From Halomicrobium zhouii (lineage in GTDB: Archaea > Halobacteriota > Halobacteria > Halobacteriales > Haloarculaceae), in the NCBI RefSeq assembly GCF_900114435.1, contig NZ_FOZK01000001.1, forward strand, positions 744,001 through 808,000: a stretch of 64,000 bases of DNA. Direction: 5' to 3'. Shown here one piece after another: positions 1-64,000 of the stretch (position 1 is its first letter; each line of letters opens with the position of its first letter). The notes beneath the pieces are model-generated. The model had not been told where the DNA came from. It saw only the letters and a list, made by a program, of their open reading frames with translations, and did no database searches. A program made the position numbers and the translations under genes.

Positions 1-516
1 ACCACGCTCCCGGAGTTCCTCGACGGCCCGGTCGACCTCCTCGCCCTCGGCGTCGAGAGCTTCCCGCAGTTCGCGTGGCGTGCGCCGTCGGTCCCGGACG
101 GCCTCGTGAACCCGCCGAGCGAGGTAGTCGCGGTAGACGTCGCGCCCGTCCCGTGCTTTCGAGGGATCGGCGAGCCCTCTGTGACGGAGGACCTGTCCCG
201 CGTCGAGGGCCGTCCACGCGCCGACCAGCAGAAAGGCCACGCCGACGGACTGGTTGTCGCCCTCGACGGCGACCAGCGCGGCGCCGCCGGCCAGTGATAT
301 CATGCCGAGCGCGAGCGTCTCGACCTCGTCCCGGAGGTCGTACACCTCTGCGAGAAGCCGGGCGGCGCCGACGACGGCGCCCGTCGCGAGCGACGTCGCG
401 AGCTGTAGCGGCGAGGATCCGAGAAGCGCGTACAGGGCGGCGACGACCACGACCCATCCGACCAGCGCTCGCGTGGTCGCCCGCTCTCGAACCGCACCGC
501 GGAGGGTCTCTGCCAT
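1..516 (-). CDS. Membrane protein with C-terminal winged-helix-like region (partial)
   Basis: The frame is open for all 172 codons from an ATG at 516 to the window edge, so the C-terminus is missing. The N-terminal half (about residues 18-105) has four hydrophobic stretches. It is followed by a charged segment (residues about 118-172) that reads like a small helix-turn-helix: Arg-rich, then ELREALDAEGEEVDRAVEEL. The protein starts MAETLRGAVRERAT, closely like the two genes upstream on the same strand (starts 1334 and 1813, beginning MTDALQDA and MPDPLRGALRER). The three are tandem paralogs. Function is unknown. A membrane-tethered regulator is possible from the architecture only. Confidence 0.72.
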   Translation of the reverse strand, partial: MAETLRGAVRERATTRALVGWVVVVAALYALLGSSPLQLATSLATGAVVGAARLLAEVYDLRDEVETLALGMISLAGGAALVAVEGDNQSVGVAFLLVGAWTALDAGQVLRHRGLADPSKARDGRDVYRDYLARRVHEAVRDRRRTPRELREALDAEGEEVDRAVEELRERG

Positions 517-537
517 CGGACGGCGGTTCGGCGTGTC

Positions 538-554
538 GTCAAATAATCATTTCC
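538..554 (-). promoter_or_regulatory. Putative promoter (TATA element) of the first paralog
   Basis: On the minus strand this reads GGAAATGATTATTTGAC, 22-38 bp before the ATG at 516. A near-identical block lies at the same distance before the third paralog (1835-1851), and a degenerate one before the second (1356-1371). The AT-rich core sits where an archaeal TATA box should be. Confidence 0.55.
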
Positions 555-662
555 GTCGAGGTGCCGACCGATCTGGTCGACAAAGTCCGCACCGATCGCT
601 ACCGGTCGGTGCTTCGGACGGGCGAGAACTCGATGTTACTGGTCAGCATCCGTCGGTTCCAC

Positions 663-1334
663 TCATCCCTGCAACTCCACGGTGACCGGACGCGCCAGGC
701 GGCTGGCGCCCCGTTTGACTGCGCGCTGAATCCTGGCGATGGAACCCGGCGCTTCGCCTGGCGTCCGACAGGTCCTGAGTTCGCTCCCCTCGCGGGTGAG
801 CACGCGCCGCTCGTCGAGCGTCGCCAGGGCGTCGTCGACGGCCGCCGCGTCCAGGTCGAGTTCGTCGCAGAGTTCCCGCCTGGTTCTGGGCCTGTCGCGC
901 AGCGCGTAGTCGACTTGCCGGGCGACGTCGTCGCGAGGGACGCCGGGTCGGTCTGGGGGACCGCTCCCGTCGGCGTAGAGGCCATCGTGCCGGACGACCT
1001 GGACCGCGTGGAAGAGGAACCACGCGCCGACGACAAACAATCCGACGGCGACCGCTTGCGGGACCCCGCCGAAGACGAACAGCGCGGCGCCGTACGTCGT
1101 CGCGACCGCGCCGAATGCTAGTGACTTCACGGCCGACCGCAGGTCGTACGCTTCGATCAGCCAACCCGCCAGACCGATAATTACGACAGGGACGGCGATG
1201 ACGACGACGGCGTCGATCAACGATAGTGTCGACGTTCGGATTTGCCAGTAGATGCCACCGGCGACGGCGAGCCCTTCCAGTACTGACTGGAGTTTCTCTC
1301 GGTATTCGTCAGCGTCCTGGAGGGCGTCCGTCAT
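663..1334 (-). CDS. Membrane protein with C-terminal winged-helix-like domain, paralog 2
   Basis: This is a 223-residue protein with about four membrane segments (residues about 22-110) and a cytoplasmic tail. Residues about 135-190 (DVARQVDYALRDRPRTRRE..., ending LDERRVLTREG) look like a winged helix: an Arg-rich helix, an acidic helix, then a wing. I chose the ATG at 1334 over the longer one at 1361. It lines up with the N-termini of the two neighbours, and the promoter-like block at 1356-1371 would overlap the longer start. It is the only complete member of the triplet carrying both membrane and DNA-binding-like parts. Haloarchaeal genomes hold many such orphan membrane/wHTH proteins. No specific function can be assigned. 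Confidence 0.75.
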   Translation of the reverse strand: MTDALQDADEYREKLQSVLEGLAVAGGIYWQIRTSTLSLIDAVVVIAVPVVIIGLAGWLIEAYDLRSAVKSLAFGAVATTYGAALFVFGGVPQAVAVGLFVVGAWFLFHAVQVVRHDGLYADGSGPPDRPGVPRDDVARQVDYALRDRPRTRRELCDELDLDAAAVDDALATLDERRVLTREGSELRTCRTPGEAPGSIARIQRAVKRGASRLARPVTVELQG

Positions 1335-1355
1335 CAATCGTGGTCTCTCCCTCGT

Positions 1356-1371
1356 GTCCATTAGTCATTTT
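1356..1371 (-). promoter_or_regulatory. Putative promoter of paralog 2 (degenerate copy)
   Basis: On the minus strand this reads AATGACTAATGGAC, matching 11 of 14 positions of the AATGATTATYTGAC block before the other two paralogs. It begins 22 bp before the ATG at 1334. Confidence 0.4.
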
Positions 1372-1417
1372 GTTTGCGGCACCGGCGGCGTTCGACCGCT
1401 GACGGCCGCGTCCAGAT

Positions 1418-1813
1418 CTATCCGGCGGCGTCGGCCCAGACGCCTTCCCGGCGGAGTCGCCGAACGCCGTCGTACAGGATCCAGCAGCCGGCGACGGTGA
1501 GGGCGGCGAGGAACAGGAACTGCCAGATTCCTCCTGGCTCGTCGAACATCGCCACCGATTCGAGGAACAGTATCGCGCCGATGCCGGAGAGACCGACGAT
1601 GCCGACGACGAGCGGCTTGATCGCGGAACTGAACCCGTAGACGTCGCCCAGGACGTCGATCGAATCGATACTGAAGAGGAGTGCGACCAGGAGTGCGACC
1701 TGGACCAGCGCACCGTCGAACATGAGCCAGAATATGGCGGCGATGGTCGCCCAGCCGAGAACGGAGCCCACCGTCGTTCGTTCCCGGAGGGCACCGCGGA
1801 GGGGGTCGGGCAT
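1418..1813 (-). CDS. Membrane protein, paralog 3 (lacks the winged-helix tail)
   Basis: This 131-residue protein begins MPDPLRGALRERTTV, like paralog 1, and has four hydrophobic segments (about residues 18-38, 40-55, 65-90, 95-115). It stops at the LRREGVWAD position, which aligns with VRHDGLYAD of paralog 2 and LRHRGLADP of paralog 1. The C-terminal winged-helix-like part of the other two is therefore absent. The stop lies just after the alignable membrane domain, suggesting either domain loss here or gain in the others. Its promoter overlaps the stop codon of cofH upstream. Function unknown. Confidence 0.72.
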   Translation of the reverse strand: MPDPLRGALRERTTVGSVLGWATIAAIFWLMFDGALVQVALLVALLFSIDSIDVLGDVYGFSSAIKPLVVGIVGLSGIGAILFLESVAMFDEPGGIWQFLFLAALTVAGCWILYDGVRRLRREGVWADAAG

Positions 1814-1834
1814 CGGGAGCCGATTCCGGCTCCT

Positions 1835-1851
1835 GTCAGATAATCATTCCC
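1835..1851 (-). promoter_or_regulatory. Putative promoter of paralog 3, overlapping the cofH stop
   Basis: On the minus strand this reads GGGAATGATTATCTGAC, 22-38 bp before the ATG at 1813 and nearly identical to the block at 538-554. It overlaps the last codons and TGA of cofH (1844-1846), so this gene may be transcribed separately from cofH. Confidence 0.5.
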
Positions 1852-3205
1852 TTCGCGGCACCAGCGGCGTCCCGTCGGCCTGCGGGCCGAGTTCCGGGCC
1901 GAACGGCGGGTCGTCGGGGTCGATCTGGCGCCGTTGCTCGTAGTCGGTCGAGCGCTCGACGGGCGTCCGGCCGACGGCGGATATCATCTCGACGTACTCC
2001 GCGAAGGAGCGTGCCTCGCCGTAGCCCCCTCCCGCGCGCTTGGTTATCTCCTCGGAGAGGATGGTGCCCATGAAGTCGTCGGCGCCACAGGCGAGCATCT
2101 TCAGGCCCTGCTCGTCGCCGTATTTCACCCACGAGGACTGGATGTGGTCGATATTGTCGAGGAACAGGCGGGAGACGGCGATCATCAGTTCGTCCTCGGC
2201 CGTCGTCGCGCCGCCGGAGACCATGCCGCGCTCGAAGAGGGGAGTGTCCGGGTGGATGAAGGACAGCGGGACGAACTCGGTGACGTTGCCCGTCCGGTCC
2301 TGGAGGTCGCGGAGTCGCTCCAGGTGCATGACGCGGTGCATCTCGTTCTCGACGTGGCCGTACATGATGGTGGAGGTCATCGGGAGGCCGACGCTGGCGG
2401 CCGCCTCCATCGCCTCCAGCCACTCGTCGGTGCGGATCTTGCCGGGGCAGATCTCCGCGCGCACCTCGTCGACGAGGATCTCGGCGGCAGTGCCGGGCAC
2501 CGAATTCAGTCCCGCCTCTTTCAGGCGGCCGTACACCTCCTCGTAGCTCCAGTCGGTGCCACGGCGGGCGTGGTACGCCTCCTCGGGCGTCATCGAATGG
2601 AGGTGGACGCCGCCGACGGACATCGCCGTCATCTGCTCGCAGTAGGTGCCCGGGTCGACGTCGTACTCCGCGGGCGGGCGGTAGTTCAGGTCGTCGCGCT
2701 CACTCGACTCCATAATCTCGCGGTGCTCGTCGTCGAGCGCGAAGGCGGGGTGCAGGCCCGAAACCGAGGTCACCTCGTAGATGCCCGTCTCCAGGGCGTC
2801 CTCGACGATGCGGCGGGACTCTTTCGGCGTCTTCGTGAAGCCGCCGTGCTCTTCGTCGTTGGCGGAGCGGAACTTCTCGGAGCGGTCCTTGAAGTTACAG
2901 AACAGACAGCCCGTGTTGCACGCGGTGGTGACGTTGTTGTTCAGGTTCGCGACGAAGGTCACCTCGTCGCCGACCACCTCGGCGCGGCGGCGGTCTGCCG
3001 CTTCGAGCACCTGCTCTTTCCGGACGGGGTCGATTCGCTCGTGGTCCGTGCCAGTCGTCAGCAGTTCGACGCCGTCGTCGACCGTGAGGCGCTCGCCGTC
3101 CCTGGCCTTCGCCAGCGCGTTCTCGAAGGACTGGTCCGTCTCCGGCCGGTGACGGAAGTCGAACTCGTCGCGGGGCACGTTCGGCGACCGTGAGGCGTCC
3201 GACAT
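1844..3205 (-). CDS. cofH: FO synthase subunit 2 (CofH), radical SAM
   Basis: CofH joins 5-amino-6-ribitylaminouracil to a tyrosine-derived fragment in making the deazaflavin FO, the chromophore of coenzyme F420; CofG completes the ring. The radical-SAM cluster motif CxxxCxxC is seen as CNTGCLFC at about residue 98. It is preceded by NLNNNVTTA and followed by NF, as is typical of CofH rather than MqnC/MqnE. The 453 residues fit the haloarchaeal two-subunit form. A GG(T)E-like SAM stretch and the motif PGTAAEILVDEVRAEICPGK are also present. CofG is not in this window. The gene stands alone on the minus strand, with the short paralog downstream. Confidence 0.95.
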   Translation of the reverse strand: MSDASRSPNVPRDEFDFRHRPETDQSFENALAKARDGERLTVDDGVELLTTGTDHERIDPVRKEQVLEAADRRRAEVVGDEVTFVANLNNNVTTACNTGCLFCNFKDRSEKFRSANDEEHGGFTKTPKESRRIVEDALETGIYEVTSVSGLHPAFALDDEHREIMESSERDDLNYRPPAEYDVDPGTYCEQMTAMSVGGVHLHSMTPEEAYHARRGTDWSYEEVYGRLKEAGLNSVPGTAAEILVDEVRAEICPGKIRTDEWLEAMEAAASVGLPMTSTIMYGHVENEMHRVMHLERLRDLQDRTGNVTEFVPLSFIHPDTPLFERGMVSGGATTAEDELMIAVSRLFLDNIDHIQSSWVKYGDEQGLKMLACGADDFMGTILSEEITKRAGGGYGEARSFAEYVEMISAVGRTPVERSTDYEQRRQIDPDDPPFGPELGPQADGTPLVPRRE

Positions 3206-3274
3206 CTGGCGCTTCCTACGGCGACCACGGTAAAAACGTGCGGGAAGCCGGAAACGGCTGGTTTTCCGTCAGTT

Positions 3275-3979
3275 TCACCGGGTCGTGTTCCGGTTCACGT
3301 TCTGGATCGACAGGCCGGTGGAGTTGTCGAGGCGGAAGCCGGGTACCGTGTTGTTCGCAAGGGTCACGTTGTCGAGCGTCACGTCCTGTGCGTCCTGGAC
3401 GTAGACGCCGACGTACCAGTGCTGGACAGTCACGTTGCTGATGGTGACGTTGGAGACGGTGCCGTTCTCGGTCCCCGGGCGGACGACGATGCCGTTGACG
3501 ACCGATTCGTTGACGTCGGCCGAGGCGTTCGCACCGTCGGAGACGGTCGCATTGTCCGACACGTTCGTCGCGTTGGCCGTCCCGTTCCCGGTGAGGTTCA
3601 GCGCGCTCGCGTCGCTCCCGTCGACGGTGTAGCCGTTCCCGTCGAGGGTGACGTCGCTGGCTTCGACGGCGAGACAGGCGCTCGTGTTCGCATCGGCTGC
3701 GACGACCCCGGTCTCGTTCGGGAGGGACGTCTCGTTCGAATCTCCGGACGTGGCGACGACGTCGGTGGATCCGTCGTCGCTGACGGCGCTCGCGTTCGCC
3801 GAGTCGTTCACGCCGATGGATCCGTTCAGTTCGTACGTTCCGGACTCGTCGATGGTCGTACACTCGCCGATCTGCTGGCCCTGTCCCTGTGCGGCGACGG
3901 TTCCGACCAGCGCCGGCGCGGCGATCGCGGTCGTGAGCAGGACGGCGACGGCGACGACGGTCGATCTCGTTCGATCCAT
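3275..3979 (-). CDS. Secreted Asn/Thr-rich protein with parallel beta-helix-like repeats
   Basis: This is a 234-residue exported protein. The ATG at 3979 gives MDRTRS, a hydrophobic signal core, and a likely signal-peptidase site after VGTVAAQG near residue 32; an ATG 18 bp upstream is possible. The mature part is rich in Asn-x-Thr/Ser sequons (NVT, NAT, NDS, NES). The C-terminal 80 residues carry short repeats such as VSNVTISNVTVQ and VTLDNVTLANNTV, as in right-handed beta-helix (NosD/PbH1) surface proteins. Many sequons suggest a heavily N-glycosylated surface protein. No catalytic residues are recognisable. Confidence 0.78.
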   Translation of the reverse strand: MDRTRSTVVAVAVLLTTAIAAPALVGTVAAQGQGQQIGECTTIDESGTYELNGSIGVNDSANASAVSDDGSTDVVATSGDSNETSLPNETGVVAADANTSACLAVEASDVTLDGNGYTVDGSDASALNLTGNGTANATNVSDNATVSDGANASADVNESVVNGIVVRPGTENGTVSNVTISNVTVQHWYVGVYVQDAQDVTLDNVTLANNTVPGFRLDNSTGLSIQNVNRNTTR

Positions 3980-4127
3980 ACCCCGGGATGGCGCCATCGG
4001 CCTATTGTTAACAGGTCCGTTGTGCGAGACGCGCCACAGCCGGGCCGAGTAGGGGGAACGAGAACGCGAGCGGGCTGAGTATTGTCCGACCCTAGAGCGG
4101 ACAAACGAGGGCTTTCCCGGGCCGCGC

Positions 4128-5159
4128 TCACCCGCCGGCGGGGAGGTAGTCGACGACGCTCGTCGCGGTTTCGAGGACGACCCACGCGACGAAGAGCCCG
4201 TAAGCGACCAGCAAGGCGACCGATTCGGCCGTCGAGAGGGCGAGCTCGGTCCGGAGGACGGTGAACAGCAGGACCGTGGCGAGGGTGAGGACGGCGAACA
4301 TCGGAATCGCGAGCGCGAAGTTGAACGACCAGTGGCCGACGATGAGGACGCCGACGGGGATGGCGACCAGCAGGTCGAAGGTGTTCGACCCGAGGACGTT
4401 CGCCAGTGAGGCGACGCCGCGGTCGTCACGGGCGGCCCGGACGCTCACGAGCGCGTCGGGGAGGCTCGTCGCGGCCGCGAGGACGGTCACCCCCATGATG
4501 AACCCGGGGACGCCGGCGACCGTCCCGAGCGTCTCCACAGCGCCGACGAGTTCGTGGACGGCGACCAGGATGACCACCAGCCCGGCCAGCAGGAAACCCC
4601 ACTGCCGACCGACGTCGACCCCCTCGCCGGCGGACGGATCGGCGACGTAGTCGGCCGTGTCCTGGGCCTGGATGAACAGGTAGAGCCCGTAGAGACCGAG
4701 CGGGATCAACGCCAGCGGCCGGGTGAGCGTCCCGGCGATGTAGTCGACGGTCGTATCCGGGTTGTAGATGACCGCCATCGCGAAGGTGATCACCAGCGCG
4801 GAGACGGCGAGCATGTAGAACTGGGCCTCCTTGTACACGAGCGTCCGGTTGGCCTCGATGTCCTCCTCGGTCGAGATGCCGGCGACCGCCGGGATGACGA
4901 GGACGTTGAAGATGGCCGACCCCACGATGGCGCCGGCACCGAGCCCCAGCGACTCCGTGAGGACTGCAGAGAAGACGACCGTCGCCAGCTCCGGAAAGCT
5001 CGACCCGACCGCGGCGACGATGGATCCCTGGACGACCTGCGGGAGGCCGTAGTACCCCGAGAGATCCTCGCTCGCGGATTCGAGCCAGGCGCTCCCGAGC
5101 CAGACGGCCCCGGTCGCGACCACGACGATCCCCGCTGCGAACGCGGTCGATCCAGCCAT
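4128..5159 (-). CDS. Sodium/calcium exchanger family (CaCA) membrane protein
   Basis: This 343-residue protein has ten or eleven hydrophobic segments and the two inverted alpha repeats of the CaCA superfamily. Alpha-1 contains GSSFPELATV (about residues 53-62) and GSAIFNVLV; alpha-2 contains AATSLPDALVSV and GSNTFDLLVA. The acidic residues in these motifs (E in PELA, D in PDAL) coordinate Ca2+ in characterised members. It would exchange Na+ (or H+) for Ca2+ across the cytoplasmic membrane. The start at 5159 (MAGSTAF) places the first membrane segment at the N-terminus; the longer reading frame adds a non-membrane tail. Divergent from purC, with 116 bp between starts. Confidence 0.92.
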   Translation of the reverse strand: MAGSTAFAAGIVVVATGAVWLGSAWLESASEDLSGYYGLPQVVQGSIVAAVGSSFPELATVVFSAVLTESLGLGAGAIVGSAIFNVLVIPAVAGISTEEDIEANRTLVYKEAQFYMLAVSALVITFAMAVIYNPDTTVDYIAGTLTRPLALIPLGLYGLYLFIQAQDTADYVADPSAGEGVDVGRQWGFLLAGLVVILVAVHELVGAVETLGTVAGVPGFIMGVTVLAAATSLPDALVSVRAARDDRGVASLANVLGSNTFDLLVAIPVGVLIVGHWSFNFALAIPMFAVLTLATVLLFTVLRTELALSTAESVALLVAYGLFVAWVVLETATSVVDYLPAGG

Positions 5160-5275
5160 GGGGTCACACTGGTCAGACCAGCCGAATAGCTGTTTTGGGA
5201 CGGCGGCCAGCGCGCATGGACGGAGCTGACCGCGAGTGAGAAACGTCTTTGGTCCGGGCCCGAGAGCCTTCGCCA

Positions 5276-6304
5276 ATGACCTCTGTGAAGGAGTTCCGCG
5301 TGGACGAACCCGCCACCGCCGACGACCTCGGCCGGGGCGCGTTCGTCTTCACCGACGACTACTCCGTCTTCGACTGGGGGAAGATGCCCGACGAGATCCC
5401 CGACAAGGGGGCCTCGCTGTGCACCATGGGCGCGTTCAACTTCGAACTGCTGGAGGCCGAGGGAGTCCCGACGCACTACGATGGCGTCGTGCTGGAAGAC
5501 GAGACCCTCTCGCTCGACGCGGCCCTCGACGACGGCGTCGCGCCCCGGGAGATGGCCATCGAACTCACGCAGGTCCCGGACCTCCCCTTCGAATCCAGCG
5601 CGTACGACTACGACGCCTACCACGCCGACGCCGGCGAGAACTACCTGGTCCCCCTGGAGATCGTCTTCCGGAACCGGGTCGGCGTCGGCTCCTCGCTCCG
5701 CTCCCGCACCGACCCCGCCGACCACGGCCTCGACCTCGACGAGTGGCCCGCCGAGACCGTCGAACTGGACGACCCTATCGTCGAGTTCTCCACGAAGTAC
5801 GAGGAGCAGGACCGCTATCTCGACCGGGCGGCGGCCGACCGAATCGCCGGCGTCGCCGACGTCGACGACCTCGAAGCCGTCGCCCGAGAGGTGAATCGCG
5901 TCGTCACCGAGCAGGCCGCCGAGGCCGACCTCGTCCACCAGGACGGCAAGATCGAGTGTCTCTACTACCAGGGCGAGATTCGCGTCGCGGACGTCGTCGG
6001 CACCTTCGACGAGAACCGCTTCGCCTACGACGGTCAGCAGGTTTCGAAGGAAGTCGTCCGCCAGTACCACAAGCGGACCCAGCCAGACTGGGTCGCCGCG
6101 GTCTCCGAGGCCAAGGAACGGGCCGACGCCGAGGGCCTCGCCGACTGGAAGTCGCTGTGCGAGGAGTCACCTGAACCGCTCGACGCGGGCGTGATACAGG
6201 CCGCTCGTGACCTCTACTGTGCCGGGACGAACGCCTACGTCGGCCGCGCGGTGTTCGACGCGCCGTCGCTCGACGACGCCGTCGAGCAGGTCCGCGACCT
6301 CTGA
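5276..6304 (+). CDS. purC: Phosphoribosylaminoimidazole-succinocarboxamide synthase
   Basis: PurC joins CAIR with aspartate using ATP to give SAICAR in de novo purine synthesis. Recognisable features are the N-terminal [20 protein letters not shown] (SAICAR-synthetase signature 1), [16 protein letters not shown], and near the C-terminus [30 protein letters not shown]. The 342 residues fit the longer haloarchaeal form. ATG 5276 was chosen because MTSVKEFRV matches the family N-terminus and an earlier frame adds only a short GC-rich tail. It lies near purU and purS-purQ, but not in one operon with them. Confidence 0.95.
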
Positions 6305-6350
6305 GTTCGACGGCGGCTCTCTCGCTTCTCCAGGGAGACGACGGAAATCC

Positions 6351-6746
6351 ATGACTGACCACACGACCGAGAACGGCGTTCGTCGGCGAACTACGGCGCC
6401 CCCCGACGCAGACGACCGGTTCTCCGTTCCACTTCGCGGCGTCGCCGTCGACCCTGCGACCCGCTGTGACCACTACGACTCAGACCGCGACGTGGTCGCG
6501 ATCCGGTTCGCCTGTTGTGACTGTTACTACCCGTGTTTTCGCTGCCACGAAGCGGTCACCGACCACGAGCCCGGGCGAATCTCACCGGACCGGTTCGACC
6601 GGCCCGCAGTCCTCTGCGGTAGCTGTGGCGCGACGCTGTCGGTCGACGCGTACCTCGACTGCGACGACTCCTGCCCCGAGTGCGGAGCGGCGTTCAATCC
6701 CGGCTGCCGGCGCCACCGGGACCGCTACTTCGCCGTGGGAGAATGA
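6351..6746 (+). CDS. CHY-type zinc finger protein
   Basis: This 131-residue acidic protein has many Cys and His ligands. It has CDHYDSDRD, then CCDCYYPCFRCHEAVTDH, then LCGSCGATLS, and finally CPECGAAFNPGCRRH, the spacing of the CHY zinc finger (zf-CHY). Three zinc ions are expected. Haloarchaea usually encode one such small stand-alone protein, whose role is not established. The ATG at 6351 is 46 bp after the purC stop, so it may be read from the purC promoter. Confidence 0.88.
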   Translation: MTDHTTENGVRRRTTAPPDADDRFSVPLRGVAVDPATRCDHYDSDRDVVAIRFACCDCYYPCFRCHEAVTDHEPGRISPDRFDRPAVLCGSCGATLSVDAYLDCDDSCPECGAAFNPGCRRHRDRYFAVGE

Positions 6747-6762
6747 GCTCGCGTTCGGGCGA

Positions 6763-6922
6763 TTAGTCGTCCGCCTCTGCGAACCGTCCGACTACGGGGT
6801 CGGGCACGCTCTTGCGAGCGGCCCTCCCTGGCCTAGTCGTCCGCTTCTGCGAAGCTGCTGCCTAAGTCCTCGGACGCGCTAGCGCGCAGTCCTTGGTGGC
6901 TTAGTCATCAGCCTCGACCTCG
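6763..6922 (-). repeat. Repeated copies of the purU 3' end
   Basis: Read on the minus strand, positions 6763-6784 and 6833-6854 both spell TTC GCA GAR GCG GAC GAC TAR, that is FAEADD-stop. This echoes the true purU end at 6901-6918 (VEADD-stop). The first two copies agree at 18 of 22 positions. They sit downstream of purU and look like duplications of an acidic C-terminal tail, or of a neighbouring gene end. Confidence 0.6.
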
Positions 6923-7884
6923 GCGTCCTCGTCGTCCGCTCCCGCGACGATCTCGCCGAGTCCGTCGATGGGTCGGTCTGGATTGATATCGTCGAGTTCA
7001 GCGGGGGCGCCCAGCTGGGCCTCGACGTCGTCGGCGTCACGGAGCCTGGTCCGGCCGCGGTGGACGGTGACCTCGTCGGCGAGGTGGAGCCTGATGGCCT
7101 CCAGCAGCGCCTCGGCCTCCAGGGGCTGGCCGATCTGCTGGAGTTCCTCCTCGCTGGCGTCGTCGGGGACGTTGAACGCCCGCTGGGTGATGATCGGGCC
7201 CTGATCGAGGTCCGTCGTCACGTAGTGGGCCGTGACGCCGGCGATGCGGACGCCCTCCTCGATGGCCTGCATGTACGCCGAGGCGCCCGGGAAGGAGGGG
7301 AGCAGGCTCGGGTGGACGTTGATGATCCGGCTCTCGTACCGGAAGACGACGTCGGGGCTGAGGATGCGCATGTAGCGCGCGAGGACGATCAGGTCGGCGT
7401 TGTACTCGGCCAGCAGGTCCAGCAGTTCGTCCTCGTCGGGGGTCCCCTTCTCGTCGCCGATGTCGTGGAAGGGGACGTCGTACTTCTCGGCGAGCGGCTG
7501 GAGGTCGGGATGGTTGCCGATGACGACGTCGATGTCGGCCTCCAGGTCGCCGCTGGCCCACGCCTCGAACAGCGCCTCCAGGCAGTGGCTCTCCTTCGTG
7601 ACGAGGACGGCGATCGACTGGGTCTCGCGCTCGGCTGGGAAGCGAACCTGGACGTCGACGCCGAGGTTGTCGCCGAGTTCGTCGAGGTCCTCCCGGAGTT
7701 TCTCCTCCGTGCAGACCATCCCCTCCGTGTCGACGTGCATCGTCATCCGGAACACGCCCTCGCGGACGGCCTGGTCCAGATCCTCGATGTTGATGCTCCG
7801 CTCGAACAGCAGCGAGGTGACCTCCGCGATGAGGCCAGTGTCGTCCTCGCCGACGACGGTTATCTCCGTGAGGTGGCGCGTCAT
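6901..7884 (-). CDS. purU: Formyltetrahydrofolate deformylase-like protein
   Basis: PurU hydrolyses 10-formyl-THF to formate and THF. The order is an N-terminal ACT domain (about residues 5-80, TEITVVGEDDTGLIAEVTSL) and a formyltransferase-fold catalytic domain (about 90-280). The catalytic core has IGNHPDL, LARYMRILSP, INVHPSLLPSFPGA and TTDLDQGPII, which supply the Asn/His/Asp triad. An acidic tail of about 45 residues follows (ending EADD), a halophilic extension. The ATG at 7884 (MTRHLTE) puts the ACT strand at the N-terminus. Formate made here could feed formate-dependent purine steps, consistent with nearby purC and purS/purQ. Confidence 0.93.
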   Translation of the reverse strand: MTRHLTEITVVGEDDTGLIAEVTSLLFERSINIEDLDQAVREGVFRMTMHVDTEGMVCTEEKLREDLDELGDNLGVDVQVRFPAERETQSIAVLVTKESHCLEALFEAWASGDLEADIDVVIGNHPDLQPLAEKYDVPFHDIGDEKGTPDEDELLDLLAEYNADLIVLARYMRILSPDVVFRYESRIINVHPSLLPSFPGASAYMQAIEEGVRIAGVTAHYVTTDLDQGPIITQRAFNVPDDASEEELQQIGQPLEAEALLEAIRLHLADEVTVHRGRTRLRDADDVEAQLGAPAELDDINPDRPIDGLGEIVAGADDEDAEVEADD

Positions 7885-8029
7885 GTGGCCCACCTCGTCG
7901 CGCTACCGGCGGTCATTGCTCCCGAATCCGACAGCGCGAGCCAAAAACCTTCGCGTTTCGTCGACGGCGTCGGCGGTCGACGTTTCGTTCACCAGATTGC
8001 ACCTTCATTGCCCGGACAGTTTTCCGCAA

Positions 8030-8037
8030 TTATATAT
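8030..8037 (+). promoter_or_regulatory. TATA box of the PKD protein gene
   Basis: TTATATATG lies in an otherwise GC-rich region, 28-35 bp before the ATG at 8065. This spacing predicts a leaderless or near-leaderless transcript. Confidence 0.55.
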
Positions 8038-8064
8038 GTCGTCGCGGTGCCACCTGAACGTACG

Positions 8065-9168
8065 ATGGCACGGCTGGGGGTCACCGTCCTGGTAGTCGTC
8101 GCGATAGCGGCGCTGTTCGCCGGCGCCAGTGCCGCGGACGGGAACGAGCCCCCGCTCGCGGAGGCCGGCCTCGACCAGACCGTCGACAACGGCACCACGG
8201 TGTACCTCGACGCCGGCGGCTCGGTGGACCCCGACGGCTCCCTCGCCACCGTGTCGTGGGAGATCACCGGTCCGAACGGGACGCCCGTCGACACCGCCGA
8301 CGACGCCAGCGTCCGGACGCAGTTCACGCCCAGCGAGACCGGCAACTACACGGCGAACCTCACCGTCACCGACGACGACGGCGCGACCCGGACCGACACC
8401 CTCTACGTCACCGTCGAGGAGGCCAGCGGTCCGTCGGTGGGGCTGCTCGGCCCTGGCGAGACGTCACCGGACTCGCAGACATCGTTCGTTGTCAACGCCT
8501 CGGCCGGCAGCGCCAACCTCAGCCAGTTGTACTGGATCGAGAACGGCTCGGTCGAACGGACGGTCGACCTCTCCGGCAACAACGAGACCGTGACGGTGAA
8601 CCGGTCGTTCTCCGAGACGAAGCCCTACCGGCTCAACGCGACTGTGGTCGACAGCAGGGGGTACTCGCAAACGACGTCGCTTCTCCTCTACGTCGACTCC
8701 AGTACTGTCCTCGGCGGTTACAGTGACCACGAGCACTGTCCCGACGGCGGGTCGCCGTACTTCGGCTTCGACGGCGAGTTCATCGGCTGTACGCCCGAAT
8801 CCGGGGCGGACATGATCTACGAGGATCATGTGCTGGAACAGAACGGGCAGGAGGGGCTGGATTTGTACGACAATACCGCGGGAAGAATCGTTCAGATGAT
8901 GACTGAGGGAGAGGTTGACGAACTTCAGAAGAACTCTAACGGGGCTCTCACCCGTGATACGGTTAATCAAAATTTTGAGAATACTCTAGTTCCCACACTC
9001 GGCCCTGTTTTCGATTACCAAATTGAAAACCCAGGAAGGAGCCGGTCGGATAATGGCGATTCTTCTGACACATCGTCATCTGAATCTTCCGCTGACTCGG
9101 ATTCGACAGATTCCTCACTACCTCCTATAGAGTCCAGTATACCACCTTCCACACGAAGATACATGTGA
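8065..9168 (+). CDS. Secreted PKD-domain protein
   Basis: This 367-residue protein has a signal peptide (MARLGVTVLVVVAIAALFAG, cut near ASA-AD). A PKD/immunoglobulin-like domain follows at about residues 30-130. It shows AGLDQTVDNGTTVYLDAGGS, DPDG, and TGNYTANLTVTDDDGATRTDT, the classic PKD strands. Residues 130-215 look like a second beta-sandwich domain. The C-terminal 120 residues (YFGFDGEFIGCTPESGADMIYEDH onward) are unlike PKD and end in a Ser/Asp-rich tail. From about 8880 the base composition becomes clearly more AT-rich, matching the gene that follows, so the C-terminal part and the next gene may have been acquired together. Confidence 0.82.
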   Translation: MARLGVTVLVVVAIAALFAGASAADGNEPPLAEAGLDQTVDNGTTVYLDAGGSVDPDGSLATVSWEITGPNGTPVDTADDASVRTQFTPSETGNYTANLTVTDDDGATRTDTLYVTVEEASGPSVGLLGPGETSPDSQTSFVVNASAGSANLSQLYWIENGSVERTVDLSGNNETVTVNRSFSETKPYRLNATVVDSRGYSQTTSLLLYVDSSTVLGGYSDHEHCPDGGSPYFGFDGEFIGCTPESGADMIYEDHVLEQNGQEGLDLYDNTAGRIVQMMTEGEVDELQKNSNGALTRDTVNQNFENTLVPTLGPVFDYQIENPGRSRSDNGDSSDTSSSESSADSDSTDSSLPPIESSIPPSTRRYM

Positions 9169-9178
9169 TTAGAATATA

Positions 9179-9817
9179 ATGACAAATGAGATAATATTAC
9201 AAAATTCGAAGAGTATGATGAAGCTCGTGATTGGATTAGTGATACTAATCGCACCTTTAGCTGGTTGTACTGGTCCAACTGAACCCCCTTCGTCACCTGC
9301 TACCGAAAATGCCACAACTCCATCTCCAGCGACCAGCCCTACCCCCACAGAAGATCGCCGAGTGACCTCTACCCCAACATCTACCCCTGAACTGACCCAA
9401 AAGGAAAAATATGACACTTTCCGAACCGGTTATGTTGAAGGAGTAGAAAACAACGGAGTCAATGTACTTGAAACAAGAATTCACTCTGCAAACAGTACAC
9501 TATACTTAAAGTATGAAATGAAGAATCCGAAAAGTGACTTATATACTGGTCGGGAACGAGAAAATATCTCTCTTGGATATGTGGTTGGTGTAGAACGATT
9601 CATAAGCAAAAACAATTCTGAGGTCAACCAATCTTGGGTACCGAAACGGGTTAATGTAGTTGCTATTACGCCTGCTGGAGAAATTTATGAGACTGCCTAT
9701 ACTACCTATGATCGCGCAATGAAAATGATAACAGGTGATGTGAGTGAAAGAAAATATCTTCTCAAGTATTACGATACGATTGAACCCGGACCGGCCAATC
9801 CGGACTACGAAGACTAA
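9179..9817 (+). CDS. Predicted lipoprotein, AT-rich, unknown function
   Basis: This protein has 212 residues from the ATG at 9179, or 200 from ATG 9215 (MMKLVIG), which gives a more compact signal. A hydrophobic stretch ends in the lipobox LAGC at about residues 27-30. A Pro/Ser/Thr linker (PTEPPSSPATEN..., TSTPTSTPEL) precedes a globular domain of about 140 residues containing YLKYEMKNP and NVVAITPAGEIYETAYTTYDRA. The gene is much richer in A+T than its neighbours, suggesting recent transfer. It starts 10 bp after the PKD gene and is probably co-transcribed. I do not recognise the family. Confidence 0.72.
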   Translation: MTNEIILQNSKSMMKLVIGLVILIAPLAGCTGPTEPPSSPATENATTPSPATSPTPTEDRRVTSTPTSTPELTQKEKYDTFRTGYVEGVENNGVNVLETRIHSANSTLYLKYEMKNPKSDLYTGRERENISLGYVVGVERFISKNNSEVNQSWVPKRVNVVAITPAGEIYETAYTTYDRAMKMITGDVSERKYLLKYYDTIEPGPANPDYED

Positions 9818-9925
9818 TCATCCTCATCTGGTGACGCTATTAATCTAATTTACGCAGACTTTCCACAAGCTCAGAGGACCACCAGAACACAAGCGTTTTC
9901 TCCGGCCCACACCGCCCAACACCTA

Positions 9926-10180
9926 ATGACCGCGTACACCGCCACGGTGACGGTTCGGCTCAAGCGGGGCGTGCTGGACCCCGAAGCCGAGACCACCAAG
10001 CGCGCGCTCGACCGGCTGGGTTTCGAACTCGACGCGTTGCGCTCGACCGACCGCTACGAGATCGACCTCGACGCCGCGGACGCCGACGACGCCGCCGAGC
10101 GGGCCGGCGAGATGGCCGAGCGGCTCCTGGCGAATCCGACCATCCACGACTACGACGTGGAGGTCGAGCAGGCCGAATGA
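9926..10180 (+). CDS. purS: Phosphoribosylformylglycinamidine synthase subunit PurS
   Basis: PurS is the small subunit of FGAM synthase that bridges PurL and PurQ. The 84-residue protein has the family pattern TVRLKRGVLDPEAETTKRALDRLG near the N-terminus and a C-terminal NPTIHDYDVEV. It overlaps purQ by 4 bp (ATGA), so translation is likely coupled. purL is not in the window. Confidence 0.96.
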   Translation: MTAYTATVTVRLKRGVLDPEAETTKRALDRLGFELDALRSTDRYEIDLDAADADDAAERAGEMAERLLANPTIHDYDVEVEQAE

Positions 10181-10854
10181 CAGTCGCCGTCATCCGATTC
10201 GGCGGGTCGAACTGCGACCGCGACTCCGTGCAAGCCCTCGAACATCTGGGCATCGACGCCGAAATCGTCTGGCACGAGGACGGCCTGCCGGCGGACGTCT
10301 CGGGGATCATGCTCCCCGGCGGGTTCTCGTACGGTGACTACCTCCGCGCGGGAGCGATGGCAGCCCGGTCGCCGATCATGGCCGAAGTCCGCGAGGCCGC
10401 GGACGAGGGCGTTCCGGTGCTGGGCGTCTGCAATGGCGCGCAGGTGGGCTGTGAGTCGCGACTGACGCCGGGGGTGTTCACGACCAACGAGAGCGCACGG
10501 TTCCAGTGCGAGCACGTCCACCTCCGGGTGGAGAACGCCGACACGCCGTGGACCAGCGCGTACGAGGAAGGCGAGGTCGTCGAGTTTCCCATCGCCCACG
10601 GCGAGGGTCGCTACGAGATCGACGACAACCGTCTCGACGAACTGGAGTCTGAGGACCGGATCCTGTTCAAGTACTGCGATGCCGAGGGCGAGGTGACGCC
10701 CGAGTCGAACCCCAACGGGTCGAAGCACAACGTCGCCGGAATCGTCGGCGAGCGCGGGACGGTCGCAGTGATGATGCCCCACCCCGAGCGGGCGTCGCTC
10801 CCCGACGTCGGGCCGGTCGACGGCCAGGGCGTCCTGCAGGGCTTCGCGGAGTAG
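10177..10854 (+). CDS. purQ: Phosphoribosylformylglycinamidine synthase subunit PurQ (glutaminase)
   Basis: PurQ is a class-I glutamine amidotransferase that supplies ammonia to PurL. The nucleophile elbow is GVCNGAQVG (Cys at about residue 87). The catalytic His-x-Glu is in MMPHPERAS near the C-terminus. IRFGGSNCDRD and LPGGFSYGDYLRAGA are family signatures. The 225-residue length fits archaeal PurQ. It forms an operon with purS. Confidence 0.97.
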   Translation: MTVAVIRFGGSNCDRDSVQALEHLGIDAEIVWHEDGLPADVSGIMLPGGFSYGDYLRAGAMAARSPIMAEVREAADEGVPVLGVCNGAQVGCESRLTPGVFTTNESARFQCEHVHLRVENADTPWTSAYEEGEVVEFPIAHGEGRYEIDDNRLDELESEDRILFKYCDAEGEVTPESNPNGSKHNVAGIVGERGTVAVMMPHPERASLPDVGPVDGQGVLQGFAE

Positions 10855-10915
10855 TTTTCGACCGCGTACCGGTACGTTCAAACCCGTTCCTCCGGACGTG
10901 TCGGCAAGATACGAG

Positions 10916-11629
10916 ATGTCGCGGCCATCGGTCTCCGTCGACGAACTGGCGAAGCGTTACGGCGACGTGCAGGCGCTGGACAGCGTCTCCTTCGAGGTCC
11001 GACGCGGGGAGATATTCGGCCTCGTCGGCCCGAACGGCGCGGGCAAGTCGACGACCCTTCGGACGCTGGCGACGCTGTTGCACGTCGACGACGGCGACGT
11101 CACCGTTTGCGGCCACGACGTCGAGCAGGAGGCGATCGACGTCCGGGAGTCGATCCGGTACCTGCCCGACGAGGCGGGGGCCTACGAGTCCATCTCGGGG
11201 CGGAAGAACCTCCGGTTCGTCGCGGACTTCTACGGGGACGCCGACGAGTGTCTGGACCGGGGCGTCGAGATGGCCGACCTGGGCGAGCGCATCGACGACG
11301 CCGCGGGCGAGTACAGCAAGGGGATGACCCGCAAGCTACTGCTGGCCAGCGCGCTGATGACCGACCCCGACCTGGTCATCCTCGACGAACCGACGTCGGG
11401 CCTGGACGTGCGCAACTCCCGCAAGGTCCGGGAGATCATCAAGTCATACCCCGACGAGGACCGTTCGGTTCTGCTGTCCTCCCACGACATGCTCGAAGTG
11501 GAGTATCTCTGTGACCGGGTGGGCCTGCTCAACGACGGACAGATCGTCGCCCAGGGGTCGCCCGCGGAACTGCTGGAGCGCTACGACGTGGCCAACCTCG
11601 AGGACGTCTTCATGGAGGTGGTCGCGTGA
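10916..11629 (+). CDS. ABC transporter ATP-binding protein (NatA-like)
   Basis: This 237-residue ATPase has Walker A GPNGAGKST (about residues 37-45), signature YSKGMTRKL (a variant of LSGGQ, as in NatA/CcmA-type proteins), Walker B LVILDEP and the switch His in LLSSHDM. It pairs with the ABC-2 permease 55 bp downstream to form an exporter in the cytoplasmic membrane. The substrate is unknown: Na+, drug or polymer export are all seen in this family. The start at 10916 (MSRPSVSVDELAKRYGDVQA) fits the first beta strand. An ATG 18 bp upstream would only add SARYE. Confidence 0.93.
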   Translation: MSRPSVSVDELAKRYGDVQALDSVSFEVRRGEIFGLVGPNGAGKSTTLRTLATLLHVDDGDVTVCGHDVEQEAIDVRESIRYLPDEAGAYESISGRKNLRFVADFYGDADECLDRGVEMADLGERIDDAAGEYSKGMTRKLLLASALMTDPDLVILDEPTSGLDVRNSRKVREIIKSYPDEDRSVLLSSHDMLEVEYLCDRVGLLNDGQIVAQGSPAELLERYDVANLEDVFMEVVA

Positions 11630-11684
11630 GCGACCGTCGAGAGCGAACGCGACGACGCCGGACCGTCGGTCCGGAGGTGGTCTC

Positions 11685-12926
11685 GTGAGGCCCTTCCTCA
11701 GGCTCGTCTGGAAGGAGGCCCGCGAACTCCTCCGACCCCAGTACATCCTGCCGATACTGCTGATTCCGGTGCTGTTCGTCGGCATGGGGCAGGGGATCGG
11801 CGCGGTGGCTGATTCGGGCGCGGGCGACCCCATCGTCGGCGTCGTCGACAACGACGACGGGGAGTACGGGACCGTTGTCGCCGAGACGCTCCGGTCGGAC
11901 GCGAACGTGAGCTACGAAGGGACGGACCGGGAGGCCGCCATTCGTGAGACGCGGGCCGCCGACGGCGAGTCCGTGGTGGTGATACCCGAGAACTTCTCGG
12001 AGCGGATCGAGAACGGTGAGCGCGGGACTATCCACGTGTACACGGTCACCGACACCGTCAGTCTGTTCGGCGCCGTGTCCTCTGCCGACGTAGAGCGAGT
12101 GCTCCAGCGCGCCGCGACGAACGTCACCGTGGCGAAGACGGGCGCGACGCGGCCCGAACTCGACCCCATCGGCCACTCGTACACGACTATCGTCCGCGGC
12201 GAGCGGATCGATACGTCGCCGGCCCAGTTGTCGGCGACGCTCGCCGGCCAGTTCTTCTTCGTCCCGGCGGTGATCACCGTGACCATCCTCTTCTCCGGTC
12301 AGATGGTGATGAACTCGATGGCCAGCGAGACGGAGAATCGCACGCTGGAGACGCTGTTGACGATGCCGGTGCCGCGCCGCACCATCGTCGCCGCGAAACT
12401 GGTCGGCGGCTCGGCCATCGGCCTGTTCGCCACCGCGGTCTACATGGTCGGTCTGAGCTTCCTCCAGGTCGGCGGCGACTTCGCGGGTGGGACGACCAGT
12501 GCGCTCACGCTCGGCGGGCTGGAATACGTTCTGATCGGCCTCTCGCTGTTCCTGGCGCTCGTCGGGACGCTGGCGCTCGCCCTCTCGCTCGGTATCTTCG
12601 CGGACAGTCAGCAGGGCGCCCAGATGCTACTCCTTCCCCTGGTCGGGCTGACGATGGTGCCCTTTTTCATGACGATGTTCGCCGACTTCACGTCGCTGTC
12701 GCTCCCGATGCAGGCAGTCCTGTTCCTGATCCCCTTCACCCACCCCGTCATCGCGCCCAAGCAGTTGCTGTTCGGCGGGACGGAGCTGGTCGTGGCCGGG
12801 CTCGCCTACGAACTCGTCTTCGCCGCCGGGATGATCTACCTGACTGTCCGACTGTTCGACTCCGACAGACCGATCACTGGTCGCGCCGGCTGGTTCGACC
12901 GGCTCTTCGACCTCGTCCAGCGGTAG
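11685..12926 (+). CDS. ABC-2 type permease (NatB-like)
   Basis: This 413-residue permease starts at a GTG preceded by GGAGGTG. One membrane segment (about residues 17-35) is followed by a large extracellular domain (about 40-180). Five more segments fill the C-terminal half, including FFVPAVITVTILFSGQMVMNSMASETENRTLETLLTMP, the conserved ABC-2 coupling region (ETENRTLE). This layout matches NatB/YhaP-like exporters. It follows the ATPase gene directly. The segment gaggtggtckcgtga occurs at both the ATPase stop and this start. Confidence 0.9.
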   Translation: MRPFLRLVWKEARELLRPQYILPILLIPVLFVGMGQGIGAVADSGAGDPIVGVVDNDDGEYGTVVAETLRSDANVSYEGTDREAAIRETRAADGESVVVIPENFSERIENGERGTIHVYTVTDTVSLFGAVSSADVERVLQRAATNVTVAKTGATRPELDPIGHSYTTIVRGERIDTSPAQLSATLAGQFFFVPAVITVTILFSGQMVMNSMASETENRTLETLLTMPVPRRTIVAAKLVGGSAIGLFATAVYMVGLSFLQVGGDFAGGTTSALTLGGLEYVLIGLSLFLALVGTLALALSLGIFADSQQGAQMLLLPLVGLTMVPFFMTMFADFTSLSLPMQAVLFLIPFTHPVIAPKQLLFGGTELVVAGLAYELVFAAGMIYLTVRLFDSDRPITGRAGWFDRLFDLVQR

Positions 12927-13030
12927 TCCGACGTTTGGTCTCCCGGTAGTCCAGCAGCTGTCCGGCGTCGACGTCGAGAGGATGGGAACGGGGTCATGGA
13001 GCGTGTGACTTTAGCCCTGACCCCTAATTG

Positions 13031-13040
13031 TATAAAATAT
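13031..13040 (+). promoter_or_regulatory. Strong TATA box ahead of a repeat-bearing leader
   Basis: TATAAAATAT stands in an AT-rich pocket after the ABC operon. Transcription starting about 25 bp downstream (near 13060) would make a leader of about 140 nt holding the three 23-bp repeats before the ATG at 13200. Confidence 0.5.
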
Positions 13041-13092
13041 CTGCTGAACTAAAAAACGTGTGGATACCGGGGCGAAAGTGAAAGCGGCGTCT

Positions 13093-13161
13093 GGGACAGT
13101 ATCACGCCCTGACTGGGGTCAGTATCACGCCCAGACTGGGGACAGTATCACGCCCGAACTG
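13093..13161 (+). repeat. Three tandem 23-bp direct repeats in the leader of the next gene
   Basis: Units at 13093-13115, 13116-13138 and 13139-13161 share CAGTATCACGCCC and differ only in a few bases around it. They are head to tail without spacers. The period of 23 is not a multiple of 3, so they are not protein repeats. They lie between a TATA box (13031) and the start at 13200. This looks like a set of operator sites or an RNA-level element. Confidence 0.75.
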
Positions 13162-13199
13162 GGAGAAACGTGGAAACGGCAGGCGTCCGTAGAACGCGT

Positions 13200-13508
13200 A
13201 TGGTCGCGAACTCGGTGGACGAGGCCGAACCGGCGGCGAGCGACGATGAACGCGTCTGGCTCGTCGAGCGGACGTACTCCGACGACGAACAGAATCTGAT
13301 CATCCTCACCTACGCGACGCCCGACGGCCGCCGTGACTACCGGAAGGAGCGCGCGCTCACGAGTTTCAGCGACTCGCGCGGGACGAGCGCATCGTTACTG
13401 GTCCCCCGTTCGAACCTCGGTGCCGTCGAGGACGCGGAGACTCGGGAGCGGTACGCCACCGAAGTCGAACGGATGCGCGACGAACACGAGCCGACGGACG
13501 ACATCTAG
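13200..13508 (+). CDS. Conserved small acidic haloarchaeal protein
   Basis: This 102-residue, strongly acidic protein (MVANSVDEAEPAASDDERVW...) has alternating strands and helices (VWLVERTYSDDEQNLIILTYATPDGRR) and a C-terminal helix (ETRERYATEVERMRDEH). It has no membrane segment or metal ligands. It seems to belong to a small conserved haloarchaeal family, but I cannot name a function. ATG 13200 was chosen because a longer frame would run into the noncoding repeats. Confidence 0.72.
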   Translation: MVANSVDEAEPAASDDERVWLVERTYSDDEQNLIILTYATPDGRRDYRKERALTSFSDSRGTSASLLVPRSNLGAVEDAETRERYATEVERMRDEHEPTDDI

Positions 13509-13605
13509 CACCGCGGATGGAGCCGGTTCTGGTTGCAGATTCGTTCTGCCGAACTCTCTGGTCAGTTGGCGTGTGAAGTGACCGGTAACAATTTAGCAGT
13601 CCTAC

Positions 13606-13788
13606 ATGTCGTTGTTCGGTATGACTGGAGATGAACCGAACGTGAAAGCCATGTTTGCGGGGGTACAAATGACGTTGCTCGCGATCGTCTTTCTCATAGT
13701 GGGCGAATCAATCGATGCCCTTTCTGGAGTGGGATTCCTTCTCGCGGTAGCCGGGACTGCTGTCACCAGTATCGCCATTAAACGATGA
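13606..13788 (+). CDS. Small two-helix membrane protein
   Basis: This 60-residue ORF (or 55 from ATG 13621) has two hydrophobic helices: MFAGVQMTLLAIVFLIVGESI and VGFLLAVAGTAVTSIAI. The C-terminus is basic (KR). Haloarchaea carry many such short membrane proteins. Function unknown. Confidence 0.5.
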   Translation: MSLFGMTGDEPNVKAMFAGVQMTLLAIVFLIVGESIDALSGVGFLLAVAGTAVTSIAIKR

Positions 13789-13917
13789 GTGAAACCTCCT
13801 GTATAGGCCACACGACACGGTCGTGAGAGGTCACTTCACGAGCGCCGTCGCTCTCGAGACAGCGCCCACTCACCTCGCACTCGGCGGGAGCAGGCACAGA
13901 AAGCTGGATTCCGAAAC

Positions 13918-14814
13918 CTACCGCGACCGCGTGGTCACTTCGCAGCCGTCCTCGGTGACGATGAGGGTGTGTTCCTTCTGGCTCACGAGTTCGCCCTGGG
14001 CTTCCTGCAGGACCGGGTAGCCGTGGACGATGTCGTTTTGCTTGAGCCGGCGGAGCGCCATCTTCGCGCGCGGCGAGTCGAGCCACCGGGCCGCGAATGG
14101 GAGCGTCTTGAACTCCTCGGTTATCTGTTCGAGGACCTGCCGGGCGGCGCGGTTGCGCACCGTGCCCTCGCGCTCGAGCGCGAAGATCTCCTCGTCGGTG
14201 CCCTCGTTGACCTTGCCGCCGCCGGTGGTCGCGAACGGTTCGACGGCGACGACGTCGCCGACGTCGAAGGTGGCGCCCTGGGCAATCTCGCGGTTCGGGA
14301 TGTTCGGCTTCGTGTGTTGCTCCCAGTGGCCCAGGCCGTGGCCGGTGAGGTTGACGACGGGGTTGAAGCCGTGGCCCTCGATCTGCTCCTCGATGGCGGC
14401 GCCGACCTCGCCGGTGCTGACGCCCGGCGCGACGGTGTCGATGGCGGCCTCCAGCGCGTCCGCGGGGGCCTGTGCGAGGTCGTCGTTGCCCGAGAGGTCC
14501 ACGGTGACGGCGGTGTCGGCCAGCCAGCCGTCGACGTGGACCCCGATGTCGAGGTTCACCATCTCCTCGCCGAAGGTCGTCTCGTCGTCCTTGCCCGGCG
14601 TCGCGTGGGCGGCCTCGTGGTCGATGCTGATGTTCACCGGGAACGCCGGCTCGCCGCCGAGTTCGCGGATCTCTTCTTCGGCCCACTCGGCGACTTCGAG
14701 GTGCGAGACGCCGACCTCGACCATCTCCGCGGCCTCGTCGCGCACGTCGGCCAGAATTCGCCCGGCTTCGCGGTGTTTCTCGTACTGCTCCGACTCCAGG
14801 TCCACGTCTGTCAT
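13918..14814 (-). CDS. map: Methionine aminopeptidase, type II
   Basis: This enzyme removes the N-terminal methionine from nascent proteins. The 298-residue pita-bread fold shows the di-metal ligands. These are D in LDIGVHVDGWLADTAVT (two Asp), H in GHGLGHWEQH, E in AVEPFATTGGG and a C-terminal E in TVTEDG-like context. The substrate His lies in DHEAAHATPG. The insertion between the metal ligands and the archaeal length indicate type II. Monocistronic, divergent from the glmU-like gene across 258 bp. Confidence 0.95.
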   Translation of the reverse strand: MTDVDLESEQYEKHREAGRILADVRDEAAEMVEVGVSHLEVAEWAEEEIRELGGEPAFPVNISIDHEAAHATPGKDDETTFGEEMVNLDIGVHVDGWLADTAVTVDLSGNDDLAQAPADALEAAIDTVAPGVSTGEVGAAIEEQIEGHGFNPVVNLTGHGLGHWEQHTKPNIPNREIAQGATFDVGDVVAVEPFATTGGGKVNEGTDEEIFALEREGTVRNRAARQVLEQITEEFKTLPFAARWLDSPRAKMALRRLKQNDIVHGYPVLQEAQGELVSQKEHTLIVTEDGCEVTTRSR

Positions 14815-15072
14815 GGCCGGAGTTTCGAGACTGCGGGCCTAATGGTTTGTCGTTGGCGACGCTAGCCAGTTTTGCCAGTCGGATTCACGTGAACCAGCCG
14901 GGCCGATGAGACGCAATGGTGTACCGGGTGTTCCGCTCCGAAGAATTCCCGATCAGTAGCGAGCGCGTTCCACAGAAAACTGGACGAACGGGCGGATTAG
15001 CCACCGTCTAGCGTTCTCGCGAACGGTAGTAGGGACACAACGTTGAAAGTGCCTCCCGCAGTCTACTGGTGT

Positions 15073-16266
15073 ATGAGCGTTCGAACGGCCGTCGTCCTCG
15101 CGGCAGGCGAGGGGACCAGGTTGCGTCCGATGACGCGCAACCGCCCCAAGCCGATGTTGCCGGCGGCGAACCGCCCTATCCTCGAGTACGTCTTCGACGC
15201 GCTGATCGACGCCGGTATCAGCCGAATCGTCGCCGTCGTCGGCTACAAGCGCGACCGCGTCAAGGACTACTTCGGTCCCACGTACCGCGACGTCCCGATC
15301 TCCTACGTCACCCAGGCAAAACAGCTCGGTAGCGGCCACGCCCTCCTCCAGGCCCGCTCCGTCGTCGACGGGCCCGTCCTCGTCGTCAACGGCGACCGCC
15401 TCATCGACGGCGCGACCGTCGCCTCCGTCGTCGACCACTTCGAGGAGGACCAGGACACGCCCGCGCTCGCGGTGATCGAGCGCGCCGACGCACAGCGCTA
15501 CGGCGCGGTCGACCTGCGGGACGGCGACCTCGTCTCCATCGTCGAGAAACCCGACTCCAATCAGTACAGACTGATCAACGGGGGGATCTACGCCTTCCCG
15601 GAGAGTATCTTCGGCGCCATCGACGAGACGCCGCGTTCGGACGGTGAACTCGCCCTGACCGACACCATCGCCCGGCTCATCGAGCGCGGCCGCGTCCGGG
15701 CGATCATGACCGACGGAATGTGGGTCGACGCGACCTACCCGTGGGACCTGCTCGCCGTCGCGCGCGAGGTGCTCGCCCGCGGGCGCGTCGTCGAAGACGA
15801 ACGGGCCGACGGCGTCTGGGTCGACGACTCCGCGACGGTCCACGAGGACGCCACCCTCCAGGGCCCCGTCGTCGTCGGCCCCGATTGCGAGGTCGGCCCC
15901 AACGCCGTCGTCGGATCGAACACCGCGCTGGGCGACAACGTGACCGTCGGCGCGAACGCGACGATACGGAACTCGGTGCTCGACGTGGACGCGCGCGTCG
16001 ACGCGGGCTCGACCATCATCGACGCCGTCGTCGGCCAGGACACCACGCTGGGCGCGAACACCACCATCCCTGGTGGCCCCGCGGACGTCCAGGTCGGTAC
16101 CGACGTCTACGAGGACCAGCGCCTCGGCGCCGTCCTCGCCGACCGCGTGCGGGCCCGTGGCAACGTCTCGCTGTCGCCCGGCACGCTCGTCGGCCCGAAG
16201 GCGACGCTCCACTCCGGCGTGCACGCCTACGGCCACGTCGGCGAGGGCGTGGAGGTGGTGCGATAA
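15073..16266 (+). CDS. glmU: Bifunctional sugar-1-phosphate nucleotidylyltransferase/acetyltransferase (GlmU-like)
   Basis: This 397-residue protein has an N-terminal nucleotidyltransferase domain. Its signature is LAAGEGTRLRPMTRNRPKPMLP at residues about 8-29 (long loop G-x-G-T-R-x-x-P...K). The C-terminal half is a left-handed beta-helix with hexapeptides (VHEDATLQGPVVVGPDCEVGPNAVVG...). Archaeal GlmU-type enzymes acetylate GlcN-1-P and couple it to UTP, giving UDP-GlcNAc. Start at ATG 15073 (MSVRTAVVLAAGEG). The stop TAA overlaps the ATG of the glmS gene by one base, so the two are translationally coupled and likely share the amino-sugar pathway. The exact sugar is inferred from that neighbour. 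Confidence 0.9.
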   Translation: MSVRTAVVLAAGEGTRLRPMTRNRPKPMLPAANRPILEYVFDALIDAGISRIVAVVGYKRDRVKDYFGPTYRDVPISYVTQAKQLGSGHALLQARSVVDGPVLVVNGDRLIDGATVASVVDHFEEDQDTPALAVIERADAQRYGAVDLRDGDLVSIVEKPDSNQYRLINGGIYAFPESIFGAIDETPRSDGELALTDTIARLIERGRVRAIMTDGMWVDATYPWDLLAVAREVLARGRVVEDERADGVWVDDSATVHEDATLQGPVVVGPDCEVGPNAVVGSNTALGDNVTVGANATIRNSVLDVDARVDAGSTIIDAVVGQDTTLGANTTIPGGPADVQVGTDVYEDQRLGAVLADRVRARGNVSLSPGTLVGPKATLHSGVHAYGHVGEGVEVVR

Positions 16267-18056
16267 TGTGCGGGATCATCGGCTGTGCCGGCCGCGGCGA
16301 GGACACGCTGGACACGCTCGTCCACGGTCTCTCGAAGCTGGAGTACCGGGGCTACGACTCGGCCGGCGTCGCGCTGGCCGACGAGAGCCTCGACGTGCGC
16401 AAGTGCGCTGGCGAGATCGAGGACCTGCGCGAGCACCTCTCCGGCATGACCGTCGAGGGCACCGTCGGGATGGGTCACACCCGCTGGAGCACGCACGGCC
16501 CGCCGACCGACGAGAACGCCCACCCCCACCAGGACTGCACCGGGAACGTGGCCGTCGTCCACAACGGCATCATCGAGAACTACCAGTCCCTGCGCGACGA
16601 GCTCGTCGCCGCGGGCCACACCTTCCACTCCGACACGGACACGGAGGTCGTCCCCCACCTCGTCGAAGACGCGCTGAACGACGGGCTGGACCCCGAGGCC
16701 GCCTTCCGACAGGCCGTGGGGCAACTCGAGGGGAGCTACGCCGTCGCGCTGACCGTCGCCGGCACCGAGTCGGTGTTCGTCGCGCGCAACGACTCTCCGC
16801 TCGTGCTCGGTCTCGGTGACGACGCGACCTTCTTCGCCAGCGACGTCCCCGCGTTCCGTGATTTCACCGACCAGGTCGTCTACCTCGACGACGGCGAGTA
16901 CGCCCGCATCAGTCCCGAGGGCTGGGAAGTCTCCGACGTCGACGGCACCGTCGTCGAGAAGGAGGTCGACACCGTCTCCTGGGACCCCGAGGAGACGGGC
17001 AAGAGCGGCTACGACCACTACATGCTCAAGGAGATTCACGAGCAACCCCGCGCGCTCCGCCAGTGCCTGCGCGGGCGCGTCGACGAACTCTCCGCCTCCG
17101 TCGACATCGGCGACCTCGGGGATCTGTCGCCCACGGGCATCCAGTTCGTCGCCTGCGGGACGAGCTACCACGCCGCCTTCTACGCCGCACAGCTGTTCCA
17201 GTCCGCGGGCATCCCCGCCCAGGCGTTCCTCGCGTCGGAGTACGCCACCAGCCCGCCGCCCATCGGCGACGCGCTCGTCGTCGGCGTCACCCAGAGCGGC
17301 GAGACCGCCGACACCCTCTCCGCGCTCCGCGAGGCGCGCCACCGCGGCGCGCGCACGCTCGCGGTCACCAACGTCGTCGGCTCGACCGCGGCCCGCGAGT
17401 GCGACCACGCGCTGTACATCCGCGCCGGCCCCGAGATCGGCGTCGCCGCCTCGAAGACGTTCTCCAGCCAGCTCGGCGCGCTCAACCTGCTCGCACTGGC
17501 GACGACGCGCTCCGACGAGGCCCGGGACATCATCGCCGCGCTGCGCGACCTCCCCGGCCAGGTCCAGGAACTCATCGACGACTCCGACGCGAAGGAAGTC
17601 GCCGAGCACTACCAGGACGCCAAGTCGTACTTCTTCATCGGCCGGGGTCACATGCACCCGGTCGCCCTCGAGGGCGCGCTGAAGATGAAGGAGATCACCT
17701 ACAAACACGCCGAGGGCTTCGCCGCCGGCGAACTGAAACACGGCACCCTCGCGCTGGTCACCGAGGACACGCCCGTCTTCGCCACGACCGTCGGCGACGG
17801 CGAGCAGGCGACCAAGACCGTCGGCAACGTCAAGGAGGTCGAGGCTCGCGACGCGCCCGTCGTCGCCGTCACCGACGGCCAGTCCGACATCGAACGGTAC
17901 GCCGACCACGTCCTCACCATCCCGGAGACACACCCGCGGGCCGCCGCGGTGCTCGCGAACGTCCAGCTCCAGCTTGCGGCCTACCACACCGCGAACTTCC
18001 TGGGGCGCTCCATCGACAAGCCGCGGAACCTGGCCAAGAGCGTCACCGTGGAGTAA
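16266..18056 (+). CDS. glmS: Glutamine-fructose-6-phosphate aminotransferase (isomerizing)
   Basis: GlmS makes glucosamine-6-phosphate from fructose-6-P and glutamine, the first step to UDP-GlcNAc. The 596-residue protein opens MCGIIGCAG with the N-terminal Cys nucleophile. It continues with the class-II glutaminase features YRGYDSAG and GHTRWSTHG. Two SIS domains follow (CGTSYHAAFYA, SQSGET-like TQSGETADT, and the second at about 440-560). It ends in KPRNLAKSVTVE, the conserved C-tail needed for synthase activity. It forms an operon with the glmU-like gene (TAATG overlap). Confidence 0.96.
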   Translation: MCGIIGCAGRGEDTLDTLVHGLSKLEYRGYDSAGVALADESLDVRKCAGEIEDLREHLSGMTVEGTVGMGHTRWSTHGPPTDENAHPHQDCTGNVAVVHNGIIENYQSLRDELVAAGHTFHSDTDTEVVPHLVEDALNDGLDPEAAFRQAVGQLEGSYAVALTVAGTESVFVARNDSPLVLGLGDDATFFASDVPAFRDFTDQVVYLDDGEYARISPEGWEVSDVDGTVVEKEVDTVSWDPEETGKSGYDHYMLKEIHEQPRALRQCLRGRVDELSASVDIGDLGDLSPTGIQFVACGTSYHAAFYAAQLFQSAGIPAQAFLASEYATSPPPIGDALVVGVTQSGETADTLSALREARHRGARTLAVTNVVGSTAARECDHALYIRAGPEIGVAASKTFSSQLGALNLLALATTRSDEARDIIAALRDLPGQVQELIDDSDAKEVAEHYQDAKSYFFIGRGHMHPVALEGALKMKEITYKHAEGFAAGELKHGTLALVTEDTPVFATTVGDGEQATKTVGNVKEVEARDAPVVAVTDGQSDIERYADHVLTIPETHPRAAAVLANVQLQLAAYHTANFLGRSIDKPRNLAKSVTVE

Positions 18057-18107
18057 TAGTTCTCCCGTCGTCGCCGTTTTGTCATCGTCGTTTCGCGGTC
18101 GGCGTTT

Positions 18108-20432
18108 TTAGGTCGACACAGTCGCCCCGTTCCGCACTGCCGATTCGTTCACCGTCACCTCGCGCGTCTCGCCGTCGATCTCCACTCGATACGTACCAGG
18201 GTGCGCCACCGCGACGTTGTATGTCCCGTCGGCGTTCGCCGTCGTCTGGCGCTCGTATGTGAACTCGGCGTTCGGGATGGCGACGTCCGTCGCGAGCGAG
18301 ACCGTCGCGTTGGCCGAGGCGTTCCCCGTCACCGTCGCGCCGGGGACGACGGCGTAGGCGATGCGCGACTCGCCCGGCGCGACGTAGAGGGCCCGGTAGT
18401 GCGCGAGGCCGGGCGTCCCCTCGGCCCGGCTGCCGTACGTCTCGGTCAACTGCTGGTACGTCGTTCCCTCGCCGCTGGTCGGCCGGCCCGTCTCCAGAAC
18501 GACGTAGCCGACGCGTCCCTCCAGGCGGTCGTAGGACTCGTCGGGGTTCGGACTCCCGATGAATCGGTCGTAATTGGACTGCGCGTATGCGTAACTACGG
18601 GACTCGCCGCTGACGAAGTAGTTGTAGTGGCGGTTCTGCCCCCACTCGCTGAGGACGTAGTTGTCGGGGTACTCCTGGTCGAGGTCGGCCGAGTGCTCGG
18701 CGAGGAACTGGGAGGTCCGATACGTATCGTCGGTGATGGTCACCTGGCTCGTCTTGACCGGAACTTGTATGATGCCAAGGCTGGCGACGAGGACGAAGAG
18801 CAAGACGAGGGTCCCGAGCTGGGTCCGGTCCGGCACGCGCAAGCGCTCGACGCGCTCACCGAGCGGGCCCGCGGCGTCGATCCACGCGGCGACCCAGACG
18901 AACCCGTAGCCCGCGAACACGGCGGCGAAGGGCGCCAGTTCGCCGACGAAGCGGACCTGGAACGTCGCCAGCAGGAAGAAGTACCAGCCGTAGACGGTCG
19001 CAACGAGCCAGCGGTCGTCGTCGACCGCGCGCCAGGCACCCATCACCATGAACGGGAGCGCGAGCGCGAGCGCGAAGCCGAACAGGTAGAGGAAGCCGAA
19101 CGAGTCCGGCGAGAGCAGGCCGGCCGTCTCGGCGATACTGTCGCTCCTGAAGAGTCGGTCCAGTTCGGTCTGGAGCCGCGTCCAGTACTCTGGGAGGAGG
19201 GCACGGAAGAGGAAGAAGCCGACGACGGCGCCGACCGCGTCGACGGCCGCGAGGTGACGGACGTCGCCGGTGGTCCGGTGGACGGCTTCGGCAGCCAAGA
19301 GCGCGCCGATGGCCCCGGCGAAGAGGAGTGCCGGTGCGAACGCGACTTGCTGCGTATGCCAGCCCACGACGACGTGTACGGCCGCGGCGAGTGCGGCCCC
19401 GGTGAGTATCCCGACGGCCACTGGAGCAGCCTGACGGAGCGGTGAGCGGCCCGCGTGGACGTTGGCGAGCGCCTTCGCGACGACGACGAGGCCGACCGCG
19501 AGGATGAGCAGCGGGCCAGCCTCCCAGGCCAGCGTCTGGGCGGCGATAGCGACGCCCAGTGCCGCGCTCACGGCCCACGTTCGCGGTGCGCGGAGTTCCG
19601 GTCTCTCCGTACGCACGAGCGCGACGAGGCAGAGCGCCGTCGCGGCGAGCCACGGGAAGTCGAAGGCGTGGTGGTCGGCGAAGCCCAGGCTCGTCCGCAG
19701 CGCGTGGCCCGGAATCAGGGCGAAGACGAGGACGGCAGCGACGCCGACGCGCCTGTCCTCGGTCACCCACACCGCGACGAGGTAGACCATCGCGGCCGTG
19801 ACGACGGCCGAGACGACGGGATACCACGCGAGGACGTGGCCGGCGACGTCGGGGGTGCCGCCCAGGAGTTCGGAGACCCACCACAGCGTCGCCACCGTGA
19901 GCGGTTCGCCCTTCTGGACGGCGTCGGGGAGCGTCGCCAGCGCGCTCAGGTCGAGGATGTTCTCGCCGGAGGCCAGCGCCTGCTCGACCCAGTAGCGGTA
20001 GTAGTACGGGTCGTTCCCCGAGAGGACGACGTTCCCGTCGCGGTAGACGGACTGGATCGGGTGCGCGCGGACGAGCCCGACGAAGGCGATGGCCGCGGCG
20101 ACGATGGCGGCCGACGTCCGGTCGATAGTGGTGGTCGGAAGTTCGAACGAGGGGGCGGAGCGGTTCGACGGGTCATCGGAGTCTGTAGTGACCGCGCCCG
20201 CATCGCCGTTCAGGGCCGCACGGGCGGCGGCGGGGTCGGCGACTCGGTAGTCGTCGCCGGCGCTCACGACCACGCCGCGCGAGACGAGTTCGCCGAACGG
20301 GCCCGAGTCGACGGGGACGTCGTCGAACGACCAGGTGTCCTCGCGGTCGTCGACGGCGAGGACGGCTTCGAGCGGGTCGGCCAGGTCCGGACGCTCGTCC
20401 AGGAGTTCGGCCGGGCCGCCCGCGTCTGTCAT
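18108..20432 (-). CDS. STT3/AglB-family oligosaccharyltransferase-like membrane protein
   Basis: This 774-residue protein has about 13 membrane segments (about residues 107-560). The first external loop carries SGNDPYYYRYWVEQAL, the acidic metal-site region of STT3/AglB. After the last segment a soluble domain begins with VLSEWGQNRHYNYFVSGES, which stands where classical AglB has WWDYG, so the acceptor-binding motif is changed. Residues about 15-75 form an extra soluble domain resembling a winged helix (VVVSAGDDYRV wing). The C-terminal 70 residues look like a beta-sandwich. It would transfer a lipid-linked glycan to Asn, if active. It lies beside glmU/glmS and the glycan island. Convergent with glmS. 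Confidence 0.82.
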   Translation of the reverse strand: MTDAGGPAELLDERPDLADPLEAVLAVDDREDTWSFDDVPVDSGPFGELVSRGVVVSAGDDYRVADPAAARAALNGDAGAVTTDSDDPSNRSAPSFELPTTTIDRTSAAIVAAAIAFVGLVRAHPIQSVYRDGNVVLSGNDPYYYRYWVEQALASGENILDLSALATLPDAVQKGEPLTVATLWWVSELLGGTPDVAGHVLAWYPVVSAVVTAAMVYLVAVWVTEDRRVGVAAVLVFALIPGHALRTSLGFADHHAFDFPWLAATALCLVALVRTERPELRAPRTWAVSAALGVAIAAQTLAWEAGPLLILAVGLVVVAKALANVHAGRSPLRQAAPVAVGILTGAALAAAVHVVVGWHTQQVAFAPALLFAGAIGALLAAEAVHRTTGDVRHLAAVDAVGAVVGFFLFRALLPEYWTRLQTELDRLFRSDSIAETAGLLSPDSFGFLYLFGFALALALPFMVMGAWRAVDDDRWLVATVYGWYFFLLATFQVRFVGELAPFAAVFAGYGFVWVAAWIDAAGPLGERVERLRVPDRTQLGTLVLLFVLVASLGIIQVPVKTSQVTITDDTYRTSQFLAEHSADLDQEYPDNYVLSEWGQNRHYNYFVSGESRSYAYAQSNYDRFIGSPNPDESYDRLEGRVGYVVLETGRPTSGEGTTYQQLTETYGSRAEGTPGLAHYRALYVAPGESRIAYAVVPGATVTGNASANATVSLATDVAIPNAEFTYERQTTANADGTYNVAVAHPGTYRVEIDGETREVTVNESAVRNGATVST

Positions 20433-20538
20433 GTGCGTGTGCTGTCCGCTCGGCCGAATAAAGTCATCGGGTTCCGTGCTCCAGTGGGCCCTCTAGAGTA
20501 CCTTCGTTGCATCAAAAAGTCGCCAGTGGCGGAGAAAG

Positions 20539-21141
20539 CTACTCGTCTTCGAGCGCTGCGTAGATAGCCGCGTGACGTCGTCCATCGAGTTTGCCAATCT
20601 CGAGGGCGATCTCGTGTCGTTCCTCGTCGCTCTCGGCGGACAGATACCGCTCGTACAGCTGGCGGACCTCGTCGTCGACCGCCGTCGAGGAATTGGTGTT
20701 GGACACCATTGCCGATCGAGAGGTAGCAGACGGGTCTATTTCTTCATTGTGGCGAGCACAGGCACGGAAGTAGATCACTGCCATCTCGACGTCGACTTCG
20801 GCTTCCTCGGTCGCGAATCGATGGAGTAGTGCCCGCATTTCGTCGCCGTATTCGAACGTATGTCCGTTCAGCATGCAGAGAACGACCACCGTTCGAAGCG
20901 CAGTTCGCTTGTTTCCGTCGACGAACGGATGATCCGCGACGAGGAGTCGCACTAGATGGACGGCCTTCTCGTGGACCGTTGCCGGCACTTCGCCGAAGAA
21001 TCCCTCCGATACGTACTGTAGCGCAGATTCGATAGAGTCCGCTGATCGAACACCGGATTCCGTAGTCTCGCCTTCCGCGACGACCTGCTCGTGGAGGTCG
21101 AGGACGAGTTCGACCGAGGGATATTCGACGTCGTCGGTCAC
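20539..21141 (-). CDS. Fic/Doc family protein
   Basis: This 200-residue protein starts at GTG 21141. The Fic/Doc core is at about residues 60-105: HPFVDGNKRTALRT matches the Doc-type HPFxDGNKR, whose His is the catalytic base and whose Lys marks kinase-like Doc rather than AMPylating Fic (GNGR). An upstream helix holds VHEKAVHLVRLLVADHP. Residues 130-200 are a linker plus a three-helix domain (DDEVRQLYERYLSAESDEERHEIALEIGKLDG). No clear antitoxin gene lies next to it; the frame stays open about 37 codons upstream but has no ATG. Could be a solitary Doc toxin or a chromosomal regulator. Confidence 0.85.
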   Translation of the reverse strand: MTDDVEYPSVELVLDLHEQVVAEGETTESGVRSADSIESALQYVSEGFFGEVPATVHEKAVHLVRLLVADHPFVDGNKRTALRTVVVLCMLNGHTFEYGDEMRALLHRFATEEAEVDVEMAVIYFRACARHNEEIDPSATSRSAMVSNTNSSTAVDDEVRQLYERYLSAESDEERHEIALEIGKLDGRRHAAIYAALEDE

Positions 21142-21252
21142 ACTGAGGTTGTCGCCTACCGACCGAATAATCGTTTCTGCTGAGACTTCTCGCTCTCTCG
21201 TCCTACGTCCCTCGATGAGAGTGAGGTTACCATCACGACCTCCGGCTGGAAC

Positions 21253-21825
21253 TCAGTTCTCGTCAGGCGGCTCGGGCGGGACGAACAGCGCCGCCGCCAG
21301 CCGGCCGAACCTGCTTTCCCTGAGCTCCTCCCACGTCCAGTCGACGCGCAGGCCGGCGACGGCGAGGGCGGCGACGACGAGGTGGGCGACAAACGAGACG
21401 GTGCCCGTGCTTCCCAGGGAGAGCGCGAGTCGGGCGAGGGCGACGCCTAGGACGACTACGCTCGTCAGCTTGACGGGCGCGTCACGGAAGGCTGTCGTGG
21501 TCCGGTTGAGGACCCGTCTGGCTATCGATCCGTGCCACATCCGGAGACCGTGGGGCGCCAGCCAGTCGAGGACGGCGATAACGGGGCCGACGGTCCACGT
21601 CTCCCGCAGGTCGATGACGACGACATCGGGCTCGGGCTCGGCGGTGAGCCAGCGGACGAGGTACGAGTCTCTGACGACGCCGGCGGACCACTGTGCGGCC
21701 CTGACGGGACGCGATCCATCTCGGAACGGGGCGTGGAGGGCTGCGACGACGCGGGAGTTGTCGAGCGCGCGTTCGCCCATCGCGGCGACGCGGCTCGTCT
21801 CCGTGATGGAACTGTGTTCGGCCAT
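21253..21825 (-). CDS. Membrane-associated protein, partner of the DUF4330 gene
   Basis: This 190-residue protein has an N-terminal soluble half (EPDVVVIDLRETWTVGPVIAVLDWL) and two or three hydrophobic segments (about residues 120-160, APVKLTSVVVLGVALARLALSL and VSFVAHLVVAALAVAGL). Its ATG lies just 2 bp after the stop of the DUF4330 gene, so both are in one operon. Such a pair near glycan gene clusters is a recurring haloarchaeal arrangement, to my knowledge. Function unknown. Confidence 0.75.
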   Translation of the reverse strand: MAEHSSITETSRVAAMGERALDNSRVVAALHAPFRDGSRPVRAAQWSAGVVRDSYLVRWLTAEPEPDVVVIDLRETWTVGPVIAVLDWLAPHGLRMWHGSIARRVLNRTTTAFRDAPVKLTSVVVLGVALARLALSLGSTGTVSFVAHLVVAALAVAGLRVDWTWEELRESRFGRLAAALFVPPEPPDEN

Positions 21826-21827
21826 GG

Positions 21828-22934
21828 TCAGAGTGACGCGACGGTCGCCTCGACGGTCACGCTTCCCAGGTCGAGCGTGACGGTGCTCCCGTACTGGAGC
21901 GACTCGCCTTTGAACGTGAGGCCGCCCCCGGTCTCCCGGACCGACAGGTCGGCCGTCATCGTCACGTCGAGGTTCCGGGGGTGGTCGCGCTCGTAGACGT
22001 CGCCGTCCTCGCTCACGAGGATCACCGTCGAGCGCTCGCGCTGGACGTCGGTGAGTGTCGCGACCGTCCGGTCGTTCACCGACTCGGTCATGCCCGCCTC
22101 GATAGCGGTCGCGAGGCCGGGATCCGCGTCTTCTATCTGGAGGGTAACGGTCCGCGTTGCGGGCTCACCGCGGGGCTCCGTCGCCCCGACGCGCTGGACC
22201 GCGAGTGAAAGCCCGTAGTCGTCCGTCCGGAAGGGGATCTCCGCGCCCTCTGCCAGTCGCTCTCCGGCGAACTGGGTGCCCTCGCTCGTCTGGCGCGCGT
22301 CGAGGGTGAGCCCGAGGCGGACGCGCTTGCGGTCGGGCTCGTCAGTCCCGAAGACCTCGACGGACTCGACCGTCGCGACCGTCCGCTCGCGGAGTGTAAA
22401 GGCGTCACCTTCTCTGATCTCGGAGGCGGTGTCGGCGGGGACGGTCCCCGCGACGAGCACCCCGCGCTCCGTCGTCTCGACGGCGTCGGCCTCACCGGTC
22501 CCCGTCACGACGCCGTTCACCTGGTACTGGTCGGTGACGACCTGGAGTTCGCGGCCGAGCCGCGGCGGCGCGCCGTCGTACTGGAACGACTCGCTCGCTG
22601 GGTCTCCTTCGAGTCGAACGCGGAGGAGCGCCGCCGCGTCGCCGTTCGCTCGCGGTTCGAGGTGCACGTCCGTGACGGTCAGGTTGTCGTCCTCGCCCGG
22701 CGAGTACGTGTCGCCCTCCTCGAGTTGGGCGAGGATGTACTCGGGCTGGGTGCCCAGGTCGAGCGTCGCGTGCGTGCTCGCGTTGTCCAGTTCGTCTGAC
22801 TGGGCGGGGTCGGAATCAGAACCCAGAACGAGTGCGACGCCCGCAGCCACGAGGGCGAGGACCAGCAACACGACCAGGGCGTCGACGACGTTGACGACGC
22901 CGAACAGGCGCCCCTTCTCGTCGATGATATCCAT
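21828..22934 (-). CDS. DUF4330 family membrane-anchored protein
   Basis: This 368-residue protein begins MDIIDEKGRLFGVVNVVDALVVLLVLALVAAG, the DUF4330 hallmark: a charged DEKGRLFG box followed at once by one membrane helix (about residues 17-38). The rest is extracellular and built of repeated beta-rich modules of about 110 residues: three similar stretches end in VTDVHLEP, TVESVEVFG and ATLTDVQRE. Bacterial DUF4330 genes sit in cyanobacterial and other polysaccharide export loci. Here the gene also borders the glycan island. It may assist polymer export, but this is unproved. Confidence 0.8.
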   Translation of the reverse strand: MDIIDEKGRLFGVVNVVDALVVLLVLALVAAGVALVLGSDSDPAQSDELDNASTHATLDLGTQPEYILAQLEEGDTYSPGEDDNLTVTDVHLEPRANGDAAALLRVRLEGDPASESFQYDGAPPRLGRELQVVTDQYQVNGVVTGTGEADAVETTERGVLVAGTVPADTASEIREGDAFTLRERTVATVESVEVFGTDEPDRKRVRLGLTLDARQTSEGTQFAGERLAEGAEIPFRTDDYGLSLAVQRVGATEPRGEPATRTVTLQIEDADPGLATAIEAGMTESVNDRTVATLTDVQRERSTVILVSEDGDVYERDHPRNLDVTMTADLSVRETGGGLTFKGESLQYGSTVTLDLGSVTVEATVASL

Positions 22935-23026
22935 TATGGGTTTGGTTGGAGTAGCCTGTGAAAGTCGTTGTGTTCGAGGATCGGTGTGAGTAGTGTAGCA
23001 AGAAGAATCACAGTCGTTAGCAGTAC

Positions 23027-23196
23027 TGCAAACACCTCGAAAGCCCTCGGCGTGCTTCGCTCCCGCGGATCCGCTGTGCTCCTCACTCCGTTCCGGTGCC
23101 CTCAGCGAAGCTGAGGACTACGCGAGAGCTCCGCTCTCGCGGTCGCTTGCGGGTCCGGGGTTCCCGAAGCCCGCCTCGCCCTTTCAGTCCACCAGG
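23027..23196 (+). repeat. Dispersed about 150-bp repeat, copy A
   Basis: The element starts TGCAAACACCTCGAAAGCCC, contains the hairpins TCAGCGAAGCTGA and GCGAGAGCTCCGCTCTCGC, and ends CTCGCCCTTTCAGTCCACC. Copy C at 63707-63863 is the same over nearly its full length. Copy B at 49773-49896 is inverted and shares both ends. None of the three codes for a recognisable protein. It fills most of the 334 bp between the DUF4330 gene and the sugar transferase gene. Confidence 0.8.
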
Positions 23197-23268
23197 GGTT
23201 CCTTACGTCGACTAGCTGTTACTCGGCGGAAAGCCCTGTTTCGGCCCCGTTTACATAGCGCGTTGCCG

Positions 23269-24714
23269 TTACGCCTCGTCGCCGTCCTCCAACCCGAAGA
23301 TGATTGATGCGGCGTCGACGACGACGCCGTAGATCTGGCGGGTGACTATCTTCAGGTCGAACCAGAACGACTGCTGGCGGATGTACTCGATGTCGTAGCG
23401 GAGTTTTCGTTCGGGATCGTGGCCTGTGATGCCGTTGATCTGGGCAAGGCCGGTGAGACCTGGCTTGACGAACCAGCGGCTCCGCCACTCATCGACGTCG
23501 GATTCGATGTTCTCTTCGAGTTCCGGTCGTTCCGGGCGTGGGCCGACGACGCTCATGTCCCCGACGAGTACGGACCAGAGCTGCGGGATTTCGTCGAGAT
23601 GGGTCTTGCGAAGGATCTTCCCCATTCGCGTGACGCGCGGGTCGACCCCACCGGCGTCTTCCTGGCTGAGGACCGCACCTGTTTTGGATTCTGCATGGGC
23701 GACCATGCTCCGGAACTTGTAGATCGTGAAGGTCTCACCAAACTCAGCGGTCCGCCGCTGGCTGTAGAGCACCGGTCCCGGCGAGTCGAGCTTGATACCG
23801 ATGGCGATCAGTGCGATGAATGGCGAGAGCGCGAGCAAACCAACGGCTGCGAACGCGAAGTCGAAGACCCGCTTGACCATGTAGTCCTGCCAATCCCACG
23901 GCTCCAGATCGGTGTCGACGAGTTCGTCGCCGGTCGCATCGGCGACGAGGACGCTCTCCGCGTGGTCGCGGTGGACGAGAGCCCGGACACCATGTCGGTG
24001 GCAGGTCGAGAGCGTCCCGAAGAACTCCTCGCGGTCGGGTTTGTCGAAGGCCAAGAGTACGGTATCGACGTCGTGCTCAATGAGCACGTCGCCCAGCTTA
24101 GACAGACCGCCGAGTCTGGACCGGGCCGGGGCGGTGTCGGTCGTGACACCACCGTCTGTGATGCGGGCGTTAATCATTGGGTTGTTATCCGGTGTGACAC
24201 TCGCAGGAGAGACATATCCGAGAATGGACATCTCGGCCGCGTCGTAGAGTCGTTTGATGGTCGAGTGGTCGTCACCGACGATGACGGCGCGTGTGGGCGA
24301 GAGGGGACGCCGGCGTATCGAAACGAACCAGATGGGGAGAACGAGGCCGAGGATGGCGACAGTTGCGATAAGAGTAGTTCGCGGGAGTCGTGTCGACCAG
24401 TCGAAGTACCCGATCGTCGCCAGCGCCGTCGCGGCGAGGAAGGTGCGCTTGTGCGTCAACGCGATGACGTCGAGAATGCGACGAGGTTGGGGCTTGTACA
24501 GCGGCCAAAGAGCGGCGAAGACGATGATTGTCGTTGTCAGAATTTCGTCGACGAGGTCACCGTTGGTTTTGGTGGCCCGTTGAAGATTGTCAAGGACGGG
24601 AACAGCAGTGGTCAGGGCCTGGACGGTAGGATGGTTAGCGATGGTGACTGCAATGCCAGTGAGCGCTAGCGTACCGACGATGGCGAAGATCCGGTACCGC
24701 AAGCCCGTTCCCAT
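23269..24714 (-). CDS. Polyprenyl-phosphate sugar-1-phosphate transferase
   Basis: This enzyme starts glycan assembly by moving a sugar-1-phosphate from a nucleotide sugar to a lipid phosphate. The 481-residue protein has four or five N-terminal membrane segments (about 5-150), a degenerate nucleotide-binding region, and the C-terminal bacterial sugar transferase domain (PF02397-type). That domain shows KRVFDFAFAAVGLLALSP, YKFRSM, RKTHLDEIPQLW (catalytic DE), SVVGPRPERPE and KPGLTGLAQINGITG. The ATG at 24714 was chosen because a TATA-like TTATTAC lies about 28 bp before it. A longer frame from 24759 would place this box inside the gene. Likely first step of the island's pathway. Confidence 0.92.
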   Translation of the reverse strand: MGTGLRYRIFAIVGTLALTGIAVTIANHPTVQALTTAVPVLDNLQRATKTNGDLVDEILTTTIIVFAALWPLYKPQPRRILDVIALTHKRTFLAATALATIGYFDWSTRLPRTTLIATVAILGLVLPIWFVSIRRRPLSPTRAVIVGDDHSTIKRLYDAAEMSILGYVSPASVTPDNNPMINARITDGGVTTDTAPARSRLGGLSKLGDVLIEHDVDTVLLAFDKPDREEFFGTLSTCHRHGVRALVHRDHAESVLVADATGDELVDTDLEPWDWQDYMVKRVFDFAFAAVGLLALSPFIALIAIGIKLDSPGPVLYSQRRTAEFGETFTIYKFRSMVAHAESKTGAVLSQEDAGGVDPRVTRMGKILRKTHLDEIPQLWSVLVGDMSVVGPRPERPELEENIESDVDEWRSRWFVKPGLTGLAQINGITGHDPERKLRYDIEYIRQQSFWFDLKIVTRQIYGVVVDAASIIFGLEDGDEA

Positions 24715-24737
24715 TGGTGTATTCAGGTCGAACCGAG

Positions 24738-24746
24738 GTAATAAGC
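24738..24746 (-). promoter_or_regulatory. TATA-like element of the sugar transferase gene
   Basis: Minus-strand CTTATTAC is centred about 28 bp before ATG 24714, suggesting a leaderless transcript. It lies next to the end of the decayed IS, so the insertion may have come close to cutting the promoter. Confidence 0.45.
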
Positions 24747-24765
24747 GCTGTGGGAGCATGGCGTA

Positions 24766-25492
24766 ATGGGGTCAACGTTAGCGGAGTGCATTGTGAAAGG
24801 TTGCGAATGCTTTCGCCCAGCGATCAGCAGATTGCCACGAACTGGGGTACGGTAACCGGGCCAAAAACAGCATGGTTCGGTACTTGAACACGAAGAACCA
24901 GGCTTCGACGAGCGAGCGCTCTCCCCAGGTTTCACGCCGGGATCGACACGGTAAGTCGAAGTCGTTCAGTGGCCAGTCGTACCACGGACCGCGATCGGCG
25001 AGAACGACGGGTTCACCATGGAAACGCGCTAGTACGGTTTTGAGAAAGACGAGCGCATCGAGGTCTGAACGGTCGAGTGAAACTTCGACGTGGACGGTTT
25101 CGAACATATCCACGTTGACGGCAGCCCACACGTAGATCTCTTCATCCTCGGTCGCAACTTTGGTTTCGTCGACTGCTATAACTCCATGCCTATCAGATTC
25201 TGGATCGAACAACTCTGCGATCTGATGATACCACTGATGGACGGCCTCGTGCGAATGATTGAGCGCGAGACCGACCTTCAGATACGAAAGCCCTGAATGG
25301 TACAAAAACGCCGCCCAGACCCTCTCTTCCGTCGGTACGTCCTCACGCGAAAATACTTCTTGCTCGCGCGCCTGATCAACGATGTGGTCAAGGAACGATA
25401 GCTTGGCACACTTGTCAATACCTCGATCACACGTTTCGCTCTATCGTTGACACCCCTATTCCGACGGTTCATAGTTTTTTTGTTACAACCAT
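24766..25492 (-). mobile_element. Decayed insertion sequence (IS6-like DDE transposase)
   Basis: The body is a DDE transposase gene with a frameshift. Candidate imperfect terminal repeats are ATGGGGTCAAC (left) and ATGGTTGTAAC (right, read inward), about 7 of 11 matching. No flanking duplication is evident, so the ends are approximate. Confidence 0.5.
24778..25472 (-). pseudogene. IS6-like DDE transposase with one frameshift
   Basis: The N-terminal part starts MNRRNRGVNDRAKRV and runs to ...ASKKYFR. The family sequence then continues in another frame as REDVPTEERVWAAFLYHSGLSYLKVGL. The break is at the run of four A's at 25350-25353 (plus strand), where a fifth would restore the frame. The catalytic core is intact in the second part: IAVDETKV (D), LADRGPWYDWP (D), RSLVEAWF (E). 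The transposase is therefore inactive, unless the shift is a sequencing error or is bypassed. Confidence 0.8.
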
Positions 25493-25587
25493 AGAGACAT
25501 AAGCGTGTTCGTGATAGCAGACGCCCATGTGATGTTTCGGTCCGTCCGTGTCAATAGATCGTCTTTCTCAAAATTTCCTGTATGTAA

Positions 25588-26991
25588 TCAGATGCTTAAG
25601 ATATTCCGCATGAATGCGGCCCTGAAGTCCGGCGAAACTGCTGACAGTGTAGAAAAGTAAACAATAATGCCCAATATAACAAGAAGTAATGAATTCAGTA
25701 TAGACGTCCCTATGAGCGACTGGGCACCGATAATCCCGAGGCCCATCAGACCAGCGGCGATAGCCTGCTGTAAAATAAACTGATACGGAAAGTTGACTGA
25801 GATAGTTCTCGACAAATACGATGCACTGAGGACCAATCCAAGCCCAGATGAGAAAGCCGTCGCAATGGCGGCTCCAGTCCAACCGATTAAATAGATTAGA
25901 ACGAAGTTCAAACCAACGTTCGCGATAGTGAATACAGCACTGATTCGAAAGGCAAGATCGGGCCGGTTTATCGCATTCAAAGACGTCAGAAACTGCTGCT
26001 GATACGCGTATAAGAGTCGTGCGATTGCGAGAATGACCAAAACGGTTGAACCGATAACGAATTCCCCACCGTATATCAACAGTAACGGTTCCCCCAAAAG
26101 GTAGAATCCGATTATCCCGGGAATTAACAGTAAACCTGCGTAAGCAATACTCTTTGATGTGAGTTTAGAAACAGCTTGATCGCCCTTCTGTTGGCTGATA
26201 TTACTTATTTCAGGGAACACCGCCCTGCTCACCGAGGTGCCGAAGATCGCAAGCACACTAGAGGCCATCCAAGCGATCTCGTACACCCCTATTACATCGT
26301 TCGCGACGAATAATCCCAGGACGAGTGTGTCCATCCACGCGAAAGAGACTGACCTAGCCCCTCCGAGCCAAGAGTACTTCACATAAGACGTGATATCAGA
26401 TAGATGCGACTTGTCAGGCATTCGAAACCCCGCCGAGACGAAATATGCGCTGAGGACGATCACGACGAGGACGGCACCGATGTATCCGAAAACCAGAGCA
26501 CCCAGTTTGAACCCGACTAGTATCCCTGCTGCCTGAATAGAGGTCCGGAGGATCGTCTCCGTCGATTCTAATACAGACGAGACGTGTACAGATTGTTCCC
26601 CGTCAAGAACACCGTAGAGGAACGACAACGTCAGTCGGATAAAAAGTATAAAGATTAGTAGCAACGCTACCTCAGCGCCGACGTAACGGTTGACAAAAGG
26701 TTCCAGCAGGAAGACGAGAACTGATAAAAATGCGAATATGAATAGCTGGACGGCGAAACCCGACGTGATATACGCTGGATCCTGGTTTTCGCTGAGGTAT
26801 TTAGTCGTCGCAGTTCTCACGCCGATACTTCCCATCTTCTTCATCAACGTCAGCAGTCCCAGAATCAGAAAGTACGTGCCCAGGATTTGAGCGCCGACCT
26901 CACGGGCAAAGTATACGGTACCCAGAAAGCCAACGAAGACGGCGATGAACTTCGACGAAAAGTGGACCAGAGTTGTTTGTTCGAGTTTCAT
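25588..26991 (-). CDS. Wzx-like polysaccharide flippase (MATE/MOP superfamily)
   Basis: This 467-residue protein has 12-14 predicted membrane segments and no long soluble domain. The N-terminal pattern FSSKFIAVFVGFLGTVYFAREVGAQILGTYFLI and the internal YSWLGGARSVSFAWMDTLVLGLF are characteristic of the oligosaccharide flippase (PST/Wzx, AglR-like) family. It would move the lipid-linked glycan to the outer face of the membrane. The start MKLEQTT is directly followed by the first helix. More AT-rich than the flanking core genes. Confidence 0.9.
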   Translation of the reverse strand: MKLEQTTLVHFSSKFIAVFVGFLGTVYFAREVGAQILGTYFLILGLLTLMKKMGSIGVRTATTKYLSENQDPAYITSGFAVQLFIFAFLSVLVFLLEPFVNRYVGAEVALLLIFILFIRLTLSFLYGVLDGEQSVHVSSVLESTETILRTSIQAAGILVGFKLGALVFGYIGAVLVVIVLSAYFVSAGFRMPDKSHLSDITSYVKYSWLGGARSVSFAWMDTLVLGLFVANDVIGVYEIAWMASSVLAIFGTSVSRAVFPEISNISQQKGDQAVSKLTSKSIAYAGLLLIPGIIGFYLLGEPLLLIYGGEFVIGSTVLVILAIARLLYAYQQQFLTSLNAINRPDLAFRISAVFTIANVGLNFVLIYLIGWTGAAIATAFSSGLGLVLSASYLSRTISVNFPYQFILQQAIAAGLMGLGIIGAQSLIGTSILNSLLLVILGIIVYFSTLSAVSPDFRAAFMRNILSI

Positions 26992-27376
26992 TCTTCGAGG
27001 GATTACCGTTATCGTGAGTTCTCGAACCGCAATCGCCTCCGAAACTGTTTCGTGGCGAAGTCAGACGAGTCCACCGGGAAGGCATCACATCTCCGGAAAC
27101 CGATCGGACGATTTCGGTGTAGCAGTATGTCTCGCCATTTCCGGACCTAAGTAATATACGTTCCCTTCGCGCCGAATGTCTCGTCCGAAATATCAGCCTG
27201 TAAATCCAGTCTATGCACGGTCGATGTCGATCGAACCGGCGACTCGGAAACGGGATAACAAGGGTCTATAGGCGAAATATTACTGACTAGTTGGGACCAG
27301 ACAGTGGACCAATTTGTACGACGAGGATGCCAAGTGAACCAGAACCTTGAATTGACCCAGTAACCGACACAAGCCC
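26992..27376. other. Divergent intergenic region, flippase / sulfatase
   Basis: The 385 bp between two divergent starts contain AT-rich blocks such as AGTAATATACG (about 27150) that could be promoters. No reading frame or repeat in it looks real to me. Confidence 0.4.
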
Positions 27377-28711
27377 ATGACTTGTCGTCCGAACGTTTTG
27401 CTGTTGACTGTCGACTCACTCAGATACGATACAGTTACTGACGATACTGTTTCGACACCGAACTTCGATTCGATCCGAGATAACGGGGTTGATTTTTCGC
27501 GGGCCTACGCAAGCGGGCCCTATACCCGGGCTTCTGTTCCAGCGATGGTTTCGGGTACACATCCGTGGATGTACGGCGGATATGCGCGATTAACCGCTGA
27601 CCGCCCATATATGGCCGAGGCGTTTTCGCAGGCGGGTTATACTACCGCTGCATTTCATTCAAATCCCTACCTCAGCGCGGAGTTCGGGTACGACCGTGCT
27701 TTCGACCGGTTTTTCGATGGTCAGGCAGAAAATTCGTTGCTCGGGCAGATCCGCCGATACGTTACGAGGACCCTCCCGAAGGATTCGGTCCTCTACCGAT
27801 CTTTGAGATGGGCGTACAAGAGGGGGGAGGAGACAACCGGTATGAGTATCGGTATGCCGTACATTTCCGGGGAACGGTTGAACGAACAGGTGTTTGACTG
27901 GCTAGCTGAGAACACCGACCCGGCATTTTGCTGGGTCCACTACATGGACGTTCATCACCCCTACGTGCCCCACGAAGACACGGCCAGCGCCGGTATCGAA
28001 AAACAGCGTGCGATCAGGTTACGGCAGAAGATGATCGAATCCCCGGAAACGCTCAGTGAAGAGGGCATTAGTACGCTAAAAGAGTTGTACCGAGGTGAAA
28101 TAGAATACACGGATATTTGCATCGGCGAACTCCTAGACGAATTAGAGCGATATTGGGATATGGACGACACCGTGATATTGCTCGCTGCTGATCACGGAGA
28201 GGCGTTTGGTGAACACGAAGAGTTCGGTCATTCGGATATTCTCTACGACGAGGTCACGCGAGTTCCTTTCGCAATCCACACACCCGAACGCGATTCGAAC
28301 TGCATCTCCTCACCAGTCTCGGGAGTCGATATTCTTCCCACCCTGTTGGACGAAGCGTCTATCGATTACGATCGGACGTTGAACGGCATATCGGCCTTCC
28401 AAGTTCCCAAGGAGGACAGGATCGTATTTGCCGTGGCAGGACAACCCGATGGTGGCAATGTTATGGCCGTAGAAGGCGGGTGGAAACTGACCACCGACAC
28501 TGAAATGGAGGATGTTAGTTTATTCGATATCGAGGGCGATCCTCAGGAAAGTAAAGACGTATCTGAACGAAACGAGGGCGTAGTCGGACAATTTTTAGAC
28601 GAGGTGGTAGGGCACATTACATTCGTCGAGGAGAGTACGGATTCAGTCTCTCGACCGGAGGTCTCGTCGGATGTGGAAAACCGTCTTCAAGAGCTTGGAT
28701 ATCAGGAATAG
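27377..28711 (+). CDS. Sulfatase-fold hydrolase or transferase (alkaline phosphatase superfamily)
   Basis: This 444-residue protein begins PNVLLLTVDSLRYDT, with the first metal-binding Asp pair of sulfatases. The nucleophile region reads GPYTRASVPAMVSGTHP. Where sulfatases have Cys or Ser (CxPxR) there is Thr, as in phosphotransferases of this superfamily, so formylglycine chemistry is not expected. The second metal site is seen as LLAADHGEAFGEHEEFGHS. It lacks a signal peptide and is likely cytoplasmic. It could add or remove a sulfate or phosphate group on glycan precursors. A truncated relative lies at 32243-32365. Confidence 0.86.
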   Translation: MTCRPNVLLLTVDSLRYDTVTDDTVSTPNFDSIRDNGVDFSRAYASGPYTRASVPAMVSGTHPWMYGGYARLTADRPYMAEAFSQAGYTTAAFHSNPYLSAEFGYDRAFDRFFDGQAENSLLGQIRRYVTRTLPKDSVLYRSLRWAYKRGEETTGMSIGMPYISGERLNEQVFDWLAENTDPAFCWVHYMDVHHPYVPHEDTASAGIEKQRAIRLRQKMIESPETLSEEGISTLKELYRGEIEYTDICIGELLDELERYWDMDDTVILLAADHGEAFGEHEEFGHSDILYDEVTRVPFAIHTPERDSNCISSPVSGVDILPTLLDEASIDYDRTLNGISAFQVPKEDRIVFAVAGQPDGGNVMAVEGGWKLTTDTEMEDVSLFDIEGDPQESKDVSERNEGVVGQFLDEVVGHITFVEESTDSVSRPEVSSDVENRLQELGYQE

Positions 28712-28738
28712 AAGATCAGAGTCGTAATAGAGAGGGTT

Positions 28739-30043
28739 TCAAGCGCTGGCTTTCCGGTTTCTACTACTGGTTAAAACTAGATGGTTGTATGAGTGGTCCG
28801 CCTCAGCAGATTGATGCAAGTAAACGAGGAATAGCGAGAATGCGATTCCGTGGGTCAGAATCGATGTCGTCAAACTGCTGTTTATAATGTTGAAAAACGA
28901 AGTCACAATAATACTTACAGAAAGCGGATCGTATTTCCAGGTTAGCACGTCTGTGAGCCACAGCAGAGCGCCTAAAGCGACTGAGCCCACAATAATGCCA
29001 GTCAGTCCAAGTTGAGCGTACGAACCTGCAATGTACCCGACATTAGCGAACGCCCCCGTGTATTCCTCGCCGATGATCAGAGGGAGTGGGGTAGAATACA
29101 CGTCCTGGAACAGAATACCCACTTTCGAATTCGAATAATACGCGAAAGGATTCCGAGAGAAGTACTCAAAATAATAAAACTGGTTACGTGGTTGAACAAA
29201 GAATAAACGGCGAATGAGTATCGATGGAACAATTAACAAACCAGTTGAAAAGTAAACTAACCATGCGAATACCGAACCAAGGGATATTCCTCTGCAAATA
29301 CCACTGAGAAAGTTCCTATTTGCGATCAGGAGAAGTGACACAATGAGAAGAAGAGGCATAAAAAGGAACATTTTATGTGCAAAAAGCAGGTATAAGTATA
29401 GTTGAAGACCGCAGGCAATCACTAACAGTTTGTATCTCTTCTCAATGATTGACTTTCCGATCAAAAAGGGATTGATCACGTTCGCTTGCCATGGCACCAG
29501 ATAATTGAGAACTGGATGGATGACCGTCACTGAACCCCGGACTTCGTAAACATCACGTATATCGATGGCTGTTAGCGTGGGTAGACCATTTCCGAACAGC
29601 AGCGCGACATACACGATTCCACTGACCGCAAAGATGAATAATCCGAACTGCCACCTAGATATGGATAATTGTTTGATCTTCCGGTCAGGAGGGATGCGAA
29701 TTACTATGCACGTCAGAATGAAGCCGAGTACTGCAGTATAGATGTAGGCGCGAGCGCCCCCATTGAACGCGTAATAAAGGATAGTAGGAGTTATCAGAAA
29801 AACCATAATCATTTGAACCGTAGATGTAGAGGGTTTAGTCCCGCTCTTTGGGAGAACGAGATAACTCAAAGAGAGTAAGAATATGGCATCTGACAGTCGA
29901 TACAGATCAAATGTAGCTGTAAATCCGCTACTCGTAAAGATTAGGGCCACGAAACCAACATAAAACGTTGAGAGCGTGATAACGAGCAGACCGTATGCGC
30001 GTAATTCGGCGAGTCGTGGTCGCCTGAGAGTCAATTCCGTCAT
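28739..30043 (-). CDS. Wzy-like polymerase / multipass membrane protein
   Basis: This 434-residue protein has about 11-12 membrane segments and one larger external loop (about residues 285-340, FFVQPRNQFYYFEYFSRNPFAYYSNSKVG), the layout of O-antigen polymerase or oligosaccharide repeat-unit polymerase proteins. Sequence in this family is poorly conserved, so the call rests on topology and place. ATG 30043 was taken because TATA-like CCTATATTTG lies at 30065-30074, about 25 bp upstream. The neighbours are a flippase, glycosyltransferases and a sulfatase. Clearly AT-rich. Confidence 0.68.
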   Translation of the reverse strand: MTELTLRRPRLAELRAYGLLVITLSTFYVGFVALIFTSSGFTATFDLYRLSDAIFLLSLSYLVLPKSGTKPSTSTVQMIMVFLITPTILYYAFNGGARAYIYTAVLGFILTCIVIRIPPDRKIKQLSISRWQFGLFIFAVSGIVYVALLFGNGLPTLTAIDIRDVYEVRGSVTVIHPVLNYLVPWQANVINPFLIGKSIIEKRYKLLVIACGLQLYLYLLFAHKMFLFMPLLLIVSLLLIANRNFLSGICRGISLGSVFAWLVYFSTGLLIVPSILIRRLFFVQPRNQFYYFEYFSRNPFAYYSNSKVGILFQDVYSTPLPLIIGEEYTGAFANVGYIAGSYAQLGLTGIIVGSVALGALLWLTDVLTWKYDPLSVSIIVTSFFNIINSSLTTSILTHGIAFSLFLVYLHQSAEADHSYNHLVLTSSRNRKASA

Positions 30044-30245
30044 ATTATCAGATTTCGCGAATTGCAAATATAGGCATCAATTGAGTTCGTTGATAAAGAG
30101 CTGATTCAATTAAACGTCGAGCTGTGTATTTGGTGTTCTCCTTATGCCAGTTATACCTATCTATTCATGAGACCAAGCCGGAGCGTTTCGACTCGAGGCA
30201 AGCATAACTAGATATTATTTGCCGCTCGAAATCAGTGATGTCCTC

Positions 30246-31388
30246 ATGCCATTCAACTCCACCCCCGTGGCTCATATCTCTACGGTTCACCAGGTGGGCG
30301 ATCCGCGAATATTTCACAAAGAAGCTCACTCCCTCGCTGAAGCTGGATACGACGTCTCCTATTTTGTTCATACTGATGCAAACGAATGGAGAGACGAGAT
30401 AAGAATCCAGTCTCTAGGAACTGCCGATACGCGAATTGAACGATGGCGGAGTATTCCCCGACTCTACAGAATGGCAGTCGGGCACGAGGCGGACGTGTAC
30501 CATTTCCACGACCCGGAACTCATTCCCGTCGGCCTGGCTCTTTCCCTCCGGACCGACGCAGCTGTCGTGTACGACGCACACGAGAACTACGGCCGGAAGA
30601 TTCTCAGTCGCGACTGGATCCCTCGACCGATTCGATCACCGCTCGCTCGCGCGTTCCCCACAATCCAGAATGCGGTCGCTCGCCGATTCGACGCCGTCGT
30701 CGCTGCCACTGAGTGGATAGCCGAGTCGTTCCAAGAGAGTGGCCTCGAACGCGTCGTTACCGTGCGAAACTTTCCAAGAACCAGATCGATATCTCTCCCC
30801 TCTGACCCCCCCGTTGAACGAACGCACGAGCACGTCCTCGTGTACGTCGGCAATCGCACCCGGAAGCGCGGACTGCTTAAGATGGCGGCGATACTGCGCG
30901 GCCTTCGCGAGCGGGGATTCGACGTCTGCCTCTGGATCCTCGGTCCGCCGGGTCCTGATCGAGACGAACGCGCCTTCCGCCAGTACGTCGACGCCTACGG
31001 CCTCACCGAAGACGTGCAGTCGTTTGGATGGATCGACTACGAAGACATCTTCGGGTATCTCGACGCCGCCGACGTCGGCCTCGCGCTGCTAGACCCTGAA
31101 GACAGCGAAGGTTTGATCCCGACGAAACTGTTCGAGTACATGTACGTGAACGTTCCCGTCGTCGCCTCCGATATAGAGGGCACCCAACGCTACCTTCCCG
31201 ACGACTGCGGAGTACGGGTGCAGTTCGACGACGAGCAACAACAAATCGAAGCGGTGGCCGAACTCCTCGAAGCCGATCCTGCTGACGAATCACGAACGGG
31301 TACGAACGGGCGGCAACGCGTTCAAGCAAGGTTCAGTTGGGAAGCCGAAGAAGAGCGACTACTCCAGTTATATGAATCAATTGCCTAA
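30246..31388 (+). CDS. Glycosyltransferase, family 4 type (GT-B)
   Basis: This 380-residue protein has the N-terminal Rossmann domain of GT-B enzymes, from AHISTVHQVGDPRIFHKEAHSLAEAGYDV. It has VYHFHDPELIPVG (residues about 90-102), then YDAHENY. The C-terminal domain (about 200-360) contains VYVGNRTRKRGL and the nucleotide-binding motif EDSEGLIPTKLFEYM (GT4-type E-x7-E). It likely adds a sugar to the lipid-linked chain. Donor and linkage are unknown. ATG 30246 (MPFNSTPV) was preferred to a TTG upstream. An IS6-family remnant begins 160 bp downstream. Confidence 0.9.
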   Translation: MPFNSTPVAHISTVHQVGDPRIFHKEAHSLAEAGYDVSYFVHTDANEWRDEIRIQSLGTADTRIERWRSIPRLYRMAVGHEADVYHFHDPELIPVGLALSLRTDAAVVYDAHENYGRKILSRDWIPRPIRSPLARAFPTIQNAVARRFDAVVAATEWIAESFQESGLERVVTVRNFPRTRSISLPSDPPVERTHEHVLVYVGNRTRKRGLLKMAAILRGLRERGFDVCLWILGPPGPDRDERAFRQYVDAYGLTEDVQSFGWIDYEDIFGYLDAADVGLALLDPEDSEGLIPTKLFEYMYVNVPVVASDIEGTQRYLPDDCGVRVQFDDEQQQIEAVAELLEADPADESRTGTNGRQRVQARFSWEAEEERLLQLYESIA

Positions 31389-31547
31389 GCGTCTCGCCGT
31401 TCGCATCATCTCGAGTGAGATTACACTATTTAACAGCGGGCGTATTGATAACCTCGTAGGCCCTATTTGCGCCACACATTTAATCATAGATTATCCATTT
31501 TTATACCGAGAACTATCCATCCTTATAGATGATTTTCCCGTGAGCGC

Positions 31548-32242
31548 GGCAGTGTTCAGATTAGGATTGAAAGGTGAGGCGCGGCAATTTCGAAGTGTTC
31601 ATGCCCGAAACCACCGGCCTCACTGGATTATCGGCCGGATCGACTTGGACTTTGTGGAGCGAGAAGCAACACCGGAGCTGTTGATGAAGCTCAGTATTCA
31701 GCTACATTTGGCAGGATATCACTTTCGAATACTGTTTCGTTTCTTGATGTATTCGGTGTTGATCGCGCACGTTCAACCGTTCATAACTGGGTTCACAAAA
31801 CCGATCTACAGCCAGCGGAGGGTCAGAGTACGGATCTCGTCGCGGTTGATGAGACGGTGATCCGACTCAACGACGAACAGTATTGGCTATATGTTGCGGT
31901 CGACCCCAATACGAATGAATTACTCCATACGAAGCTCGAACCGACGAGAACGAACGTTATCGCGTACACGTTCTTCGCCGAACTTCACGAGGGACACGAT
32001 GTCGAAGAGGCGACGTTCCTTGTTGATGGAGCGTCACCACTCCAAAATGCGTGCGCTCGACAGGGCCTCGATTTTAGATACGAACGCAGTGGAGATCGGA
32101 ACAGTGTCGAACGTGTCTTCCAAGAGATAAAACGACGAACGTCATCTTTCTCGAACTGTTTCAGTCACGCCGCCGCAACAACCGCCGACGAGTGGCTCCG
32201 AGCGTTCGCCTTCGCATGGAACCGGCTTATTTGAACACCGCC
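31548..32242 (+). mobile_element. IS6-family insertion sequence with inverted ends
   Basis: Terminal repeats GGCAGTGTTCAGA (31548-31560) and, inverted, TTTGAACACCGCC (about 32230-32242) match at most positions and enclose the transposase pseudogene. The flanking 8-mers differ (GTGAGCGC left, GACGGCGT right), so there is no target duplication. With the truncated sulfatase gene on its right side, this suggests an IS-driven deletion. Confidence 0.65.
31601..32234 (+). pseudogene. IS6-family transposase with two frameshifts
   Basis: Starting MPETTGLTG, the frame changes near 31635 to RIDLDFVEREATPELLMKL and again near 31717, where a missing T separates LHLAG from SLSNTVSFLDVFGVDRARSTVHNW. It then reads on to the end: VAVDETVIRLNDEQYWLYVAV, TFLVDGAS and SVERVFQEIKRRTSSFSNCFSH. 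The DDE residues are present but split over frames. A C-terminal piece of a related transposase lies at 41273-41490. Confidence 0.85.
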
Positions 32243-32365
32243 GACGGCGTTGATGAAATTTATGCCATCGATCCGAGCTGCGAGCGACTCACTTGCCATC
32301 TCGAACGACGAATACCGAAGTGAGTCGACTGAAAGAACGTAGACGTTCGGCTGACTTGCCATCAA
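32243..32365 (-). pseudogene. N-terminal fragment of a sulfatase-like gene cut by the IS
   Basis: The frame from ATG 32365 reads MMASQPNVYVLSVDSLRYSS, then ESLAARIDGINFINAVGG. It is closely like the start of the gene at 27377 (PNVLLLTVDSLRYD). It stops being sulfatase-like exactly at the IS right end (32242). The remaining roughly 400 codons are absent on the far side of the IS, so they were deleted. Confidence 0.75.
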
Positions 32366-32638
32366 TACTCACGAACTATGCCCAGGGCTTTATTTTGTCT
32401 GGATTGGTTAACTACCACGGGGTGGCGAGTAGTTTCGGAAGCAACGTGCTGCCACCATTCGTACTACCGCTCAGTTTCGGCACCTGCTCAGATACTGTGT
32501 CGACCGAATCTTGCTTTCGTGGCCTTTCTCTGTAATCAGTTCAGCGCTATGCGGGGGATTAATCGGCCTCTTGACACCTTCAATCCCACGTTAGGCATTC
32601 TAGGCTGTCTACTTGCCACCGGAATCTGATGAATTGAT
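32366..32638. other. Intergenic region upstream of the sulfatase fragment
   Basis: This 273-bp stretch has no convincing reading frame. It probably holds the old promoter of the truncated sulfatase gene and the 3' flank of the glycosyltransferase gene. Confidence 0.3.
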
Positions 32639-33637
32639 CTACTGCATCACACCGCGCACAGTCCCCAGGAGAAAACCGGTACCGAACGAAGCGTGGATTA
32701 CGATCAGTGCTGCCACGACGCCTGGGAGAAGCGTCATTGTATCGTTCCGCTGTTGGAGCGTCTTCACACCTGTGCACCAGAGTAGCAATAAATAGGCGAA
32801 CACTCCGACGGCAAACACAGGTATCAGAACTGCAGTCATACTCAACCCAATTCCACCTGCTAGTACGAGGCCTAAGAGTAACAGTTCCGGTGGCAGCGGG
32901 TAGTCCCCGAACGTTCGATGAACGTTCGCCTTCCAAATCCCATTTCCGTAGTACTGTCTCGAGAGCGCCATGTAGCTAGACCTTGGCGAGTAGTATGCCT
33001 TGATCGAAGGGTTTTGGTAAATTTTATATCCAGCGTCCCGAACGCGCCTGTTGTACTCGTAGTCTTGGGCCCGAGGCAGCTCCTCGTCTAGTAGGCCGAC
33101 GTCCTCAACCACACGACGCCGATACGCTCCGAAGTTGACTGTCTCGACGTACCCTTCCACAGGTTCGAACCGTTGACTGCTGGAACCGATTGGTGTCGAC
33201 AACGAGGCCGCAATAGCCCGCTCTGTGTATGTGTCCCCAACTGGCGCCATTCGCCCGCCGACAACGCCGGCGTCAGGGGCTATGTCCGTGAAAGTCTCGT
33301 CCAGATGATGGAAGAACTCGGAGTTGATGCGGCTGTGGCCGCTGAGCATTACAATAACGTCGTTGCTGCTCTCCCGAAAGCCGAGATTCAGCCCCGATGG
33401 GGTAGTGCGATCCGGGTTTTCGAGTAACTGGATGGACTCGTGTTCGGCAGCGTACTCGGTGACAATCTCTGGGGTTCGATCTTCGCTCATACCGTCGACG
33501 ACTAGGATTTCGAGTTGGGGATGAGCGAGGCCAGTCTGTAGTACGGAATCGAGACACTGGGATATCGTGTCTTCTTCCTTGTAGACTGGGACGACCACCG
33601 AGTAAGTGATCGACGAGCCATTCTGGCTCTGTGACAT
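32639..33637 (-). CDS. Glycosyltransferase family 2 with C-terminal membrane segments (ExoA-like)
   Basis: This 332-residue GT-A enzyme has YSVVVPVYKEEDTISQCLDSV at the N-terminus. LEILVVDGMSEDRT (DG/S nucleotide site) and GRMAPVGDTYTERAI follow, with the acceptor motif GLLDEELPRAQDYEYNRRVRDAGYKIYQNP (ED-like base). Two or three C-terminal membrane helices (about 245-325) anchor it. This layout resembles ExoA/succinoglycan-type transferases. ATG 33637 (MSQSQNG) was chosen because the 60 codons before it lack any GT2 features. The downstream neighbour is the IS scar. Confidence 0.9.
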   Translation of the reverse strand: MSQSQNGSSITYSVVVPVYKEEDTISQCLDSVLQTGLAHPQLEILVVDGMSEDRTPEIVTEYAAEHESIQLLENPDRTTPSGLNLGFRESSNDVIVMLSGHSRINSEFFHHLDETFTDIAPDAGVVGGRMAPVGDTYTERAIAASLSTPIGSSSQRFEPVEGYVETVNFGAYRRRVVEDVGLLDEELPRAQDYEYNRRVRDAGYKIYQNPSIKAYYSPRSSYMALSRQYYGNGIWKANVHRTFGDYPLPPELLLLGLVLAGGIGLSMTAVLIPVFAVGVFAYLLLLWCTGVKTLQQRNDTMTLLPGVVAALIVIHASFGTGFLLGTVRGVMQ

Positions 33638-33964
33638 ACCCCGAAGGACTCGCCGGAGGCTAATCAACGCAACTATTCCCCGTAGCTCTCTCAAAGAGGC
33701 AGCTACCCACTCCGGCGCGATCGTGTGTTCTGACAGCCTCGTCTGGGGCGTATCCCGACCGAAGCGCGGTAGCCGTCTCAGACCTGTTCCTGAATCCGTT
33801 TGGATGCCTGAAAGCAACGAGTTGGGTACACAGTCCGCGGCTGCTGTCGTCTGGTCAGACGCATCCGCCGAATGACACCCTACTGACTGGTCCGAGTACT
33901 GTCGATATCTCTGAATCGATGGAAGGTTACTTCACACCTGAACGACGAAGGCCACTCAGAGAGA
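33638..33964. other. Divergent intergenic region, GT2 / aminotransferase
   Basis: These 327 bp separate two divergent genes. Open frames extend through part of it but give no domain-like protein. Taken as regulatory sequence and 5' flank. Confidence 0.35.
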
Positions 33965-35074
33965 ATGGTAGATCACGTTCCGTTTACAGATATCCACATG
34001 GATCAAGAGACCGTCGACGACGTGGCTGACGTCCTGGAGAGCGGACGTTACGTGAAAGGGCCCGTCCTAGAGCAGTTCGAGAGTGAGTTTGCGGCGGCCT
34101 CCGAGGTCGACCACGCAGTCGGCGTCTCGAACGGGACTGCCGCGCTTTTACTTGCGATGAAAGCGATCGGGGTCGGATCGGGCGACGAAGTGCTCGCGCC
34201 GGCACACACCTATTTCGCTACTGTTTCACCCGTTCTCGAACTCGGTGCGACGCCTCGCTTCGTCGACATCGATCCCGACCGGTACACGATGGACCCGGCC
34301 CTGCTGCGAGAGGCGATCCAGGCAGCGGAGGACCCCGCTACAATCGTCGTCACGCACATGCACGGACAGCCGGCCGATATGGATCCCATCACCGACGTCG
34401 CAGCCGAGTACGACCTTCCCGTCGTGGAAGACGCCGCGCAGGCCCACCTCGCGGAGTACGACGGTGAGATGGTCGGTAGTATCGGTGACGTCGGGTGCTT
34501 CTCGTTCTATCCGACGAAGAACATGACCGTCGGCGGCGACGGCGGCATGATCACCACTGACGACCCGGCGATCGCAGACGAGGCGCGTGCGCTCCGGAAC
34601 CACGGCCGGAACGAGAAGGGCGAGCACGTCGTCCTCGGACTCAACTACCGGCTCGACGAGATCAAGGCCGCGGTCGGGCGCCACCAGCTCGACGCGCTGC
34701 CGGACTGGTCGGCAGGACGTCAGCGGGCCGCTTCAGCGTACGACGAGCGATTGATGGACGTCGACTGGGTCGTCACACCGACGACGTACGGGAACGCCGA
34801 GCACGTTTATCATCACTATCCCGTCCAGGTCCCAGCCGACAAACGGTCGGCGTTCCGCGCCCATCTGGACGATTACGGCGTCGACACTGGTATTCACTAC
34901 GAACGGGCAGTCCACGAGCAGCCTGCCGTCCGCGACCGCGTCGGTTTGGTTGACGTACCCGTTGCCGAAGAGTATTGTCGCCGGACCGTCTCGCTGCCGA
35001 TGCATCCGCGGCTCTCGACGGAGGAAATCGATCACGTAGTCGACGCGATCGAATCGTTCGAGGTGGACGCGTGA
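33965..35074 (+). CDS. DegT/DnrJ/EryC1-type sugar aminotransferase (WbpE-like)
   Basis: This PLP enzyme of 369 residues aminates a keto nucleotide sugar. It shows the entry motif VSNGTAALLLAM, VVEDAAQAHLAEYDG, and the PLP lysine in FYPTKNMTVGGDGGM (about residues 182-197). The C-terminus has GIHYERAVHEQPA and LPMHPRLSTEEI. It overlaps the next gene (Gfo/Idh/MocA oxidoreductase) by 4 bp. The oxidoreductase and the acyltransferase at 36126 make a WbpB/WbpE/WbpD-like set. The likely substrate is then a 3-keto UDP-GlcNAc uronate, aminated at C3. Confidence 0.92.
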   Translation: MVDHVPFTDIHMDQETVDDVADVLESGRYVKGPVLEQFESEFAAASEVDHAVGVSNGTAALLLAMKAIGVGSGDEVLAPAHTYFATVSPVLELGATPRFVDIDPDRYTMDPALLREAIQAAEDPATIVVTHMHGQPADMDPITDVAAEYDLPVVEDAAQAHLAEYDGEMVGSIGDVGCFSFYPTKNMTVGGDGGMITTDDPAIADEARALRNHGRNEKGEHVVLGLNYRLDEIKAAVGRHQLDALPDWSAGRQRAASAYDERLMDVDWVVTPTTYGNAEHVYHHYPVQVPADKRSAFRAHLDDYGVDTGIHYERAVHEQPAVRDRVGLVDVPVAEEYCRRTVSLPMHPRLSTEEIDHVVDAIESFEVDA

Positions 35075-36057
35075 CGACACACGCAGTAATCGGGACCGGG
35101 TACTGGGGATCGAACCACGTCCGCGTGGCGTCGGAACTCGAGGAGGCCGGTGTCCTCGACGACGTCGTCCTGTGCGACATTGACGAGACGAGAGTGCGGG
35201 ACCTCGCGGCAGATTACGGGTTGGAATCCGTCACTGACTACGCCCAGCTCGAAGAACTCGGGGTCGATACGGCCGTGATCGCGACGCCGTCGACGACCCA
35301 CAGAGAGATCGCTACCACGCTTCTGGAATCCGGTATCGATTGCCTCGTCGAGAAGCCCCTCGCCCTGTCGAGCGACGACGCGTGGGACATCGTCAATACC
35401 GCTTCAGAGAACGGCCGGACCCTCGGCGTCGGGCACATCTTCAGGTACCATCCGGCACTCCGAGAGCTCGAACGCCGGATCGGCCGCGGTGAACTCGGAC
35501 AGATCAAGTACCTGACGACCACCCGATCGACCTTCCGGGCGCCGAGAGCGACGACCGGCGCGCTGTACTCACTCGCCGTCCACGACGTCGACATCTACAA
35601 CATGTTGCTCGAGGGGACGCCCGACCACCTCTTCTGCCGGCTCGACCGGCACGTCAGGGACGACATCAACGAAACGGCTACGCTCGTTCTGGGGTACGGA
35701 GACGTCACCGGCGTCATCAACGAATCCTGGCAGATCCCGGTCTTCGGGAAGCGACGCGACCTCGTCGTCGTCGGATCCGAGCGCACTGCACACCTCGATT
35801 ACCTGGCCGACACCGAACTGACGATCCACGACGCCAGCGTCGTCCGAGAGGGCGATGCCCTGCGGGCACAGGACGAGGGTTCGACGACTTATGAGGTGAA
35901 CGGATACGAGCCCCTCAAGCAGGAAATCGAGGACTTCCTGACGGCGTCTCACGAGGGACTCGATCCGCTCGCCAACGGCGAAATCGGAGCGAAGACCGTC
36001 GAACTCTTAGAGCGTGCGGAGGAGTCCGCGGAACGGAACGAGACGATCGAACTGTAA
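35071..36057 (+). CDS. Gfo/Idh/MocA-family nucleotide-sugar dehydrogenase (WbpB-like)
   Basis: This 328-residue oxidoreductase starts at GTG 35071, overlapping the aminotransferase TGA by 4 bp (GTGA). The N-terminal Rossmann motif is VIGTGYWGSNHVRV. It has the family signature CLVEKPLAL (catalytic EKP Lys) and a catalytic-region His in LAVHDVDIYN. It likely oxidises the C3 hydroxyl of UDP-GlcNAcA so that the neighbouring aminotransferase can act. The two are translationally coupled. This assignment comes from the trio; the fold alone would allow many substrates. Confidence 0.9.
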   Translation: MTTHAVIGTGYWGSNHVRVASELEEAGVLDDVVLCDIDETRVRDLAADYGLESVTDYAQLEELGVDTAVIATPSTTHREIATTLLESGIDCLVEKPLALSSDDAWDIVNTASENGRTLGVGHIFRYHPALRELERRIGRGELGQIKYLTTTRSTFRAPRATTGALYSLAVHDVDIYNMLLEGTPDHLFCRLDRHVRDDINETATLVLGYGDVTGVINESWQIPVFGKRRDLVVVGSERTAHLDYLADTELTIHDASVVREGDALRAQDEGSTTYEVNGYEPLKQEIEDFLTASHEGLDPLANGEIGAKTVELLERAEESAERNETIEL

Positions 36058-36125
36058 CAATCGTCAATCTAGACATCATTTACAAGCACAGAGACGGGCT
36101 TCTCGGATTTCAGGCGGCAGAACGA

Positions 36126-36662
36126 TCAATGGGACGCCGCTCCCGCGTCCTGATAGCTGATTACCTCTGCTGGATTTCCGGCTACAATTGCATTCGGTGG
36201 TACGTCGTCGACGACCACAGCACCGGCACCGACGATCGCGTTTTCCCCGACTTCGACCGGCAGTAGGGTCGCATTCGTACCGATAGACGCGCCTTCTCGC
36301 ACGATAGTTTCTTCCCACTCGTCTGCGTCTCCGCTTGGGGGATACCTGTCGTTTACGAACTTCGCCCCGTGACTCACAAAGACGTCGTCTTCGATCGTCA
36401 CACGTGAGCATATGAACGCGTGAGACTGAATCCGGCACCGATCCCCAACCGTTACACCGTCCTGAATTTCTACGTTCGAGCCCGCCATGCATTCGTCGCC
36501 AAGTTCGCACCCGTAGAGGTTCACGAACCGCCATATCTTGCAGTCTTCTCCTATTTCACAACCATCTAGAATCGTGAAATCCGACACTTCTGTCCCCTCG
36601 CCGATATCGCAATCGCTGATTATCGCTGATTGTCGCGCGTGCCAATTGCCCATCGTGGACAC
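36126..36662 (-). CDS. Left-handed beta-helix N-acetyltransferase (WbpD/WlbB-like)
   Basis: This 178-residue protein (or 175 from the in-frame ATG at 36653) consists of hexapeptide repeats such as GEGTEVSDFTILDGCEIGEDCKI. The block VEIQDGVTVGDRCRIQSHAFICSRVTIEDDVFVSHGAKFVNDRYPP is typical of WbpD/WlbB enzymes that acetylate the 3-amino group of UDP-GlcNAc3N-uronate. The active-site His lies in the HAFICS/SHGAKF region. Convergent with the dehydrogenase gene, so on its own transcript. Confidence 0.9.
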   Translation of the reverse strand: MSTMGNWHARQSAIISDCDIGEGTEVSDFTILDGCEIGEDCKIWRFVNLYGCELGDECMAGSNVEIQDGVTVGDRCRIQSHAFICSRVTIEDDVFVSHGAKFVNDRYPPSGDADEWEETIVREGASIGTNATLLPVEVGENAIVGAGAVVVDDVPPNAIVAGNPAEVISYQDAGAASH

Positions 36663-37077
36663 TGTTATCCGTGCATCGCATTAATGGTTCGTTCATGTAC
36701 GATATAGCTGTGAATCGAATTAGCACAGACTCTACCGAGAGTGACGATGGAGAGACGGCTGCGCCAGCCGAACTGTTGATGCTGTCAGAGCGGCTCTTGG
36801 TGTCGTATCGTCTACGCGTAGCCGTCGCTGATCACCGTCATGCAATACTCTAACCGGAGGATGGGAGGTGACGTGGTAACCGCAAGACCGCTTGGCCGAC
36901 GCCGAGCGAACGATGCAGGACGCCGATGGCTTCCGAGCGCGCTGCCCGGCGAGCACAGGGCCAGGGATCGATGACCTGCGAAGGCGAAGGATACGGCACC
37001 TTCAGCAGAGGGGGTTGAGGACTTACGGACTGCAGCACGAAACGAGACGTTAGAGCTTTCCTGACGTCGTCCCGGGG
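36663..37077. other. Region without a clear gene
   Basis: This 415 bp lies between the acetyltransferase start and the formyltransferase pseudogene. Frames on the minus strand (for example through LEYCMTVISDGYA near 36820) look like fragments of a degraded gene, but I cannot name it. Confidence 0.3.
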
Positions 37078-37851
37078 TCAGTCGAACCGCTGGTGTCCCT
37101 GCTTTGTCAGGTAGATCTTCTCGCCGTTCAAATCGGTCCAGGCGGGTTCGTGTGGCGGGAAGTCCAGCGCGCGAATCCTGTCGTAGAGGTCCGTTCCCCA
37201 TTCTCGATCGGCCAGGGCCTCGGGCGGGATCTCCTTTAATCCGTCTAGGCTCTCTTTCGTGTAGAAGTACCGCTCGCCGTCGAACTCCTCCTGCGGCGTT
37301 CTACGTTCGTGGACGGTCCCGTCGACGATGTTCGGCAGTTGTCCTCGAACAGCGATATCGACTCCGAGCAGACCTTATCGTAGAGCGTCCGCGCGGTGTC
37401 GTCCTCGCTGATCTCCGCGAACCGTCGCGCGACGACGCCGACGGCGTCAACTTCCGGTGCCATGAAGTGCAGCGTCGTTCCGTGCTTCCAGTGGTTGTCG
37501 TCCCGCGCGTGCATGATCGCGTGACTGAACACGTTACTCCCAGTACCGGGGGAGTTCCGCCTGGTGAAAATTGAGAGCGCCCTCTGTGGGGTGGGCGAGC
37601 AGTTCCTCGCCCAGGATATTGGGGTAGTATACGGACAGGAACCAGTCGAACTCGTAGTCGAACAGGGATTACTCCTCGTCGATCGTCAGGACATCATGCT
37701 CAAGAGAGCTCGTCCATTGAACCGTCCCACCAGTGATCGTCGTCTTGCGGGTACGTGACTATACGGGGATGTCGAGATCTGGGTGGTCTTCGAGTCGATG
37801 GAGGCAGGCCTCTCCCAGGGAGTGACTACCGAGAAATGCAATGGCAGTCAT
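37078..37851 (-). pseudogene. Sugar N-formyltransferase, multiply broken
   Basis: Pieces read across frames rebuild a formyltransferase of about 255 codons. They are MTAIAFLGSHSLGEACLHRL (from ATG 37851), DDDHWWDGSMDEL, DYEFDWFLSVYYPNILGEELLAHP, GALNFHQAELPRY, and FSHAIMHARDDNHWKHGTT. The end is LDFPPHEPAWTDLNGEKIYLTKQGHQRFD. Lesions include a TAG at codon 31 (37759-37761), a TAA at 37669-37671, a shift near 37545 and one near 37335. The family (Met-tRNA formyltransferase fold) includes enzymes that formylate amino-deoxy sugars. Its place in the glycan island suggests loss of an N-formyl sugar. Confidence 0.85.
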
Positions 37852-38204
37852 GCCATATATCTGGAAGAGGACGTACTAAAGCTTGATTCATCACCTTTCG
37901 GTCGAACGATCAAATTGCCCATGGAGCCCTTTATGTCGATAAAGTCTTCATTGCAGTCGATTGTTCCCGGTTTTAGAAGTAGACGCGAGTACATTCAATC
38001 CTACCCGGTTGCACTCGACAATCATCACTTGTTCGTCTGTACAACAGTGACGATCAGACACGGATCCTCACCTGTAAAGCAGGACGGTACCATCGACGCG
38101 ACCAATCCGCTGGTCGAAAAACACCTCGACGGGAAAGATGGTGACGGTTCCATATCAAGTACGAGTACGAGTAGACGAGGATCAGGTGGACCGCTCGAGT
38201 TCTA
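37852..38204. other. Intergenic region next to the formyltransferase pseudogene
   Basis: A 141-codon open frame on the plus strand spans this stretch and the pseudogene start. It has no domain features and partly overlaps the pseudogene, so I do not call it a gene. The rest is AT-richer spacer sequence. Confidence 0.35.
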
Positions 38205-39506
38205 CTAGACGAATCCGCCCTCTCCGTACGCAAACGTCCTAAGATCGCCGTTCTCTATGTCCTCGTAATCCTCCTCTGCGAAGACAACTTCCAGTTCGTT
38301 CACGTGGTTCCGGACTATTTGTGGGTTATTGATTCCGACACCGTCGTCACTGCTACGGAACTGCTCGATTAGCGACCACTCACTCCCGTCGTACTCCAAT
38401 CGCTGTAATTTGCCACTCCGTCGGCCTCTATCCGAACACGTGACGTACGCCTTGATATCCGAGGCAGTCGACACGATCTCCTCATGTGAGTTGTATTTGT
38501 GGCCGACCGACGTGATTGTCTGCGGGGTTCTCCAAGACGACCCGTCCCACTTCGTCCACTTCAGAACCCACCCTTCACTCGGGTCATTATGCTTGAAAAA
38601 CAGGTATAGAGCCCCCTTCCGGTCGAACTTACATCGAACCGTGGAACACTGAGACTCGCCGGAATCGAACACTTTGCAGACTGCCTCTGCCTCATCTGCC
38701 GAAACCCGTGAACCGATATCCGTCCCGTCGGCCGCTCTCAGGTTGCCGGTAGCGGGATTCAGACGAGCATGGTATACGTTCAACCGCTTGCCCGTCTCGT
38801 GATCGTGTGCGACCCAGCCAAGATGGATCTCGTCACCGCGGGTGGCGATCCCGCCCGTGTAAACAGTCCATCCCTCACCGTGGTCTATGATCACCTCCCC
38901 GCCCTGCCAGTTTTCACCGTTGTCTTTGGACCGATAGTGGGTTTCGACGTTGTAGGGGCCGCCTTCGTTCCGGCGCATAAAAAGGTGGAGCCGTCCATCA
39001 ACAACCACCGGCTTTGGATAGGTGAATCCGCCCTCGAAGGATGCCCGGTGCTCCCAGGCCGTGATATCGTCCGGGGACTTCGACCTGGAGTACAGTTGGT
39101 TCGACCCGTGACTGCCGTAGAAGACATGAATATACCCATCCTGATCACGGACGAGAGAGGGACCACCGTGATAGTCTGCTTCTGCGGGATGGTCTCTGAT
39201 CTTTACGGATGATCCCCAACTCTTGTCCTTGTGGCTGTATTCACAGATGTACGAAGCAATCCCCTTGCCTTGCCAGACGACGTAGGTTGAGTGAGTAGTG
39301 TCGACGTACAACCCCTGCGGTTGGATGATGTCGTAGAAAGGCATTCCCGCGCCGTTCGCGGCGAAATATTTGCCCTCGATAATATCGTAATCGCGTCCCT
39401 GTCGGTCCGTTCTCGTTTCTGATCCACTCTCACTGCGGCCCCCGAGACAGCCAGCGAGGAACGCTACTGCCGGAAGAGACAGAAATTCACGCCGAAGACG
39501 ATTCAC
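38205..39506 (-). CDS. Secreted lipoprotein with BNR-type beta-propeller (BNR_4-like)
   Basis: This is a 433-residue protein from GTG 39506. VNRLRREFLSLPAVAFLAGC joins a Tat-like RR motif to the lipobox LAGC, so it is exported and lipid-anchored. An ATG 33 bp upstream would add MILFVVIEVRG. The mature part is a propeller resembling BNR_4 proteins: MPFYDIIQPQGLYVDTTHSTYVVWQGKG, DYHGGPSLVRDQDGYIHVFYGSHGS, and YRSKDNGENWQGG (Asp-box-like SxDxGxxW). Relatives act in polysaccharide binding or cleavage. In this locus it may bind or process the surface glycan. Catalytic residues cannot be assigned. Confidence 0.8.
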   Translation of the reverse strand: MNRLRREFLSLPAVAFLAGCLGGRSESGSETRTDRQGRDYDIIEGKYFAANGAGMPFYDIIQPQGLYVDTTHSTYVVWQGKGIASYICEYSHKDKSWGSSVKIRDHPAEADYHGGPSLVRDQDGYIHVFYGSHGSNQLYSRSKSPDDITAWEHRASFEGGFTYPKPVVVDGRLHLFMRRNEGGPYNVETHYRSKDNGENWQGGEVIIDHGEGWTVYTGGIATRGDEIHLGWVAHDHETGKRLNVYHARLNPATGNLRAADGTDIGSRVSADEAEAVCKVFDSGESQCSTVRCKFDRKGALYLFFKHNDPSEGWVLKWTKWDGSSWRTPQTITSVGHKYNSHEEIVSTASDIKAYVTCSDRGRRSGKLQRLEYDGSEWSLIEQFRSSDDGVGINNPQIVRNHVNELEVVFAEEDYEDIENGDLRTFAYGEGGFV

Positions 39507-39581
39507 ACCGCGTACTTCGATAACCACGAACAATATCATTTCCGAAACGGCGCTGGACTCGTCGGACTGCACCGAAACCTG

Positions 39582-41219
39582 CTAGTCGCAGGCTTCACTC
39601 CCAGAGACGTAATAAACTCTGTACTCTTCGTCTTCGTACCGGAGGTCGAACTTTTCGTACAATCTCTCAGAGGAGACCATTAGGTAGCACGCACCGTACT
39701 TCTGTGATATGCCGACAATCTCCTCGCTGGAGAGCTGGTCGTACTCACACTCGCCGAACGACTGCAATTCCGTACCACAGAGGGCATCAAGCCGGTCTTT
39801 CCATCCGGCGATACCCTCCGGCGTGAAGACGAACGTCTTGTAATCCGCGACGATCGCTCTATCGGTCCCTAGTCGTGCGGTCCTGATCGACGGCGGCGTA
39901 ATAATGGTGCTCTCCTCGGGCGTGTTCTCACGAATCCACTCGTAGCTTCCACTCTCTTCTGAATACGTCGGACCGTCGACAACCATCTGCCCGTTCACGC
40001 CGTGAGAAGCAACATGAGTGCCGACGAGTGACGCAGACAAGAGAAAAAGAACAGCGAGGGCGGCGTTCGTTGAGACCGTCGACGACACGACTCGATCGAT
40101 GGACAGCCGAATGCCGGCCACGAGGAGTCCGAAGGCCAAAACCTTCGGATAGTAATCGATGTGGAACGGCTGGAGTTTGACGACGAAGTCGAGTCGAACG
40201 ACCTCAGTGAACAAGAACCCGCCGACGCCCATCACAGAGATAGCCGTAACAAAGAACGTGAGGGCAAACACTTCTGACTCACGGTCTCCGAACAAGCGAC
40301 GTTCATTCCTCCGTGCCACGGTGTAGAGTGCTAATGCCAGGGCAACTACGGAGACGTACTCGACGATCTCGACTAGTGGCCAGGAACTCGGCACGTAATG
40401 GTGAGGATGGCGGAAGTACGCCAGTATCCAGACGGTGTCCGCGGAAACAGTCGTATCGAGATTGCTCGCGATGACTCTGTATAGACCAGCGAACGCGATC
40501 AGTACGTAGAGGAGGAGTGGCTGCCACGGGAGTTGGACGATCAGCGCGCGTACCTTCCTGCGAAGGCCTTCAAATCCGTCGAGGCAGTCGTACTCCCGGG
40601 CAGTGATTGCCACAATGACGATACCGGTGATCCAGCTACCGATCGACGCGTGAATGATTGATGTCAGGCCCAGAATCGCAAAGCCCCAGAAATACTTTCG
40701 TTTGTAAGCACAGATAATCCCCAGAAGGGCCATCGCGTCTGCCAGGTGCGAGGGCAAGAGATAGCGGCCGACGAGGGAGTTGCCCCCCAGAGATACGTCG
40801 CCAGTGACCGGGAGGAGTAGTGTGCCGACCATAGCCGTCCCGACGATCCAATCGTCAAATATCTCCCTGCCGAGGTAGAAAACCGACGACAGTATTCCCA
40901 CTGTCGAAAGCAGATGTAAGACGAAGTATGCTAATTTCACCCCTAGCCCGGACGAAATAGTACCGACGAGGAAGCCGAACAGATACCGCGGGCTCGCGGG
41001 TCGCGTCTTCTGATTCAAGACGAAGTCGGTAGCGAGGTAACTCGAATCGATAAAACGGTAGACTACGATCAACTGTTCGTTGTGGTCGTTGAGTCCGAAC
41101 TGATAGAGCGGACCCCGGATGGCAAACCCGAGGAGAAATGTTGCGAGTAGAACTCCTGTCAACAAGAGGGTGTCCCGGCTTGTATCTGTTATATAATCTG
41201 GAAAATATCCTGTTGACAC
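39582..41219 (-). CDS. Multipass membrane protein with C-terminal extracellular domain (GT-C-like)
   Basis: This protein has about 545 residues from GTG 41219. There are 10-11 membrane segments (about 15-405), then an extracellular domain of about 130 residues (SYEWIRENTPEESTIITPP...), the layout of GT-C membrane glycosyltransferases and DUF6798-type proteins. No classic GT39 DD/DE motif is obvious in the first loop. The open frame runs further up to 41363, but codons 41363-41270 encode the tail of an IS6 transposase (FSNCFSQVEPETAESWLQTF), so the true start is after the scar. A TATA-like CTTATAG lies about 25 bp before the GTG. Confidence 0.72.
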   Translation of the reverse strand: MSTGYFPDYITDTSRDTLLLTGVLLATFLLGFAIRGPLYQFGLNDHNEQLIVVYRFIDSSYLATDFVLNQKTRPASPRYLFGFLVGTISSGLGVKLAYFVLHLLSTVGILSSVFYLGREIFDDWIVGTAMVGTLLLPVTGDVSLGGNSLVGRYLLPSHLADAMALLGIICAYKRKYFWGFAILGLTSIIHASIGSWITGIVIVAITAREYDCLDGFEGLRRKVRALIVQLPWQPLLLYVLIAFAGLYRVIASNLDTTVSADTVWILAYFRHPHHYVPSSWPLVEIVEYVSVVALALALYTVARRNERRLFGDRESEVFALTFFVTAISVMGVGGFLFTEVVRLDFVVKLQPFHIDYYPKVLAFGLLVAGIRLSIDRVVSSTVSTNAALAVLFLLSASLVGTHVASHGVNGQMVVDGPTYSEESGSYEWIRENTPEESTIITPPSIRTARLGTDRAIVADYKTFVFTPEGIAGWKDRLDALCGTELQSFGECEYDQLSSEEIVGISQKYGACYLMVSSERLYEKFDLRYEDEEYRVYYVSGSEACD

Positions 41220-41272
41220 ATCAGCCTTTGAGTGACATTCGCTATAAGGATTACGTCCCTCTTTGGATAGTG

Positions 41273-41490
41273 ATAAGTTAGTGGCATTGTGCCAGCGAAC
41301 GAAGGTTTGAAGCCATGATTCGGCGGTTTCTGGTTCGACTTGACTGAAGCAATTCGAGAACAACGAGGTTCGACGCTTCAGTTCTCAAAAGATTCGTTCG
41401 ACAGCGTTCGATTTCTGTGGCGAGACATCTGAAATCGGAGCCCAGGACGTTGCAGTGCAGTTTGGAGCACATGAGCGTCGTCAGCGACAA
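41273..41490 (-). pseudogene. C-terminal remnant of an IS6-family transposase
   Basis: On the minus strand the fragments DDAHVLQTALQRPGLRF and NAVERIF-stop-ELKRRTSLFSNCFSQVEPETAESWLQTFVRWHNA match the end of the transposase seen at 31601-32234. The in-frame TGA replaces an Arg codon. It is fused in frame to the start region of the downstream membrane-protein gene. Confidence 0.8.
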
Positions 41491-41782
41491 ATCTAGCGGT
41501 TTCGACACTATGTTTATGCTGCAGATCTTATAGAGATCTCTTGGTAAGGGCCTATCCGGCGGGCAATTTGCCGAAACTCGACATCAAGAGGTCCACAACG
41601 AACGATTGAATACCCAGTGCTATCGACGGCGAGGGTTCAAATCGCACTCCAAAATACATTGATTAGTCCGTCTTTACCCCCACACTGGCGATCGGCTTCC
41701 GGCATTGATAACCAAGGATATTCCCCCACATCACTTTTCGCGTCAAACTAAACTTTGTCGTCGGTCCATGCAATAGCTATAG
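41491..41782. other. IS-derived or noncoding region
   Basis: No complete gene. A short minus-strand frame (about 41630 to 41530, DSTGYSIVRCGPLDVEF...) looks protein-like and may be another transposon scrap. TATA-like GCTATAG at 41773-41779 probably serves the gene that follows. Confidence 0.35.
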
Positions 41783-41806
41783 ATGCGAGGAGGAGAAGAA
41801 ACACGT

Positions 41807-43069
41807 GTGACATCCGAAAAGGCCATCGACGCGATCCGTCCTCTGGTCGAGGAACACTTCGAAAGGAAAGACGACGACTTCGTGCCGGGAGAGAGTACGA
41901 TACAGCTCAGTCGGCCGACGTTCGGGCCCGACGAGGTGACTGAGGCCGTCGAATCGCTCCTCTCGACGTTCGTCACGATGGGCGAGAAAGTCGATCAGTT
42001 CGAAGAGAAGTGGTCGGACTACGTCGATACCCGGTACTCCCACATGGTGAATTCAGGGTCGTCAGCGAACCTGTTAGCACTGAAGGCACTGCAGGGAGAC
42101 GTGATCGAACCGGGTGACGAGGTCATCGTTCCGGCCGTCGCGTGGTCGACGAGTCTGTTCCCCATCGTTGACATCGGAGCGGCACCAGTCCTCGTCGACA
42201 TCGACCCGGAGACGTACACCATCGATCCAGAGGCCTTCGAGAATGCGATCTCCGACAGGACTGAGGCCGTGGTACTTGTCCACCTGCTCGGGAACCCGTG
42301 CGATCTGGACTCTATCGTCGATATCTGCGACGCTCACGACATTACCATCGTCGAGGACTGCTGTGAGGCACACGGTGCCAGATACGACGGGCAAGACGTC
42401 GGGACGTTCGGGGACGTCGGCACCTACAGCTTCTTCTTCTCCCATCACATCTCGACGATTGAGGGCGGGATGGTAATCACGGACGACGAGACGATCAGCG
42501 AACGAGTCCGAATGGCGCGAGCTCACGGCTGGATCCGCGAACTCGACGATACCGAAGACGTGACCGAGGCGCACCCCGACATCGATCCCCGGTTCCTCTT
42601 TGCGAGCCATGGCTACAACCTCCGGCCGACCGAGATTCAAGGCGCGTTCGGTATCCACCAGGTCGACAAACTGGACCAGTTCGTGAAGCAGCGGCGTCAG
42701 AACGCCGCGGAGATCACGAGCAGGCTCTCCGAATACGACGACGTATTCAGGTTCTTCGAAGAGGACGAACGTGCGTACTGTTCCTGGTTCGCGTATCCCT
42801 TCCAGGTCCGGGAAAGCGCACCGTTCTCACGCGACGATTTCCAGCGCTACCTCGAGGAGAACAACATCGAAACGCGGCCGATCCTAGCCGGGAACCTCGC
42901 ACGCCAACCGATCCTCGAAGAAATCGACCATCGGGTATCGGGTGCTCTAAGTGGAGCACAGCAGATTCACGACACAGGGCTGTTCATCGGCAATCACCAC
43001 CGGCTCGACGACGAGATGATCGACTACATCGTATCAATCGTCGAGGAATATGTCGAGTCACAAACTTGA
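41807..43069 (+). CDS. ColD-like 3-dehydratase (PLP fold with His in place of Lys)
   Basis: This 420-residue protein belongs to the DegT/ColD fold. Where aminotransferases have the PLP lysine it reads YSFFFSHHISTIEGGM, with His (codon 42446-42448) aligned to Lys. This is the hallmark of GDP-4-keto-6-deoxymannose 3-dehydratase (ColD), which removes the C3 hydroxyl. Other ColD-like motifs are VPAVAWSTSLFP, HLLGNPCDLDSI, VRMARAHGWIRE, GYNLRPTEIQGAFGI and the end GLFIGNHH. GTG 41807 was chosen since GAGGAGGAG precedes it and a TATA-like box sits about 28 bp before; ATG 41783 is the alternative. The next two genes encode a GFS/ColC-like and a GMD enzyme. Confidence 0.85.
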   Translation: MTSEKAIDAIRPLVEEHFERKDDDFVPGESTIQLSRPTFGPDEVTEAVESLLSTFVTMGEKVDQFEEKWSDYVDTRYSHMVNSGSSANLLALKALQGDVIEPGDEVIVPAVAWSTSLFPIVDIGAAPVLVDIDPETYTIDPEAFENAISDRTEAVVLVHLLGNPCDLDSIVDICDAHDITIVEDCCEAHGARYDGQDVGTFGDVGTYSFFFSHHISTIEGGMVITDDETISERVRMARAHGWIRELDDTEDVTEAHPDIDPRFLFASHGYNLRPTEIQGAFGIHQVDKLDQFVKQRRQNAAEITSRLSEYDDVFRFFEEDERAYCSWFAYPFQVRESAPFSRDDFQRYLEENNIETRPILAGNLARQPILEEIDHRVSGALSGAQQIHDTGLFIGNHHRLDDEMIDYIVSIVEEYVESQT

Positions 43070-43107
43070 ACCAGTATCCATATAGGTAGCGATACGAACG
43101 AGCGTTC

Positions 43108-44055
43108 ATGGACCTTCAGGGAAAACGAATCGTCGTCACGGGCGGTGCTGGGTTCCTCGGCTCCCACGTCGTCGAAGAGTTGGAGTCGCGTGGGTACTCT
43201 CACATCACGGTCCCGAGAAGCGATCAGTACGACCTGCGTGACCCCGACGACATCCAGTCTCTGTTCGACGACGAGAGCCCGGACGTCGTGATCCACCTCG
43301 CTGGCACAGTCGGTGGAATCGGCGTGATGGACGAAAAGCCGGGTGAGATATTCTACGATAACGCTATTATGGGTATCGAGCTGCTCGAGGCTGCGCGGCG
43401 GGCAGACGTCGAGAAGTTCGTTTCGATCGGGTCGGTGTGTGCGTACCCGAAACACACCTCGGTCCCGTTCGACGAGGAGTCGCTGTGGGACGGATACCCG
43501 GAAGAGACGCACGCGCCGTACGGGATCGCGAAGAAACTCCCGCTCGTACAGAGCCAGGCTTACCGACAGCAGTACGGGTTCGACGGGATCTATCTGCTAC
43601 CCGTCAATCTGTACGGTCCCAGAGACGATTTCGACCCCGAGACGTCGCACGTCATTCCCTCGATCATCCGGAAAGTAGACGAGGCGATGCGTCGCGGCAA
43701 CGATACGATCACGGCCTGGGGAACCGGTGAACCCACCCGTGAGTTCCTCTACGTGGAGGACGCCGCCGAGGCTATCGTCGAGGCGACGATATCATACGAC
43801 GAACCTTTACCGATGAATCTCGGGTCCAGCGAAGAGATTTCGATCCGGGAACTGGTGAACATGATCATTGACACGATGGGATTCGACGGGGAGATCGTCT
43901 GGGACAGGTCGAAACCTGACGGACAACCGCGTCGGTGTCTCGACGTCTCCCGTGCGAGAGAGCACCTGAATTGGGAAGCGGCGACGGAATTCGACGATGG
44001 CCTTTCGGAAACGATCGAGTGGTATCGTGACAACAGGATCGACCTGATTGAGTAA
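43108..44055 (+). CDS. GDP-L-fucose synthase/ColC-like epimerase-reductase
   Basis: This 315-residue SDR has VVTGGAGFLGSHVVEEL and the GFS hallmark LAGTVGGIGVMDEKPGEIFYDNAIMG. Catalytic residues are SVCAYPK (the Cys used in C3/C5 epimerisation), YGIAKK (Tyr/Lys) and DPETSHVIP (the second epimerase acid, His). GFS and ColC act on GDP-4-keto-6-deoxy sugars, inverting C5 and reducing C4. Beside a ColD-like enzyme the likely product is GDP-colitose; without ColD action it would be GDP-L-fucose. A TATA-like CCATATAGG lies about 25 bp before ATG 43108. Confidence 0.87.
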   Translation: MDLQGKRIVVTGGAGFLGSHVVEELESRGYSHITVPRSDQYDLRDPDDIQSLFDDESPDVVIHLAGTVGGIGVMDEKPGEIFYDNAIMGIELLEAARRADVEKFVSIGSVCAYPKHTSVPFDEESLWDGYPEETHAPYGIAKKLPLVQSQAYRQQYGFDGIYLLPVNLYGPRDDFDPETSHVIPSIIRKVDEAMRRGNDTITAWGTGEPTREFLYVEDAAEAIVEATISYDEPLPMNLGSSEEISIRELVNMIIDTMGFDGEIVWDRSKPDGQPRRCLDVSRAREHLNWEAATEFDDGLSETIEWYRDNRIDLIE

Positions 44056-44097
44056 CGCAAAACGATTTAACTGAGGGAAACTGCGTAGGCATATCAC

Positions 44098-45159
44098 ATG
44101 TCTAAGAGAGCACTCATAACTGGCGTCACCGGACAGGACGGTTCTTATCTGGCAGAGATTCTACTAGATAAGGGATACGAAGTCCACGGAACCATTCGAC
44201 GCGGATCTACGTTCAACACACAGCGTATCGACCATATCTTTCAGGATCCCCACGACGACCAGATCCCGTTTCATACGCACTACGGTGAGATGACCGATGC
44301 GAGCAATATCAGTCGATTGATCGAGGATATCGAGCCTGACGAAATCTACAATCTCGCCGCACAGAGCAACGTCGCAGTTTCGTTTGACCAGCCCCAGTAC
44401 ACTACGGACACCAACGCTCTCGGGACACTTCGAGTTCTGGATGCGATCCGTGAATCCAGAATCGATACTCGGTTCTATCACGCTTCTACCAGCGAACTCT
44501 ACGGCGGTCAAACGAGTGAGCCGTTGAACGAACAGTCTCCGTTCCGGCCGCGTAGCCCGTACGCCTGTTCGAAACTGTACGCCCACTGGATCACTATCAA
44601 CTACCGGCAGTCGTACGGCCTCCACGCTAGCAACGGGATCTGCTTCAATCACGAATCGCCTCGACGCGGGAAGCGATTCGTGACGCGAAAGATTACCCGC
44701 GCTGTTGCGAAGATCAACGCCGGCTACCAGGACAAACTGTATCTTGGCAACCTCGACGCGAAGCGCGACTGGGGATACGCTCCCGAGTATGTCGAAGGGA
44801 TGTGGCAGATCGTGAATCAGGATGATCCGGACGATTACGTCCTCGCCACGGGCGAGACGAATACCGTCCGCGAGTTCGCGACGAAGGCCTTCGAGGTGAT
44901 TGGAATTGACATCACGTGGGAAGGCGATGGCGTCGACGAACGGGGGATCGACAGTTCAACGGGCGAGAAGCTGGTCGAAGTCGATCCCCGGTACTTCAGG
45001 CCCAACGAGGTCGACACTCTCATCGGCGATCCGACCAGGGCAGAGACCGAACTCGGCTGGAAAGCCGAAACGTCGCTCGACGGGCTGGTCGAACGGATGG
45101 TCCAGAACGACGTCGACAAGGTTGAAACCGAGGGTGAAGTCGGTCTAGACTATCTGTGA
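44098..45159 (+). CDS. gmd: GDP-mannose 4,6-dehydratase
   Basis: GMD converts GDP-D-mannose to GDP-4-keto-6-deoxy-D-mannose with bound NADP. The 353-residue SDR shows [56 protein letters not shown] (catalytic Ser/Thr and Glu), [10 protein letters not shown] (Tyr, Lys) and [38 protein letters not shown] lies near the C-terminus. This is the common entry to fucose, perosamine, rhamnose and colitose. It is the third gene of the ColD-GFS-GMD row, all on one strand with gaps of about 40 bp. Confidence 0.95.
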
Positions 45160-45244
45160 CGTACGGGGCTGGACCCATGAGCGGAACAGAAATCGAGCTG
45201 TTAGCGGAGATACATCTATCCCTCTGTAACCGTAGGGCGAGAGA

Positions 45245-47155
45245 ATGAGAGACCGGCTCACCATGGACGTCAAAGGATTCAACGAACGGCATTTCGATCT
45301 CGTTATCTTGCTCGCACTGCTGTATCTGATTGTTTATTCTCTGTATCCGACGTATCTGGCATTCGAGACCACGCTAGAGCACGTCTTGATTATACTCTTC
45401 GTATTGTTGCATCTTTCCGGGTTCTACGCCTTCGCCCGGTATTACGATCTCAAACCTGTAGCATTTCGAATACCATCACCGCTCGAACCGAACAGATGGC
45501 TGACGCTGGCGGCCCTGGGATATCTCCTTCTTCAGGCCGTCGCAATGCCGAGGGTCATCCCCACTGGTGGCGATGTCGCGTCACACGCGACGATAAACTT
45601 CATCTTCCACAGACATATCAACAACGCCGGGTTGTTTGGAACCCCGGCGGTTGTGAAAGTAGCAGCAGTTCTGCTGATCCTGCTGGCACTACTGTATTGT
45701 ATCTCAACAGTTGACCAAGTCAACCCCGCTCTCCTACTTGGTGGTGTCTTCGTTGTTGGCCTGCTTGCTCTCCGCTATGATATGACTACTGGTGAACAGA
45801 TGAGGGCCAGCATGCCCGACTACTTCATCTCCAACGTCGTTCGATTCCCCCCGTTTGCCGCTCTGATTTACATCTTCTCGACTGCCCTGTTCGGCTACAG
45901 CGAACCGGTTATTCTGGGGATCCAGAGCGTTTTCTTCATTCTGTCGTCGATTGTCCTGTACAATCTCGCCAGACAGTATCGCGGCGAGACGGTCGCGCTT
46001 GGTGCGGCAGTGGTGTTTCTCTTCTCACCGATATCGATCTTTTACGGCCATCTCACGTATATTGAGCCAGCGATGACGTTCTTCATGCTGTTGTCTACGT
46101 ATTATTTATTCCAATACGTACAATCCAAAGAGGTCTCAGAACTAGTGTTGGCCTCTATCCTCCTGTCGGCCGCCTTCCTTTTCAAACGGCCTGCAATCGT
46201 CGCTACACCCCTTCTCTTGTTGTCTGTCGTCTACTTGAACCGACATAACTGGACTATCACGATTCGAGATCTTACTGGTGTGTATCTCGGAACTGCACCG
46301 ATGATACCGTGGCTCTACGTCAGCAACAAATACGTCTGGCGGAGCTACGATTTCACACCGGGAAATTGGCTCAGTGAATCAGCTTTCACGTATCTGTTTG
46401 CCCTTCCTGGCCAAGTCACTGTATTCGTGTCTGCGCTCTTTCTGGTAGGGCTTCCAGTAGCGGTGTACTCCGAGAGAGACGCGTTCACCGCCTATTCCAT
46501 CGGAATAATCGGAATTTTCTACGTCTTCTTCACGTCAGACGCCTGGTTAGGAGTGCACCGGTTCGTGTTACCGTACCTTCCATTCGTGATCGTCATCGCG
46601 GTTTCCGCAATTTCAGTCGTCAAACGTTCAGTCGGCACCCAGCAGCTGAACTACGCTGTCGGTGGTCTCGTCATACTGGTCATTCTCTCCCAGCTCGCGA
46701 TTCCGCCGGCTATCTCGGGATCGATGTATACGGTCTCGGACCAATCGGACACGCCCAGAGATGTTATAGCGGAGTACAGATACGATCTCGCTTTCCAATA
46801 CGTTGACTCGACTGTTGCAGAGGACCAAGTCGTGATCTCGCTCCATCAGGCATGTTGCCCACCACACAGGTTTTATCTGCGAAAATCCGGGATGGGACGA
46901 TCAATACTTGCTATCACGCCAGATAGTAAGGTCGAATCAGAGGCCGATTTAGCAGACGTTATCGTCAAGCGAGAAGCGGATGTTGTTTTAATTCCGGTGT
47001 ACGGCAACACTATTATCTCTGAGCAGGCACTGGATTCCGTCAACCAGTACGGCTACGTCGACAACGTAACCAGTGTCGGTAACGGCCGTGGGACGATACG
47101 TATCATTCACGTAAATAAGACAGTGGCGGCAAGCACTACCAGCCCTCAATACTAG
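45245..47155 (+). CDS. GT39-like membrane glycosyltransferase (GT-C)
   Basis: This 636-residue protein (or 630 from ATG 45263) has about 12 membrane segments. An external C-terminal domain of about 140 residues follows (SDTPRDVIAEYRYDLAFQYVDSTVAEDQVV...). The loop after helix 3 holds TGGDVASHATINFIFHRHINN, and loop 2 has RFPPFAALIYIF..., resembling PMT/ArnT-type GT39 proteins. The fold suits a lipid-phosphate-sugar donor, with transfer at the outer membrane face. Possibly joins sugars made by the neighbouring pathway. The gene is AT-richer than the gmd genes before it. No clear DD/DE pair seen. Confidence 0.72.
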   Translation: MRDRLTMDVKGFNERHFDLVILLALLYLIVYSLYPTYLAFETTLEHVLIILFVLLHLSGFYAFARYYDLKPVAFRIPSPLEPNRWLTLAALGYLLLQAVAMPRVIPTGGDVASHATINFIFHRHINNAGLFGTPAVVKVAAVLLILLALLYCISTVDQVNPALLLGGVFVVGLLALRYDMTTGEQMRASMPDYFISNVVRFPPFAALIYIFSTALFGYSEPVILGIQSVFFILSSIVLYNLARQYRGETVALGAAVVFLFSPISIFYGHLTYIEPAMTFFMLLSTYYLFQYVQSKEVSELVLASILLSAAFLFKRPAIVATPLLLLSVVYLNRHNWTITIRDLTGVYLGTAPMIPWLYVSNKYVWRSYDFTPGNWLSESAFTYLFALPGQVTVFVSALFLVGLPVAVYSERDAFTAYSIGIIGIFYVFFTSDAWLGVHRFVLPYLPFVIVIAVSAISVVKRSVGTQQLNYAVGGLVILVILSQLAIPPAISGSMYTVSDQSDTPRDVIAEYRYDLAFQYVDSTVAEDQVVISLHQACCPPHRFYLRKSGMGRSILAITPDSKVESEADLADVIVKREADVVLIPVYGNTIISEQALDSVNQYGYVDNVTSVGNGRGTIRIIHVNKTVAASTTSPQY

Positions 47156-47225
47156 TCTAGACAAATCATCAGTATCGCGACTACCTCCAGAAGAGTTAAT
47201 GTATTCGATTTTCGTTTTCCTAGCA

Positions 47226-47900
47226 ATGGATGTATCTATAGTCATCTTAACGCTCAATGAGTACGAAGGAGTCAAAGAGATTCTTCCACGTATTCAAGAT
47301 GAATGGGCGAACGAAATTCTCTTTGTGGATGGTGGGTCCACCGACGGTACGGTCGAATTCGCCAGAGAAAGTGGTTACCAAGTAGTCCAACAGTCTAAAC
47401 CAGGACGAGGGAACGCCTTTAGGGAGGGGCTTGCGAAAACGTCCGGCGACATTATCGTCTTTTTCAGCCCCGACGGGAACGAAGTCCCAGAAGATATACC
47501 GAAACTCGTCGATCGAGTCAAAGACGGGTACGATATGGCCATCGCATCACGATTCGCTTCAGGGGCTGAGACAGATGATGCTACGCCGTTGCACTGGTTC
47601 GGCAATAGGCTGTTTACAGTGACAATTAATTCACTATTCGGCGGGTCGCTAATGGATGCGGTTAATGGATTCCGAGCTATCCGGCGAGACTGCATGGAAT
47701 CAATAGATACAGATGCTGATCACTTCGACATCGAAGTGCAAATGACGATGCGGGCACTCAATGATGGATATTCTATCTGTGAGATCCCGACCCACGAGCC
47801 AGAACGAATCGGAGGCGAACCAGAGTTATCGACGTTTATCGATGGAATGCGGTTGATGCGAACAATTCTACGGGAGTACCACACGACGAAATTAAGGTGA
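47226..47900 (+). CDS. Glycosyltransferase family 2 (dolichyl-phosphate sugar synthase type)
   Basis: This 224-residue enzyme has a single GT-A domain: VSIVILTLNEYEGVKEILPRI, ILFVDGGSTDGT, KPGRGNAFREGL, DIIVFFSPDGNEVPEDIPKL (the usual DAD/DxD aspartate position reads SPDGN), and NGFRAIRR. No C-terminal membrane helices, as in the short polyprenyl-P-mannose/glucose synthases. It could make a lipid-phosphate sugar for the GT39-like enzyme upstream. ATG 47226 (MDVSIVIL) directly precedes the first strand; the longer frame adds MYSIFVFLA. Confidence 0.88.
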   Translation: MDVSIVILTLNEYEGVKEILPRIQDEWANEILFVDGGSTDGTVEFARESGYQVVQQSKPGRGNAFREGLAKTSGDIIVFFSPDGNEVPEDIPKLVDRVKDGYDMAIASRFASGAETDDATPLHWFGNRLFTVTINSLFGGSLMDAVNGFRAIRRDCMESIDTDADHFDIEVQMTMRALNDGYSICEIPTHEPERIGGEPELSTFIDGMRLMRTILREYHTTKLR

Positions 47901-47973
47901 GAGTTGGCCCACTAAAATTCTGCTGGAATGGGCAATGAGTAAGCCGAGTTCAATTTGTTTAACATCTTACTGC

Positions 47974-48339
47974 TCAAGAGCCAACGTCCACACCGACCAA
48001 TGAAACACCGACGAATATGAGAAACGTTCCCACGAATGTCATTGTGTCTACTTGTTCGCCGAGCAGAAACGCACTCGTCAAAACCACCAGAGCATAGGTA
48101 AGCCCTAAAAATGGGAACGCAACTGAGAGATTGGTTTCCGTCAGTGTAACGACATAGAGAACTAAACTGAATCCATACAGCAAGATTCCAGCAACGAGTG
48201 GTATTGGGATAGAGGTAGCGAAAGAAACAGGACTAACTTGAGAAAATGAAGGAATGGAATCAGCCCCCAGTTTAAGTAACAACTGAGCACTAGTATTGAG
48301 CACCACCACAACTAGAAGTTGAAGGAGTATTCGATTCAT
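47974..48339 (-). CDS. EamA/EmrE-like four-helix membrane protein (ArnE/ArnF-like)
   Basis: This 121-residue protein has four hydrophobic helices (about 4-20, 45-68, 74-93, 98-116). Its pattern resembles single-domain EamA/SMR proteins: NTSAQLLLKLGAD, LTETNLSVAFPFLGLTYALVVLTSAFLLGEQV and FVGTFLIFVGVSLVG. In bacteria such small proteins flip lipid-phosphate sugars (ArnE/F, GtrA-like role). Placed beside a lipid-P-sugar synthase, this would fit flipping of that lipid, but the assignment is by context. Confidence 0.75.
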   Translation of the reverse strand: MNRILLQLLVVVVLNTSAQLLLKLGADSIPSFSQVSPVSFATSIPIPLVAGILLYGFSLVLYVVTLTETNLSVAFPFLGLTYALVVLTSAFLLGEQVDTMTFVGTFLIFVGVSLVGVDVGS

Positions 48340-48611
48340 AGAACGAAGGATTTCATGGGCACTCTGGACATTTTATACGGTTTGCTTAAAAGTGTGGCGT
48401 TTGCGATGGTGCAACTAAGTCGCTTGATTATTCGTGGTAGGTGAAATCTCAAGGGCGGCACCGATTTGTTCTACGCACGATTAATCGCCAATCTTGTAGT
48501 CTTTAACTCCTGCAAAGATGTGTGTCGATCTCTAGGGTGGAAAGGGTTCAGACAAACCAACATTGACACCACGCCAAAACAAATATGTGTGGATTATCCA
48601 ACTGTTCGCGT
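48340..48611. other. Right edge of the glycan island, no gene seen
   Basis: The 272 bp hold AT-rich sequence without a convincing gene. The composition shifts to high GC from about 48610 on. Confidence 0.3.
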
Positions 48612-49499
48612 ATGGCCGCCTATCGGTTCCGGGTCAAGTATGACTGTGAGCCGACGTCGCTGTGGCGGGACATCGTCGTCGGCGCGGAAAGGACCATCGC
48701 TGAGTTACAAACAGAAATTAACGCCGCGGTCGGACTCGACCAAGATCACCTGTGGTTCGTCGGGACCGACGAAAACTACTGGAACAGCGACGTCGCCTGC
48801 CAGAATCCACGAGAGTACGAAGAATAACCCAGTCCCAGCCCGTTGCCGGACCTCGGGCAGAGTGAGAACGCGGGCCCCGTAACCATTGGTGAGCTGACCC
48901 GACAGCTCGGGCTCGAACAGTACGACCGGATTAGCTACCTCTACGACTACGGGGACGAGTGGCGCTTCTACGGCATCCTCAAAGAGATACTGAGCGACGA
49001 GCCGAACGACGCGGAGCCGACGGTCGTGAAAGCGAAGGGCGACTCCATTGACCAGTACGAACGGACGAGCCCAAGCGAAAGCGCTGACGACGAAGCCCTG
49101 CCGGACCCCCTCGATTCGGTGCTCCCCGAGACCGCCGTGCCCGTCGCGGATCTCCGCGCGTTAGAAGACCGGGACGACGTCGTCCACGTCATCCCGCTGC
49201 TCTCCGTCGAAACCGGGTTCGGCGCCGTCTGCGAGCGCTTCGCCATCCAGTTCGAGGACCACGGGTACGTCCTCGAAAATTTCCAGCCCGGCTGGCAGGT
49301 CGTCGCGGACGTCGACGGGGGCAACGAAACGGAAGAGAACCTCTTGGCCGACCTCGCGTCGGCGGTGCGCGACTGGCACGCCGAAATCGCGGAGATCTCG
49401 GGGGCGATGACGGGCCAGCACTTCGACGAGGAGACCGTCGAGTCGATGCACGTCGAACTGGACGCGGAACTCGAACGGAAGGGCTACGGGCACCTGTAA
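48612..49499 (+). pseudogene. pRiA4b ORF-3-like protein interrupted by one in-frame stop
   Basis: MAAYRFRVKYDCEP...LWFVGTDENYWNSDVACQ is followed in the same frame by TAA (48825-48827). The frame then resumes with GPVTIGELTRQLGLEQYDRISYLYDYGDEWRFYGIL up to 49499. The parts together form the plasmid pRiA4b ORF-3-like domain (IS1096 TnpR-like; YDYGDEWRF signature) plus a longer C-terminal region. The single nonsense codon splits it into parts of 71 and about 219 residues. An internal start (TTG 48843) might rescue the second part. Role of the family unknown; often found near mobile elements. Confidence 0.72.
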
Positions 49500-49772
49500 C
49501 CCCGCTGGAGTCTTTCTCCTGTCACGATGGCATATTCCAGTCCACGTGAGACGGCCGTCGAATCGATGAGCGCTGGCGAAGTGGAAGCCCTACCCGGCCG
49601 GGCGGTTGCTGAGCGGCAAGGAAGCGTGACCCGCCGCGGACGCGGCGGGTTCGGGAAGGGGGGTGGGGAATTCATTCGAGAGCGCGTGCCGAAGGCCGCG
49701 CGAGCGATAGCTGTCCCTGGAGTCTTCGTGAGCGAAGCGAACGAAGGCTCAGGAGACGAGCAAAGCGAGTCT
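49500..49772. other. GC-rich noncoding region with small palindromes
   Basis: A long open frame crosses it on the plus strand but has the low-complexity look of noncoding GC-rich DNA. Short inverted repeats such as GAGCGAAGCGAACG and AGGAGACGAGCAAAGCGAGTCTCC are present. Confidence 0.4.
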
Positions 49773-49896
49773 CCTGGTGGACTGAAAGGGCGAGGCCGGT
49801 CGCGGGGGCTGAGCCGGGCCCTATCCGAGCGACGGAGGAGCGAGGATATCCCGCTCAGGGCGCGCGAGCGCGCCGAGGGCTTTCGACGTGTTTGCA
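49773..49896 (-). repeat. Dispersed about 150-bp repeat, copy B (inverted, shorter)
   Basis: Read on the minus strand it starts TGCAAACACGTCGAAAGCCC and ends CTCGCCCTTTCAGTCCACC, the same termini as copy A at 23027. The inner part is diverged. It is in the opposite orientation to copies A and C. A and B bracket the glycan island. Confidence 0.75.
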
Positions 49897-49935
49897 GTGC
49901 CACAACTCACGTCGACCGGAATACCCATTATGACC

Positions 49936-49951
49936 GCGATAATATTATCGC
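49936..49951. promoter_or_regulatory. Perfect 16-bp palindrome before the ATPase gene
   Basis: GCGATAATATTATCGC is a perfect inverted repeat that ends 7 bp before ATG 49959. It is AT-rich inside a GC-rich zone and may be an operator for a dimeric repressor overlapping the start of transcription. Confidence 0.55.
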
Positions 49952-49958
49952 ACGCATA

Positions 49959-51329
49959 ATGATCGACAGGGAGGCAGAACGGGAGTGGGCCACCTCACAC
50001 CTCGAGAGGGACGACCGTCAGCTCCTGGTTCTCTATGGCCGACGCCGCGTCGGGAAGACGACGCTCGTCACGCACGTCCTCGAACAGTCCGACACACAGT
50101 CGGTATACTATCTCTGTGATCAGCGAGGCACGGAGCCGAACGCACGCGCGTTCGCCGAGCAGTGTGCGGACGCGCTCGACGACGTCCCACCGGCCGTCGA
50201 CGGCTTCGTGGACGCGTTCCGGTACCTCGCCAGGCGCGTCGACGGGCCATTCGTCGTCGCACTCGACGAGTTCTCGTATCTCGTGGCGGAAGACGAGAGC
50301 GTCCCGTCGGTGTTCCAGACCATCGTCGACGACGTCCTCGACGGGACCGAGATCTCGCTCGTCCTGCTCGGGTCGTCAATTTCGATGATGGAGGAGGGGG
50401 TTCTGAGCTACGAGAGTCCGCTCTATGGCCGTCGAACCGGGCAGTGGCGGCTGGAACCGATGACAGCGGGACAGGCGGCGGGGTTCTTTCCGGAATACGA
50501 CGCCGAAGCACTGGTCCGCACCTATGGCGTCGTCGGCGGGATCCCGGCGTACCTCGCACAGTTCGACGCCGACGCGGACCTGCTGACGAACGTCGAAAGA
50601 CACGTCCTCTCGAAAGGGGCATTCCTCTACGAGGAACCGGAATTTCTGCTTCGCCAGGAACTCAGGGAACCCGCGACGTACATGGCTATCCTCGAAGCGA
50701 TCGCGGGCGGCGCGAGTCGAGTCACCGAAATCGCGAACGAAATCGGGAAGGACGCGAGTGGGCTGTCCAGATACCTCGCAAACCTCGACGGACTCGCACT
50801 CGTCGAGCGAGAGACGCCGGTTACGGACCCCGACGGTCGGGGGATGTATCGACTGAGCGATCACTTTCTCCGGTTCTGGTTTCGCTACGTCCTGCCGAAC
50901 CGAGCCACGCTCGAACAGGGACACACGACACCGGTCCGCAGAGCGGTCGAGGAGACCTTTCCCACGCACGTTAGCTGGACGTTCGAAGACGTCTGCCGAC
51001 AGGCGGTTCGAACGCCGGCGTTTCCGGTGCGGTGTTCGCGGGTCGGCCGCTGGTGGTACAATGAGATGGAGGTCGACGTGGCGGGCGTGAACGAACGGGA
51101 CGAGACGCTGCTGCTCGGCGAGTGCAAGTGGACCGCAGACGCTGTGGGCCGCGGGCTGCTCGCCGACCTGGAGGCGACAGAACCGAACGTCCGCTGGCAC
51201 GGAAGCGAACGTTCGGTCAGCTACGCGCTCTTCTCCAAGTCTGGATTTACCCCGGACTTACGGGACGTGGCGGCAGAACGCGACGACGTCCACCTGCTTT
51301 CGGTCCAGGATCTGATGGAGCTCTTCTGA
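49959..51329 (+). CDS. AAA-type ATPase with DUF234-like C-terminal nuclease domain
   Basis: This 456-residue protein belongs to the archaeal ATPase family. Walker A is YGRRRVGKTTL (about residues 24-34) and Walker B is VVALDEFSYL. A sensor-like LVLLGSSISMME follows, then the arginine-rich GRRTGQW. Residues about 250-320 form a winged helix (AGGASRVTEIANEIGKDASGLSRYL). The C-terminal DUF234-type domain has VDVAGVNERDETLLLGECKW (D...E-x-K, restriction-endonuclease fold). Such proteins are common in archaeal accessory zones and may act in defence or element maintenance. The start at 49959 follows the palindrome; the longer frame covers the dispersed repeat. Confidence 0.9.
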   Translation: MIDREAEREWATSHLERDDRQLLVLYGRRRVGKTTLVTHVLEQSDTQSVYYLCDQRGTEPNARAFAEQCADALDDVPPAVDGFVDAFRYLARRVDGPFVVALDEFSYLVAEDESVPSVFQTIVDDVLDGTEISLVLLGSSISMMEEGVLSYESPLYGRRTGQWRLEPMTAGQAAGFFPEYDAEALVRTYGVVGGIPAYLAQFDADADLLTNVERHVLSKGAFLYEEPEFLLRQELREPATYMAILEAIAGGASRVTEIANEIGKDASGLSRYLANLDGLALVERETPVTDPDGRGMYRLSDHFLRFWFRYVLPNRATLEQGHTTPVRRAVEETFPTHVSWTFEDVCRQAVRTPAFPVRCSRVGRWWYNEMEVDVAGVNERDETLLLGECKWTADAVGRGLLADLEATEPNVRWHGSERSVSYALFSKSGFTPDLRDVAAERDDVHLLSVQDLMELF

Positions 51330-51609
51330 CGGGCGAGTCGATGGCGGTGACCCGCCGACAGTCGAACTGCGAGGAACCGAGTCGCAGCCGAAGCCCGTCG
51401 ACTCCGCGACGAATTCTCGTGAGCCCGATCGGGAACGAAAGCGATGAGCGCCCACGACCTTCTATCTGTCCGGCCCAATCGGATCGCGACGTCATCGAGG
51501 ACCTCGAACGAAGCCGAATGCATCTTCGCGAGTTTCGTTACGCTCAGGTTTCGGATAGCCAGACTGCACTGGCAAAACGCTTGTATACATCGCACACAAA
51601 GCATACGCC

Positions 51610-51900
51610 ATGGGAACGATCTCCGCCCGGGTGCCCGATGAACTCGAATCTGATCTCGAGGAGTACCTCGAAGACGAGCACCTCGACAGGAGTACGGCCG
51701 TCCGGAAGCTCCTCACGGAAGGGCTCGAAGAGTGGCGTCGCGAACGAGCGCTCGAACGGCTCGCCGACGGTCGCATCACGTTTAGCAGGGCGGCAGAGGT
51801 CGCCGACATGTCGGTCTGGGACTTCGCCCGGTTGGCGAAGGAACGCGACATCACGTGGGTGTCGGGCGACCACGTCGGCGACGACCTCGAGGACCTGTGA
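51610..51900 (+). CDS. UPF0175 family antitoxin
   Basis: This 96-residue protein opens with a ribbon-helix-helix-like part (TISARVPDELESDLEEYLEDEHLDRSTAVRKLLTEGLEEW). It continues with the UPF0175 helix-turn-helix, RITFSRAAEVADMSVWDFARLAKERDI. Its TGA is immediately followed by the ATG of the DUF3368 gene, the standard antitoxin-toxin order. It would bind the toxin and the operon promoter. A TATA-like TTGTATACA lies at about 51580, about 28 bp upstream. Confidence 0.88.
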   Translation: MGTISARVPDELESDLEEYLEDEHLDRSTAVRKLLTEGLEEWRRERALERLADGRITFSRAAEVADMSVWDFARLAKERDITWVSGDHVGDDLEDL

Positions 51901-52413
51901 ATGTGGGTCTTCGACGCGACGCCGCTCATCTACCTCGCGAAAGTGAATCGGCTCGACGTTGTTGAGTTCCTTGACGACCCCCGTCTCGTTCCAGAACCTG
52001 TGTACGGCGAAGTCGTCGACGCCGGTCTCGAAGCGGGATATCCCGGCGCGCGTCGGATCGAACGACAGGTCGACGACGGCGTCTTCGAAGTTGCCGCTGT
52101 TCCCGAGACGAGTCTCGCAACACGACTCGAAGACAACGACAGCCTCAGCGAAGCAGACGTCGCCGTGCTCGTCTGTGCAGCCGAACGGGACGCCGTCGCA
52201 GTGATGGACGAAGCCTACGGTCGCGACGTCGCGGCGACCGAGGGGATCGACACGCGAGGAACTGCCTACCTCGTCTTGTCTGCGGTATCCGATGGGACGA
52301 TCAGCGTTCAGGAAGGCCGGGATATCATCGACAAGATGATAGACGCTGGCTGGTTCTGTGCGCCCGACGTATACACCCGCATCGTCGGCAAGCTCGACTC
52401 GTTCGAGAAGTGA
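51901..52413 (+). CDS. DUF3368 PIN-like nuclease toxin
   Basis: This 170-residue PIN-fold protein has the acidic metal residues D5 in VFDATPLIYLAKV, E in VPEPVYGEVVD, E in LSEADVAVLVCAAE, and D in VAVMDEAYGR. DUF3368 proteins with UPF0175 partners form VapBC-like toxin-antitoxin systems; the toxin is a likely RNase. It is directly adjacent to the antitoxin, with no gap. Confidence 0.88.
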   Translation: MWVFDATPLIYLAKVNRLDVVEFLDDPRLVPEPVYGEVVDAGLEAGYPGARRIERQVDDGVFEVAAVPETSLATRLEDNDSLSEADVAVLVCAAERDAVAVMDEAYGRDVAATEGIDTRGTAYLVLSAVSDGTISVQEGRDIIDKMIDAGWFCAPDVYTRIVGKLDSFEK

Positions 52414-52527
52414 GCGGTTACCAATCTCGCGAATCAATAGCGGGTGCGAGTGAGAAGTACGGCCGAACAGTAGACCGTTCCGCAACGGTTAAAACTCGGC
52501 CTGCCATTTCTCTATTTGCTACCACAC

Positions 52528-52600
52528 GGGCCGGTGGGGTAGCTTGGTATCCTTCGGCCTTCGGGTGGCCGTAACCGCAGTTCGAATCTGCGCCGGCCCA
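52528..52600 (+). tRNA. tRNA-Pro (CGG)
   Basis: The 73-nt cloverleaf has acceptor GGGCCGG/CCGGCCC with discriminator A and a D arm GGGGTAGCTTGGTATCC. The anticodon stem CGGCC/GGCCG has loop TTCGGGT (anticodon CGG), and the T arm is CGCAG-TTCGAAT-CTGCG. CCA is not encoded. An AT-rich promoter region lies upstream (TCTATTTGCT). Confidence 0.95.
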
Positions 52601-52656
52601 CTTCTCTCGCAACGCAATACGAGGAGCGTCAGCGACGAGTATCCGTTGGTGGAAGT

Positions 52657-52670
52657 GGGCACGCAGATTC
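52657..52670 (-). repeat. Inverted partial copy of the tRNA T-arm
   Basis: CGCAGATTCGAG here is the inverse complement of CTCGAATCTGCG, one base different from the T-arm of tRNA-Pro. It lies between the true tRNA end and the direct copy at 52723. Confidence 0.45.
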
Positions 52671-52722
52671 GAGCAAGGAAGTCACAGCCCGCGCAGCGAA
52701 GCGAGCAGGAATGTCTTCCCGT

Positions 52723-52743
52723 GTTCGAATCTGCGCCGGCCCA
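52723..52743 (+). repeat. Exact 21-bp copy of the tRNA-Pro 3' end (att-like)
   Basis: The bases repeat 52580-52600 exactly (T-arm from GTTCGAAT through CCGGCCCA) in direct orientation, 143 bp apart. This is what an integrase acting on a tRNA 3' end leaves as attL/attR. No integrase gene lies between, so it may be a scar or tandem site. Confidence 0.7.
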
Positions 52744-53743
52744 TTTCCTGTCGCAATCAAGCCCACGAGCTACAGGTCACTCCATCGGGCCCATTTCGAG
52801 CAAGAGATTGCATGCACGAAAGCCTGGTAGCATGCATTACCCTCTGCAAATCTCGCATCTCCACCGATAACCGTCTCGTCGCAACAGCCCCACCGACCAT
52901 CACAACCCAAAATCGATGTCAGCCTTTTAGAAGCCGGTAGAAGCGCCCATATTCAATGTCCTTCCGGTATCGTAGATTCACATTCGGCCAAAACGTCCGC
53001 AAGTGGCCTTCGTATAACATACGAAACGGAACTAGGAACTAGCCGAACGAACCGATAAACCACAGCCACACGTGCTAATTCGGGTATAGAGGCGATTTCA
53101 CAGCTGATCTCATTCAGTCCGTGACCGGACGACATCGAAATCTTACCGGCTAAAATCTTCACAATCGGTTCCCGTCTGCCGGTTTCAATACGTATCGAAT
53201 CCCCGTTCTCGATGCCCACGTCGCTCGTACGCGAGTATACTTCCAGGTTGGTCCGAGAACGCGGTGAATCGAAATCGGGTCGTACGGGCAGTTTCTTGGC
53301 CTAAAACGAGGGACTGGACAATCCTGGTAATAGGTCCTATTCCTGTCGCCATCGTAGACAGCTATGTCCAGTCTGTGATCCTCAGTACGGCCGCCGAGTC
53401 AATTTCCTAGATCCGATATCAGCCGGGTCGGCACCGCTTCTAGCGGACGTTCGAGCAGTTCGTGAACGGCAAACGAGCGCCGCAGGCCGCCCGATAGGCG
53501 GGCTCGGTCGCGCTCGGCCACTGACACCGAGTATGAAAACTGGCGGTGCGACTAAACGCGGTGAGAGAACAGCACCGATGCCCACGGAAGTGGCAGAATG
53601 AACGATCGGTTTGAGGTACAAAATCGCCGGAAGGTAACCGATTGTGAATATCGGCGCTCCTAAAAACGTCTACATTCCGAAGCGAACCACCGGCAAAGAG
53701 AACAGCATCCACGAATCAACCACGAGGTCTCCCCGGACTACGC
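52744..53743. other. About 1 kb without a credible gene
   Basis: Base composition is lower in GC than the flanks. Minus-strand frames of 79-90 codons (for example 52953-53219) lack start signals and domains. It looks like a decayed stretch right of the tRNA insertion site. Confidence 0.4.
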
Positions 53744-53860
53744 TCAGTGCCGCATCGCAACGACCAGCGCTAACCCGGCGACGATCAGCATCGCGAATAC
53801 AGCCATCGACAGCCACTGCACGTCCAGCGAGGCTACACCGGCATCATTTGCTCTCCTTCA
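53744..53860 (-). pseudogene. C-terminal fragment of the 57740-58444 membrane protein
   Basis: On the minus strand it reads NDAGVASLDVQWLSMAVF, then LIVAGLALVVAMRH-stop. This parallels the end of the gene at 57740 (VAAMDVQGLSLAGFAVLL, VAGFALVVAMRQ-stop). A TGA stands in frame just upstream, so only the last roughly 35 codons are kept. The copy is about 4 kb from the intact gene. Confidence 0.72.
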
Positions 53861-54178
53861 GAAATAGCGGTTATATAGTCTCTAATTTTCATAACTTTAA
53901 TTTCTACTTGGCTCGAAAGATACTCCGGAAGCCAGAGCCGGCCCGCTCGAATCGCGGACGTGGCGCGCGACGGTTACCGTACACCGACGGGGGAGCACTA
54001 CGCGCGACGGCCAGTTGTCGGCGTTCGAACGGCTCTTTAGCGTCACGTGACGTCTGGTCATCACCCGTGGCACCGCCCACCGCGACGACGCCGACAGCGG
54101 TTCAGGACGTGCGCCGTCGTCGATCGCGGCCACGCCGTCGAGACCGGGCCGCGCGAAGAAGGCGAACCGGACACCACG
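53861..54178. other. Upstream region of the CopD-like gene
   Basis: It includes an AT-rich block (about 53870-53905, TATATAGTCTCTAATTTTC) that could hold a promoter, then GC-rich sequence with an open but featureless frame leading into ATG 54179. Confidence 0.35.
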
Positions 54179-55297
54179 ATGGAACTCACCGCGCCACTCC
54201 GTGGAACGCTGTTGCTCGCAGTCGTCGTCCTGGTGGGGGGACCACCGACGGCGGAGCTGGTGGTGTACCCGCTGGCCGACGCGGAAGACGTCAGGGCGAC
54301 CGTCGTCGACCGTATGGTTCTGCTGCTCGTCGGCGTCCCGGCGCTGACCGCGTTCGCCGCTGCCACCGCACTGTTGCTCGCGACGAGCACCGGCGGGCTC
54401 CCGCTCTCGGTTACCGGGGGACGTGCGCTCCTGGCGACCGAGTGGGGGCCGGTCTGGGTCGCCCAGACGGCGGTCACCCTGGGGCTCGGGCTGGTCGCGG
54501 TCGTCGGCATCCTGGGCCTCGTCGTGGTGCCGCGTCGATGGTGGCTCAGGGGTGCCACCGCCGGCGGCGTCCTCGTCCTGCTGGCCGTCTGTGTATCGGG
54601 GTACTCGACCGTCGTTCCCGACGCCCGCGTCGCGATCGCGCTCAAGTTCGGGCACATGGCCGGTGCGGCGGTCTGGACCGGTGGCCTCGTCGCGCTCACG
54701 ACGGTCTGTCCGCCGGTGCTCCGGGCGGTCGACGAGGACGCGAGACGTCGGGCGGTGGCGCGAGCGATCCGGTCGTTCTCGCCCATCGCCGTCGGCGGCG
54801 TCACGCTGGCCAGCGTCGCCGGCCTGCTCATCGCCGTCTGGCACCTCCCGGGGCCGACGACGGTGCGGACCTCCGCCTACGGCGTCGTCCTCGCGGTGAA
54901 GGTGGCGTTCGCGCTCGCCGCCGCGGGCCTCGGCGGGGTCAACCGCTTGCTCCTGTTGTCCCGACTCCAGCCCGCGGCCTGTCGCCGTCGGACGGCCGGC
55001 CGTCGACTGCTCTCCCGCCTCCCGCACGGCGGCGCCGCGAACGCCACCGGCCGGGGCGCGACGCAGTCGTTCGTCTGGGCGATACGTGTGGAGGTGCTTG
55101 TCCTCGTCGCCGTGATGCTCCTGTCCGTGATCCTGACGGCGGTCCTGTCGGTCCCCGCCGGCACGGGGCAGCTGAACGCCACGGGCAGCGAGTTCCGGAG
55201 CGTCCTGCTGGTGGGCGCCATGGCGGTCGCCGCCGTCGGGTTCACGACGTTCGGCTACGAGGTGACCGAGGTCCGGCGCGAGCGACCGCCGACGTGA
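54179..55297 (+). CDS. CopD-family membrane protein
   Basis: This 372-residue protein has eight or nine membrane segments. Segment 5 contains ALKFGHMAGAAVWTGGLVAL, the His-containing CopD/YcnJ signature, followed by AVARAIRSFSPIAVGGVTLASVAG. Bacterial CopD helps copper uptake; haloarchaeal members often stand alone. Metal specificity cannot be judged. The start MELTAPLRG begins right before helix 1. The upstream 44 codons in frame are Arg/Pro-rich and unlike a real N-terminus. A basic cytoplasmic loop (residues about 262-300) contains RRRTAGRRLLSRLP. Confidence 0.82.
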   Translation: MELTAPLRGTLLLAVVVLVGGPPTAELVVYPLADAEDVRATVVDRMVLLLVGVPALTAFAAATALLLATSTGGLPLSVTGGRALLATEWGPVWVAQTAVTLGLGLVAVVGILGLVVVPRRWWLRGATAGGVLVLLAVCVSGYSTVVPDARVAIALKFGHMAGAAVWTGGLVALTTVCPPVLRAVDEDARRRAVARAIRSFSPIAVGGVTLASVAGLLIAVWHLPGPTTVRTSAYGVVLAVKVAFALAAAGLGGVNRLLLLSRLQPAACRRRTAGRRLLSRLPHGGAANATGRGATQSFVWAIRVEVLVLVAVMLLSVILTAVLSVPAGTGQLNATGSEFRSVLLVGAMAVAAVGFTTFGYEVTEVRRERPPT

Positions 55298-55485
55298 CGC
55301 GGTCGGGCCGTCCGCGTCACTCGTCGGGCCGGGCCCGGATGCCCGCGTTGTCGTTCACGTGCCTTGTCCCAGTGACCAGAATCGCCCCACTGCCCCGACT
55401 GCCAGAAGACCTTTCCCCGCGTCTAGCCGTCGTTAGGTAATGCAATCACCCGCGATTGATTCTCCCTCCCATCAGCTCTCTGCCG

Positions 55486-57717
55486 ATGAGTGAACAGCAC
55501 CTCGACCGCCGAACCCTCCTCGGCGCGCTCGCAGCCGCGGGAGCCACCTCGCTCGCTGGCTGTTCGGCACTCCAGGCAGAGAGCGACAGCGAGGCCACGG
55601 CGGCCGACGACGACCTCGCCCGCGAACTCGCGACGCGCTTCGCGCCGACGCTGTACTTCGACGAGCACGAGCCGTGGTTCCCGACGGACCCCCGCCCGTA
55701 CGCCAGCGAGGACGACGGGGAGACCGTTGTCGACGGCTTCGACGCGTTCGACGGCTATCACGAGCGCTACAGCGAGGGCGACCCGCCGAACCCGACGGTG
55801 TTCTACAACGCCGTCGAGTACGCCGAGTCGCCGCTAGCGGTCGTCCAGTTCTGGCTCTACTCGGCGTTCGACCAGTTCACGACGAACTTCCACTGGCACG
55901 ACTGGGAGGTGTTGCACGTCTTCGTCGACACCGACACGGGCGACCCGCAGCTGTACGTCGCCAGCTCGCACTCCCGGAAGGTGCCCAACAACGAGTTCCT
56001 CGACCCGGACCCGGAGACAGTCCCGCGGATGCTCGCGGAGCTGGGCTCGCACTCGACGGCGCTGTCGGTCAACGACGACGCGGACCGGTTCCAGCGCCTG
56101 GCCGAGGGTGACCTGTTCGCGGACGTCACCAACCGGGCCATCGAGGGCGTCGAGGACCTGGCCGAGATCCCGCTGGCCTACGGCCTCCCGCGGGACGAGG
56201 GGTCCCGGCTGCCCTACGTCGTCCCGGCGTACGAGGGCGCGCCGCTGTACGACCACGACCGGCTTCCGTCGGTGACGGCCGACTCGCTCGTCACCGAGGA
56301 GCTGACGGTGCGAGCGTTCGACGAACTGACCTCACCACCGACGGACCTCCCCGGACGCGAGACCGGGCTCGTGTTCGAACACGAAGAGCGCGAGGAGACG
56401 GCCGACGAGGCCGACGTCGAGTACGACCTCGTCCCGTCGAGCGAACTCGAACACATCACGGACTTCACGGGGCCGCAGTTGAGCTTCGAGTTCGCCGTCC
56501 CACAGGCCGTCGAGGACGCCGTCGCGGGCCACATCACGACGACGGGTGCGCCGTGGGACCAGCCCCGCTACGAGAACCCGGCCGCGGACGTCACGGACCC
56601 GAACCACCGCGCGGCGCTGGCCGACCGCTACGACGCCATCGGCGAGCCGGCGCCGATCAACACCGTCGTCACCCGCGTCACGGAGGCGGTCACGACCGAC
56701 GACGCGCCCGAGGACGAGGGGCTGACGACGACGGACGCGACCGTCGAGTCCGTCGCCCTGCTGGAGAGCGACCCCGAGGCGGTCCCGACGTTCGGCGGCG
56801 TCGCCGTCGTCCGGGACGTCCCGGCCGGTGACCACCGGCTGACGGTCAACGGCGCGGGGCAGGCCCCCCACAGCGAGCGGGTGTCGGTAGCCGGGGGCGG
56901 GGACGGGAACGCCGGCGCGGTGACCGCCGCCGGCGTCGACGGCGAGATCCCGCTCGTCGCCAACCGCGACGCGAGGAAACTCGAGGTCGGGACGGCGAAC
57001 GCCGACGTGGACGTCGCCACCGTGGCCCTCGAAGACGACTTCGCGGGTCGCCTCTACGAGTCACCGGTCGGAGACGACGACGGCGACGAGGCCGTCTACG
57101 TCCACGCCGGGGGCGCGTACACGACGGAGGTCCGGGACAGCGACGACGAGGTCGGCGCCTATCGAGTCAATCCGGACCGGAACTCGGACGCGGGCGTTCG
57201 CATCGACAACCCGGAGACGGGCAAGGCGCCGCTCGCCGAGTACCTCGCCGACGTCAGCGAGGAGACGCGGGCGGCGGTGGCGGCGGAGATGGACGCAGAC
57301 GACGGCGGGGATAGCGACGACAGTGGCAGCGACGACGGTGGCAGCGACGGCGGAGATAGCGATGACGGCGGGAGCGACGACGGGGATAGCGACGGCGGGA
57401 CGGAGACCGAAACCGACGGCTCTGGCGGCTCCGGGACCGGTGGCTCGGACGGGTCGTCGAACGCCATCCAGGGTCTCGAACGGGCGCTCGCCGCGGTCGT
57501 CGACGCGGCGGAGCGAGCGGCAGCGCGGGCCCGTGAGGGTGACCGCGGGAACGCGGACAAGCAGCTCGAAGCGGTCGCCGACCGGCTCGAACGGGCGGAA
57601 CAGCGCCTCGCAGAGGCGAGCGACGACTTGCCGGAGTCGCTCGTGAACGCGGCCGAGAACCGCCAGGAACAGGCGAACCGGCGGGCCGAACAGGCCCGGA
57701 ACGCGAACGCGCTCTGA
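55486..57717 (+). CDS. Tat-exported lipoprotein with Vps62-like domain and Ser/Asp/Gly linker
   Basis: This 743-residue protein begins MSEQHLDRRTLLGALAAAG with twin Arg and lipobox SLAGC at about residue 25. Residues about 45-330 resemble Vps62/DUF946-like proteins: RFAPTLYFDEHEPWFPTDPRPYA, VVQFWLYSAFDQFTTNFHWHDWE and LYVASSHSRK. The middle (about 380-600) has beta-rich modules. Residues about 605-650 are a repetitive linker of SDDGG units. The last 85 residues are a predicted coiled coil (NAIQGLERALAAVVDAAERAAARAREGDRG...). It acts outside the membrane; its function is unknown. ATG 55486 starts the Tat signal. Confidence 0.82.
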   Translation: MSEQHLDRRTLLGALAAAGATSLAGCSALQAESDSEATAADDDLARELATRFAPTLYFDEHEPWFPTDPRPYASEDDGETVVDGFDAFDGYHERYSEGDPPNPTVFYNAVEYAESPLAVVQFWLYSAFDQFTTNFHWHDWEVLHVFVDTDTGDPQLYVASSHSRKVPNNEFLDPDPETVPRMLAELGSHSTALSVNDDADRFQRLAEGDLFADVTNRAIEGVEDLAEIPLAYGLPRDEGSRLPYVVPAYEGAPLYDHDRLPSVTADSLVTEELTVRAFDELTSPPTDLPGRETGLVFEHEEREETADEADVEYDLVPSSELEHITDFTGPQLSFEFAVPQAVEDAVAGHITTTGAPWDQPRYENPAADVTDPNHRAALADRYDAIGEPAPINTVVTRVTEAVTTDDAPEDEGLTTTDATVESVALLESDPEAVPTFGGVAVVRDVPAGDHRLTVNGAGQAPHSERVSVAGGGDGNAGAVTAAGVDGEIPLVANRDARKLEVGTANADVDVATVALEDDFAGRLYESPVGDDDGDEAVYVHAGGAYTTEVRDSDDEVGAYRVNPDRNSDAGVRIDNPETGKAPLAEYLADVSEETRAAVAAEMDADDGGDSDDSGSDDGGSDGGDSDDGGSDDGDSDGGTETETDGSGGSGTGGSDGSSNAIQGLERALAAVVDAAERAAARAREGDRGNADKQLEAVADRLERAEQRLAEASDDLPESLVNAAENRQEQANRRAEQARNANAL

Positions 57718-57739
57718 ATCGGGACAGGGCGTTCGTTTC

Positions 57740-58444
57740 TCACTGTCGCATCGCCACGACGAGCGCGAAGCCGGCGACCAGCAACACCGCAAAGCCGGCC
57801 AGCGAGAGTCCCTGGACGTCCATCGCAGCCACGCCGAGCGTCACGCCCAGAATCGCGACTCCAGCGAGTAGACTCCCACCGGCGTGGACCAACTCGGCCC
57901 GGTGGGTCTGCGCACGACGCCCGACCTGGCCGCCCAGCGAGACGGATTGCTCACCGAGATCCCAGGCGAGCACCGACGCGACGCCGGCGACCAGCAACTG
58001 CATCTCCGACGCCCCTCGCACCACGCCGCTCGTCACGACGCCGACGAACAGGAGCGCGGCGCCGGCGGTCACGAGCCTGCGCTCCCAGCCCGAGCGGACG
58101 GGCACCAGCCCTGCCAGCAGCACCGCGAGGCCGAGCAATCCAGGTAGTAGCTCCAGTCGGTCCGTCACTGCCTCCGGCCGGGAGACGGCGAGGCCGAGTG
58201 CCACGAGAACGAGCACGCCGCCCGCGAGCGCCGCGAGCGACCCTGGGGCCTTCTGGCCGCGCTGCCAGGCGACGTAGCCGCCGACACAGAGTCCCAGTCC
58301 AGCGATCTCGGCGACGAGCGCCTGCCACTGGCCGGCACCCTCGATGAGGAGCGCGACGGTGGCGACGCCGGCCACCATCGCCAGCAGCGCGCCGGGCGCA
58401 GTCGGTCGGTCGAGCAGGTCACGCGAGGCAGTCGGCGACGTCAT
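57740..58444 (-). CDS. Eight-helix membrane protein, last gene of the DUF58 operon
   Basis: This 234-residue protein is almost wholly membrane-embedded (seven or eight helices, with short loops such as QRGQKAPG and RSGWERRLV). Its ATG overlaps the stop of the DUF58 gene (ATGA), so it belongs to the DUF4129-DUF7269-DUF58 operon. Haloarchaea commonly place a small membrane protein at this spot (DUF7519-like). The C-terminus ends VAGFALVVAMRQ, and a fragment of the same end is found at 53744-53860. Role unknown. Confidence 0.8.
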   Translation of the reverse strand: MTSPTASRDLLDRPTAPGALLAMVAGVATVALLIEGAGQWQALVAEIAGLGLCVGGYVAWQRGQKAPGSLAALAGGVLVLVALGLAVSRPEAVTDRLELLPGLLGLAVLLAGLVPVRSGWERRLVTAGAALLFVGVVTSGVVRGASEMQLLVAGVASVLAWDLGEQSVSLGGQVGRRAQTHRAELVHAGGSLLAGVAILGVTLGVAAMDVQGLSLAGFAVLLVAGFALVVAMRQ

Positions 58445-59871
58445 CGGTATCGCTCCATGGTCCGTTCGAGGGCGTTGCCGAGGTGGTCACCGGTCTGCCA
58501 GTCGACGACGGGGACGCCGAGGCGGCGGAGCGCCTGGATCCGCGTCGTCCGTTCGCGCGCGGCCAGGCGGTTCCCGACCGTCTCCCCGGCCGTCGTGTCC
58601 GGGCTGACGACGGTGACTGGGTGGCCGGCGGCCTCCAGGGTCCGCACGGTCCCCAGGATGTCGTCGTCGGCGAGCGGGCTCAGCAGCGTAATCTGGGTGT
58701 TGCCGCCGAGTCGCTCACGGAGTTCGGCGGTCTGGCGGTCGCGACCGCTCGTCGCGCCGTCCACCAGCCGGCCGCCATCGGAGAGCGCTGCTTCCGCGCC
58801 GGTGGAGCCGGGCTGGTCCACCGTGGGTCCCTCCGGGGAGTCGTTCACCTCGGGCGCAACGTCCCTGCTGTCGAACTCGGGCGAGACGACCCGGTCGGCA
58901 GGGCCGTCCTGGCTGCCGGCGACCGTCGACGGCGCGAACGCGGGGTCGGCGTCGAGCAACTGGCGAAGGTGGGCCAGGTGGCTCCGGCCGACGCCGAGCG
59001 GGAGCCAACAGGGCTCCGGGCCGAGCGCGGCGAGGCCGAACTCGTGGTTTGCGTCGGCGAGCGCGGCGGCCAGGCGGTCGGCCGCGGCGACGCTCCGGGC
59101 GACGGCGTGGGCGGTCGGTGTCGCCCCCGGTTCGTCGGCTGGGACGTCCGTCCCGACGTCGACGCAGAGCACGACCGCGGCGGCCCGTTCCTCCCGGAAC
59201 TCGACGGTCGTCAGGTCGCCACCGCTGGCGTAGCGCCGCCAGTCGATCCGTTTCACCGGGTCGCCGCGGCGGTACTCGCGCATGCGGTGGAACTCCAGGC
59301 CGCTCCCGCCCTCGTCGGTGACGAGTTCGCCGGTCCGCCGGCGGGTCAGGTCCCGCAGGGCGGCCTGGGGGACCGAGACGCCGCAGTCGATCACCGTCGA
59401 CTCCTGGACGGTCGTCGTCCGTTCCGTCGCGCCGCTGAGGTCCCTGGAGAGGACGATCGTCGGTTCGAACCGGTGTTTTCCCTCGCGGCCCTCGACGGCG
59501 TACTCGATGGTCGTCTCCTCGCCGGGGCCCAGCGCCGTGGCGCGCCGGGGCGTCCCGTCGACGACGGGGAGTAGCGCGGGCACGCCGTCGACGATACGGA
59601 GGTCGGTGAGCCACCGGTCGCCCTCGTTGCGGACCGTGACCGCGACGTCGACCGACTCCCCGTGTGCGGGCGTCCGCTCCGATATCGTCCGCTCGACGGC
59701 GAGGTCGGGTTCGGGCGGCACCGGGACGAGTCGCGGGTAGACGGCGTAGCCGACGCCGACCGAGGCGAGTAGCAACAGGCTGGGGCGCTGGGCGAGGAGG
59801 CCCACCGCGCCCGCGAACAGCGAGAGTGCGACGACGCCGCGCCAGCGACCGGTGGTGCGGACGTCGCTCAC
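58441..59871 (-). CDS. DUF58 family protein (von Willebrand A-like)
   Basis: This 476-residue protein starts at GTG 59871. Two N-terminal helices (about residues 12-45) are followed by a beta-sandwich region (about 50-170, VDVAVTVRNEGDRWLTDLRIVDGVP). The DUF58 core follows: GLEFHRMREYRRGDPVKRIDWRRYASGGDLTTVEFREERAA, then VVLCVDVGTDVP, a MIDAS-like start of a vWA-type domain. A disordered acidic stretch lies at about 320-375. In bacteria DUF58 proteins work with MoxR ATPases. No moxR gene is seen in this window. Overlaps of 4 bp on both sides mean tight coupling. Confidence 0.92.
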   Translation of the reverse strand: MSDVRTTGRWRGVVALSLFAGAVGLLAQRPSLLLLASVGVGYAVYPRLVPVPPEPDLAVERTISERTPAHGESVDVAVTVRNEGDRWLTDLRIVDGVPALLPVVDGTPRRATALGPGEETTIEYAVEGREGKHRFEPTIVLSRDLSGATERTTTVQESTVIDCGVSVPQAALRDLTRRRTGELVTDEGGSGLEFHRMREYRRGDPVKRIDWRRYASGGDLTTVEFREERAAAVVLCVDVGTDVPADEPGATPTAHAVARSVAAADRLAAALADANHEFGLAALGPEPCWLPLGVGRSHLAHLRQLLDADPAFAPSTVAGSQDGPADRVVSPEFDSRDVAPEVNDSPEGPTVDQPGSTGAEAALSDGGRLVDGATSGRDRQTAELRERLGGNTQITLLSPLADDDILGTVRTLEAAGHPVTVVSPDTTAGETVGNRLAARERTTRIQALRRLGVPVVDWQTGDHLGNALERTMERYR

Positions 59872-60455
59872 GCCGACTCGCCCTCCATCGATTCGAGTGC
59901 GGACACCGTGGCGTCGACGCGCCGGTGGAACCAGTCGTCCCGGTGGAGACGTGTTGCGAGGCGCCCCGCGAGTCCGGGCGGGTCGAGTTCGTCGTCTGCG
60001 ACGAACGCCGCGGCGGCCTGGTCGTCGGTCCACTCGCCCGATTCGATGCGCTCGCGGGCGGCCGGTCGGGAACACCGGTCCGCTTCGGCGACGGCCTCGA
60101 CGGCGGCGGCCCGGACGCGTGCGTGGACGTGCCGGTGCGTATCGCTCACGCGCAGGAACGGGAGCGAGTCGAGCGCGTCGTCGACGTCGCGGCCGGGCGA
60201 GGCTGGGTCCGTCCCCTCGACGGGGGGCGGCGTCGCCTCCGAGACGCCCGTCGTCGTCCGCGAGAGGACGAGTCCGGCGACGGTGGCGAGCGCGGGCACG
60301 GCCAGGACGGCCACGAGCACGTAGTCGTTGCCGGCGAGCGCCAGGGCCGCGCCGATGGGGATCAGTCCCGCGACGGCGGGCGAGAGGACGGCAAGGATGC
60401 CGAGAACCAGCAGGACGATTCCCGCGGCGGCCGGCGCTTTGCGCGTGAGCGCCAT
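59868..60455 (-). CDS. Membrane protein of the DUF58 operon (DUF7269-like)
   Basis: This 195-residue protein has two membrane helices (about residues 9-28 and 33-62, GIVLLVLGILAVLSPAVAGLIPIG and YVLVAVLAVPALATVAGLVL). A cytoplasmic acidic domain follows (about 65-195, DVDDALDSLPFLRVSDTHRHVHARVRAAAVEAV...). ATG 60455 overlaps the TGA of the DUF4129 gene. Its own TGA overlaps the GTG of the DUF58 gene. The family is known only by context. Confidence 0.85.
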   Translation of the reverse strand: MALTRKAPAAAGIVLLVLGILAVLSPAVAGLIPIGAALALAGNDYVLVAVLAVPALATVAGLVLSRTTTGVSEATPPPVEGTDPASPGRDVDDALDSLPFLRVSDTHRHVHARVRAAAVEAVAEADRCSRPAARERIESGEWTDDQAAAAFVADDELDPPGLAGRLATRLHRDDWFHRRVDATVSALESMEGESA

Positions 60456-61258
60456 CAGGTGCCACCTCCGGCGTCGAGTCGGTCCCGACTCTGGCGGGCG
60501 GTCTCTTCGCGCTGGGCAGTGACGGGACGGCCGCCGTAGCGGACTTCCTCGTACGTCTCGGTGAGTCGCTTCACGGCCTCCCTGTCCAGCCCGGCCTCGA
60601 TGGCCGCGCTCGCGCACTCGCTCGTCGTCATCGTTCCTGGACGATCGAGGTCGAGGTGGCGGACCATCCCGAGCCACGCGCGTTCGACGGCATGGGCGGG
60701 CGAGCCCTCCCGCGGGTCTGCCTCGGCTGCCGGGGCAGGGCCTTCGGCGTCTTCCTCGTCGTCCGGATCCGCGAACGCGGCAAGTAACCGCTCCCGGTAC
60801 CGATACGCCAGGCCGCCCGCACCGAGCACGGCGGCGAGGACCAGCAAGTAGGGCAACAGGGCCATCAGCAGGGCCAGCAGGCGGTCGAGCAGTGACATCG
60901 GTTCCAGGCCCTGCTCGCCGCTCTCGTCCTGCTGTTGCTCCCGCTGCTGTTGCTCCCGCTGCTGTTGCTGTTGCCGTTGCTGGGACTGGCTCTCCGCCGG
61001 CTGGCTGCTCGTCGACTCACGCTGGTCCCCCGGGTTCGAACTCATTGCGCTCGCGGGCTCTCCCTCCCGCTCGTCCCCCTCGATCTCGTCCATCACGTTC
61101 GAGGCGGTGTCCTGCCCGATGGGCACCTGGTCGTAGTCCAGGTCGATGACGTCGTTGGCGTCCGTCGACATCGTCGACTCCAGCGTCGTGGCCGAGACGC
61201 CCATCGCGCTGATAGAGAGGAGGGCGACCGCGAGCCACGCGCCTGTTTCCCGTTTCAT
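60455..61258 (-). CDS. DUF4129 domain membrane protein with poly-Gln linker
   Basis: This 267-residue protein has a signal-like N-terminal helix (MKRETGAWLAVALLSISAMGVSA) and an extracellular acidic part. A Gln-rich low-complexity run (residues about 90-112, QSQQRQQQQQREQQQ) is followed by a membrane helix (about 130-155). The C-terminal cytoplasmic DUF4129 domain reads AHAVERAWLGMVRHLDLDRPGTMTTSECASAAIEAGLDREAVKRLTETYEEVRYGG. Related DUF4129 domains occur with transglutaminase-like proteins and DUF58/MoxR sets. First gene of the operon. Confidence 0.88.
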   Translation of the reverse strand: MKRETGAWLAVALLSISAMGVSATTLESTMSTDANDVIDLDYDQVPIGQDTASNVMDEIEGDEREGEPASAMSSNPGDQRESTSSQPAESQSQQRQQQQQREQQQREQQQDESGEQGLEPMSLLDRLLALLMALLPYLLVLAAVLGAGGLAYRYRERLLAAFADPDDEEDAEGPAPAAEADPREGSPAHAVERAWLGMVRHLDLDRPGTMTTSECASAAIEAGLDREAVKRLTETYEEVRYGGRPVTAQREETARQSRDRLDAGGGT

Positions 61259-61612
61259 AGTGACGGCGGTGTGTCGGTGTAGATCATCTGGCGCTCCCTC
61301 GTGTATCCACCCTCGTTAAGCCAACCGAGTTCGCAGACGAAACCGCAAGCCCGTAGGCCCCTATTGGGAACTTCGTGGTTAGTTATAGAGTGCCCTTACG
61401 CGACTAACGCGGGATTATCTTCGGCGTCGCGCTGGCTCCGTCTGGAAAATTGCCGTCGCGCGACAGGTCGGCGGCCCCGGTCGGAAAGCTCTCCCTACCA
61501 TCAAAACTGGTGACACGTCGCACACGTCCTGATAGAACAGGCAGACCGAATCGACCGCCCGCAGGTCACCGTGGAACCAACGGTATAAGCCAGTCCACGC
61601 CAACCAGGAGGC
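61259..61612. other. Divergent intergenic region, DUF4129 operon / trmY
   Basis: No gene seen in these 354 bp. It holds the trmY promoter near its right end and presumably the operon promoter at the left. Confidence 0.4.
61584..61611 (+). promoter_or_regulatory. trmY promoter and ribosome binding site
   Basis: TATAAG at 61584-61589 lies 29 bp before ATG 61613, and AGGAGG at 61606-61611 is a strong Shine-Dalgarno directly before the start. The two together leave room for only a very short leader. Confidence 0.55.
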
Positions 61613-62212
61613 ATGCGACAGTTCGTCGTCACCGGCCACGACGTCCCGACGACCCCGGAGTTCTCCCTGGACGACCTCCCCGGCGGCGCGGGACGCCTCG
61701 ACCTGCTGGCGCGCTGTGTCACGAGCGCGCTCGTGCTCTCCCACGGCCTCCGCGAGGACGTCCGCGTCCACCTCGTCCTCGCCGACGAGTACACCGTCAC
61801 CTTCGACGGGAGCGCGCTCCGGAACTTCAACCCCGACGAGCGCTCGACGGCGGCGCGGGTCCGGAACGCCCTCGAAGAGCGCGAGGAGGCCATCGGTCAC
61901 GTCCCGGTCGAGACGTCGCCGGGCGTCTCGCTCTCCCGGATGGGCTTCGAGGCGACCGTGGAGACGGCAGCGAAGGCGGCCGAGACCGTCGTCCAGCTCC
62001 ACGAGAATGGCGACCCCGCGGTGGAGGTCGACCCGCCGACCGACCCGTTGTTCGTCCTCTCGGACCACCACGACTTCTCCGACGGCGAGCGCGCGCTCCT
62101 CGACGACGTCGCCGACCGGCGGCTCTCCCTGGGGCCCAAGGCCATCCACGCAGACCACGCCATCGCCGTCGCGCACAACTACCTCGACACCGACGGGTAC
62201 ACCACTTACTGA
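61613..62212 (+). CDS. trmY: tRNA pseudouridine(54) N1-methyltransferase
   Basis: TrmY methylates pseudouridine 54 in the T-loop of archaeal tRNA to m1-pseudouridine, using SAM. The 199-residue SPOUT-fold protein has the family opening MRQFVVTGHDVPTTPEF and LARCVTSALVLSHG. It continues VHLVLADEYTVTFDGSALRNFNPDERS and, in the SAM knot, LFVLSDHHDFSDGERALL and LSLGPKAIHADHAIAVAHNYLD. Length and motifs match archaeal TrmY (DUF358). Monocistronic. Confidence 0.95.
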   Translation: MRQFVVTGHDVPTTPEFSLDDLPGGAGRLDLLARCVTSALVLSHGLREDVRVHLVLADEYTVTFDGSALRNFNPDERSTAARVRNALEEREEAIGHVPVETSPGVSLSRMGFEATVETAAKAAETVVQLHENGDPAVEVDPPTDPLFVLSDHHDFSDGERALLDDVADRRLSLGPKAIHADHAIAVAHNYLDTDGYTTY

Positions 62213-62359
62213 CAGCGCGTCAGCGAACCACAGACTGCGGGCCGTCGTGAATGTATCTAGCGTGGCAGTAAGACGGCCCTAGGCGTCGCCGGCGAACGTT
62301 CAGCCGATCATACTAATCCCCATACGGAGCTTTAACGCCGACATGAGGAGAACCGAAGC

Positions 62360-63529
62360 GTGAACGCCGTCGTCATTCCGACAGGGCACGAGGCCCAGGG
62401 GTACGTCTGTGTCAGGTCGCTCTCGGAGCAGGGCGTCCGGACTATCGTCGCCTCGGAGAAGGAGGGGGTTCCGGCGGCGGCGTCTCGGTACTGCGACGAG
62501 TCCGTCGACCTGCCGCCGCCGAAAGAGGACCTGCTGGCCTACCGGGACGCCCTGCTCGAACTGGCCGAGCGGGAGACCGTCGAGACGATACTTCCAGTCC
62601 GGCCGGAGGACGGCTACGTCCTCTCTCGTTTCCGCGAGTCGTTCGAGGCGCACGTCTCCCTGCCCGTCCCGTCGTTCGACCAGCTACGAACCGTCCACGA
62701 CCGCCTGCGCCTCGCCGAGGCGGCCGAGGCGGCGGGCGTGCCGGTGCCAGAGACGCGCCGGCTCGCCGACGTCGACGACTGGGGCCCCGAACGCATCGTC
62801 AAGTCCCGGTACAACCTCGTCGTCGACGACTACGTCGACCACCTCGACCCGGGCGAGTCCGCCGTCGTCAAGGCGGTCAAACACCTCCAGCCGGGAACCG
62901 AACCGGACCCCGACGCGATCCGCGAGGCGTACCGCCACGACCCGATCGTCCAGGCGTTCGTCCCCTACGACGAGGAGTACATGTTCGCCGGGCTGTACGA
63001 CCACGGCGAGGCGCTGGCCACCTTCCAGCACCACCAGGTCCGGGGCACCTCCTACACCGGCGGCGGCGGCGTCTACCGCCAGTCGACCGACATCCCCGAA
63101 CTCGACCGCGTCGCCGACGACCTGCTGTCCCACCTGGAGTGGCACGGCCTGGCCTGCATCGAGTACATGCGCGACGAGCGCACCGGCGAGTTCGTCCTCA
63201 CGGAGATCAACCCCCGGATGTGGCAGTCCCTGCCCTCGACTGTCCGCGCCGGCGTCGACTTCCCCCACTACTACTGGCTCCAGGCGACGGACCGGACCGA
63301 CGAGATCGACCCGGACTACGAGATCGGCGTCGGGAGCCACCTGCTCCACGGCGAAGTCGGCTACCTCCTGAGCATCCTCACCGACGACTCGCCGCTCGTC
63401 CAGCGGCCGTCGCTCGCCGGGACCGCCTGGGAGATAGCGGCCTCCTGCCTCTCGGAGCCCCACTTCGACTACCTCAACCTCGACGACCCCGGGCCCTTCC
63501 TCCAGGGCCTCCGGAACAAAGTGAAGTAG
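62360..63529 (+). CDS. ATP-grasp carboxylate-amine/thiol ligase
   Basis: This 389-residue protein starts at GTG 62360, preceded by GAGGAG about 10 bp upstream. The N-terminal PurT/CarB-like domain reads VVIPTGHEAQGYVCVRSLSEQGVRTIVASEKEG. The ATP-grasp fold contains RIVKSRYN, PIVQAFVPYDEEYMFAGLYD and the Mg2+ site LACIEYMRDERTGEFVLTEINPRMWQSLP (E...N-P-R). The C-terminal 90 residues are helical. The substrate is unknown. Related haloarchaeal enzymes are annotated only as carboxylate-amine ligases. Stands alone after trmY. Confidence 0.85.
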   Translation: MNAVVIPTGHEAQGYVCVRSLSEQGVRTIVASEKEGVPAAASRYCDESVDLPPPKEDLLAYRDALLELAERETVETILPVRPEDGYVLSRFRESFEAHVSLPVPSFDQLRTVHDRLRLAEAAEAAGVPVPETRRLADVDDWGPERIVKSRYNLVVDDYVDHLDPGESAVVKAVKHLQPGTEPDPDAIREAYRHDPIVQAFVPYDEEYMFAGLYDHGEALATFQHHQVRGTSYTGGGGVYRQSTDIPELDRVADDLLSHLEWHGLACIEYMRDERTGEFVLTEINPRMWQSLPSTVRAGVDFPHYYWLQATDRTDEIDPDYEIGVGSHLLHGEVGYLLSILTDDSPLVQRPSLAGTAWEIAASCLSEPHFDYLNLDDPGPFLQGLRNKVK

Positions 63530-63706
63530 CTGGGACGAGGTCGGCTGAGAGTAGCTGTGGACCCGTGGCGAGCGGGTGTCAGTGGCCGATTCACAGTCGG
63601 TTGATTGTGCTCTGGCTGTCGATGCTGTGACTGCTGGGCGTGTCTGTGAGTTGCACGGATAGTTCGTCTGAATTGCGCTGGAAGAAGCGACACCGCCAAC
63701 AGCCAG
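63530..63706. other. 3' flank of the ATP-grasp gene
   Basis: No gene visible. This is spacer sequence leading into repeat copy C. Confidence 0.35.
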
Positions 63707-63863
63707 AAAGCCCTCGGCGCGCTCCGGTCCCGGGGCTTGCTGCGCTCCTCACTTCGTTCCGGTGCCCTCAGCGAAAGCTGAGGACTACGCGAGAGCTACG
63801 CTCTCGCGGTCGCTTGCTGCGCCCGGGTTCCCGGACCCCGCCTCGCCCTTTCATTCCGCCAGG
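63707..63863 (+). repeat. Dispersed about 150-bp repeat, copy C
   Basis: From AAAGCCCTCGG to CTCGCCCTTTCATTCCGCC it follows copy A (23027-23196) closely, including TGCCCTCAGCG, CTGAGGACTACGCGAGAGCT and CTCTCGCGGTCGCTTGC. The TGCAAACAC start is replaced by a different sequence. Orientation as copy A. Confidence 0.8.
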
Positions 63864-64000
63864 CATCGCAGCCCTGCCCTTCCCTTGGTCGCGCGATGAA
63901 ACGCGCTCCCGGCCGACCGGCGCGCGGTTGCGGGGCGGTCAGGACGCGTGTCGCGCCGCTAGGCGCGACCGGGGAGGGGTGGCGGAGCCAATCGCGAGCG
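63864..64000. other. Window end, no gene recognised
   Basis: GC-rich sequence with small inverted repeats (GCGCCGCTAGGCGC). No supported reading frame before the edge. Confidence 0.3.

Follow-up and report, generated by a model that had tools for sequence, protein, structure and literature searches.

The question raised by this locus is which sugar is made by an aminotransferase, a dehydrogenase and an acetyltransferase that lie side by side in a haloarchaeal genome of 4.25 Mb in 6 contigs (G000). The surface glycans of haloarchaea differ strongly among close relatives, and few genes for their unusual sugars are known. A sequence-only reading of the window, by which we mean the whole 64-kb stretch that was analysed (contig C1, 744001-808000), had taken the three genes for the set that makes UDP-GlcNAc3NAcA. 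On the evidence presented here, the trio probably makes a 3-acetylamino sugar for the surface coat, and the explanation that we moderately favour is that it represents the N-acetyl form of a 3-amino-sugar module of haloarchaea, in which an acetyl cassette has replaced a formyl one. The module constitutes a defined, testable 3-amino-sugar unit, set apart from a likelier GlcNAc3NAcA operon.

The reading frames of the trio are all intact. Its arrangement had been described as a DegT aminotransferase and a Gfo/Idh/MocA dehydrogenase with a 4-bp overlap next to a convergent hexapeptide acetyltransferase, and the coordinates and Pfam matches agree with that description. The trio and the two genes proposed to feed it are as follows.

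33965-35074, plus strand: AT_b, a DegT/DnrJ/EryC1/StrS sugar aminotransferase (369 aa; PF01041, 392.8 bits)
35071-36057, plus strand: Gfo_b, a GnnA-like Gfo/Idh/MocA dehydrogenase (328 aa; PF01408 and C-terminal domains)
36126-36662, minus strand: AcT_b, a left-handed beta-helix N-acetyltransferase, WbpD/WlbB/WxcM-like (178 aa; PF00132 hexapeptide repeats)
15043-16263, plus strand: glmU (Arch_glmU, 318 bits; cut-off 292)
16263-18053, plus strand: glmS (glmS model, 722 bits; cut-off 418; the pair is given as 15043-18056)

The PLP lysine of AT_b is found within SFYPTKNMT, and the closest solved chains of this protein are 7b0d, DesV (2oga), QdtB (3frk) and WbpE (3nyu). Gfo_b most likely starts with the GTG at 35071, which overlaps the AT_b stop codon (35072-35074) in the 4-bp sequence GTGA. 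The acetyltransferase, convergent to Gfo_b, is closest by sequence to the WxcM-like 4mzu (109 bits), WlbB (3mqg, 92 bits) and 7s43 (90 bits); its beta-helix repeats and nearest relatives, which acetylate 3-amino nucleotide sugars, place it as a predicted WbpD/WlbB/WxcM-type enzyme. The reaction class proposed earlier, in which a carbon of a nucleotide sugar is oxidised, aminated and N-acetylated, is retained, and the WbpD/WlbB-type acetyltransferase fits these matches. The same holds for the proposal that the glmS and glmU genes at 15-18 kb are the source of UDP-GlcNAc, which is supported by scores above both curated cut-offs.

The WbpA-WbpB-WbpE-WbpD pathway leads to UDP-GlcNAc3NAcA in Pseudomonas aeruginosa, Bordetella and Thermus (PMC10622841). 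Like the genes of that pathway, those of the trio cluster a Gfo/Idh 3-dehydrogenase, a DegT aminotransferase and a hexapeptide N-acetyltransferase, the last of which is near WlbB. Unlike them, the cluster is without a 6-dehydrogenase, its third gene swaps with a formyltransferase in relatives, and its dehydrogenase is nearer to GnnA, whose substrate is UDP-GlcNAc, than to WlbA, whose substrate is UDP-GlcNAcA. A profile built from 25 Gfo_b sequences gave GnnA (7bvj) as the top match with 129.5 bits, compared with 79.5 and 77.5 bits for the WlbA enzymes, and by this sequence affinity Gfo_b does not group with the WlbA/WbpB-type dehydrogenases that act on UDP-GlcNAcA. An AlphaFold2 model of Gfo_b (pLDDT 92.7) gave TM values to GnnA of 0.82-0.89; in a fold search with this model GnnA was among the top matches, though not the first, and was not singled out from other Gfo/Idh enzymes. 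The affinity of Gfo_b favours UDP-GlcNAc over UDP-GlcNAcA as its putative substrate, and because the enzyme resembles GnnA more than WlbA, neutral UDP-GlcNAc3NAc is the more likely putative product of the trio, rather than UDP-GlcNAc3NAcA.

The best NCBIfam model for the window Gfo_b is NF040723, the archaeal UDP-GlcNAc 3-dehydrogenase, which also matches all 25 Gfo_b members. The window pair thus resembles GnnA-GnnB, which converts UDP-GlcNAc to UDP-GlcNAc3N for Acidithiobacillus lipid A, and NF040723, both in being a dehydrogenase-aminotransferase pair and in the best profile and family matches of Gfo_b. It differs from them in having an adjoining acyltransferase and in that Gfo_b scores below the equivalog cut-off (194 against 450 bits). 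Since Gfo_b is far under that cut-off and shares about 28% identity with the GnnA-like Gfo_a, its substrate may differ from UDP-GlcNAc. The pair could instead act on UDP-Glc, UDP-Gal or UDP-GlcA, which have no 2-acetamido group, and give a 3-acylamido-3-deoxyhexose such as Glc3NAc. The divergence of Gfo_b from GnnA would suit such a sugar, as would a GalE-like epimerase that adjoins AT_b in L089, L157 and contig C4 of G000 and adjoins Gfo_b in L091. However, the UDP-GlcNAc 3-dehydrogenase is the best family model by a wide margin (194 versus 88 bits), and we regard this alternative as rather improbable. An AglF-type UTP-glucose-1-phosphate uridylyltransferase, for UDP-glucose synthesis, is also encoded near most AcT-type loci and possibly hints at UDP-glucose, but AglF is common to most haloarchaeal glycan clusters and is therefore weak evidence for a sugar of the Glc3NAc type.

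In the route that we favour, Gfo_b would oxidise a UDP-sugar at C3, the substrate most likely being UDP-GlcNAc supplied by GlmS and GlmU, and AT_b would aminate the 3-keto product with glutamate as the donor. AcT_b would then N-acetylate the new amine to give UDP-2,3-diacetamido-2,3-dideoxy-glucose (UDP-GlcNAc3NAc), which could afterwards undergo C6 oxidation, and nearby glycosyltransferases would move the sugar into a surface glycan. A route through a dTDP-4-keto-6-deoxy sugar was rejected, as the b loci examined showed no recognisable set of 4,6-dehydratase and 3,4-ketoisomerase, and a Gfo/Idh enzyme takes the place of that chemistry.

The sequence-only reading had noted that the UDP-GlcNAc 6-dehydrogenase is not in the window, and indeed no UGD-family gene was found within these 64 kb. 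It had named the rest of the genome as the place to search for this enzyme, and there three full-length UGD-family genes are present, namely that of AglM and two others whose substrates are putative.

Contig C1, about 560.7-562.0 kb: TviB-like UGD-family gene
Contig C4, inside operon 'a': WecC/WbpA-like UGD-family gene

With one of these two encoding the missing 6-dehydrogenase, the trio might still make UDP-GlcNAc3NAcA from UDP-GlcNAcA, which we consider unlikely. Besides the two non-AglM genes, the kinship of AcT_b with WlbB, WbpD and WxcM speaks for this possibility, and so does locus L091, where a UGD-family gene heads an apparent operon with AT_b and Gfo_b, which in that lineage speaks for a uronic acid as the product. 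GlcNAc3NAcA is, moreover, a known haloarchaeal sugar, making up three of the four residues in the exopolysaccharide repeat of Haloferax denitrificans (PMC3191746), a species outside the operon loci compared here. Against it are the greater nearness of Gfo_b to GnnA, the finding of no UGD-family gene close to either the window trio or its relative in L072, and the existence of a complete, separate candidate operon that is widespread and found in G000 too, so that the trio would be redundant for that sugar.

In this operon, on contig C4, AT_a, Gfo_a and the UGD-family 6-dehydrogenase form one overlapping run (L010, 8945-12399), and the matching acetyltransferase, 62% identical to the L081 gene, lies about 21 kb off (L037, 14047-14547). 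The complete order AcT_a-AT_a-Gfo_a-UGD is found in Halohasta litorea, Halomicrococcus, Halobacterium bonnevillei, Halopiger, Haloferax mucosum, Natrialba sp., Halegenticoccus and Halolamina. The trio has the same three enzyme classes, to which set 'a' adds the 6-dehydrogenase; set 'a' differs in being paralogous and widespread, in its QdtC-like acetyltransferase, and in that no formyl version of it was seen. Among 292 genomes of the haloarchaeal class, Gfo_a is present in 193 and its rarer paralogue Gfo_b in 24, and the association between the window pair and the GlcNAc3NAcA-type operon is not significant (18/24 versus 175/268). The aminotransferase was dropped as a discriminator between the sets, as AT_a and AT_b retrieve mostly identical references. 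An additional Gfo/Idh enzyme on C4 was likewise rejected as a true WbpB, WlbA being missing from its matches at E <= 1e-10. The equivalog models nearest to the C4 6-dehydrogenase are UDP-ManNAc enzymes. However, a UDP-GlcNAc 2-epimerase (PF02350) is absent from the genome in searches whose controls were positive, so the C4 enzyme probably does not serve UDP-ManNAc, and that route was rejected. Operon 'a' appears to be a better candidate than the window trio for GlcNAc3NAcA. Given this separate four-activity operon, the dehydrogenase scores and a third position that is exchangeable with a formyltransferase, we do not uphold the assignment of the trio to UDP-GlcNAc3NAcA.

This exchangeable position became apparent when the neighbours of Gfo_b were clustered, which revealed a formyltransferase (FT) at loci without AcT_b. 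The enzyme has the Fmt fold (PF00551, Formyl_trans_N, 75 bits) and is unrelated to AcT_b; in the alignment, the intact FTs keep the catalytic Asn-x-His and Asp in N-x-HQAELPRYRG and VDAGD-like motifs and are predicted to be sugar N-formyltransferases. Across 27 loci, AcT is present at 8 and FT at 17, neither at 2, and two intact enzymes at none. FT occurs in 20 of the 292 genomes, 17 of which also have Gfo_b (p = 3e-19, relatedness ignored). At seven loci at least (L073, L074, L077, L084, L086, L092 and L095) it directly follows Gfo_b in convergent orientation, in the slot of AcT, and at others it lies 0.5-6 kb away. At least three changes of acyl state are required on the Gfo_b tree, one of them nested in a supported clade (L074 amid AcT loci, support 99/94). 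These observations belong to the explanation that we favour, with the same moderate confidence, in which AT_b-Gfo_b is a constant core and the third gene an exchangeable acyl slot. Since the window-type pair accompanies either an acetyltransferase or a formyltransferase, the product in relatives need not be a diacetamido sugar.

The acetyl/formyl alternation could also be a coincidence of neighbourhood in glycan islands, with a third enzyme whose substrate is something other than the AT_b product. Such an explanation, which we find very hard to credit, could accommodate the FTs at 4-6 kb from the pair in L079, L089 and L091 and the FTs without Gfo_b in G015, G018 and G100. Against it, each of the 23 genomes that carry the AT_b-Gfo_b pair also carries AcT or FT, slot and orientation are identical at many loci, and the trio moves as one block. 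The exclusivity holds per locus and not per genome: G214 has a b locus with AcT plus an intact, unlinked FT elsewhere (L213, contig C2) with no recognisable b pair beside it, and contig C4 of G000 carries a second copy of the pair (L010, 16561-18713; L037, 831-1640), its Gfo 62% identical, together with an intact FT. G000 thus holds both acyl versions, and the set on C4 is nearly identical in G281. Formyl-type loci (L086, 1278-3248, and 7 more) repeatedly encode a large protein, of about 600-657 aa, that has a weak match to a methyltransferase domain.

The linkage of AcT_b to Gfo_b is beyond chance. AcT_b is present in 8 of the 292 genomes and is adjacent and convergent to Gfo_b in all 8 (Fisher p = 6e-10 at the genome level, a statistic that ignores relatedness). 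One of the relatives, G290, belongs to another family and shares the following segment with the window.

33914-36732, no strand assigned: shared block of AT_b, Gfo_b and AcT_b with both upstream regions (87.7% DNA identity to G290 contig C3, L072, over 2821 bp)

The block holds these three genes alone, and outside it no similarity between the window and G290 was detectable on either side, apart from the Gfo 3' relic described below. As the 2821-bp block ends just outside the trio, the trio appears to travel as a single cassette. The segment of 9 kb that holds the trio is flanked by a 110-nt inverted pair of 70% identity (32099-32208 and 41300-41409), both members of which lie within transposase-like remnants, with an IS240-type DDE at 31857-32231.

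Next to AcT_b are the remains of two further genes. The earlier inventory of the locus was right as to the trio and overlooked the first of them, a decayed formyltransferase.

37090-37851, minus strand: psi-FT, a full-length formyltransferase pseudogene (4 frameshifts, 1 in-frame stop)
36893-37058, plus strand: remnant of the 3' end of a second Gfo_b (the Gfo relic), between AcT_b and psi-FT and pointing at psi-FT

The pseudogene matches the L086 formyltransferase in tblastn (E 4e-61); in an alignment that spans the frameshifts, 163 of 255 residues are identical. It was recovered by the genome searches as well, listed with internal stops. In DNA, the Gfo relic matches 35804-35945 with 72% identity (E 1e-12) and the Gfo_b of L072 with 71.5% (E 9e-14), and its final 26 nt are 77% identical to 36028-36053. 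Its support is at the DNA level, the protein-level search being not significant and no better than shuffles. At formyl-type loci the typical arrangement has the 3' end of Gfo pointing towards a formyltransferase, and an acetyl-type cassette appears to have displaced a formyl-type one in the window. We infer as the simplest history that the acetyl-type cassette entered a formyl-type locus by insertion or by recombination and that the older genes then decayed, so that formyltransferase and dehydrogenase 3' end would persist as wrecks of the displaced cassette. No trace of a formyltransferase was found in G290.

Pairs of N-acetyl and N-formyl sugars are familiar from bacteria, e.g., Qui4NAc/Qui4NFo, the N-acetyl and N-formyl forms of perosamine, and Fuc3NAc/Fuc3NFo. 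As in the module described here, one amino sugar is served by two alternative acyltransferases. However, the bacterial sugars are 6-deoxy sugars made by 4,6-dehydratase chemistry, whereas the window has an archaeal Gfo/Idh route and a replacement kept as a pseudogene. An N-formylated sugar is present in a haloarchaeal N-glycan (PMC6137143), and in the literature searched we found no report of an archaeal Gfo/Idh-based module or of an acyl-slot replacement caught as a pseudogene. The fossil illustrates how a chemical group of a surface sugar may be exchanged via cassette replacement. More tentatively, the constant core may have its acyl cassette exchanged among haloarchaea, so that a surface sugar would change from N-acetyl to N-formyl or back in a serotype-like manner, perhaps under pressure from viruses; the window would then be a recent switch, with the formyl version kept on another replicon. 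A possible bacterial counterpart is seen in an Omnitrophota MAG (L118, 7-3150), where AT_b, AcT_b and Gfo_b have relatives (43, 41 and 31%) that adjoin a Gfo_a relative.

At 41783-45159 the window also contains an apparent gene set for a 3,6-dideoxyhexose of the GDP-colitose type, here in an archaeon. It consists of a ColD/RfbH-like DegT protein with His replacing the PLP lysine (SFFFSHHISTIEGG), followed by a GDP-fucose-synthase-like gene and then GMD (533 bits, over the cut-off). A stretch of 56 nt at 38090-38145, within the ORF 37783-38208, matches the beginning of the ColD-like gene (41823-41878) with 79% identity and is probably what remains of a second copy. A similar GDP-colitose-type set adjoins the b pair of L074.
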